In this document: positions 1-35,328 of the stretch, piece after piece | Layout: each line of letters opens with the position of its first letter | Numbering within the stretch: position 1 is the first letter of the stretch | NCBI GenBank assembly: GCA_021801605.1 | Contig: JAJYXU010000153.1 | Span: 1-35,328, forward strand | From: Bacteroidota bacterium | Lineage (GTDB): Bacteria > Bacteroidota > Ignavibacteria > Ignavibacteriales > Melioribacteraceae | DNA length: 35,328 nt | Direction: 5' to 3' | Notes under the pieces: generated by a model | What the model saw: the letters and a program-made list of their open reading frames with translations, nothing else | Told to the model about the DNA's origin: nothing | The model's database searches: none | Position numbers and translations under genes: made by a program

Positions 1-1857
1 TTACCGCAAGTTAGAAATTATAATATAAGCGTTGTCCTAGATATCATTTCCAAGTACGATGTGGATGGAATTCATTTTGATGATTATTTCTATCCTTATC
101 CGCCGGATCAAATCACAAATCAAGATACGGCAACATTTGCTAGTTATTCAAGAGGTTTTACGAATATCGGAGACTGGAGAAGAGACAATGTAAATATTCA
201 GATGAAGGCAATTAGCGATACAATAAAAGCAATTAACCCCAGAATTAAATTCGGTATAAGTCCTTTCGGTATCTGGAAAAGTGGTGTCCCCCCTTTAATT
301 AGTGGCATGGATGCTTATAGTGTAATTTATGGTGATGCAATTGCTTGGCTTCATGATAAATCTGTAGATTATATTATTCCGCAATTATATTGGAAAATCG
401 GAGGAAGTCAGGATTATAATAAACTTATGCCGTGGTGGGCTGATTCGGCAAAACAATATGGAAGACATTTTTACTCCGGTAATATTTATGGAAGTTATTC
501 CTTATCTGAATTGCCAAACCAATTAAAATCTAATAGAAACAATAATAAAGTTAGCGGTATTGTTTTATTTAGTGCTAAACATATTCCGGGTAATACATTG
601 AGCTTTACCGATTCACTTAAAAACAAATACTTTAAAAATCCCGCCCTGGTACCGGGGATGGATTGGAAAGATCAGATAAAACCGAATCCTCCTTCTAACT
701 TAAGATTTGATAAATTGGCAAATGCTAGAGGGGACGGGTTATTTTGGAATGCACCTTTAAAGGCAGCCGACGGTGATGTTGCTTCTATGTATGCAATTTA
801 TAAATTTAATTCTCCTTCGGTTCAGCTATCTGATCTTGAGAATTCATCCAACCTCAATAATATTGTTGGTACGACATACGCTGCCTTAAAAACTAAAGAT
901 GTTACCAATACGATCTACTTTGCAGTAACATCATTAGACAAAAACTATAATGAAAGTACGATGAGTGAGGTTATTCCGGTTCAAGTTAATATTCCCTCTA
1001 AACCATTGGTTATTTTTCCGGCAGATTTGGCAATTAATCAAAGAGATACAATCAAATTCAATTGGGAAAATACAGCGCATTCTAATTTTAACAGATTGCA
1101 AATTGCTTCTGATAAAAATTTTACTAATTTTATAATTAATCAGAACAACATTGTGGATACTTTTAAATCCGTAACGGGTTTTAATGGTCTCTCTACTTAT
1201 TATTGGAGAATTACAGCTTCAAATTTGGCCGGAGAAAGTATTTATTCGGATGCTCGGAGTTTCACAACCGGATTTCCTGTTCCTCCTCAATTACTGTTAC
1301 CTCTAAACAGAGATACGCTTTCAACTTTAACTCCGACATTAGTCTGGAGAAAATCAAATGAAGCCACTAAATATAGACTTCAAGTGGCAGAGGGTTTATC
1401 CATATTACCTTCTATAACTATCGTTGATACTGTTGTTACTGATACTTCGTTTACTGTTAGTAAATTGAAAGAGAATAAAATCTATACATGGTCTGTGATG
1501 GCTATTAATACTTATGGCTCCAGCGTATTGGCGGATGTGTTTAAGTTTAAGACTAACACTTCTTCGGACGTAGCACAGGAAGAATCAATACCAACATCAT
1601 ATGTATTGAATCAAAATTATCCTAATCCTTTTAATCCAACTACTAAAATTTCATTTTCCATTCCTGAAAACGGATATACGGTTATTAAGATTTACAACCT
1701 GTTAGGGCAGAAGGTTGGAGAATTAATAAATAAAGATTTAATCGCAGGCTCTTATTCTACGGAATTTAATGCTGAAAATTATCCGAGTGGAATTTATATT
1801 TATGTATTACACTCGGGTTCCCATATTCTAAGTAAAAAAATGATGGTGATTAAATAG
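1..1857 (+). CDS. GHL10-type glycoside hydrolase-like protein with Fn3 repeats and T9SS tail (5' partial)
   Basis: The reading frame is open from base 1, so the gene is cut by the left window edge; the GTG at 61 is internal. The first ~200 residues resemble the GHL10/DUF187 TIM-barrel family: the early stretch 'VDGIHFDDYFYP' is the family's typical strand with acidic residues, followed by 'IPQLYWK'. Then come an Fn3-like segment (roughly residues 230-330) and two further beta-sandwich segments with the 'YYWRITASN' and 'YTWSVMAINTYG' pattern. The last ~85 residues are a T9SS type A sorting domain (NYPNPFNPTT, then LSKKMMVIK at the end). The protein is therefore probably exported through the T9SS and attached to or released from the surface, acting on polysaccharide. 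The substrate cannot be read from the sequence. The signal peptide and the start of the barrel lie outside the window. Confidence 0.85.
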   Translation, partial: LPQVRNYNISVVLDIISKYDVDGIHFDDYFYPYPPDQITNQDTATFASYSRGFTNIGDWRRDNVNIQMKAISDTIKAINPRIKFGISPFGIWKSGVPPLISGMDAYSVIYGDAIAWLHDKSVDYIIPQLYWKIGGSQDYNKLMPWWADSAKQYGRHFYSGNIYGSYSLSELPNQLKSNRNNNKVSGIVLFSAKHIPGNTLSFTDSLKNKYFKNPALVPGMDWKDQIKPNPPSNLRFDKLANARGDGLFWNAPLKAADGDVASMYAIYKFNSPSVQLSDLENSSNLNNIVGTTYAALKTKDVTNTIYFAVTSLDKNYNESTMSEVIPVQVNIPSKPLVIFPADLAINQRDTIKFNWENTAHSNFNRLQIASDKNFTNFIINQNNIVDTFKSVTGFNGLSTYYWRITASNLAGESIYSDARSFTTGFPVPPQLLLPLNRDTLSTLTPTLVWRKSNEATKYRLQVAEGLSILPSITIVDTVVTDTSFTVSKLKENKIYTWSVMAINTYGSSVLADVFKFKTNTSSDVAQEESIPTSYVLNQNYPNPFNPTTKISFSIPENGYTVIKIYNLLGQKVGELINKDLIAGSYSTEFNAENYPSGIYIYVLHSGSHILSKKMMVIK

Positions 1858-1874
1858 AGTATTGTTTTATTAAA

Positions 1875-2022
1875 GGGTATCTCTAAAAACTATTATTTAA
1901 AAAATAGAACACCGATTTACCCCGTGGAATAAAGTGAAATTTGAATTCTTATTGAATATAATACTATTCCACGGGGTAAACGGATTTTAGCAGATTAGCT
2001 TTAGAAGTTATTAGAGATACCC
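1875..2022. mobile_element. MITE-like palindromic element, copy 1 (148 bp)
   Basis: The ends are inverted repeats beginning GGGTATCTCTAA and matching over about 17 bases with one mismatch. A second, inner perfect 16-bp inverted repeat lies at 1916-1931 and 1965-1980 (core ACCCCGTGGAATA). The element is flanked by a 4-bp direct duplication TAAA (1871-1874 and 2023-2026). It has no coding capacity. A related copy lies at 33279-33437 in the opposite orientation with a different duplication. It starts 17 bp after the stop of the preceding gene and could fold as a large hairpin, so it may also end transcription. The inference is a non-autonomous element moved in trans by a transposase not present here. 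Confidence 0.8.
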
Positions 2023-2137
2023 TAAAATGATTATTAATGGACATTGATTTTATTCGATAAAAAATGTAGTGTAAATTTTCCATTAAGTTAGTTAATTCAA
2101 TATGAATTATTATTCTGAAATTTAGGAGATTTTGAAT

Positions 2138-5100
2138 ATGAGAAAATTTTTACTTCTCACAATTCTTACCTTGTTTTTTGCTTCTCAACTTTTGGCAGGA
2201 ACTACTGGAAAAATCTCTGGTACAGTTAGCGATTCTAAAACTAAAGAGCCTCTTGTTGGTGTAAACATAGTGCTGCAGGGTACAACCTTAGGAGCTTCTA
2301 CAGATGTAGACGGCTACTATGTAATATTAAATGTTCAACCCGGAACTTATACAGTAAGAGCATCTTACATAGGATATTCAGCTCGTACGACTACTAATGT
2401 TAGAATCAATATTGACCAGACGACCAACCTTGATATAACTTTAAGCGAAGAAGCTATTCTTGCAAATGAAGTTGTTGTTGTTGCTCAACAACCGATTGTT
2501 CAAAAAGATGTTTCATCAAGCCGAGTCAATCTAAATATTGAAGAAATTAAAAACCTGCCTGTCGTCAGTGTGCAAAGCGTAATTAACCTTCAAGCAGGTA
2601 TTTTATCAACCGCCTCCGGACCTGTAATAAGAGGCGGAGGGGCAGATCAAACGGCATTCGTTGTTAATGGTATGACACTCCGAGATGAAAGAGATAACAC
2701 TCCGTATACGGGAATTAGTTTTACGTCTGTAAAAGAAATTCAAGTGCAAACCGGTGGATTTAATGCTGAGTTTGGTAATGTCCGTTCCGGTGTGGTAAAT
2801 GTTGTTACTAAAGAGGGCGATAAACGAAAGTATTCTGTTTCATTCCTCGGTAGATATAAACCTGGTGCAAGAAAACATTTTGGAGAAGCTGTTAACTCTC
2901 CAAACTCCTATTGGATTAGACCATATATTGATGATGCTGTTGCTTGGACGGGAACCGATAATGGAGTTTGGAATGATTATACAAAGAGACAATACCAACC
3001 ATTCAGAGGCTGGAATAAAGTATCACAACAATTACTTGCAGATAACGATCCCACTAATGATTTGACTCCGGAAGCTGCGCAAAGATTATTTATGTGGCAG
3101 CATAGAAGACAGCTCGATATTGTAAATCCAGATTATGATGCCGACTTTAGTTTTAGTGGTCCCGTTCCATTTATTAGCGAGGAATTGGGCGGTCTTACTT
3201 TTATTACTTCCTATAGAACTACTAGAGAAATGTATCTGGTTCCTTTATCAGAAGATTCTTATAAAGATTATAACTTCCAATTTAAATTAACTTCGGATTT
3301 AAAATCCGGCATGAAATTATCCCTTGAAGGTATATTGGGTAAACAATGGGGAACAACAAGTTCAAGAAGTGGACTTGCCGGAATTTTTAGATCGGCAGGC
3401 GGAATTGCCGAAGAACTCGATTTTCGATCTGGCGCCAGCTATCTTGACTCCAGAGTTTTTGCAACGGATTATTGGGCACCCACTCAGAAATTTATTTCAG
3501 GTTATGGCTTAAAGTTTACACATGTTTTAAGCTCTAGCACATATTATGATGTTACTATAAATCAATTTGGAACCCGATATGAAACGAACCCGGGCACACC
3601 GAGATTTACTGCAAAGGTAAATGGATTCGGAGAACTATTTTTTGATGAAGCTCCATTCGGGTATTATAGCGGTACAAGCAGTGGAATTGGTTCTTCTATG
3701 AATATGGGTTTAGGTTTTAGTAATTCAAGAGACAGCAGTAAAGTGAATACCTGGTCTGCAAGATTTGATATTGCTAGCCAATTAGATAAGTATAACAATT
3801 TAAAAGCCGGGTTGGAATTTGTTTATACTGATAACGCGGTGAATTATGCTTTAATAGAACCGGCCCTTCCGAGCAACAATAGTCATTCTTCATGGCAAAC
3901 ATTCCCTATTAGAGGAGCTTTATATATTCAGGAAAAATTGGAATTCGAAGGAATGATTGCCAATATCGGTATAAGATTGGATTATAGCAGTTCCAATGGT
4001 GACTGGTACGTATTAACAAATCCATACGATAGAGCACTATCAGGAACTCTCTCTGCGGGAATTGATACTCTTTTACAAAAAGACGCTACCAAAGCTAATT
4101 TTGATGTAAGTCCAAGATTAGGTATAGCATTCCCAATTTCGGAAGATAGTAAATTGTATTTTAATTACGGACATTTCAGATCAATGCCTATTCCTGAGGA
4201 TCTTTACTTACTACGGAGAAGTTCAGTTACTCAAGCTGTAACCAGATTGGCAAATCCAAACAATCCTCTTCCAAAAACTGTTGCTTATGAATTGGGCTAT
4301 GAGCATAATTTATTTGATGAATATTTAGTACGAATTGCCGGTTATTATAAAGATATTTCCGAACAACCCAGACTTGTATTATATACAAGCAGAGATAACT
4401 CGGTTAGTTATAGAATTCCGGAACCGGATAGCTATGAAGATATTAGAGGATTTGAAGCTACCATTACCAAAAACAGAGGAGAATGGGTTAGAGGTTTTGT
4501 TAATTATACTTATCAAGTTTCCACCAGCGGAAATTTTGGATTAAGAGATAATTCTGAAAACCCAGCCATTCAAAGAGAGAATCAAAGAAATAAAACGTTT
4601 TTTGAACAGGTTAAACCGATACCAAGACCATATGCAAGAGCTAATGTTGATTTATTCACTCCGCTTGAATGGGGTCCGGAAATTTTTGGTATAAAACCGC
4701 TCGAAGATTTGAGAATGAATATACTAGCTTCCTGGCGGGCAGGCGTAAACTTTTCATGGACCGGTACGGGTGGTGTTAAGCCGGGATTTAATAATAACAT
4801 CCAGTGGACAGATAATTTCAATGTTGATCTTAGAATCTCCAAAGCTTTTGATTTTGGTCCATTTAATATCGAGTTCTTTGCCGATATTCTTAATGCTTTC
4901 AATATTAAGACACTCGGTTATAAAGCCGGTTTTGTTGACTTAAATGATTATGATGATTATATGAGATCACTCCATTTACCTGAAAAGTATAGAGAATTTG
5001 GTAGTAATTATAAGTTCATTGCTGGAGATGATAAACCAGGCGATATCAGAACCGGTCCTTATATTCCCTGGGATGAAAATGCCAGCGACTCTCAGAAAGA

Positions 5101-5212
5101 AGAGTGGAGAAAAAATAAATCTTACATAGACATGCCTAATTTGGAGTACTCGGCATTTTTAAACCCAAGATCAATCTTTTGGGGAATTAAAATTAATTAC
5201 GATTTAAATTAA
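2138..5212 (+). CDS. TonB-dependent receptor with N-terminal carboxypeptidase-regulatory-like domain
   Basis: Outer-membrane receptor of about 1024 residues. The start is set at ATG 2138 because AGGAGA (2124-2129) sits 8 bases upstream; a TTG two codons earlier is less likely. A signal peptide (to about residue 21) is followed by a carboxypeptidase-regulatory-like beta-sandwich ('GKISGTVSDSKTKEPLVGVNI', residues ~24-108), a TonB plug (~115-230, with 'PVIRGGGADQTAFVVNGM' and 'GFNAEFGNVRSGVVNVVTKEG') and a long beta-barrel ending in an aromatic-rich strand (FWGIKINYDLN). It resembles the Oar/CirA-like receptors common in Bacteroidota. It is the first of four closely spaced genes. The lack of a recognisable SusD gene next door argues against a classical SusCD glycan uptake pair; the substrate is unknown. 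Confidence 0.9.
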   Translation: MRKFLLLTILTLFFASQLLAGTTGKISGTVSDSKTKEPLVGVNIVLQGTTLGASTDVDGYYVILNVQPGTYTVRASYIGYSARTTTNVRINIDQTTNLDITLSEEAILANEVVVVAQQPIVQKDVSSSRVNLNIEEIKNLPVVSVQSVINLQAGILSTASGPVIRGGGADQTAFVVNGMTLRDERDNTPYTGISFTSVKEIQVQTGGFNAEFGNVRSGVVNVVTKEGDKRKYSVSFLGRYKPGARKHFGEAVNSPNSYWIRPYIDDAVAWTGTDNGVWNDYTKRQYQPFRGWNKVSQQLLADNDPTNDLTPEAAQRLFMWQHRRQLDIVNPDYDADFSFSGPVPFISEELGGLTFITSYRTTREMYLVPLSEDSYKDYNFQFKLTSDLKSGMKLSLEGILGKQWGTTSSRSGLAGIFRSAGGIAEELDFRSGASYLDSRVFATDYWAPTQKFISGYGLKFTHVLSSSTYYDVTINQFGTRYETNPGTPRFTAKVNGFGELFFDEAPFGYYSGTSSGIGSSMNMGLGFSNSRDSSKVNTWSARFDIASQLDKYNNLKAGLEFVYTDNAVNYALIEPALPSNNSHSSWQTFPIRGALYIQEKLEFEGMIANIGIRLDYSSSNGDWYVLTNPYDRALSGTLSAGIDTLLQKDATKANFDVSPRLGIAFPISEDSKLYFNYGHFRSMPIPEDLYLLRRSSVTQAVTRLANPNNPLPKTVAYELGYEHNLFDEYLVRIAGYYKDISEQPRLVLYTSRDNSVSYRIPEPDSYEDIRGFEATITKNRGEWVRGFVNYTYQVSTSGNFGLRDNSENPAIQRENQRNKTFFEQVKPIPRPYARANVDLFTPLEWGPEIFGIKPLEDLRMNILASWRAGVNFSWTGTGGVKPGFNNNIQWTDNFNVDLRISKAFDFGPFNIEFFADILNAFNIKTLGYKAGFVDLNDYDDYMRSLHLPEKYREFGSNYKFIAGDDKPGDIRTGPYIPWDENASDSQKEEWRKNKSYIDMPNLEYSAFLNPRSIFWGIKINYDLN

Positions 5213-5239
5213 AATTCATTAGAAAAATTTGAGGAAATA

Positions 5240-7321
5240 ATGAACTCAGTTTTTTACAGAATTAAAAGTTGCCTTCGGCTTCTTCTACTAATATCAATTG
5301 GAATCCAATTTGTTACTTACGGGCAATTCAAAAATGTTTGGATGTCTGCCGGTTCGCTGCACAATTGGTATTCTGAAATCGGTTCGGAATTAGAAGAGGC
5401 AGGATTTGTTAGAAGGCAGCAATTTGGAATGCAGTGGCCGGCTATTTATTCTTACCAGGATATTCAGGCAGCTAGGGGAATGTGGATTGGGGCAAAAGAT
5501 TTTACTGATGAAAACGGTCAATATTTTCCATTCAAAGTTGTAACTGCTGGTCCTAGACCTCCCCAATTCTATCCTTTCTATCCGGTTAAAATGGAATTGA
5601 CTTCCAAATTTGCTTCTTCAAATGTATTCGTAAATGGAGTTTTGTCTTTCCAAAAAAATGTTGAAATAGATAAAATTGATAAGACCATACCTTACGATAG
5701 AGTAATAGAAAATGTAGTTAATACTCAACTCGGAATTACAGTAAAAAGAAAGATCTTCCAATTTGCTCAACAGTATAACGACAACTACATTGTTTATGAA
5801 TACACTTTTACTAATACAGGCAATACCGATTCGGATAGTCAAATTGAACTCCCGAACAATACTATTAAGGACGCATATTTTTGGTTCACTTACAGAAATG
5901 CTATAAATCAATCTGTTAGATATGTAGTAGGAAATGCATCAGGTTGGGGTATCAATACAATGAATGATGCTCGTGGAGATGGCGTAAAAACCGATCCTGT
6001 AAATGAAAAATACAGAGCGCAATTTTCATGGCACGGATACTTTCCCGGTAAAGATGTAAGCTATGATAACATTGGTGGACCGATTTGGGCACTTAACGCC
6101 AATGCTGCAATATACAATGATAAAGCCGATACTGTTGGAAGATTAGGCGGGACACAATTTATCGGTACATTAACTTTATATGCAGATAAATCAGCAACTG
6201 AAAAAGTTGATGATCCAAAACAACCAACAACTACAGATTATATTAATTCGGATCACCCGCTTTTATTGGCTGGAGCTAATGCATTAAATATTGATAGAAT
6301 GACTCAAGAATATGCATTGATGTCAGCCGGGCACAAAGCACCAAGACATGCGGATGTAGTTGAACCAAGTGGAGATTTTGCTGTACAAAAATCCGCACCA
6401 AATGTGGGAAATGCTTCCGGCGGTATTTCTTTTAATAATGGATATGGTCCTTATACGCTCAAACCCGGCGAAAGTGTAAGAATAGTAATGGCTGAAGCTG
6501 TAAATGGAATTGGAAGAAAACTGCAACTTGAGACAGGGATAAAATATAAAAAGGGACAAATAACAGCCGAGGCAAAAAATAGAATTGTAATGCAGGGAAA
6601 AGATTCGCTTTTTCAAACCTTCAAAAGAGTGACTGAAAATTTTAATTCCGGTTGGAAATTACCCCAACCACCTATGCCTCCAACAACTTTTGAAGTTAAT
6701 TCAGGCGGCGATAGAATTTCTCTTAAGTGGGATGTAAATTCTAGCGATCCTAATCCGCCGGCTGCATTTAGAATTTATCGTGCACTTGGAAATGTTGACA
6801 GTAATTATACAATGATTTATGAAACCAAGAGTGCCAGCGAAAGAAGTTACGATGATAAAGATTTGGTTCGAGGTTTCAATTATTACTATTATATAACTGC
6901 GGTCGGGATTCCTACACCGAGTGGACCCGGCACACCTGCCGGAAGACTTGAGAGCGGAAAATATTTTACTCAAACATACGACCCAGCTAATCTTCAAAGA
7001 CAAGCTGGCACCCAATTGAGCGATATAAGAATTGTGCCTAATCCGTTTAACGCTTCTGCAAAAGGCAGTGTTCGTTTTCCAGGTGTGAATGATGAGGATA
7101 AAATTGCATTCTATAATATCCCGGGTCAATGTACAATAAGAATTTATTCCGAGTTAGGTGAATTAATTAAAACTATTGAACATACTAATGGCAGCGGTGA
7201 TGAGTTCTGGTATCAGGTTACTTCATCGAATCAAATAATTGTAAGTGGTATTTACATTGCTGTTATTACTGATAAAACTACGGGTCAAAACCATATAGTC
7301 AAATTTGCTATTATCAGATAA
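5240..7321 (+). CDS. Secreted Fn3-domain protein with T9SS-like C-terminal domain
   Basis: 693 residues, starting 27 bp after the TonB receptor gene, with GAGGA shortly before the ATG. An N-terminal signal peptide (hydrophobic LLLLISIGIQFV, probable cleavage before the QFKN stretch) leads into a large region of unrecognised beta-rich sequence (residues ~30-470), then an Fn3-like domain (~478-575, 'PPTTFEVNSGGDRISLKWDV'). The C-terminal ~95 residues ('VPNPFNASA', 'IRIYSELGELIKTIEHTNG', 'VSGIYIAVITD') resemble a diverged T9SS sorting domain. The position between a TonB receptor and a PorV-like protein suggests a surface-exposed partner or cargo of this module. I recognise no catalytic motif in the central region and assign no enzymatic role. 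Confidence 0.8.
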   Translation: MNSVFYRIKSCLRLLLLISIGIQFVTYGQFKNVWMSAGSLHNWYSEIGSELEEAGFVRRQQFGMQWPAIYSYQDIQAARGMWIGAKDFTDENGQYFPFKVVTAGPRPPQFYPFYPVKMELTSKFASSNVFVNGVLSFQKNVEIDKIDKTIPYDRVIENVVNTQLGITVKRKIFQFAQQYNDNYIVYEYTFTNTGNTDSDSQIELPNNTIKDAYFWFTYRNAINQSVRYVVGNASGWGINTMNDARGDGVKTDPVNEKYRAQFSWHGYFPGKDVSYDNIGGPIWALNANAAIYNDKADTVGRLGGTQFIGTLTLYADKSATEKVDDPKQPTTTDYINSDHPLLLAGANALNIDRMTQEYALMSAGHKAPRHADVVEPSGDFAVQKSAPNVGNASGGISFNNGYGPYTLKPGESVRIVMAEAVNGIGRKLQLETGIKYKKGQITAEAKNRIVMQGKDSLFQTFKRVTENFNSGWKLPQPPMPPTTFEVNSGGDRISLKWDVNSSDPNPPAAFRIYRALGNVDSNYTMIYETKSASERSYDDKDLVRGFNYYYYITAVGIPTPSGPGTPAGRLESGKYFTQTYDPANLQRQAGTQLSDIRIVPNPFNASAKGSVRFPGVNDEDKIAFYNIPGQCTIRIYSELGELIKTIEHTNGSGDEFWYQVTSSNQIIVSGIYIAVITDKTTGQNHIVKFAIIR

Positions 7322-7341
7322 AAATAATTTTGGGTAAATAA

Positions 7342-8349
7342 ATGAGAAATTATACAATTATTACATTGCTAATTTTGGGATTACTCGCTCACACCTTAAA
7401 TGCACAAGATAAAAAACTTGCGCAAACCGGTATGAAGTTTCTTAGTGTATCCACCGATGCCAGAACAAGTGGTTTTTCGGAGGCTGTTACTGCTGTTGAT
7501 TTAGCTTCGGCTTCTGCTATTTTTTATAATCCTGCAACAATGGCTTCAATTAAAGAATTTACTTCTTTAACAGTCGGAAATGTAAGCTGGATTGCCGATA
7601 TCAATTACATTCACTCCGCTATTGCTTTTGCACCATTTGACGGTGATTACGGAGTATTCGGAATTTCATTTTTATCGGTTGACTACGGCGAATTTATGGG
7701 TACGGTAGTAGCCAGCAATGAAAAAGGTTATTTAGATGTCGGTACCTATTCACCCAGATCTTATTCATTTGGAATTGGTTACGCAAAAGCACTTTCTACA
7801 AAGTTTTCCGTTGGCGGTAATATTAAATATGTTAAACAGAATTTGGGTAGCAGTGTAGTTGATGTAGATGAGAATGGTAACTATGTAAATGAAGATAATT
7901 CATTGGGTGCTATGGCATTTGACTTTGGCATTCTTTACAGAACCGGTTTTAAGAGCTTGAATTTTGGAATGAGTGTTAGAAATTTTTCGGCGGAATTAAA
8001 GTATAAAGAAGAAACTTTTCAGTTGCCTTTGACATTTAGAATCGGACTATCTATAGATGCAATGGATTTATTTAACATTGATAAAAACACTCATTCATTA
8101 ATTGTTGCGGTAGATGCATCTCATCCGCGTGACTATAGTGAACAAATTTACGTTGGAGCCGAATATACTTTTATCAATATGTTTTCTGTTCGAGCGGGAT
8201 TTGTTTCCCCGGCAGATGAACACAATTTCTCGGCTGGATTTGGCGTTAAGAGAAATATTTCAGGCATGAATCTCGGACTTGATTATGCTTATCAACCGTA
8301 TGGAATTTTTAATAATGTCCATAGATTTACATTTAACTTTTTTTTCTAG
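7342..8349 (+). CDS. PorV/PorQ family outer-membrane beta-barrel protein
   Basis: 335 residues with a signal peptide ending 'LNAQ' and the typical beginning of the PorV/PorQ (UPF0164) family: 'AQTGMKFLSVSTDARTSGFSEAV', then 'SASAIFYNPATMA' and alternating amphipathic strands ending with an aromatic residue (HRFTFNFFF). The barrel is FadL-like. In the type IX secretion system PorV binds the sorting domain of secreted cargo and carries it to the attachment complex. It lies 20 bp after a gene whose product has a T9SS-like tail and 49 bp before a lipoprotein gene, consistent with one transcript. Ignavibacteria carry many paralogues, so this one is more likely module-specific than the housekeeping PorV. 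Confidence 0.85.
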   Translation: MRNYTIITLLILGLLAHTLNAQDKKLAQTGMKFLSVSTDARTSGFSEAVTAVDLASASAIFYNPATMASIKEFTSLTVGNVSWIADINYIHSAIAFAPFDGDYGVFGISFLSVDYGEFMGTVVASNEKGYLDVGTYSPRSYSFGIGYAKALSTKFSVGGNIKYVKQNLGSSVVDVDENGNYVNEDNSLGAMAFDFGILYRTGFKSLNFGMSVRNFSAELKYKEETFQLPLTFRIGLSIDAMDLFNIDKNTHSLIVAVDASHPRDYSEQIYVGAEYTFINMFSVRAGFVSPADEHNFSAGFGVKRNISGMNLGLDYAYQPYGIFNNVHRFTFNFFF

Positions 8350-8398
8350 CTAAATGCAAAATGTTCATTCAATTGAAAAAAAATATTGGTATCTAAAT

Positions 8399-9607
8399 AT
8401 GAAAAAGCAAAAACAAATTTTTTCTTTGGCGATAGTAATTACTCTTACGGTTATAATTTACAGTTGTAACCAGGAAGCGGCTCCAAGTTTATATGTAGTC
8501 GAACCTAAAGGCAGCACACCGGCTATTTCCGGTGTTATTCCTGCGAATGAAGCATTAGCCGGTGTTACCGAAGTTACAATAAACGGATCAAATTTTTCTT
8601 CTGTTAAAGAAGAGAATCTCGTTTTTTTCGGTACTGCTCAAGCTACGGTATTACAGGCTTCAGCTACTAATCTTGTTGTGAAAGCTCCTACGTTAATTAA
8701 AAATGATCTTGATCTTAAAATTGCCGTTAAAGGTGTTGAAGACTTTAGCAATATTGTAAAGTATAATCTGCTTGAAGCAGTTGGCGTTTACTATCCGTTT
8801 GCAAAAGGTGTTGATGATCCGATGACAGTGGCTGTTGATAAGAATGAAAATGTGTTTGTATATGTAAAAGATAAAGGTGTTAAAAAAATATCTCCTGATG
8901 GAAAGCTTACTGACTGGGCTCCCAAAGGTGGAGAGTCATTCTTCTTCGATATGAAAATGGGCCCGAATAATATTTTATACGGCACAAGAAATTTGAGAGC
9001 AATCTTCCAGGTGGAAGAAGGAAAGCCGAGTACGACTTATGTTACCTTCCCTACAGGTATTTCTATTGTTGCCATAGATTTTGATGAGAATAAAAATATT
9101 TGGACTGCTGGAAGCGGAGGGAATTTGTATAGCGTTACTCCCGGGAATTTAATTAAAGTAAGTACAGCTTTCCCGATTGATTATACTGTTTCGTCTTTAA
9201 GAGTTTATAATGGTTACTTATACGTTGCCGGTAAGAAAGATGGTGAAGAAGCTATATACAGATATAAAATTAATTCCAACACTTCACTTGGCAATAAAGA
9301 AAAGTATTTTGATGTTGGTGCAAAATATGGATTAAATAAAATTCAAATCGGTGCCATTACATTTGCTGAAGATGGTGAATTAATAGTTGGAACTGACCAA
9401 AATGATTCATTTATTGTTGTGACAAGTGCTGGTACTGCATCAAGTTTATATCCGGGTATGATAAGGCCCATTGTTAAATCTCTTTTTTGGGGTACTAAAA
9501 AGAATCTATTCTACATTAGAGAATATACAGATGCAGGATCTATTCTTCACACATTAGTACGTGTTGATATGCAAAAATTGACTGCACCTTATTATGGAAG
9601 ACAATAA
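8399..9607 (+). CDS. IPT/TIG-domain lipoprotein with propeller-like C-terminal region
   Basis: The start is placed at ATG 8399, which gives a clean lipoprotein signal: a basic start (MKKQKQ), a hydrophobic core and a lipobox ending in 'IYSC' with the acylated cysteine at about residue 23. An upstream ATG at 8354 would add 15 polar residues and bury the signal. Residues ~40-125 form an IPT/TIG-like immunoglobulin fold ('PAISGVIPANEALAGVTEVTINGSNFSS'). The remainder repeats short blade-like units ('DDPMTVAVDKNENVFVYVK', 'IVAIDFDENKNIWTAGSGG'), as in NHL or SMP-30-like propellers. It probably sits on the membrane facing the periplasm or the surface and works with the TonB receptor and PorV-like barrel encoded just before it. 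Confidence 0.75.
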   Translation: MKKQKQIFSLAIVITLTVIIYSCNQEAAPSLYVVEPKGSTPAISGVIPANEALAGVTEVTINGSNFSSVKEENLVFFGTAQATVLQASATNLVVKAPTLIKNDLDLKIAVKGVEDFSNIVKYNLLEAVGVYYPFAKGVDDPMTVAVDKNENVFVYVKDKGVKKISPDGKLTDWAPKGGESFFFDMKMGPNNILYGTRNLRAIFQVEEGKPSTTYVTFPTGISIVAIDFDENKNIWTAGSGGNLYSVTPGNLIKVSTAFPIDYTVSSLRVYNGYLYVAGKKDGEEAIYRYKINSNTSLGNKEKYFDVGAKYGLNKIQIGAITFAEDGELIVGTDQNDSFIVVTSAGTASSLYPGMIRPIVKSLFWGTKKNLFYIREYTDAGSILHTLVRVDMQKLTAPYYGRQ

Positions 9608-9689
9608 TTTTTATAGATAATAAAAAGAGGTATCACAATAATTAATTGTTTTAACAAGACTAAAACACAAACAATAAAAAGGAGTCATT

Positions 9690-10976
9690 ATGTTAAAGAA
9701 ATTCACATTTTTGCTTGCAATAGTTTTAATTACAGCGAGCATAAGCAATGCCCAATGGGTAAATATGGGTGTGTTCCCAAATGCAGATGCAACTTGGAAA
9801 GCACAGGTCAACAATGCAATCGCAGTAGATCCTGATGGTAAGATATGGATAGGTAAATACTCGAATGTTGCAAAATATGTTGTAGCTCCCAGCGATACTC
9901 TTAAAAAAAGCGTATACCTAACTTATATTTTTAATCCTGACGGTACGCAGGCGTCATTTTCACCTATATTCCAAGTTATGGGTGATACTATGTACAGCAC
10001 TACACAAAGGGGGATGAGAACTAATATTGATGGCAATATTATTTTAACTACTGGTTTTCCATCTATGTATATTATTGACTATAAAACCGGAAAAGGGCTT
10101 AAGAGAGTTTTATTGCCTAGCACCAACGGTCCAAATGCGCCAGCTGTATCCTCTACTGGAACTATTTTTGTTGGTACCGTTTTCGAGGGTCAAAGACCCG
10201 TAGAAATGTACGACCAAAACTTGACATTGATAGGAAGCGCAATAACTAAAGCACCAGGTTTTTCTAGGGCTTTTGAAGTTTCAAAAGATGGTAATACTAT
10301 TTACTGGGCTGGATATACAACTAAAAAGGTGTATGTGTATAACAGAGCCGATGAATTTTCAAACTTCACTTTGAAAGATTCCATAATGATTGGTGCAGCC
10401 GTTGAATCTTTTGCTTGGCGTCCAAAGACCGATCAACTATGGATGTCTGGAGGATCAAATAATGATAAACCAGATGCTGGCAGCAAATTTACAATTGGTA
10501 CTTGGTATGCTTATGATGTTGTTCAGAAAAAAATTGTTGATAGTTTAAAACTCGCTTTTACTGATCCAACAAAACCAGATGAAAGACCAAGAGGATTGGC
10601 ATTTAGTAATGATGGTAGAACAGCATATATTGCTCAATTTGGTACGTCAAACTGGATGAGCCAGAAAGTAGTTCAAGTCGGTACTGATGTAGAAAAGCTT
10701 GATGAAATTCCAACCGGTTATGAATTATCGCAAAACTATCCAAATCCATTTAACCCAACTACTAATATTAAGTTTTCAATTCCCGGGCAAGGATTTGTCA
10801 GCTTAAAAGTTTACAACACTCTCGGGCAGGAAGTTGCTGTTCTTGTAAATGAATTTAAGAGTGCCGGCACATACCAGGTAGATTTCAATGCATCAAATTT
10901 ATCAAGTGGAATGTATTTATATATTCTTAGTTCCGGTAATTATAAAATTTCAAAGAAAATGTTGCTGATGAAATAA
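9690..10976 (+). CDS. Secreted beta-propeller-like protein with T9SS type A sorting domain
   Basis: 428 residues, ATG preceded by AAAGGAG at good spacing. A signal peptide ends 'ISNAQ'. Residues ~25-340 contain repeated 'DPDGKIWIGK', 'DGNIILTTG', 'SKDGNTIYWAG' and 'SNDGRTAYIAQ' units, which suggests a multi-blade propeller. The last ~85 residues are a classic sorting domain ('YELSQNYPNPFNPTTNIKFSIP', ending ISKKMLLMK). It lies 82 bp after the lipoprotein gene and is followed by a strong hairpin, so it is likely the last gene of the secretion module, and its cargo signal fits the PorV-like protein upstream. The function of the propeller itself is unknown. Confidence 0.85.
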   Translation: MLKKFTFLLAIVLITASISNAQWVNMGVFPNADATWKAQVNNAIAVDPDGKIWIGKYSNVAKYVVAPSDTLKKSVYLTYIFNPDGTQASFSPIFQVMGDTMYSTTQRGMRTNIDGNIILTTGFPSMYIIDYKTGKGLKRVLLPSTNGPNAPAVSSTGTIFVGTVFEGQRPVEMYDQNLTLIGSAITKAPGFSRAFEVSKDGNTIYWAGYTTKKVYVYNRADEFSNFTLKDSIMIGAAVESFAWRPKTDQLWMSGGSNNDKPDAGSKFTIGTWYAYDVVQKKIVDSLKLAFTDPTKPDERPRGLAFSNDGRTAYIAQFGTSNWMSQKVVQVGTDVEKLDEIPTGYELSQNYPNPFNPTTNIKFSIPGQGFVSLKVYNTLGQEVAVLVNEFKSAGTYQVDFNASNLSSGMYLYILSSGNYKISKKMLLMK

Positions 10977-11015
10977 GGACATTATCGAAAGAAATTCTGT
11001 GTTTCGAGATTCATG

Positions 11016-11049
11016 TTCCCCTCTTAAAAAATAAAAATTAAGAGGGGAA
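11016..11049 (+). terminator. Strong hairpin terminator after the T9SS propeller gene
   Basis: A perfect 12-bp stem (TTCCCCTCTTAA at 11016-11027 with its complement at 11038-11049) with a 10-base A-rich loop, followed by a short T-containing tail, 40 bp after the stop codon at 10976. Confidence 0.75.
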
Positions 11050-11262
11050 TTCTTTATAACTGAAATTGCGAATACAACTCTCTTCTCTTGGTAAATTAAT
11101 TCTGTTTTCGAATCTGTTTTATGTTGAAGACTCTTTATTATATTAATAGATACTTGTACGCATTCATCATTCTTAATGATTTTAGAAAAATTAATAAAAC
11201 TGGTTAATTCATGGGTAGTTCTAAAAACTTTCACAAAGTGATGGCTATGTCACAAAATTCTT

Positions 11263-11295
11263 CGCGTACTTTGCGAAATCTCTGCGCTCTTTGCG
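11263..11295. repeat. Short imperfect direct repeat (CGCGTACTTTGCG / TGCGCTCTTTGCG)
   Basis: Two 13-base units with a 20-base period differ at three positions. The wording (CTTTGCG, CTCTGCG) resembles short intergenic repeats seen in many Bacteroidota and other genomes. It is seen once here; the repeat family is inferred. Confidence 0.4.
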
Positions 11296-11383
11296 TTTAA
11301 GCTTTCAATAAGATGGTTTTTGGAACCACCCTCATTTTAGTTCAAGAAGGTACTATATAACCTAACAGGAGATATTTTATTAG

Positions 11384-12847
11384 ATGATCACAGTATTTCT
11401 TCCTTATAGTGGTTCGCAGCATAGCATAAATACAATTACGGAATTACTTAATTGTCATCTCGTTTCTAAAGTTTATCTATTAGCTAACGATGAAATAAAT
11501 GAATTTCCTGATAATTGTGAAATCCTGAGAGTAAACGATTTGACTAGCTCAGTAACAGTTGATTTGATTATTAAAAAAACACAAACAAAATACATATTGT
11601 TCTTCACCCAAGACGGCAAATATCAATTAGGTCAGTTTGCTGTTGAAAGGTTTTATAGTATAATAGATTCTACAGGCGCCGGATTAGTATATTCAAATTA
11701 TTTTTCAATCAAAGAAAACTCACTAATTCGGCATCCGGTATGTGATTACCAATTGGGAAGTTTGAGGGATGATTTTGATTTCGGTCATCTGATGTTTCTA
11801 AATGCAGAATTTCTCAAATCATTCAAAAATGAAAACGAATATAAGTATGCAGGCATATATAATTTACGGTTGCACCTCGCCAGAGAAAGTAACATTCTGA
11901 GAATACCGGAATATTTATATACTACTACCGAAACAGATTTAAGAAAAAGCGGAGTAAAACAATTTGATTATGTAAATCCCAAGAACCGTGACGTTCAGGT
12001 CGAAATGGAAAAAGCGGTTACTGATCATTTAAAGAAAATTGACGCTTATCTCGCCCCGGATTTTAAAGAAATCGAAATTGATAATGATAATTTTGAATAC
12101 GAAGCATCGGTTATAATTCCGGTAAAAAATAGAGTGAGCACAATTAACAACGCCATCAACTCTGTTCTTTCTCAAAAAACCGATTTTAAATTCAATCTTA
12201 TTGTTGTTGATAATTATTCGGACGATGGTACAACTGATAAAATAATAGAGATAGCAGAAAAAGATTCTCGCTTAATTCATATTATTCCGGAAAGAAAAAA
12301 TTTAGGAATCGGCGGATGCTGGAATGAAGCTGTTCGGAATAAATTATGCGGCAGGTTTTCAATACAATTAGACAGCGATGATGTTTATGCAAATGAAAAT
12401 ACGGTTCAGACTATTGTTGATACTTTTAAGAAAGAAAAATGTGCGATGGTTATCGGTTCATACAGAATGACCAATTTTAAGCTGGAAGAAATTCCTCCGG
12501 GAATAATAGATCATAAAGAATGGACACCGGACAACGGTAGAAATAATGCGCTAAGGATTAACGGACTTGGTGCACCACGGGCATTTCATACACCTATTCT
12601 TCGTGAATACAAAATTCCAAATGTTAGTTACGGCGAGGATTATGCTGTTGGATTAATGATCTCAAGAGATTATCAAATAGGTAGAATTTATGAACCGATC
12701 TACCTTTGCAGAAGATGGGAAGGTAATTCAGACGCGGCTTTGGATATTGATAAACAAAACTATTACAATGAATATAAAGATAGAATAAGAACGATCGAGG
12801 TGCTTGCGCGTCAGAGGAAAAATAGAAATGCAGATAGAGTTTGCTAA
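11384..12847 (+). CDS. Two-part family 2 glycosyltransferase
   Basis: 487 residues, preceded by AGGAGA at suitable spacing. The C-terminal half (residues ~240-487) is a clear GT2 GT-A domain: '[22 protein letters not shown]', '[16 protein letters not shown]', '[12 protein letters not shown]', then the metal-binding 'LDSDD' and a later 'GEDYAVGL'. The N-terminal ~230 residues look like a second, degenerate GT-A-like domain ('[18 protein letters not shown]', '[15 protein letters not shown]') whose DXD site is weak, so it may be non-catalytic or bind a partner. There is no signal peptide, so it is cytoplasmic. Its end overlaps the DUF4922 gene by 20 bp, implying tight coupling. The acceptor is unknown. 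Confidence 0.85.
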
Positions 12848-13826
12848 AAAAAAACTGTATTTAGAAGATGATGATAGTTTAAGCGACTTACCGGAAAAAG
12901 CCGAAAGGTTATTTGAACATCAACTTAATAATTGGAAACTCGCTTCAGATGGATATCGAAGTTTAACATCGGTTCAAGTAAAACAATTCGAATTCGATAA
13001 TTTTACAATTGAGGCTCACTTTAATCCGGGTAGAATTATTTCTTCTTCAGCTAAAGTTGATGCAAAATCAATTGAAGCACGCCCATGTTTTTTATGTATT
13101 GATAATTTGCCGGTCGAGCAAAAAGCTGTAAAAATAATTAATGACTATTTTCTTTTGGTTAATCCATTTCCGATTTTCTCCAAGCATTTCACAATTCCTT
13201 CTGTCAATCATTTCCCGCAAGCAATAGAAAATGAAATTGGTAATATGCTTATTATTTCGTCAATGCTGGGAAAAGACAATTCGGTTTTTTATAACGGACC
13301 TAGATGCGGAGCCTCAGCACCGGATCATATCCATTTTCAAGCCGGTAATTTCGGCTTTATGAAAATTGATGAAGAGTATAAAGACATTTTAAATACGTAT
13401 GGTAGAATAATCTATGAAGATGATGAACAGGTAACAACGGCTATAACCGGTTGTCTTCGAAATTTTATTTCCATTGAATCAAATAACATTTCGAAAATAA
13501 CAGCCGAGTTCAAAAGGATTTATAATGTTTTAAATAAAGACCAATCCAATTTTGAACCGATGATGAATATTATTAGCAGTTACAATGATAATTGGCGGCT
13601 GTTGGTTTTTCCTAGAAGCAGACATAGACCTTCCTATTTTTTTGAAGAAGGTGAAAATAAATTATTAATTAGCCCCGCTGCCGTAGATTTGGGCGGAGTG
13701 TTTATTTTTCCAAGGGAAGAAGATTTTAATAAAATAACGAAAGAATTAATTATAGATATATTTAGACAAGTTACATTAAGCGATGATGAGTTTAAATACT
13801 TATCAGACAAACTGAATAATAGATAA
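12828..13826 (+). CDS. DUF4922 protein, GalT/HIT-superfamily nucleotidyl transferase or phosphorylase
   Basis: 332 residues from ATG 12828, chosen over an upstream TTG (12804) because AGAGGA precedes it; this start overlaps the glycosyltransferase gene by 20 bp. Two features suggest the GalT-like branch of the HIT superfamily: a paired-cysteine motif 'RPCFLC' (Cys87, Cys90) followed by 'NLP', and the active-site-like 'PDHIHFQAG' (His167, His169, Gln171) after 'RCGASA'. Relatives with this layout include hexose-1-phosphate uridylyltransferases, diadenosine tetraphosphate phosphorylase and GDP-L-galactose phosphorylase. The likely chemistry is breaking or making a nucleotide-sugar phosphate bond through a histidine intermediate. 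The translationally coupled glycosyltransferase suggests that both act on the same sugar. The precise substrate is unknown. Confidence 0.8.
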
Positions 13827-13844
13827 AGCTAAGGATTAACTAGC

Positions 13845-16772
13845 ATGAATTCTATTACTATTTATCAATTGGAAAAAATGAGAGATAGTTTTGAAGGTGA
13901 TATTCTATTAGATGAATTATCAAAAATAATTTATGCTACAGATGCTTCTGTTTATAGAGAAAAACCTCAAGCAGTTGTTCTTCCCAAAACAAAAGAAGAC
14001 ATAAAGCTAATTGTAAAATTTGCATCGGAAAATAATATTTCGATCATTCCCAGAGCTGCCGGTACCTCATTAGCCGGGCAGGTAGTAGGCAACGGTATTG
14101 TAGTAGATATATCAAAATACATGAATAATATTCTCGAAATTAACTCCCAAGAAAAATGGGTTAAAGTACAACCCGGTGTTGTATTGGATGAATTGAATAT
14201 TTATTTGAAAAGATACGGGTTGTTTTTTGGACCTGAAACTGCTTCAGGCAGCAGATGCATGCTCGGCGGGATGTTTGGTAATAATTCATGCGGTTCACAT
14301 TCAATTTTATACGGTTCAACACGCAATCATGTTCTTGAAGCAAATGTAATTTTAAGCGATGGTTCTGAAGTTTGTTTTAAATCAATTAAAAAAGAGGAGC
14401 TTGTTGAAAAATGCAACGGTACTTCTCTCAAAAATAAAATATATAAAAAACTAAACGAGATATTATCCGACCAAAAAAATCAAGAGGAAATAATTAATGA
14501 ATACCCGTCTCAAGAAATAAACAGAAGAAATAACGGATATGCAATTGATCAGCTCTTAAAATGTAATGCTTTTGGAATGGGAGATAAAGATTTTAATGTT
14601 TGCAAACTGTTAGCCGGTTCCGAAGGAACATTAGCATTCACTACCGAAATAAAATTAAACTTAGTTCCTCTTCTTCCACAAGTCGTTGGTGTTATTCCTA
14701 TTCATATGAATTCTCTGGAAGAAGCGTTTAAAGCAAATCTTATTGCATTAAAATATAAGCCAGGTGCAGTTGAATTAATTGACGGGAAAATTCTTGAGTA
14801 TGCAAAGGTGAATATCGAACAAAAGAGAAACCGTTTCTTTATTAAAGGCGATCCGGCTGCTTTGCTTGTAGTGGAATTTGCCGGAGATTCTGAAAATGAA
14901 ATAAAACAAATAGCGAGCGATCTTGAAAAAGAGATGAGAAACGAAGGTTACGGTTATCATTTTCCTCTTTTATTAAACGATGATGTTAATAAAGTTTGGG
15001 CTATTAGAAAGGCGGGTTTAGGACTTTTGGCGAATATCCCCGGCGATAAACGAACGGAACAGTTTATTGAAGACACTTGTGTTCGTCCGATTGATCTGCC
15101 GGATTTTATGAATGAGTTTCAACAAATATTAAAAGAGAATAATTTGGATTGTGCTTACTATGCACATATTGGTTCGGGTGAACTTCATTTAACTCCAATG
15201 TTGAATTTGAAAGATTCATTCGACGTAAAGTTATTTTATACAATAACAAAAGAAATTGCTCACCTTGTAAAAAAATATAAAGGGTCATTAAGCGGTGAAC
15301 ATGGCGACGGTAGATTAAGAGGTGAATTTATTCCAATTGTAATCGGTGAAAATAATTACCAGCTATGCAAAGAAATTAAAAATGTATGGGACCCTAAAAA
15401 TATTTTTAACCCCGGTAAGATTGTCGACACAGTTGCAATGAATTCGAATTTAAGGTATGAAGTAGATAAGAAACCCAAAGACCTTTCTACTATTTACGAT
15501 TTCTCCGGCACTAAAGGAATTTTAAGAGCGGCTGAAAAATGTAACGGCTCAGCAGATTGTAGAAAAACCGATTTACTCGGCGGTACTATGTGCCCGAGCT
15601 ATAGAGCAACAAGGGAAGAAAAAAATTCAACAAGAGCACGTGCCAATGCATTAAGAGAATTCTTAACCAGGTCTCAGAGAACAAATCCTTTTGATCATCG
15701 TGAGATTTATGAGGTAATGGATTTGTGCCTCTCGTGTAAAGCTTGTAAATCCGAATGTCCTTCCGGCGTTGATATGGCGAAACTGAAAAGCGAGTTTTTA
15801 CAACATTATTACGATGCTAACGGAGTTCCATTTAGAACCAAATTGATTGCGTATTTACCAAAAATAAATTCTATCATTTCGAACTTTTCGAGTTTTGTGA
15901 ATGTCTTTCTTAAATCAAACTTGACAAATCGATTTATTGGGTTTAGTCCAAAGCGAAATCTTCCATTGCTATCGAAAACCACTTTTGCAAATTGGTATAA
16001 AAGGAATAGAGATCGGTACGGAAAGGGTAATTATCCAAATGGGAAAGTATTTTTATTCAATGACGAATTCACAAATTATAATGAATCCGAATTAGGTGTA
16101 AAAGCTTTTCTTCTTCTTACTCATTTGGGCTATGAAGTATTGGTACCAAAACATTTGGGGAGCGGAAGAACATTTATTACCAAAGGCTTATTAAGAAACG
16201 CAAAAAAAATTGCAAATGAAAACATTATGCTGTTAAAAGATGTAATTAATCCGGCTACTCCATTAATAGGAATTGAAGTGTCTGCAATTTTATCTTTTAA
16301 AGATGATTATCTTGACCTTGTCGATTCTAACTTAAAAACATCAGCCGAAAAAATATCGGAATCAACTTTTACATTTGAAGAATTTATCTCCTCGGAAATC
16401 AAGAAAGGAAAAATATCTTCTGCATCATTTACAAATACTTTCAGGAAAATCAAACTTCACGGGCATTGCCAGCAAAAAGCAATAGCATCTACAAACGCAA
16501 CAATTGAAGTACTTTCACTACCACAAAATTATATGGTTGCAGAAATTCCTTCCGGATGTTGCGGAATGGCAGGCGCCTTTGGTTATGAAAAAGAACATTA
16601 TGATTTGTCAATGAAAGTCGGGGAATTAGTTTTGTTTCCTGCAATTAGAAAAGAACATTCTGATACTATTATTTGCGCACCCGGTACTAGTTGTAGGCAC
16701 CAAATTAAGGATGGAACTGATAGAAGTGCATTCCATCCTATAGAGATAATTTACGACGCTCTTATTAAATAA
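13845..16772 (+). CDS. FAD/Fe-S oxidoreductase, YdiJ/GlcD-GlcF-like fusion (2-hydroxyacid dehydrogenase type)
   Basis: 975 residues, close to the ~1000 of the YdiJ family. The N-terminal PCMH-type FAD domain (~20-260) shows 'IPRAAGTSLAGQVVG' and 'GSRCMLGGMFGNNSCGSHS'. An FAD-oxidase C-terminal domain follows to ~540, including 'SGEHGDGRLRGEF'. Two ferredoxin-like cysteine clusters come at ~565-590 and ~628-642 (CLSCKACKSECP). The C-terminal GlcF-like part contains 'HGHCQQKA' (~872) and the 'SGCCGMAGAFGYE' CCG motif (~905). Family members oxidise D-2-hydroxyacids such as D-2-hydroxyglutarate or D-lactate and pass electrons through Fe-S clusters to a quinone or another carrier. It starts 18 bp after the DUF4922 gene. 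The substrate here cannot be read directly. Confidence 0.88.
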   Translation: MNSITIYQLEKMRDSFEGDILLDELSKIIYATDASVYREKPQAVVLPKTKEDIKLIVKFASENNISIIPRAAGTSLAGQVVGNGIVVDISKYMNNILEINSQEKWVKVQPGVVLDELNIYLKRYGLFFGPETASGSRCMLGGMFGNNSCGSHSILYGSTRNHVLEANVILSDGSEVCFKSIKKEELVEKCNGTSLKNKIYKKLNEILSDQKNQEEIINEYPSQEINRRNNGYAIDQLLKCNAFGMGDKDFNVCKLLAGSEGTLAFTTEIKLNLVPLLPQVVGVIPIHMNSLEEAFKANLIALKYKPGAVELIDGKILEYAKVNIEQKRNRFFIKGDPAALLVVEFAGDSENEIKQIASDLEKEMRNEGYGYHFPLLLNDDVNKVWAIRKAGLGLLANIPGDKRTEQFIEDTCVRPIDLPDFMNEFQQILKENNLDCAYYAHIGSGELHLTPMLNLKDSFDVKLFYTITKEIAHLVKKYKGSLSGEHGDGRLRGEFIPIVIGENNYQLCKEIKNVWDPKNIFNPGKIVDTVAMNSNLRYEVDKKPKDLSTIYDFSGTKGILRAAEKCNGSADCRKTDLLGGTMCPSYRATREEKNSTRARANALREFLTRSQRTNPFDHREIYEVMDLCLSCKACKSECPSGVDMAKLKSEFLQHYYDANGVPFRTKLIAYLPKINSIISNFSSFVNVFLKSNLTNRFIGFSPKRNLPLLSKTTFANWYKRNRDRYGKGNYPNGKVFLFNDEFTNYNESELGVKAFLLLTHLGYEVLVPKHLGSGRTFITKGLLRNAKKIANENIMLLKDVINPATPLIGIEVSAILSFKDDYLDLVDSNLKTSAEKISESTFTFEEFISSEIKKGKISSASFTNTFRKIKLHGHCQQKAIASTNATIEVLSLPQNYMVAEIPSGCCGMAGAFGYEKEHYDLSMKVGELVLFPAIRKEHSDTIICAPGTSCRHQIKDGTDRSAFHPIEIIYDALIK

Positions 16773-16779
16773 CCACACG

Positions 16780-17907
16780 ATGCAAATGGAAAATCTTGAA
16801 AATATTGAACATACTTACTTGATAGATAGCGCCCCTGGAGCAAAAGTTTTAATTAACGGTAAAGAATATCTTTATTTCGGTGGTACAAGTTATTACGAAC
16901 TGCACAAGAATGAAGATGTAATCAACTCGGCTATTAACGCGTTAAAAAAATATGGGATTAATAGTTCGTCTTCCAGAAATAGTTATGGAACGACACAGCT
17001 TTTATTGCAGGTTGAAAAAGAAGCGGCAGAATTTTTTAATTGTGATGATGCCGTTTATTTATCTTCCGGATTTTTGACCGATTTAGCCGCAGTGCAAGCA
17101 TTTATAAATAAAAACATGTTCGATGTTGTATTTATTGATGGAGTTTCACACTATAGCAATGAATATGCTGCTAAGTTAAGCGGGAAACCTATTTATAAAT
17201 TTTCACATCTGGATGACGCTGATCTCGAAGAAAAAATATTTCAAAATCTTAAACCCGATCAAAGACCCTTGGTAATAACGGACGGGATTTTCCCGGTATT
17301 CGGTAAGATTGCCCCTATTCATAATTATTCGAGTATAATAGAAAAATATAACGGAATTTTATGGGTAGATGATGCACATGCACTTGGCATTCTTGGACCT
17401 AACGGAAGAGGAACTTATGAACATTATGGTTTAACTTCGGAAAGATTTTATTTCGGAGGGACGTTTTCGAAAGCCTTCGGAGGATTTGGCGGAATCATTC
17501 CCGGAAATAAAAAATTTATTGGAGAGATTAAAAATAATCAAATACAAAATGGATCTACTCCGCCGCCTTCATCTGCCGCAGCTGCAAGTTTAACGGGATT
17601 AAAATTGGTTAAATCAAAACCGGAGATGAAATTCAAATTGTGGGAGAATGCCAAAAGATTGAAAACCGGCTTAAAGAATTTGGGTGTTGATGTGGAAGAT
17701 ACAAATGTACCTATTGCGGCATGGACAATGAATAGTAAATCGGAAATGCAAAAACTTCAGAATGAACTGATGAAAAAAAATATTGTGATACAGTACATCC
17801 AATATATTGGCGCCGGAGAGAAGGGTGCATTAAGAATTGTTGTATTTTCTTCTCATACTTCCGGGCAAATTGATAATCTAATTTATGAGCTTAAAAAGAT
17901 TATTTAA
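16780..17907 (+). CDS. PLP-dependent alpha-oxoamine synthase-like enzyme (BioF/KBL fold)
   Basis: 375 residues, starting 7 bp after the oxidoreductase gene; ATG 16780 or 16786 are both possible. Fold type I aminotransferase hallmarks are clear: 'SRNSYGTTQLLLQVEKEAAEFF', 'WVDDAHALGILG' (Asp197 and His200 contact the cofactor) and 'GGTFSKAFGG' with Lys231 as the PLP lysine. The family includes 8-amino-7-oxononanoate synthase, 2-amino-3-ketobutyrate CoA ligase and serine palmitoyltransferase, which condense an amino acid with an acyl-CoA. It is slightly shorter than BioF, and no biotin genes lie nearby, so a biotin role is doubtful. The operon position after a 2-hydroxyacid dehydrogenase suggests a linked, undefined pathway. 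Confidence 0.85.
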   Translation: MQMENLENIEHTYLIDSAPGAKVLINGKEYLYFGGTSYYELHKNEDVINSAINALKKYGINSSSSRNSYGTTQLLLQVEKEAAEFFNCDDAVYLSSGFLTDLAAVQAFINKNMFDVVFIDGVSHYSNEYAAKLSGKPIYKFSHLDDADLEEKIFQNLKPDQRPLVITDGIFPVFGKIAPIHNYSSIIEKYNGILWVDDAHALGILGPNGRGTYEHYGLTSERFYFGGTFSKAFGGFGGIIPGNKKFIGEIKNNQIQNGSTPPPSSAAAASLTGLKLVKSKPEMKFKLWENAKRLKTGLKNLGVDVEDTNVPIAAWTMNSKSEMQKLQNELMKKNIVIQYIQYIGAGEKGALRIVVFSSHTSGQIDNLIYELKKII

Positions 17908-17913
17908 TAACTA

Positions 17914-18061
17914 ACCTTACGCAAGTATTGAAGAAAAGATATTTTCTCGGTGTTTCTTTGTGCCTGCTCAGTGTTCCTCTCTGTTATTTGTTGGTCTTTG
18001 TTACACATAGTGCCACTGAGAAGTCACCGAGTTATACAGAGATAAAACTTTTGCGTAAGGT
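17914..18061. repeat. 148-bp palindromic repeat element with ACCTTACGCAA termini
   Basis: The termini are a perfect 11-bp inverted repeat (ACCTTACGCAA at 17914-17924, TTGCGTAAGGT at 18051-18061). Inside are nested inverted pairs CTCGGTG/CACCGAG and CTCAGTG/CACTGAG, so the whole stretch can fold into a long imperfect hairpin. It has no coding capacity and fills most of the gap before lysA. I do not see a clean target duplication. Its termini differ from the GGGTATCTC element, so it is a separate family. Confidence 0.6.
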
Positions 18062-18108
18062 GAATTAAAAATATTAACTATCTATAATATTTAAAAAAAA
18101 ATAAAACT

Positions 18109-19353
18109 ATGGAAAAGATTACCTCAATTGATCAAAACTTATTTATCAAGTTTGCTGAAAAATATGGTACGCCTTTATATGTATATGATGCTGATCTAAT
18201 TGTTGAACGGTACAAAGAGCTTTATAAGTATATAACATGGCCTAAGCTGAAAATATTATATGCAATGAAAGCCAATTATAATATTGGAATCTTGAATTTG
18301 TTAAAAAACAGTAAAGCTTATCTTGATACGGTTAGTCCTGCAGAAGTTCATCTTGCATTAAAACTGGGATTCTCAAAAGAAGATATTTTATACACAGCGA
18401 ATAATATTACCGATGAAGAAATGCATGAAATAAAAAAAACCGGCGTGCTTTTTAATATCGGATCATTAAGCAGGTTACAAAAATATGCCGCTGCTTATCC
18501 GGGAAGTAAAATCTGTATTAGATTTAATCCGGATGTTTACGCAGGCGCACATAAGCATGTAAAAACCGGTGGTGAGATTACTAAATTCGGAATATTGTTA
18601 TCCGATGTTAATTCTGCAAAAGAGATTACTGATAAATATAATATTAAAGTCGTTGGGCTTCATGAACACACAGGTTCGGGAATTGGTGAAACAGATAAAA
18701 TTTATGAAAGTATGACCAACTTGCTTAAAATAGCTAATCGAGAGGATTTTCCACATTTAAAGTTTATTGATTTCGGTGGAGGATTCAAAATTCCTTATAA
18801 ACCAACAAGTACAAGAATTGATTACGCCAGCTTTGGAGAAAATATCAGTTCTATTTTTTCTGAATTTTGCAAACGATACGGGAGAGATCTATATATGTAT
18901 TTTGAACCCGGTAAATATATTGTTGCCGAGTCGGGATATCTTTTGATGGAAGTTAATACTATAAAAAATAACAGAGGAAGATTGATTGCAGGTACCAATT
19001 CCGGATTTAATCATCTTATACGTCCGTTACTTTACGGTTCATATCATCAAATAGAAAATATAAGTAATCCTAACGGTGAATTAAAAATTTACGATGTATG
19101 TGGAAATATTTGCGAGACGGGCGATTGCTTTGCAGAACAAAGAGAATTACCCGAAATACGTGAAGGCGACAAGCTTATTATTAAAAATGCAGGGGCTTAT
19201 TGTTATTCAATGGGTAGTATTTATAATTTAAGATCAATGCCTTCGGAATTGTTGGTTGCAGACGGGAAAGAATTTATAATTACAAAAAGACTTTCAAATG
19301 AAGAATTAGCGGAATCAATAATTTCTTCGGCTAATGAAGTAATTAGATTTTAA
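18109..19353 (+). CDS. lysA: Diaminopimelate decarboxylase
   Basis: 414 residues, the normal length for LysA. This PLP enzyme (fold type III) decarboxylates meso-diaminopimelate to L-lysine in the cytoplasm. Visible motifs are 'LYAMKANYN' with Lys54 as the cofactor lysine, 'GLHEHTGSG', 'FIDFGGGFKIPY', 'FEPGKYIVAESG', and the catalytic-cysteine region 'CGNICETGDCFAEQR' followed by 'NAGAYCYSMGSIYNLR', which matches LysA better than ornithine or arginine decarboxylases. A TATAAT-like box lies at about 18082-18087, downstream of the palindromic element, so it may be transcribed independently of the cassette upstream. A carboxynorspermidine decarboxylase role is less likely given the length and C-terminal motif. 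Confidence 0.88.
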   Translation: MEKITSIDQNLFIKFAEKYGTPLYVYDADLIVERYKELYKYITWPKLKILYAMKANYNIGILNLLKNSKAYLDTVSPAEVHLALKLGFSKEDILYTANNITDEEMHEIKKTGVLFNIGSLSRLQKYAAAYPGSKICIRFNPDVYAGAHKHVKTGGEITKFGILLSDVNSAKEITDKYNIKVVGLHEHTGSGIGETDKIYESMTNLLKIANREDFPHLKFIDFGGGFKIPYKPTSTRIDYASFGENISSIFSEFCKRYGRDLYMYFEPGKYIVAESGYLLMEVNTIKNNRGRLIAGTNSGFNHLIRPLLYGSYHQIENISNPNGELKIYDVCGNICETGDCFAEQRELPEIREGDKLIIKNAGAYCYSMGSIYNLRSMPSELLVADGKEFIITKRLSNEELAESIISSANEVIRF

Positions 19354-19407
19354 ATGTGCCATTGTCCTCTTTTATTAATTCCAAAATTTAATTCAGGTAA
19401 GAAAGCC

Positions 19408-19438
19408 ACCGACTTTTCATGGGCAAAATTTAGTCGGT
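19408..19438 (+). terminator. Possible weak terminator after lysA
   Basis: ACCGAC (19408-19413) can pair with GTCGGT (19433-19438) across a 19-base loop, followed by TTAATTTA. The stem is short, so this is tentative. Confidence 0.3.
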
Positions 19439-19453
19439 TTAATTTATCCGTCT

Positions 19454-19969
19454 ATGAAAGCCAAACAATACAAGACATTCCGTTTGTTTGATGAAGAAAA
19501 ATATTTGTGCGGCTGGAAGAATGAAAAAACAAACGAACTAAAAATGACACGGCAACCGAAAGGAGAATTAACTCAACTTGCCTTCAGCGGAATTCATATT
19601 GCCAATCCTTCGATATTCAAACTTATGCCATCGGAGAAAGTTTTTTCTATAGTTGATTTCTACTTATCAATCGCATCTCAAAATCGAATATCTTATTTTG
19701 AACACAGTAATTCCCTTTTTATAGATTTAGGTAAAAAAGAAAATTTGGCAGAAGCAGAAAAAATCTTTAACAAAAAATTTTTAACGAAAGGAACCGATCA
19801 TGAAAAAAATGGCATTGATATTAGTTCTTCTCTTGACAATAAATTCTCTTGCATCAGCGCAAGGCGTAGATTGGATAAAAGAGCATTACACAAAAAAAGA
19901 TTACCATATTCAGATGAGAGACGGTATTACACTTTTCACTTCTGTTTACTCACCAAAAGACACAACTAA
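19454..19969 (+). pseudogene. C-terminal remnant of a MurU-like sugar-phosphate nucleotidyltransferase
   Basis: Residues ~5-112 of this frame resemble the C-terminal half of nucleotidyltransferases such as MurU or mannose-1-phosphate guanylyltransferase: 'YKTFRLFDEEKYLCGWKNEKT', 'LAFSGIHIANPSIFKLM', 'FSIVDFYLSIASQNRISYFEHSN', 'FIDLGKKENLAEAEKIF'. The N-terminal half with the nucleotide-binding GxGTRL loop is missing; the bases upstream in this frame run only to a stop near 19367 and show no such motif. The frame has also lost its natural stop and reads on for ~57 codons over the start of the CocE gene in another frame. A 5'-deleted gene in decay is the simplest reading. Only about 19454-19795 is meaningful. 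Confidence 0.7.
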
Positions 19970-21668
19970 AATTTATCCCATACTTATAGTGCGCACACCT
20001 TACACAGTTGCGCCTTATGGTGAAGATAAATATCCGCAGAACCTCGGACCTAACGATACATTTGCAAAAGAGGGCTACATTTTTGTTTTTCAGGATGTGC
20101 GCGGACAATTTCTTAGCGAAGGCAAGTACGACAACATGCGCGCTTATATTCCAAACAAAAAGAGCAGTAAAGATTTTGATGAAGCGACCGATACTTATGA
20201 TACAATTGATTGGCTCGTAAAAAATTTAAAACATAACAACGGCAATGTTGGCATCTGGGGAATTTCTTATCCCGGATTTTACGCTGCTATGTCGTTGATT
20301 GATTCTCATCCTGCATTAAAAGCTGTTTCACCGCAAGCGCCAATCTCCGATTGGTTTATCGGTGACGATATGCATCACAACGGCGCGTTAACTCTTTCGA
20401 TGTCATTCAACTTTTTCAAAGGATTTGACCAGCAACGCGATTCACTAACAACACAATGGAAACCGGGACCAAAATACGATTCACCGGATATGTATAATTT
20501 CTTTCTAAAACTTGGTCCTTTATCAAATGCCAACAAAAAATATTTCGAAGGCAAACTTCCTTTCTGGAATGCGATGACTCAACATGGAAATTATGATTTG
20601 TTCTGGCAGTCGAGAAACAACCTTCCCTACTTTAAAAATGTTAAACCGGCGGTATTAATTGTTGGCGGCTGGTACGATTCCGAAGATCTTTATGGACCTC
20701 TTCACATTTATACATCCATCGAAGGAAAAAATCCTAACAACAAAACTCATCTTGTGATGGGACCCTGGAGCCACGGCGGTTGGGCTCGCAGTGACGGATC
20801 AGTATTTGGGGATTTTACATTAGGCGAAAACACAAGCGATTATTATAATAAAAATTTGATCACTCCCTTTTTCAATTATTACTTAAAAGGAATTGGCACA
20901 TTGAATTTACCTGAAGCTGTAACTTTCAGAACAGGATCTAATGTTTGGGTAAATTATGATGAATGGCCTCCTAAGAATGTTGAGAAAAGAACTTTATATA
21001 TGGCTCCGGATAATAAATTGAGCTGGGACAAACCAGCCGGAAAGAAAAATTTATTTGATGAATATTTGAGCGACCCTGGCAAACCGGTTCCATACACATC
21101 TAAGTTTTACGATTCACAACAAATGTACTTCCGACCTTACATGTCGGATGACCAGCGTTTTGCATCCTCTCGTCCAGATGTTCTTGTTTATGAAACTGAA
21201 CTTCTTGAAAATGATGTTACAGTCAGCGGACCAATTCTTGCTGATTTTTTTGTTTCAACGACCGGTACTGATGCCGACTGGGTTGTGAAAGTTATTGATG
21301 TTTATCCGGACAGCACAAAAAATCCAAACCCAAATCCAAATAACATTGAGATGGGCGGATACCAAAGGTTAATCCGTTATGAAATCATGCGCGGCAAATT
21401 CCGCAATAGTTACGAAAAGCCGCAACCTTTTGTCCCCAATAAAGTAGCCGAAGTAAAAATAAATCTGAACGATGTTGATCACACTTTTTTGAGAGGTCAC
21501 AAAATTATGGTTCAGGTTCAGAGCAGTTTCTTCCCTTTCTTCGACCGCAATCCGCAAAAGTTTGTTGATATCTATAGCGCAAAGGAAGGAGATTTTCAGA
21601 AAGCTTTCAATAGAGTTTATTTCTCTGAGAAATTCCCGTCAAAGATTACATTCGGAGTTTTGAAATAA
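19800..21668 (+). CDS. Secreted CocE/NonD family alpha/beta hydrolase
   Basis: 622 residues, with AAGGA before ATG 19800. The signal peptide ends 'ASAQ'. The alpha/beta hydrolase core carries the nucleophile in 'GIWGISYPGFYAA' (Ser156), a likely acid in 'GGWYDSEDLYGP' and a likely His in 'GPWSHGGWARSDG'. The C-terminal ~170 residues form the jelly-roll X-Pro dipeptidyl-peptidase-like domain ('VLVYETELLENDVTVSGPILADFFVSTTG'). The family includes cocaine esterase, glutaryl-7-ACA acylase and X-prolyl dipeptidyl peptidase. The exported location suggests ester or peptide hydrolysis in the periplasm or outside the cell. The gene appears to have its own translation start within the tail of the decayed MurU-like frame. 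Confidence 0.88.
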   Translation: MKKMALILVLLLTINSLASAQGVDWIKEHYTKKDYHIQMRDGITLFTSVYSPKDTTKIYPILIVRTPYTVAPYGEDKYPQNLGPNDTFAKEGYIFVFQDVRGQFLSEGKYDNMRAYIPNKKSSKDFDEATDTYDTIDWLVKNLKHNNGNVGIWGISYPGFYAAMSLIDSHPALKAVSPQAPISDWFIGDDMHHNGALTLSMSFNFFKGFDQQRDSLTTQWKPGPKYDSPDMYNFFLKLGPLSNANKKYFEGKLPFWNAMTQHGNYDLFWQSRNNLPYFKNVKPAVLIVGGWYDSEDLYGPLHIYTSIEGKNPNNKTHLVMGPWSHGGWARSDGSVFGDFTLGENTSDYYNKNLITPFFNYYLKGIGTLNLPEAVTFRTGSNVWVNYDEWPPKNVEKRTLYMAPDNKLSWDKPAGKKNLFDEYLSDPGKPVPYTSKFYDSQQMYFRPYMSDDQRFASSRPDVLVYETELLENDVTVSGPILADFFVSTTGTDADWVVKVIDVYPDSTKNPNPNPNNIEMGGYQRLIRYEIMRGKFRNSYEKPQPFVPNKVAEVKINLNDVDHTFLRGHKIMVQVQSSFFPFFDRNPQKFVDIYSAKEGDFQKAFNRVYFSEKFPSKITFGVLK

Positions 21669-21723
21669 ATTTCTTTCTACAAATTTTTTGATTAAGTTAT
21701 AATAACTAAACTTGGAGGTTAGA

Positions 21724-22251
21724 ATGAAAAAGCTGTATTCCATAATAATATTAATAATTATTACCGGAACAATTAACGCTCAAAGTATAGCAATTGGAGC
21801 TCAGGGCGCTTATGTAAAATCGCAAGATGCTGATGCTGTTATTATGCCAGTTGCTGCAATCAGACTTGGTTTTGTAGGATTAAAAGTTGAGGGATCAATC
21901 GGTTATAAATCCGACAAATATTTTGACGGTGCAATTAAAGCAACTTCCTACCCAGTTATGTTTACAGGGTTCCTAAATCTGCTGCCAATAGTCCACTTGG
22001 AAGGCGGCATCGGCTATTATAATACAAAAGTTGAATATAGCGGATTATTCTCCGGAACACCTTCAGAGACAAATAGTAATATCGGTTATCACGCAGGTGC
22101 CGGTTTAGAAATACCGTTAGGGAATTTACTTTTAACCGGTGATATCCGTTACGTAATTGAAAAAACAAAATTTGCTAATTTAAAAAGCACTGCAGATTTA
22201 AAAAGCGACTTCTACATGGTTGTCGTTGGATTAATGTTTAAGCTGTACTAA
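21724..22251 (+). CDS. Small outer-membrane beta-barrel protein
   Basis: 175 residues. ATG 21724 is chosen because GGAGG (21714-21718) lies 5 bases upstream; the frame is open to a TTG at 21712. A signal peptide ends 'INAQ', followed by alternating amphipathic strands ('AIRLGFVGLKVEGSIGYKS', 'LEGGIGYYNTKVEYSG', 'GAGLEIPLGNLLLTGDIRYVI') and a final strand 'DFYMVVVGLMFKLY', as in 8-stranded OmpW/OmpX-type barrels. No function can be assigned beyond outer-membrane localisation. Confidence 0.75.
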   Translation: MKKLYSIIILIIITGTINAQSIAIGAQGAYVKSQDADAVIMPVAAIRLGFVGLKVEGSIGYKSDKYFDGAIKATSYPVMFTGFLNLLPIVHLEGGIGYYNTKVEYSGLFSGTPSETNSNIGYHAGAGLEIPLGNLLLTGDIRYVIEKTKFANLKSTADLKSDFYMVVVGLMFKLY

Positions 22252-22289
22252 ACAACTTATTATTTTTCAAAAATAATTTATGAGGTTGT

Positions 22290-22820
22290 ATGGTTTTCGA
22301 TTGTTTGAAAAATGCCGAACAATATTTTCCGCTTGGAGAAAAAATAGAAAAAGCTCTGCGTTATTTATCTAACACCGATTTTACCAATGTTGAACCCGGC
22401 ACATACGAAATTGACGGTGAAAATATTTTTGCTATCGTTCAAGAATACAATACAAAGCCATCAAGTTCTGCAAAATGGGAAGCACATAAAAAGTATATTG
22501 ATATTCAGTATATGATTTCAGGAAAAGAAAAAATGGGCTTTACTGATTCCAGAAAAGTAATAGTATTACAGGAATACCACGAAAACAAAGATCTAATTCT
22601 TTATAAAGGTGAAGGAAATTTTTTAATTGCTGAAGAAGGACATTTTGCTATTTTCTATCCGACAGATATTCATATGCCGCAATTAGCATTAAACATTCCC
22701 AAAGAAGTTAAAAAAGTTGTTGTAAAAGTGAGAACTGATTTTGTTGCGGAAAGTAAACATTCTGTAGAAACTGATGTTAATCTTGAACAAGAAAATTCAT
22801 CACCTACGGTTGAAGAATAA
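22290..22820 (+). CDS. YhcH/YjgK/YiaL family (DUF386) sugar-handling protein
   Basis: 176 residues. The DUF386 cupin fold is indicated by 'EVEPGTYEIDGENIFAIVQEY'-like sequence near residue 35, 'AKWEAHKKYIDIQYMISGKEKMGF', 'DLILYKGEGNFLIAEEGHFAIFYPTDIHMPQLA' and 'VKKVVVKVRTDF'; the conserved Glu and His residues fit a metal-bound beta-barrel. Relatives (YhcH, YiaL, EbgC) are linked to sialic acid or other sugar metabolism as anomerases or epimerases. The last ~22 residues, rich in Glu and Ser, extend past the family core. No sialic acid genes are nearby, so the sugar is unknown. It is cytoplasmic, with no signal peptide. Confidence 0.85.
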   Translation: MVFDCLKNAEQYFPLGEKIEKALRYLSNTDFTNVEPGTYEIDGENIFAIVQEYNTKPSSSAKWEAHKKYIDIQYMISGKEKMGFTDSRKVIVLQEYHENKDLILYKGEGNFLIAEEGHFAIFYPTDIHMPQLALNIPKEVKKVVVKVRTDFVAESKHSVETDVNLEQENSSPTVEE

Positions 22821-22841
22821 AATTATTTTAGCTATCAGCAG

Positions 22842-22866
22842 CCGGTGATCTCACAAAGATCACCGG
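22842..22866. terminator. Bidirectional hairpin between convergent genes
   Basis: A perfect 10-bp stem, CCGGTGATCT (22842-22851) with AGATCACCGG (22857-22866) and a 5-base loop, placed between the YhcH-type gene (plus) and the FKBP gene (minus). There is no long T-run on either side. Confidence 0.65.
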
Positions 22867-22882
22867 TCACTATTTATAAAAA

Positions 22883-23632
22883 CTACTTTACTATATCTAA
22901 CAATTCCACTTCAAAAGTTAATACTGTTGCCGGAGGAATCATTTCTCCACGTCCCATCTCACCATACCCAAGTTCGTAGGGAATAAAAAATTGATACTTG
23001 CTACCGACTTGCATTAGTTGTAATCCTTCAGTCCATCCTTTGATAACTTGATTGAGAGGAAATTCAGCAGGTTCATTTCTATCATAAGAGCTGTCAAATA
23101 CTTTACCATCAAGCAATGTCCCTTTGTAATGAACTTTCACTTTGTCAGTTGATTTGGGAAAAGCGCCGGTTCCTTTTGTAATAACTTTATATTGTAAACC
23201 GCTTTCGGTAGTTACAACGCCTTCTTTCTTTTTATTTTCTGCTAAGAAGGCAGCACCTTCTCTTTTATTCTTATCAATAATTGGAGCCATCTCTTCTCTC
23301 TTCTTTTCCTCTTCGGCTTTCTGTTGAGCTATTTGACGTTCTTGCATTCTGGAATTAAGCGCTGTTAATACTGAAGCTATTTTTTCTTGCGGTATGACTG
23401 ATTTAGAATTGGAAGCATCTTTAAGAGACTCTATTAATACATTCAGATTAAGCTGTATCATAGGGTCTTTCAAATTGCCATAAATATTCTGACCAATAGC
23501 ATAACTGATCGAATCTCCCTGAGTCTTCAATACAACCGAAGATGCCGCTTTATTTGTTGTTTGTTTTTTATTCTGTGCAGAGACCACAGAAATTGTTAAC
23601 AACATTATCAGAAATAATCTCATCAACTTCAT
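22883..23632 (-). CDS. FKBP-type peptidyl-prolyl isomerase, FkpA/Mip-like
   Basis: 249 residues, exported by an N-terminal signal peptide ([17 protein letters not shown]); Met1 and Met4 are both possible starts. Residues ~40-140 are the helical dimerisation region of the FkpA/Mip group ('[15 protein letters not shown]', then a charged coiled-coil-like stretch rich in Gln, Glu and Lys). The C-terminal ~110 residues are the FKBP domain: '[15 protein letters not shown]', '[21 protein letters not shown]', '[30 protein letters not shown]', '[16 protein letters not shown]'. It probably helps fold exported proteins in the periplasm, which suits an organism with many secreted beta-proteins. It is divergent from the DUF1028 gene. 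Confidence 0.9.
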
Positions 23633-23745
23633 TTTTTCTCCTTTAATAAAATGTTTAGTGATTTATGGGTTGTGAAAATAACTTCAATGGTTGTGATAAG
23701 CAAATTTAGAAAATCTACCTTACTATTTTCAGTCATCTGCTTTGG

Positions 23746-23776
23746 TTGTATGTTGAAAGAAAAAATCTCTAATTTG
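23746..23776 (+). promoter_or_regulatory. Possible Bacteroidota-type promoter of the DUF1028 gene
   Basis: TTG (23746-23748) and TAATTTG (23770-23776) are spaced 21 bases apart, close to the TTG/TAnnTTTG pattern known for Bacteroidota, and end 26 bp before the ATG. The motif is one base shorter than the consensus, so this is tentative. Confidence 0.3.
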
Positions 23777-23802
23777 TACTAAGAATTAATTTGGAGATAA
23801 TT

Positions 23803-24807
23803 ATGAAGAGTAAATTTTTATTGAAACTGGTTTTCTTAATTCCATTCGCAATTCTCAATTCACAATTCTCAATTCTCAACGCACAACTATACAAATCCGA
23901 TTCCCCTTTTGCACACACTTATTCCATTGTAGCATTCGATGAAAAAACCGGCGATATGGGAGTTGCAGTACAATCGCATTGGTTTTCTGTAGGAACGATT
24001 GTTACATGGGGTGAAGCCGGTGTTGGTGTTGTTGCAACTCAATCATTTGTGAATCCCGCTTTCGGACCAGGCGGATTAGAATTGTTAAAGAAAGGAAAAA
24101 CCCCGCAAGAAGCGGTTGATGAATTAATAAAGAGTGATGAAGGAAGAGAATTCCGCCAGCTTGCCATTCTCGATTCAAAAGGAAGAGCCGCATCATTCAC
24201 AGGTAAAAATTGTATTCAACCTGCAGGAAATATTGTCGGTAAAGGATTTTCTGTTCAAGCTAATTTGATGTCGAACGATCGCATTTGGCCTGCGATGGAA
24301 AAAGCGTTTATAAATTCTAAAGGAGCTTTAGCAGAAAGGATGCTTGTTGCACTCGAAGCTGCCGAGAATGCAGGCGGTGATATACGAGGAAAACAATCTG
24401 CCGCTCTTTTAGTAGTGCGTGCTAAATCAACCGGAAAAATTTGGGAAGACCGTTTAGTTGACCTTCGCGTTGATGACAATAAAGCACCGCTCGTTGAGTT
24501 ACGTAGATTGCTCAACATACATCGCGCTTACGAACATATGAACAACGGTGATCTTGCAGTTGAGAAGAATGATATGGACGCTGCAATGAAAGAGTATTCT
24601 TCAGCAATGAAAATGTTTCCCGATAATCTTGAGATGAAATTTTGGACTGCGATCGCACTCGCCAACAAAGGAAATCTAAAAGAAGCTTTACCCATGTTTA
24701 GAGAAATTTTTGCAAAGGATAAAAATTGGAGAGACTTAACCCCACGTCTTCTTCCAAATGGATTATTGAAAGTTACTCCGGATCAGTTGAACGAAATTCT
24801 GAAATGA
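23803..24807 (+). CDS. Secreted DUF1028 (Ntn-hydrolase-like) protein with C-terminal TPR
   Basis: 334 residues from ATG 23803, which has GGAG shortly upstream; a TTG four codons earlier is less likely. The signal peptide has an odd C-region ('FAILNSQFSILNAQ') encoded by a short nucleotide repeat (see 23858-23879). DUF1028 follows at ~30-235: 'FAHTYSIVAFDEKTGDMGVAVQSHWFSVG', 'AGVGVVATQSFVNPAFGPGGLELL', 'LAILDSKGRAASFTG'. Residues ~240-315 look like TPR helices ('AYEHMNNGDLAVEKNDMDAAMKEYSSAMKMFPDN'). DUF1028 proteins adopt an N-terminal-nucleophile hydrolase-like fold, but their substrates are not established. Its terminator is shared with the convergent MFS gene. Confidence 0.85.
   Translation: MKSKFLLKLVFLIPFAILNSQFSILNAQLYKSDSPFAHTYSIVAFDEKTGDMGVAVQSHWFSVGTIVTWGEAGVGVVATQSFVNPAFGPGGLELLKKGKTPQEAVDELIKSDEGREFRQLAILDSKGRAASFTGKNCIQPAGNIVGKGFSVQANLMSNDRIWPAMEKAFINSKGALAERMLVALEAAENAGGDIRGKQSAALLVVRAKSTGKIWEDRLVDLRVDDNKAPLVELRRLLNIHRAYEHMNNGDLAVEKNDMDAAMKEYSSAMKMFPDNLEMKFWTAIALANKGNLKEALPMFREIFAKDKNWRDLTPRLLPNGLLKVTPDQLNEILK
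23858..23879 (-). repeat. 22-base repeat inside the DUF1028 signal peptide (copy 1)
   Basis: Read on the minus strand this stretch (TTGAGAATTGAGAATTGT and four more bases) is identical over 22 bases to 29689-29710, which lies between genes. Here it encodes the end of the signal peptide in frame. Confidence 0.7.
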
Positions 24808-24814
24808 ACTTCTA

Positions 24815-24846
24815 TCCCCGCCAACAGTTTGATATGTCGGCGGGGA
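24815..24846. terminator. Bidirectional hairpin between DUF1028 and MFS genes
   Basis: CCCCGCC (24816-24822) pairs with GGCGGGG (24839-24845), extended by a T-A pair, between two convergent stops 46 bp apart. The stem is GC-rich against an AT-rich background. Confidence 0.65.
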
Positions 24847-24852
24847 AATAAT

Positions 24853-26094
24853 TTACAATTTTAGCTTGCGTAAATTTGGAGCCAACCTTCTAACAGTTGT
24901 TACAACAGCCAGCGTCATACTTCCTCCAAAGATCACAGAAGGAATCAATCCCATTAATTTTGCAGCCACACCGGATTCAAATGATCCAAGTTCGTTTGAA
25001 GAACCGACGAAAATACTATTTACAGATGAAACTCGTCCGCGCATTTCATCAGGTGTATAAACTTGAATGATTGTGCTTCGGATAATCACACTTACATTAT
25101 CGAACATACCGCTAAGTATTAATATAAAGAGAGATACATAAAAGTTTTTTGATACAGCAAAAAGAATGATCGAAACTCCAAATCCGAAAACGCCAATTAA
25201 AAGATTTCGTCCTGCATGTTTGAACGGAGGATTATGAGCCAGAGATAAAGACATAATTATAGAACCCACAGCAGGAGCTGCGCGTAAGAATCCTAATCCC
25301 TTAGCACCTGTATGAAGTACTTGATCTGCAAAGATCGGCAATACCGAAACAGCACCTCCAAAAAAAACTGCAAACATATCCAGACTAACCGCACTTAAAA
25401 TAATTTGATTTCCGAATACAAATTTTATTCCCGAGTATAAGCTTTGCCAAATAGTTTCTTCTTTTGTTTTTTCCGGTAAAGGTTTCTTTTCAATGAAATA
25501 GAAAAACATCCATCCTATTGCACAAAAACTGATAACAAAAAAGTATGCATATCCTACTCCAAAGAAACCATAAATAAGTCCGCCAACAGCGGGACCGGTA
25601 ACTGCACCTATGTGCCAAACAACACTACTCCATGTTGAAGCATTACCAAAGAGTTCCTTTGGTACCAACTGAGCAGCAAAAGCACTTGTTGCCGGAAAAA
25701 TAAATCCACGTGCAATTCCGGTAATAAAAATTATAAGATAAATTGGTATAGTACCATACAAGTACAGCAATGAATGAAAACGGGTTGCTACTAAGAAGAG
25801 AAAAATCGCACAGATAAAATAAACTAACGTGGAAGCGAGAATAATATTTTTTCGATTTACTTTGTCTGCAACATGACCGGCAAAAAGTGCAATACATAAA
25901 AACGGTATAGCTTCCGACATCCCGATTAATCCAAGAGAAAGAGCATCGTGAGTGAGTTCATAAATCTGCCAGCCGACAATTACCGATTGCATTTGAATTG
26001 CAAATGTGAGGAGAAAACGTGCGGTGACAAATCTTCTGTAATCCTTAATTCTTAAAGATGCGTAAGCGTCTTTGGTATTTAAATTAAATTCCAT
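24853..26094 (-). CDS. MFS transporter (MFS_3/enterobactin-exporter-like)
   Basis: 413 residues with about 12 hydrophobic segments, the usual size for the major facilitator superfamily. AGGA lies 5 bases before the ATG. The cytoplasmic loop motif between helices 2 and 3 reads 'GHVADKVNRKNII', and the first helices ('RFVTARFLLTFAIQMQSVIVGWQIYELTHDALSLGLIGMSEAIPFL') match the MFS_3/EntS-like exporters. The late stretch 'VYTPDEMRGRVSSVNSIFVGSSNELGSFESG' is also typical of that group. It is predicted to sit in the inner membrane and export a small molecule; the substrate is not evident. It follows the Fe-S protein gene by 48 bp on the same strand and may share its transcript. Confidence 0.88.
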   Translation of the reverse strand: MEFNLNTKDAYASLRIKDYRRFVTARFLLTFAIQMQSVIVGWQIYELTHDALSLGLIGMSEAIPFLCIALFAGHVADKVNRKNIILASTLVYFICAIFLFLVATRFHSLLYLYGTIPIYLIIFITGIARGFIFPATSAFAAQLVPKELFGNASTWSSVVWHIGAVTGPAVGGLIYGFFGVGYAYFFVISFCAIGWMFFYFIEKKPLPEKTKEETIWQSLYSGIKFVFGNQIILSAVSLDMFAVFFGGAVSVLPIFADQVLHTGAKGLGFLRAAPAVGSIIMSLSLAHNPPFKHAGRNLLIGVFGFGVSIILFAVSKNFYVSLFILILSGMFDNVSVIIRSTIIQVYTPDEMRGRVSSVNSIFVGSSNELGSFESGVAAKLMGLIPSVIFGGSMTLAVVTTVRRLAPNLRKLKL

Positions 26095-26142
26095 GAAATC
26101 CTTTTATAAAATATCCTTCAAAAGTTATAATGATAAGAAAAA

Positions 26143-27732
26143 TTAAAATGGGAAATCTTCTTTAGTGTTGACTGCTTCTTGTTTCTTTAGTTCCACATTT
26201 TTCTTTGCGACCTGATGCCAACGACTTCCTTCAACATAAATTGCTTTATAAGGTTTAGTTGGACAAGCATATTCACATGCGCCACAACCAATACAATAAT
26301 CATCTCTCACTTCTGGAATTACTAAAGTACCTTCGAATGGAATCATGTGAACAGCTTTTGTCGGGCAATGTTCACTGCATGCACCGCAATCTGTTTTCTG
26401 AGTTTGAACAACACAATTATCTTTCACAAACTTTGCTTTACCAATCTGCGTTAATTTTTTCTTCTCAAGTTCGGATGGAAGAATTGCGCCGGTGGGACAA
26501 ACATCGCCACAAATTTTACATTCAAAGTTGCAAAAGCCGGTTGTGTTATCCATCCTTGGTTGAAGAATTCCAAGAAAACCATACTCCAGAAATGACGGCT
26601 GTAAAACTTGTGTTGGACATGAACTAACGCAAAGATGACAAGCCGTACATTTGCCATTAAACTTTTCAACGCCGGTTGATCCGGGCGGAGAAACTGCACT
26701 TTTTCTAAAAATCGGTTTAGTGCTTGGCTTAGTTACAATTATTTTCTTTTGAACTTGTGCTGCTAACGTCGACAATGATAAAAAGTAGAGAGTTGTTTTT
26801 GATAAGAATTCGCGCTTAGAAATATCAATTCGTTTTTGTTCCGCCGATGTATTATCCTTTAAAATCTTCTTGCCGTAAGATATACTGTATGTAATTCCTT
26901 CTGTGGGACAAGATGGAATACAGTTAAAACATACCACACACCTACTCATATCAATTGTTTTGTTATCGCAGTCGATACAGCTTGACTTACATTCATTAGC
27001 GCAGATATCGCAGCTTAAACATTCTTCCTGGTTAATGATAATTTTAAACAAAGAAATTTTTGAAATATACCCGAGCAGTGTTCCAACCGGACAAACAGTG
27101 TTGCAATACAATCTTCCTTTTTTCCATGCCATCGTAGCAACAAGAACAAAAAACAGAACCGTAATAATAAATGGAATTAGATTGAATACTTTGAGACTGT
27201 AGGGATAGACCATATATAATTTGAATGACTCAAAAATAAAAGCAGTTAGATTGTTAGCTCTCACCAGAATGGGACGAAAAAAATTTCCGGAAAATCTTCC
27301 ATAAATGCTGTAAGGATCGAGCAGATTGATTGCCAGAGTGCTTCCGAAGAGAAAAACTACAATTGGAATTGCAAGTAGAACATTCCGTAATAGCTTTTGT
27401 TCTCGCAAAAAATCAAATCGGCGTTTATTTCTCCTTTTGATCTTTCCAGAGATCCAATTGACGACATCTTGAAAAACTCCAAGCGGACAAATGGTGGAGC
27501 AATAAACTCTACCGAACAAAACTGTAACAACTAATATGATTAGAAAACCGACAGCCGTTACAGAAAAAATCGTAATGAACTTTAAAACAGAAGGGACGAA
27601 TTGAAGAAAAATAATCTTGTTAGAGATACTCGGAGATAATGTACCGTAGATATCTATAAGCAAAAAAGTTGTTGTAATAAAAAAAATTAGCGAGACAACA
27701 ATTCTAATTTTCCGAAGAAGAGAATTATTCAT
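26143..27732 (-). CDS. Membrane-bound polyferredoxin, NapH-NapG (MauN-MauM)-like fusion
   Basis: 529 residues. The first ~280 are NapH-like: four to five membrane helices (~10-30, 50-73, 115-138, 182-204), two 'GRxYCxxxCPxG' motifs (75-85, 206-217), and two ferredoxin clusters (C238-C249 region and CVVCFNCIPSCP at 265-276). Residues ~305-327 (SKREFLSKTTLYFLSLSTLAAQ) look like a decayed Tat signal, and the rest is NapG/MauM-like with four more cysteine clusters (C362-C372, C401-C412, C440-C456, C480-C490). Known relatives pass electrons from quinol to periplasmic reductases. It lies 4 bp after the DUF362 gene, implying translational coupling. The terminal partner is unknown. Confidence 0.85.
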   Translation of the reverse strand: MNNSLLRKIRIVVSLIFFITTTFLLIDIYGTLSPSISNKIIFLQFVPSVLKFITIFSVTAVGFLIILVVTVLFGRVYCSTICPLGVFQDVVNWISGKIKRRNKRRFDFLREQKLLRNVLLAIPIVVFLFGSTLAINLLDPYSIYGRFSGNFFRPILVRANNLTAFIFESFKLYMVYPYSLKVFNLIPFIITVLFFVLVATMAWKKGRLYCNTVCPVGTLLGYISKISLFKIIINQEECLSCDICANECKSSCIDCDNKTIDMSRCVVCFNCIPSCPTEGITYSISYGKKILKDNTSAEQKRIDISKREFLSKTTLYFLSLSTLAAQVQKKIIVTKPSTKPIFRKSAVSPPGSTGVEKFNGKCTACHLCVSSCPTQVLQPSFLEYGFLGILQPRMDNTTGFCNFECKICGDVCPTGAILPSELEKKKLTQIGKAKFVKDNCVVQTQKTDCGACSEHCPTKAVHMIPFEGTLVIPEVRDDYCIGCGACEYACPTKPYKAIYVEGSRWHQVAKKNVELKKQEAVNTKEDFPF

Positions 27733-27736
27733 TCAA

Positions 27737-28654
27737 TCACAAAATTATACGTTTGATATTCAGCGTACTTAAATCTTTTTTACCAACTCCCATGGAACCG
27801 GCAATCTTTATATATAGAATTGAATCCGGTTCAAGACCAAAAAGTTTTGCAGCAGCGGCATCCGATGCAACCATGTCTGTTGAAATAATCTGCGATTTCA
27901 TCAAAGCAACATCATCAATCGAAACACCGCGTGGCCCGTTTTGTTTCATTACGTAATATGCATCAACAACATTTAAAGTCGGTTTTTTTGAAAACGTTCC
28001 ATAATCAGCTATACATTGATGTAGATCGCTACGATGCCAATAACCGCGGTCCCATACAACGCCCATCATATTTTTCATGGCAACAGTCAATCTGGTAGAA
28101 CTGTGGCTTTTAAGAATCGGTACGTTTATAATAACATCGCTGTCAAGTACAAGTTCATGTACTTTTGCTTTGGTTAAAACTTTCCCATCTTTTACAGAAA
28201 CACTCTGGTAATAATTTTCAGTATCTCCGGAAACAATTTTTCCGCCAGCATTTTTAACTGCTTTTTCAATTCCGCTATTTGAATAACTCCTTCTCCAATC
28301 ATCACATGTATGATCGAACACGAAAACTTCTTTGGCACCGGCTTCATAACAATGTTCAATTATACGCTTAACAAGTTTTGGATTAGTATTGCCACCTCTT
28401 TCCGGACTAACATCCCACCCGATGTTTGGCTTAATCAAAACTTTTTGATTTTTCTTTACAAAAGCTTTCATACCTCCAAGTTGTTCGATCCCCTTATCAA
28501 ACATTACTTCCGGTTCACCATTTTTTATTGCAATAAGATCGTAGTTTGCGGTCATTGCCTTACTGCTTTTTGTAAAATAATTTCCATAGACACCCGGAAC
28601 AGTAAGAGACGCACCGGCAAGTAATCCTGTCTTTAGAAAATTTCTACGATCCAT
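27737..28654 (-). CDS. Tat-exported DUF362 protein
   Basis: 305 residues. The N-terminus 'MDRRNFLKTGLLAGASLTVPG' is a good twin-arginine signal, implying export of a folded, possibly cofactor-bearing protein. DUF362 follows: 'VLIKPNIGWDVSPERGGNTNPKLVKRIIEHCYEAGAKEVFVFDHTCDDWRR', 'VINVPILKSHSSTRLTVAMKNMMGVVWDRGYWH', 'DVALMKSQIISTDMVASDAAAAKLFG'. Other DUF362 proteins carry extra ferredoxin modules. This one lacks them, but its operon partner supplies many clusters, so the two probably work together in periplasmic electron transfer. The reaction is not known. Confidence 0.88.
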   Translation of the reverse strand: MDRRNFLKTGLLAGASLTVPGVYGNYFTKSSKAMTANYDLIAIKNGEPEVMFDKGIEQLGGMKAFVKKNQKVLIKPNIGWDVSPERGGNTNPKLVKRIIEHCYEAGAKEVFVFDHTCDDWRRSYSNSGIEKAVKNAGGKIVSGDTENYYQSVSVKDGKVLTKAKVHELVLDSDVIINVPILKSHSSTRLTVAMKNMMGVVWDRGYWHRSDLHQCIADYGTFSKKPTLNVVDAYYVMKQNGPRGVSIDDVALMKSQIISTDMVASDAAAAKLFGLEPDSILYIKIAGSMGVGKKDLSTLNIKRIIL

Positions 28655-28686
28655 CCTTTCCTCTTTAAAATAGTTTCCATTTTATT

Positions 28687-28715
28687 TTGTAGAAACTTAT
28701 CATTATGCTATTTTG
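28687..28715 (+). promoter_or_regulatory. Possible Bacteroidota-type promoter upstream of the membrane protein gene
   Basis: TTG (28687-28689) and TATTTTG (28709-28715) are spaced 19 bases apart and end 29 bp before the ATG at 28745, in the divergent gap after the DUF362 gene. This is motif matching only. Confidence 0.3.
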
Positions 28716-28744
28716 GATTCAAGATAAATATTGGAGCAAACAGA

Positions 28745-29257
28745 ATGCGCACATTTTCTTCAGCTATATCAAAACACGATTATAAAACTATCATTTATGA
28801 TATTTTGGCTCTTACGGTAGTAGCTTTTACACCGGCGCTTTCTCATCTTACTGCTATTCCCATTTATCTCTTAGATCCGATGAGAATTATTTTGCTTTTA
28901 AGTATTATTCACACATCGAAGAAAAATGTCTACTTATTAGCATTTGCTTTACCGTTATTATCTTTTGTGATCTCGGCACATCCATATTTCGTTAAGTCGT
29001 TGTTGATTACATCTGAATTAATGATAAACGTCTTTCTCTTTTTCTATCTGATGAAGTTTTATAAAAAATCATTTACCCCGGCAATATTAAGTATTGCAAT
29101 CAGCAAAATTTACTACTACCTGCTAAAATTTAGTCTAATAGGTTTTGGCTTGATCTCCACAGAACTTATTTCTACTCCTATTATTCTTCAGATAATTGTT
29201 GCGGTTTCTATTTCGGTTTATCTTTGGTTCTTTTTTAGAAAAGAAAGACTGAATTAG
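28745..29257 (+). CDS. Small polytopic membrane protein, possibly ECF S-component-like
   Basis: 170 residues with GGAG before the ATG. Five to six hydrophobic segments run through the protein ('IIYDILALTVVAFTPALSHL', 'RIILLLSIIHTS', 'VYLLAFALPLLSFVIS', 'LLITSELMINVFLFFYLMKF', 'IILQIIVAVSISVYLWFFF'). The size and spacing resemble S-components of energy-coupling vitamin transporters, but no ATPase or T-component is nearby and I see no signature motif, so this is a guess. The next gene starts 1 bp after its stop, so the two are co-translated. Confidence 0.6.
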   Translation: MRTFSSAISKHDYKTIIYDILALTVVAFTPALSHLTAIPIYLLDPMRIILLLSIIHTSKKNVYLLAFALPLLSFVISAHPYFVKSLLITSELMINVFLFFYLMKFYKKSFTPAILSIAISKIYYYLLKFSLIGFGLISTELISTPIILQIIVAVSISVYLWFFFRKERLN

Positions 29258-29258
29258 A

Positions 29259-29687
29259 ATGCCTCCAGAATCCAATCCAAATTATTCAATCTTCGAGACA
29301 GAGATAATTGTACGTCCCGATGACATTGATATGAATAATCATGTACATAATTCAAAGTATTTAGATTACTTGCTGATGGCGCGTTATGACCAGATGATGA
29401 AAGATTATAAAGTTCCCATGGAAGAATTTATTAAACTCGGTTATACGTGGGTAGCATCAATAACCTATATAGAGTTCAAACGGGAAATAAAACTTGGCGA
29501 TAAGATTGTTGTTCGCACACAAGTAAATTCTTTTGAAAACTCTCAGGTGAAAGTGAATTTTTGGATTGTGAAGAAAGAAAAAGACAAAGTTGCGGCAGAA
29601 GGTTATACTGTTTACACAATGGTTTCAACTTCATCAGGAAGACCGGTTAGAATTCCGGACGACATAATTCAGAAATACACCATTTAA
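29259..29687 (+). CDS. Hotdog-fold acyl-CoA thioesterase (4HBT/YbgC-like)
   Basis: 142 residues, standard for single-hotdog thioesterases. Near the start, 'EIIVRPDDIDMNNHVHNSKYLDYLLMARYDQM' matches the family pattern in which an Asp-x-x-x-x-x-H-V-N/H-N-x-x-Y segment binds the thioester. It continues with 'YIEFKREIKLGDKIVVRTQV' and 'KVAAEGYTVYTMVSTSSGRPVRIPDDI'. It probably hydrolyses short or aromatic acyl-CoA thioesters in the cytoplasm. It starts 1 bp after the membrane protein gene, and a short repeat follows its stop. Confidence 0.85.
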   Translation: MPPESNPNYSIFETEIIVRPDDIDMNNHVHNSKYLDYLLMARYDQMMKDYKVPMEEFIKLGYTWVASITYIEFKREIKLGDKIVVRTQVNSFENSQVKVNFWIVKKEKDKVAAEGYTVYTMVSTSSGRPVRIPDDIIQKYTI

Positions 29688-29688
29688 A

Positions 29689-29710
29689 TTGAGAATTGAG
29701 AATTGTGAAT
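29689..29710 (+). repeat. 22-base repeat after the thioesterase gene (copy 2)
   Basis: Identical to the reverse complement of 23858-23879. It begins 2 bp after the thioesterase stop and consists of GAGAATT/GTGAATT-type heptad units. Confidence 0.7.
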
Positions 29711-29717
29711 ATAAATG

Positions 29718-31505
29718 TCAACGCGGAATTCTCAAATATGGCGAATCTTTTTTTTCTCTCTTAAAAATATAATTGCCTTTTACTTTTCTTCCTAAACCAG
29801 CTACCGTTGTATTCGGAAATATTCCGATTCGTCTGATCTGCAATAGATCTTCATGCAAGCCGACAGGCGCTCTGTCGGTTGCATAAACAAATTTATAGCC
29901 CGTTTCCTTTGCTACCTGTTTGACTGTTTCATTGCAATTACCATACGGAAAAGCAAAAGAAGAAATTTCTCTGCCGAGTTTTTCTTCCAGATTTTTTTTT
30001 GAATTGGCTAGTTCTACTTTTACTTTTTCATCAGATTCTTTTGATAAATCTGCGTGGGAAAGCGTATGTGAACCAAACTCAATTCCGTATTCAATCATTT
30101 CAAGCATCTGCTGCAGATTCAACATCTTAAGTTTTGGTTCATCACTTTGTTCATCCCATAAGTTGTATTCAAGTCCTGCAACCAGAAAAATTATGGCAGT
30201 AAACCCATATTTTTTAAGAAGCGGAAACGCTAATGTGTAATTGTCTTCATAGCCGTCATCGAATGTAATGATAACATATTTACCGGGAGTACAATTTTTT
30301 TTGATCTGAAGCGCTTCTTCAAATGTGATCGTTTTATATCCTTCTTTTTTTAAATAGCGCAAATGATCTTCAAATTGTTTTTCCGTTACAAATATTCCGT
30401 GCCTGCCTGCGTCGTTAATGTCTTTAGCAATACGGTGGTAATAGATAATAGGAATCTCATTTTGATAGAATCGAATTCTTACACTTTGAAAAATGTATTC
30501 AAGACGGTCAACAATACTTTCGATATTACAATCGCTCTTTACTTTTTCATGAACGATATCATCACACTCCGTTAAATGAAGCGCTGATTTCAGATCCTGA
30601 ACAATTTTTTCAAAGTCGAATTCCTTTTCAGTTACATTCATATCTCCAAAGTTTGTTTCAAGTGCGAGCCGGAGATTATCCTTTGTTACCAAGCCGATAG
30701 TACACGCTTCGCCTATTGCAATCAACGGCTTTTTATAAAGAATTGTTTCAATTGCGATTCTCCCGGAACCGATCACAACATCTGCATTATTAATTTCATG
30801 TGGTAAATTTTCGATATATCCGGTGAACTCGAAATCATTTTTAAATTTTTCAAATTCCGGCGGTATTGTTTGTCCGCCGATAATTTTAAATTTCACACCA
30901 CCGACTTCATCAAAAAAATTTGAAGCGGAAATATATTCCAAAAGTTTATATGCAAGATCTTTTTTGGGTCCCGAAAGCCGGGTAACAAATGCAATCGTTT
31001 TTTGCCCCGTTGTGTTATTTTCTTCAATCAAAGGTATGTCAAAACCGTTTCTTATTACTTCGACTTTGTCCGATGAGACTTTAAAGACTTCTAGAAGCTG
31101 CTGCTCTAATTTTTCGCAAACGGCTATTGTATAATTGCCAAATCCATGAAATATTCTGCGTGATATTGATGTTGCTTGTCTCCCGTGTATAAAAACAACC
31201 AGCGGAACATTTGCAAACTTACTTGCTATGCATGAGACCCATGCGCTCGCACGTGAATGTGCATTTACAATATGAATATTATTACGCTTGATGAACTGAT
31301 AAATAAAAATGGAATTTTTAATTCTGTAAAAAAACGTTCTTTTGGAAAGCGGCAATGAAGTGTATTCCGCTTTTGTCTTTTTTGTGAGTGTGTCTGAAAT
31401 GATGAATACTTTATGTCCGCGCTCAATAAATTTATTGGCAAGTGTGACGGAATAAACTTCTGCTCCGGTAACTTCAAGTTGAGAGAGTGTCATCAAAATA
31501 TTCAT
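29718..31505 (-). CDS. GT4 glycosyltransferase fused to a NodB polysaccharide deacetylase
   Basis: 595 residues. The first ~340 are a GT4 (GT-B) glycosyltransferase: 'MTLSQLEVTGAEVYSVTLANKFIERGHKVFIIS', 'VNAHSRASAW', 'VEVIRNGFDI', and a donor site around 'ADVVIGSGRIAIETILYKKPLIA'. Residues ~350-570 are a NodB/CE4 deacetylase: 'TFDDGYEDN' (414-422) supplies the catalytic and metal aspartates, 'SHTLSH' the metal histidines (480, 484), and 'FAFPYG' (517-522) the family loop. There is no signal peptide, so the deacetylase would act in the cytoplasm, unusual for CE4 enzymes. It follows the GT2 gene by 16 bp on the same strand. A role in polysaccharide or glycolipid assembly is inferred. Confidence 0.88.
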   Translation of the reverse strand: MNILMTLSQLEVTGAEVYSVTLANKFIERGHKVFIISDTLTKKTKAEYTSLPLSKRTFFYRIKNSIFIYQFIKRNNIHIVNAHSRASAWVSCIASKFANVPLVVFIHGRQATSISRRIFHGFGNYTIAVCEKLEQQLLEVFKVSSDKVEVIRNGFDIPLIEENNTTGQKTIAFVTRLSGPKKDLAYKLLEYISASNFFDEVGGVKFKIIGGQTIPPEFEKFKNDFEFTGYIENLPHEINNADVVIGSGRIAIETILYKKPLIAIGEACTIGLVTKDNLRLALETNFGDMNVTEKEFDFEKIVQDLKSALHLTECDDIVHEKVKSDCNIESIVDRLEYIFQSVRIRFYQNEIPIIYYHRIAKDINDAGRHGIFVTEKQFEDHLRYLKKEGYKTITFEEALQIKKNCTPGKYVIITFDDGYEDNYTLAFPLLKKYGFTAIIFLVAGLEYNLWDEQSDEPKLKMLNLQQMLEMIEYGIEFGSHTLSHADLSKESDEKVKVELANSKKNLEEKLGREISSFAFPYGNCNETVKQVAKETGYKFVYATDRAPVGLHEDLLQIRRIGIFPNTTVAGLGRKVKGNYIFKREKKDSPYLRIPR

Positions 31506-31521
31506 CTTACCGACTCAATTT

Positions 31522-32160
31522 TCATTCGATTGTTGAACAGATGCTGTCCGGTGTATCCCGGTAGTAGATGTAAGTTGGAAAATCAACTTTGGCAACATTA
31601 AACTTTTTTACTGCGCGCTCAAAAAAATCCGAGTCGTCGCTGTAATTCAAATCTTGAAACCCCCCTAACTCAATGAACACTTTTCGTTTTCCAAAAAATG
31701 TTCCGCCGATAACACACTCATCAAGATGAATTTCGCGGGTAAGATCATTTTTATCTTTCACATAAGGATGCCCGATAACTTCAACTCCGCCGTGGATAAA
31801 ATCAATATCGGGATAATCTTTTAAAAAATCTACACGCTGTTTCAAAAATTCCGGTTTCCATTCATCATCACTTCCAAGAAACGCAATTAATTCGCCGCAC
31901 GAAGCTAGTATACCGGTATTGGTTGCAAGCGCCGGTCGTTTGTTGGAGTGTTTCATGTATCGGATTTTCTCGAATTTTAAAATGTATTCATCAACAATTC
32001 GAAATGTATTATCGCTGCTGCCGTCGTCAACAATTATCAATTCCCACATTTTGTACGATTGATTCAGCACCGATTCGATTGATCTTTTTAAATAATTTGC
32101 CCTATTGAAGGTCGGCATAATTATGGAAACAATCGGCTTATATTGTTTGTAAACTTGCAT
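31522..32160 (-). CDS. Family 2 glycosyltransferase
   Basis: 212 residues, a compact GT-A domain: 'VSIIMPTFNRANYLKRSIESVLNQSYKMWELIIVDDGSSDNT' at the N-terminus binds the nucleotide, 'AFLGSDDEW' is the metal-binding DXD-type site, and 'LGGFQDLNYSDDSDFFERA' carries the acceptor-side ED-like residues. It is shorter than many GT2 enzymes but complete. It is the first gene of a two-gene minus-strand unit with the GT4-deacetylase fusion, so both probably build the same glycan. The sugar and acceptor are unknown. Confidence 0.87.
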   Translation of the reverse strand: MQVYKQYKPIVSIIMPTFNRANYLKRSIESVLNQSYKMWELIIVDDGSSDNTFRIVDEYILKFEKIRYMKHSNKRPALATNTGILASCGELIAFLGSDDEWKPEFLKQRVDFLKDYPDIDFIHGGVEVIGHPYVKDKNDLTREIHLDECVIGGTFFGKRKVFIELGGFQDLNYSDDSDFFERAVKKFNVAKVDFPTYIYYRDTPDSICSTIE

Positions 32161-32368
32161 AGAAAACTATTCAAATTAGTATTCTGAGTTCCCAGTTGCC
32201 TCATAATAAAAGATAACCGAAGATTAATAAAAAAAAGATGTTTATAAGAGTGTTCATATAAGGTTAAAAGAGTAAAAAAATAGTAATAATAATAGTTTCT
32301 TTCTTTTCTTTTTTGGAGACTTTTTTTCTTTTCTTTCTTTATTAATATGTGGATAAGTAAAAAAAGAA
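32161..32368. other. AT-rich gap with a polypyrimidine tract
   Basis: No gene is evident. The plus strand at about 32297-32342 is almost all T and C (repeated TTTCTTTC units interrupted by GGAGA). The promoter of the minus-strand GT2 gene should lie here; I see no clear box. Confidence 0.4.
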
Positions 32369-32656
32369 TCAAACAAGTTTAAGGATATTGTTTATTTGTT
32401 CTTTGATAGAATTTTGAAGTACAAATGGGTTTAGTGACTTAATAGTCATAGAAAGTTGCTTCTTAAGCTTAGGTTTAATTAAGCTGGATTCAATGAGTCT
32501 CTGAAAAGGAGTTTTAGGAGAGTCATGTTTTTTAATAGTCGTTGAGCCGTCTCTGTCTTTGGAGATGAGCTTAGCAGATGGAACAAAAAAAAATAAAGAC
32601 CACTCATTGCAGTAGAGCTTGTTAAGTAAAGGAAGAATATCTAAATTTATTTTCAA
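32369..32656 (-). pseudogene. C-terminal remnant of an integrase-type transposase
   Basis: The frame resembles the end of DDE integrase-type transposases: 'LLNKLYCNEWSLFFFVPSAKLISKDRDGSTTIKKHDSPKTPFQRLIES' followed by 'LNPFVLQNSIKEQI', where intact proteins have a stretch like KKYDxPKTPYQRLLES. The apparent start is only a TTG, and related sequence ('SFVKSD') continues a few codons upstream before the match fades. The DDE catalytic residues are missing, so the protein cannot be active. It stops just short of the tRNA-Asn promoter. It is a decayed insertion sequence fragment; the family is uncertain. Confidence 0.65.
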
Positions 32657-32663
32657 ATCAGAC

Positions 32664-32692
32664 TTGACAAAGGAATGCGCAAAATCTATTTT
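32664..32692 (+). promoter_or_regulatory. Sigma-70-type promoter of tRNA-Asn
   Basis: TTGACA (32664-32669) and TATTTT (32687-32692) are separated by exactly 17 bases. Transcription would begin near 32699, leaving a ~64-base leader before the tRNA that contains a small hairpin around 32717-32735 (CCGAT/ATCGG). Confidence 0.6.
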
Positions 32693-32762
32693 TACGCCGC
32701 AAATTTATTCGGGACACTTCCGATGAAAATCGGGAATTCGGTCTAAACAAGTTTTGAAATAT

Positions 32763-32834
32763 TCCGCGGTAGCTCAATGGTAGAGCATGCGGCTGTTAAC
32801 CGCAGGGTTGCAAGTTCGAGCCTTGCCCGCGGAG
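32763..32834 (+). tRNA. tRNA-Asn (anticodon GTT)
   Basis: A full cloverleaf of 72 bases: acceptor stem TCCGCGG (32763-32769) with CCGCGGA (32827-32833) and discriminator G, a D-arm with AGCTC...GAGC, an anticodon stem TGCGG/CCGCA enclosing loop CTGTTAA (anticodon 32795-32797), and a T-arm with GTTCGAG. The CCA end is not encoded. Confidence 0.97.
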
Positions 32835-32837
32835 CGA

Positions 32838-32870
32838 GGGAATTACGATATAAATGAGAATCCCTTTTTT
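32838..32870 (+). terminator. Probable terminator after tRNA-Asn
   Basis: GGGAATT (32838-32844) can pair with GAATCCC (32858-32864) with one internal mismatch, followed directly by six T residues. Confidence 0.5.
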
Positions 32871-32917
32871 ATAGAGCAATTTTGTTTTTGATGATTTAAT
32901 AATTACCAAAAGTTTTC

Positions 32918-32966
32918 AGATGCTCTGTTTAACTAATTTATTTTTTCAATTTTTGTAGGAGCATCT
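32918..32966 (+). promoter_or_regulatory. Leader hairpin overlapping the cold-shock gene ribosome binding site
   Basis: AGATGCTC (32918-32925) is perfectly complementary to GAGCATCT (32959-32966). The 3' arm includes the last three bases of the Shine-Dalgarno AGGAG (32957-32961), which stands 10 bases before the ATG. Pairing would partly block initiation, as in temperature-responsive cold-shock leaders. The loop is 33 AT-rich bases. Confidence 0.5.
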
Positions 32967-32971
32967 TTAAG

Positions 32972-33184
32972 ATGTCAGACAAAGTTACTGGAACCGTAAA
33001 GTGGTTCAACAGTTCTAAAGGTTTTGGGTTCATTTCTCGCGAAGGCGGAGATGATGTTTTCGTTCATTTTCAAGCTATTGTTAGTGACGGATACCGTTCA
33101 CTTCAAGAAGGTCAGAAAGTTGAATTTACAGTTACCCAAGGTCAAAAAGGACCACAGGCTCAAGAAGTAAAAGTTATCGGCTAA
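32972..33184 (+). CDS. Cold-shock domain protein
   Basis: 70 residues, a complete CspA-type OB fold. The RNA-binding motifs RNP1 ('KGFGFI') and RNP2 ('VFVHF') are intact within '[30 protein letters not shown]'. It binds single-stranded nucleic acid and melts RNA structure in the cytoplasm. The ORF is preceded by a leader of about 100 bases with an inverted repeat touching its ribosome binding site and followed by a strong terminator, so it is monocistronic. The genome may hold several paralogues; which one this is cannot be told here. Confidence 0.95.
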
Positions 33185-33210
33185 TTCCCCGATAGAAATT
33201 TTCTTCTAAC

Positions 33211-33245
33211 AAAAGACCCCGGCTTAAATCGGGGTCTTTTGTTTT
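33211..33245 (+). terminator. Rho-independent terminator of the cold-shock gene
   Basis: An 11-bp perfect stem (AAAAGACCCCG at 33211-33221 with its complement at 33230-33240), an 8-base loop and a T-rich tail. Confidence 0.92.
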
Positions 33246-33278
33246 AAACCAAGGTTAGTTTTCTCTAAAAGAGATTAA

Positions 33279-33437
33279 GGGTATCTCTAATAACTTCAAA
33301 AGCTAATCTGCGAAAATCCGTTTACCCCGTGGAATAGCATTTGTGTTTTTGAAACAATTTGATTCTTAATTTATTCCACGGGGTGAATTCGTTTTATCGG
33401 TGTTCTATTTTTTAAATAATAGTTTTTAGAGATACCC
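33279..33437. mobile_element. MITE-like palindromic element, copy 2 (159 bp, inverted relative to copy 1)
   Basis: The same GGGTATCTCTAA ends and the same inner ACCCCGTGGAATA repeat (33321-33336 and 33372-33387, one mismatch) as the element at 1875-2022, but the left end here matches the right end of that copy. It is flanked by TTAA on both sides (33275-33278 and 33438-33441). The central loop differs in sequence and is longer. It occupies most of the 352-bp gap between the cold-shock and peptidase genes. Confidence 0.8.
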
Positions 33438-33536
33438 TTAAAAGGAAAATAACATTAATACTTTTCTTCGAAACAAAATCGCTGTATTTTGTAATTAACT
33501 TCTAATGATAACTTTTCAACAAGATAAGGAGAAATA

Positions 33537-34901
33537 ATGAAAAACTTTTACAAACTGTTTTTTACTGTTGCTATTCTTTTGTCTTCTATAAAAATAGAAT
33601 ACGCACAGACTAATTCAATCGTTCGTGATGCTAAAATATCAGAGATGATAAAAGAAATCTCATCTGCAAATCTAGAAAGCAATGTGCGAAAGATGGTAAG
33701 CTTTGGAACACGTCATACATTAAGTACACGCAGCGATAAAGAAAAGGGAATTGGCGCCGCATGCAATTGGGTTAAAGCCGAATTTGAAAAATTTGCTAAA
33801 GAATCCAACGGAAGATTGGATGTTAAGCTGGATTCTCTAACCTTAGAACCTGATGGGAGAAGAATTGTTAGAAAAACATTGTTGACAAATGTAATGGCTA
33901 CACTTAAAGGAACTGATGTAAATGATAAAAGAATTTTTATCGTAAGCGGCCATCTCGATTCCCGCAACGGTGAAGCAAACGATTCTACGGGATTGGCGCC
34001 CGGTGCAAATGATGATGCTTCCGGTGTTTCCGCAGTTTTAGAATTAGCACGCGTTATGAGCAAACACAGCTTTCCTTCAACAATAATTTTTGTTGCTGTC
34101 TCCGGAGAAGAACAAGGACTGAACGGTTCAACCTTTCTTGCAAAGAAAGCTAAAGAACAAAACTGGGAAATTGTTGCTATGCTCAACAATGATATGATCG
34201 GCAACAGTCATTCCAGCGAAACAAACCTTAACGACAATATGCAAGTGCGTATCTTTAGTGAAGGAATTCCATTATTAGAAACCGACGAGATGAAAAATAT
34301 TCGTCAATCTACAAATGCTGAAAACGACGGCAGATCGAGACAGCTTGCGCGATATATAAAAGAAGTTGGAGAACGTTACGTTGATCAGCTTGAAGTAAAA
34401 CTTGTTTACCGTAACGATAGATTTCTGCGAGGCGGCGACCACACTCCGTTTAACCGTCAAGGTTTTACAGCGGTACGCTTCTGTGAAATGAATGAAAATT
34501 ATGAACATCAGCATCAAGACATACGCGAAGAGAACGGAATTAAATATGGCGACCTGCCTGAATTTGTAGATTTTGAATACGCTAAAAAAATTACATCTGT
34601 TAATCTTGCCGTGTTAGCAAGTTTGGTGTCTGCGCCACAAGTTCCGCAAAATGTAGGAATAGTTGTAAGCGGAGTGACTAACTCAACTACATTAAAATGG
34701 AAAATACCTCAAGGCGAAGCTTCGCACGGATATTTTGTAATGATGCGCGAGACATATCAGCCGGTCTGGGAGAAAAAATTCTTTACAGATAAAACTGAAA
34801 TCACTTTGCCTTATTCGAAAGATAATTACTTCTTTGCAGTTCAGTCAGTAGATGAAGAAGGGCATGAGAGTCTTCCTGTTTGGCCTGTGCCGGTTAGATA
34901 A
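33537..34901 (+). CDS. Secreted M28 family zinc metallopeptidase with C-terminal Fn3-like domain
   Basis: 454 residues, preceded by AAGGAG. A signal peptide ends 'EYAQ'. The M28 domain (~45-355) shows the co-catalytic zinc ligands: 'SGHLDSR' (His139, Asp141), 'PGANDDASG' (Asp159), 'VSGEEQG' (Glu191/Glu192), 'NNDMIGN' (Asp219) and a late His in 'YEHQHQD'. Residues ~365-450 form an Fn3-like beta-sandwich ('TLKWKIPQGEASHGYFVMMRE'). The family comprises aminopeptidases and carboxypeptidases, here probably periplasmic or extracellular. There is no T9SS sorting domain. A MITE-like element lies ~100 bp upstream. A possible promoter box TATTTTG lies at 33485-33491. Confidence 0.9.
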   Translation: MKNFYKLFFTVAILLSSIKIEYAQTNSIVRDAKISEMIKEISSANLESNVRKMVSFGTRHTLSTRSDKEKGIGAACNWVKAEFEKFAKESNGRLDVKLDSLTLEPDGRRIVRKTLLTNVMATLKGTDVNDKRIFIVSGHLDSRNGEANDSTGLAPGANDDASGVSAVLELARVMSKHSFPSTIIFVAVSGEEQGLNGSTFLAKKAKEQNWEIVAMLNNDMIGNSHSSETNLNDNMQVRIFSEGIPLLETDEMKNIRQSTNAENDGRSRQLARYIKEVGERYVDQLEVKLVYRNDRFLRGGDHTPFNRQGFTAVRFCEMNENYEHQHQDIREENGIKYGDLPEFVDFEYAKKITSVNLAVLASLVSAPQVPQNVGIVVSGVTNSTTLKWKIPQGEASHGYFVMMRETYQPVWEKKFFTDKTEITLPYSKDNYFFAVQSVDEEGHESLPVWPVPVR

Positions 34902-34910
34902 AATTTTATA

Positions 34911-34988
34911 GAACACGGATTACGCGGATTCGGCAGATATACACGGATTGATCTGTGCAAATCCGTTTAATCCGTGTCATCCGCGTGC
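34911..34988. repeat. Iterated inverted repeat (ATCCGTGT/ATCCGCGT units) between convergent genes
   Basis: The units ACACGGAT, ACGCGGAT, ACACGGAT and then ATCCGTTT, ATCCGTGT, ATCCGCGT form an imperfect palindrome filling the gap between the peptidase and msrA. It can fold as a hairpin and may end both transcripts. Repeats of this wording occur in many bacterial genomes. Confidence 0.55.
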
Positions 34989-35328
34989 TATTCTTTTATT
35001 TTCTCCGCGAAAACTTTTTTGAATTTATCCAGTTTGGGCGTAATTACAAAACTGCAGTACGGCTGGCTTCCATTTTTGTTGTAATAATCTTGATGATAAT
35101 CTTCCGCCTTGTAAAATTTTTTAAATGGAACAATCTCTGTTACAATTGGATCGTTCCAAATTTCTTCGGAATCAAGTTCGCGCTTGTACTTTTCAGCGAG
35201 CTGCTTTTGTTCATCGTTATGGTAAAAAATTGCCGAACGGTATTGAGTGCCGGAATCGTTGCCTTGACGGTTGAGTGTGGTTGGATCTTGCGTTTTCCAG
35301 AACACTTCCAATAATTCTTTGAAAGAAA
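34988..35328 (-). CDS. msrA: Peptide methionine sulfoxide reductase A (5' partial)
   Basis: The frame is open to the right window edge, so only the C-terminal ~113 residues of a protein normally ~170-210 long are seen. The match is distinctive: 'ELLEVFWKTQDPTTLNRQGNDSGTQYRSAIFYH', then 'FYKAEDYHQDYYNKN'. MsrA reduces the S-epimer of methionine sulfoxide in oxidised proteins with thioredoxin as donor. The catalytic GCFW cysteine lies outside the window, so activity and any signal peptide cannot be judged. The apparent start at 35311 is an internal TTG. It is convergent with the M28 peptidase gene. Confidence 0.93.
   Translation of the reverse strand, partial: SFKELLEVFWKTQDPTTLNRQGNDSGTQYRSAIFYHNDEQKQLAEKYKRELDSEEIWNDPIVTEIVPFKKFYKAEDYHQDYYNKNGSQPYCSFVITPKLDKFKKVFAEKIKE

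Follow-up and report, generated by a model that had tools for sequence, protein, structure and literature searches.

The closest described counterparts of the element studied here are the BrickBuilt elements of Porphyromonas gingivalis, IS5-type MITEs with internal repeats (PMC4596501), and the pneumococcal BOX, RUP and SPRITE elements, small modular repeats that cluster and insert into each other (PMC10969869). A type II MITE by definition shares the ends alone with its IS (PMC10969869). The window, i.e., the whole stretch of 35,328 nucleotides that was analysed, corresponds to contig C67 in a draft genome of 3.24 Mb (189 contigs, 99.99% complete) and holds two copies of an element that, like BrickBuilt, is short, non-coding and mostly intergenic, carries internal direct repeats, has ends matching those of IS5-family ISs and contains no transposase remnant. 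Unlike BrickBuilt, it ends in GGGTATCTCTAAAAACT rather than in GAGACCTTTGCA-like sequence, is much shorter, has as internal repeats CGGAT-type units that hold a second palindrome, and is not accompanied by a visible parental IS in the same genome. The likeness to BOX, RUP and SPRITE, drawn by description, lies in the modularity, the clustering and the insertion of one repeat into another, whereas hosts and families differ and the inner repeat is here confined to the units of another repeat (48/48). With IS5-family ISs (NCBIfam NF033581, transpos_IS5_4) the element shares the 17-bp end and TTAA, exactly in one IS (L252) and as a one-base variant in another (L257), but these ISs measure 1.3 kb and carry a transposase, whereas the window element is 148-159 bp long and encodes none. 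Within the papers covered, a literature search with sequence strings found no description of the MITE, of the inner palindrome (hereafter P) or of the CGGAT repeats.

The element is a nest of a MITE, a CGGAT repeat and P, and we regard it as a clear, well-supported case of a known kind of element and not as a new kind. It is very probably a nested type II MITE, mobilised through its ends by a DDE transposase of the IS5 family acting in trans, with P lodged in its CGGAT units and the composite spread as one. Such a transposase would recognise, or would have recognised, the 17-bp ends and place the MITE at AT-rich TWWA sites, giving rise to the 4-bp duplication; the 98-bp base form would be the MITE with a few CGGAT-type units, and P would have become lodged between these units, just as it occurs in free-standing CGGAT repeats at other genomic sites, after which the composite of all three would have spread as a single piece. 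The features of the window are as follows.

1871-1874, no strand: left target-site duplication TAAA of copy 1; in sister genome G005, the orthologous empty site has a single T--A
1875-2022, plus strand: copy 1 of the composite MITE, 148 bp
1875-1891, plus strand: left terminal inverted repeat GGGTATCTCTAAAAACT of copy 1; an IS5-family IS of a Bacteroidales MAG has exactly this left end
1909-1916, plus strand: CGGAT-type repeat unit left of the inner palindrome, copy 1
1916-1980, plus strand: inner palindrome P of copy 1 (core type a); its perfect arms, 16 bp each, lie at 1916-1931 and 1965-1980
1980-1996, plus strand: CGGAT-type repeat units right of the inner palindrome, copy 1 (ACGGATTTTAGCAGATT)
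2006-2022, minus strand: right terminal inverted repeat of copy 1 (GGGTATCTCTAATAACT on the minus strand)
2023-2026, no strand: right target-site duplication TAAA of copy 1
11213-11331, plus strand: sibling MITE of another type, with ends GGGTAGTTCTAAAAACT / GGGTGGTTCCAAAAACC, TCAT flanks and CTTTGCG-type direct repeats
33275-33278, no strand: target-site duplication TTAA of copy 2; a single TTAA stands at the orthologous empty site in sister genome G008
33279-33437, minus strand: copy 2 of the composite MITE, 159 bp; its P has core type b and lies further in by one repeat unit
33321-33387, minus strand: inner palindrome P of copy 2 with short edges; arms CCCCGTGGAATA at 33325-33336 and 33372-33383
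33438-33441, no strand: target-site duplication TTAA of copy 2, other side

The MITE ends are 17 bp long with the consensus GGGTATCTCTAA(A/T)AACT and are kept as terminal inverted repeats across 19 aligned copies; in copy 1, they match perfectly over 12 bp and extend to 17 bp if a single mismatch is allowed (GGGTATCTCTAAAAACT, paired with GGGTATCTCTAATAACT on the opposite strand). Further in, copy 1 has a perfect inverted repeat of 16 bp, made up of TTTACCCCGTGGAATA (1916-1931) and TATTCCACGGGGTAAA (1965-1980). A first-pass annotation, made from the sequence without database searches, had placed copy 1 at 1875-2022 with these ends and this inner repeat, correctly to the base, and had reported TAAA on both sides of copy 1, TTAA on both sides of copy 2 and a second copy at 33279-33437, all of which we confirmed, copy 2 lying on the minus strand and hence inverted relative to copy 1. 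Both stretches are indeed copies of the element, with outer parts 94-98% complementary, but their inner cores are of different types (a versus b), and the repeat unit at which the palindrome is seated also differs between them. Likewise, the outer ends and inner arms of the nested architecture that had been proposed are real, but they do not form one symmetrical design, P being a separate repeat within a third repeat, that of the CGGAT units. The 148-bp element offers no room for a transposase gene. Copy 1 has a gene for a secreted GHL10-type protein on one side and one for a TonB-plug outer-membrane receptor on the other, and copy 2 is neighboured by a short ORF reading as a cold-shock protein and by an M28 peptidase gene. 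The sibling MITE at 11213-11331 has at least 10 relatives in the genome.

Copy counts rest on searches of the genome. The 148-bp element, which the first-pass annotation had suggested using as a query, gave 45 BLAST matches (best E 1e-72), far more than chance would give, and these include further dispersed copies. When the matches were read with their flanks, about 15 near-intact composite copies were counted, together with 5 copies of 98 bp without the inner palindrome, three composites truncated or ended by a contig edge, and several solo ends; near-identical copies number about twenty, most with the inner palindrome. Placement is mostly intergenic or at gene ends, and one copy (C88b) runs across an open frame, near the start of that frame.

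Evidence of transposition came from the flanks and from empty sites. Identical 4-bp flanks (TAAA, TTAA, TTTA or TATA; pattern TWWA) border 14 of the 19 scorable copies, while permutation of the flanks gives a mean of 5.6 identical pairs and reached 14 in 2 of 200,000 permutations, which indicates more than a common target preference; the remaining five copies show a flank mismatch, which amounts to two bases at C88a (TTTA/TAAA) and to a single base at each of the other four. The joined flanks of the 19 sites were also searched against two sister genomes, G005 and G008. The empty site of copy 2 is found in G008, with a 91% ungapped alignment across the junction and a single TTAA, and that of copy 1 in G005, with an 88% alignment and a two-base gap within TAAA. 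Orthologous empty sites thus exist for both window copies, their absence from relatives having been named beforehand as grounds for rejecting transposition. Six further sites of the 19 align as one piece in the sister genomes; at C88b, C99, C47 and C97, the junction of the empty site is aligned well, while at C165a and C3, the single-piece alignment is poor at the junction. The C99 locus matches G008 at 96-98% on both sides. At this same locus (L018 versus L073), G008 has a copy of its own about 60 bp downstream, where the genome holding the window has GTTTTTAAAGCCCCCTAAAC, possibly a scar left by imprecise excision or by a deletion.

An independent check on the 4-bp duplication is offered by a sibling MITE of 87 bp with GGGTAGTTCC ends, which is inserted at C39 into a P core of type c and is bordered by TTTA at either end, the uninterrupted site being given by intact P copies. 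The long-spaced P arms at C39 (151 bp) had been considered as a larger P and turned out to be this sibling MITE inserted in P. Terminal inverted repeats, target-site duplications and multiple dispersed copies without a transposase gene are all present, as in a MITE, and the dispersed copies, 4-bp duplications and orthologous empty sites together bear out non-autonomous transposition. The locus is a clean example of a burst of MITEs in a lineage without cultured members, for which sister species supply the empty sites.

With regard to the mover, an exact scan for the 17-mer was run over one genome per GTDB species and returned at least 111 stretches, chance matches being expected among them. 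Among the matches listed, elements of ~60-170 bp with exact 17-mer ends occur in Victivallales, Treponema, Ruminococcus, Bacteroidales, Cyclobacteriaceae and others, and 4-bp duplications are exact in 51 of 68 of these cross-GTDB elements, versus 5.4 by permutation. Two full ISs with the terminal 17 bases, which the first-pass annotation had proposed looking for, were found, both outside this genome: a complete IS of 1300 bp in an uncultured Bacteroidales MAG (L252), with the exact 17-bp left end and a TTAA duplication, and one of 1303 bp on a viral contig (L257), with a single base of the 17-bp left end changed and also a TTAA duplication. Their proteins (350 and 349 aa, respectively) score 269 and 286 bits against the NCBIfam model IS5_4, the cut-off of which is 140, and both also match Pfam DUF772 and DDE_Tnp_1. 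What is common to the MITE and both ISs is the ends only, with no internal sequence, which fits the definition of a type II MITE; the ends match, and the target duplications are equal in length at 4 bp, as in an IS5-family derivative of this type. The earlier guess of an IS5-type transposase is therefore well supported by outside ISs with the same ends, TTAA duplications and IS5-family transposases. We propose that an IS5 transposase moves the MITE in this lineage and that the mobilisation would be in trans, by a putative autonomous relative proposed from its ends.

Within this genome, an IS5_4 protein query found no IS5_4-like transposase in the 189-contig draft at E <= 0.001, and neither did Pfam DDE_Tnp_1 and DUF772 reveal the parental IS; an IS5_1-type fragment lies at a contig edge, and the one intact DDE_Tnp_1 gene has a nearby inverted repeat that differs from the MITE ends. 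Draft assemblies often lose multi-copy ISs, and the missing local IS5_4 transposase is for that reason weak evidence; the local mover is either missing or unassembled. When pairs of ends 0.8-2.5 kb apart were sought in 12 genomes of the genus, the 20 candidates fetched contained only 80-130-bp elements and one IS1182-like IS.

This last find bears on the alternative that the outer element is moved by an IS1182-type and not an IS5-type transposase. Sister genomes (L113-L129) contain miniature elements with GAGGCTGTCTCAAAAG ends, some of which also carry the CGGAT repeat, and G008 has an IS that ends likewise (L129, 256-1943) and the coding region of which is IS1182-like as recognised by eye; the GAGGCTGTCTCAAAAG ends are loosely similar to those of the MITE (11/17 bases). 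However, neither this IS nor most of the GAGGCTGTCTCAAAAG-ended elements show the clear 4-bp duplication of the MITE family, whereas the IS5_4 ISs combine the exact 17-mer or its one-base variant with TTAA duplications, and among the matches listed for the 17-mer scan (at least 111 stretches), no IS1182-type IS with GGGTATCTCTAAAAACT ends and 4-bp duplications occurs. The IS1182-like IS of G008 thus differs from the MITE both in its ends and in lacking a 4-bp duplication, and we consider an IS1182-type mover very improbable. An IS5-family mover is the reading we retain, and the scan adds to it miniature elements across phyla that have one common 17-bp end tied to IS5-family transposases. Lactococcus hodotermopsidis holds many pairs of a one-base end variant, GGGCATCTCTAAAAACT; in this genome (L191), GGGNAYCTCTAAAAACT within two mismatches gives 44 forward and 40 reverse matches, mostly as close pairs, which we interpret as a sign that related miniature elements underwent a large burst in this member of the Firmicutes.

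The palindromic structure might also be read as a selected RNA or terminator, a role raised in the first-pass annotation, in which case transcripts would form one long hairpin that stops transcription or protects the mRNA, and selection would keep the arms complementary. The predicted folds are very stable (copy 1, -53.9 kcal/mol, z -8.75; copy 2, -50.5 kcal/mol, z -7.2), the copies lie mostly between genes, and MITE hairpins are able to affect expression in other bacteria (PMC10969869). Such folding, however, is expected of any MITE with long inverted repeats. Across 19 copies, 0 of 29 pairs were changed on both sides, the departures from pairing being one-sided and some of them breaking it; few changes exist and power is low, and the low variation among copies makes this result an absence of support, not a disproof. 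Copy 2 moreover lies downstream of a separate, ordinary-looking terminator hairpin (~33215-33243), and Rfam yielded nothing near the gathering threshold for the element. The terminator or RNA role thus found no support and seems improbable to us; no host function is indicated, and the composite probably has none.

P is a palindrome of about 60-66 bp with arms ACCCCGTGGAATA. The 12-bp arm pattern has 103 matches in the genome, versus 2 for a reversed-pattern control, and 48 distinct P copies were read (BLAST lists 40), every one of which lies between CGGAT-type units (…AACGCGGAT GACACGGAT, then P, then ACGGATTTTCACGGATT…); ~30 of the 48 are outside the MITE, without GGGTATCTC ends. The cores fall into types a, b and c, of which b is related to c, and a has only the arms in common with either; that core a might be core b inverted was considered and dropped, shuffling having given no support. 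The 98-bp MITE contains the CGGAT units without interruption, in the composites P occupies more than one unit position, and in free-standing repeats it mostly follows the second CGGAT unit in constant orientation. At C31, the orthologous CGGAT repeat of sister genome G008 is without P, the copy of P that the window genome has at this locus being truncated at its far side. Among 164 genomes of the order, 2 have exact P, namely, this one and G123, of a different genus, where it again sits in a CGGAT repeat; none was found in IMG/VR. A sister-genome locus with half a P (L092), considered as an autonomous P, proved to be a truncated element beside three small non-transposase ORFs.

If P were ancestral to the MITE, the 98-bp copies would be deletion products, in agreement with composites being commoner than 98-bp forms (about 15 versus 5) and with the short direct repeats flanking P, which would permit precise deletion. 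Against such an order of events, P sits at differing repeat units, two core types without detectable similarity beyond the arms occur in the same outer element, P is also found in CGGAT repeats without MITE ends, the orthologous CGGAT locus of G008 lacks it, and outer elements of G008 and G005 (L073, L074) hold only short other inserts and no P, and we give it little chance of being right. P would instead have entered the MITE through insertion or through recombination of CGGAT repeats with one another, and since no clean target duplication was seen at its edges, both routes are possible: (i) P may not transpose at all and may pass from one CGGAT repeat to another through gene conversion or homologous recombination, with the units as homology arms, as suggested by its constant place (after the second unit in most free-standing repeats) and orientation, by the edges just described and by the presence of exact P in just 1 of 163 other genomes of the order searched, although the arms being all that core a has in common with b and c would fit an enzyme recognising arms, and P recurs in a different genus, again inside a CGGAT repeat, so that we place this route a little short of an even chance; and (ii) P may be an independently mobile non-coding palindrome, strictly specific for CGGAT unit junctions through a putative enzyme that recognises only its 13-16-bp arms, with the repeat as a safe landing site from which P then hitch-hikes in IS5-type MITEs, which is conceivable but rather doubtful. 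That P is restricted to CGGAT repeats is the feature of the nested MITE least accounted for, and this constant seat may help to show how small repeats come to nest and spread jointly.

The CGGAT-type repeats themselves are imperfect palindromes of ~90 bp (AATAGAACGCGGAT...ATCCGCGTTCTATT) that occur genus-wide, free-standing or in MITEs with different ends; loci at which they were read (L038, L039, L079, L086, L088 and L091) are intergenic. Beside the position of P, CGGAT units are also broken up by other sequences, namely, the short palindromes CTTGCCTACCGGCAGGCAGG and CTTGCCCCGCTTGCGGGGG and a longer CCTACCGAGTCTGTTGCA...CATTCTGAG repeat, as seen at L074 (1105-1222), L134 (1560-1600), L021 and L034.
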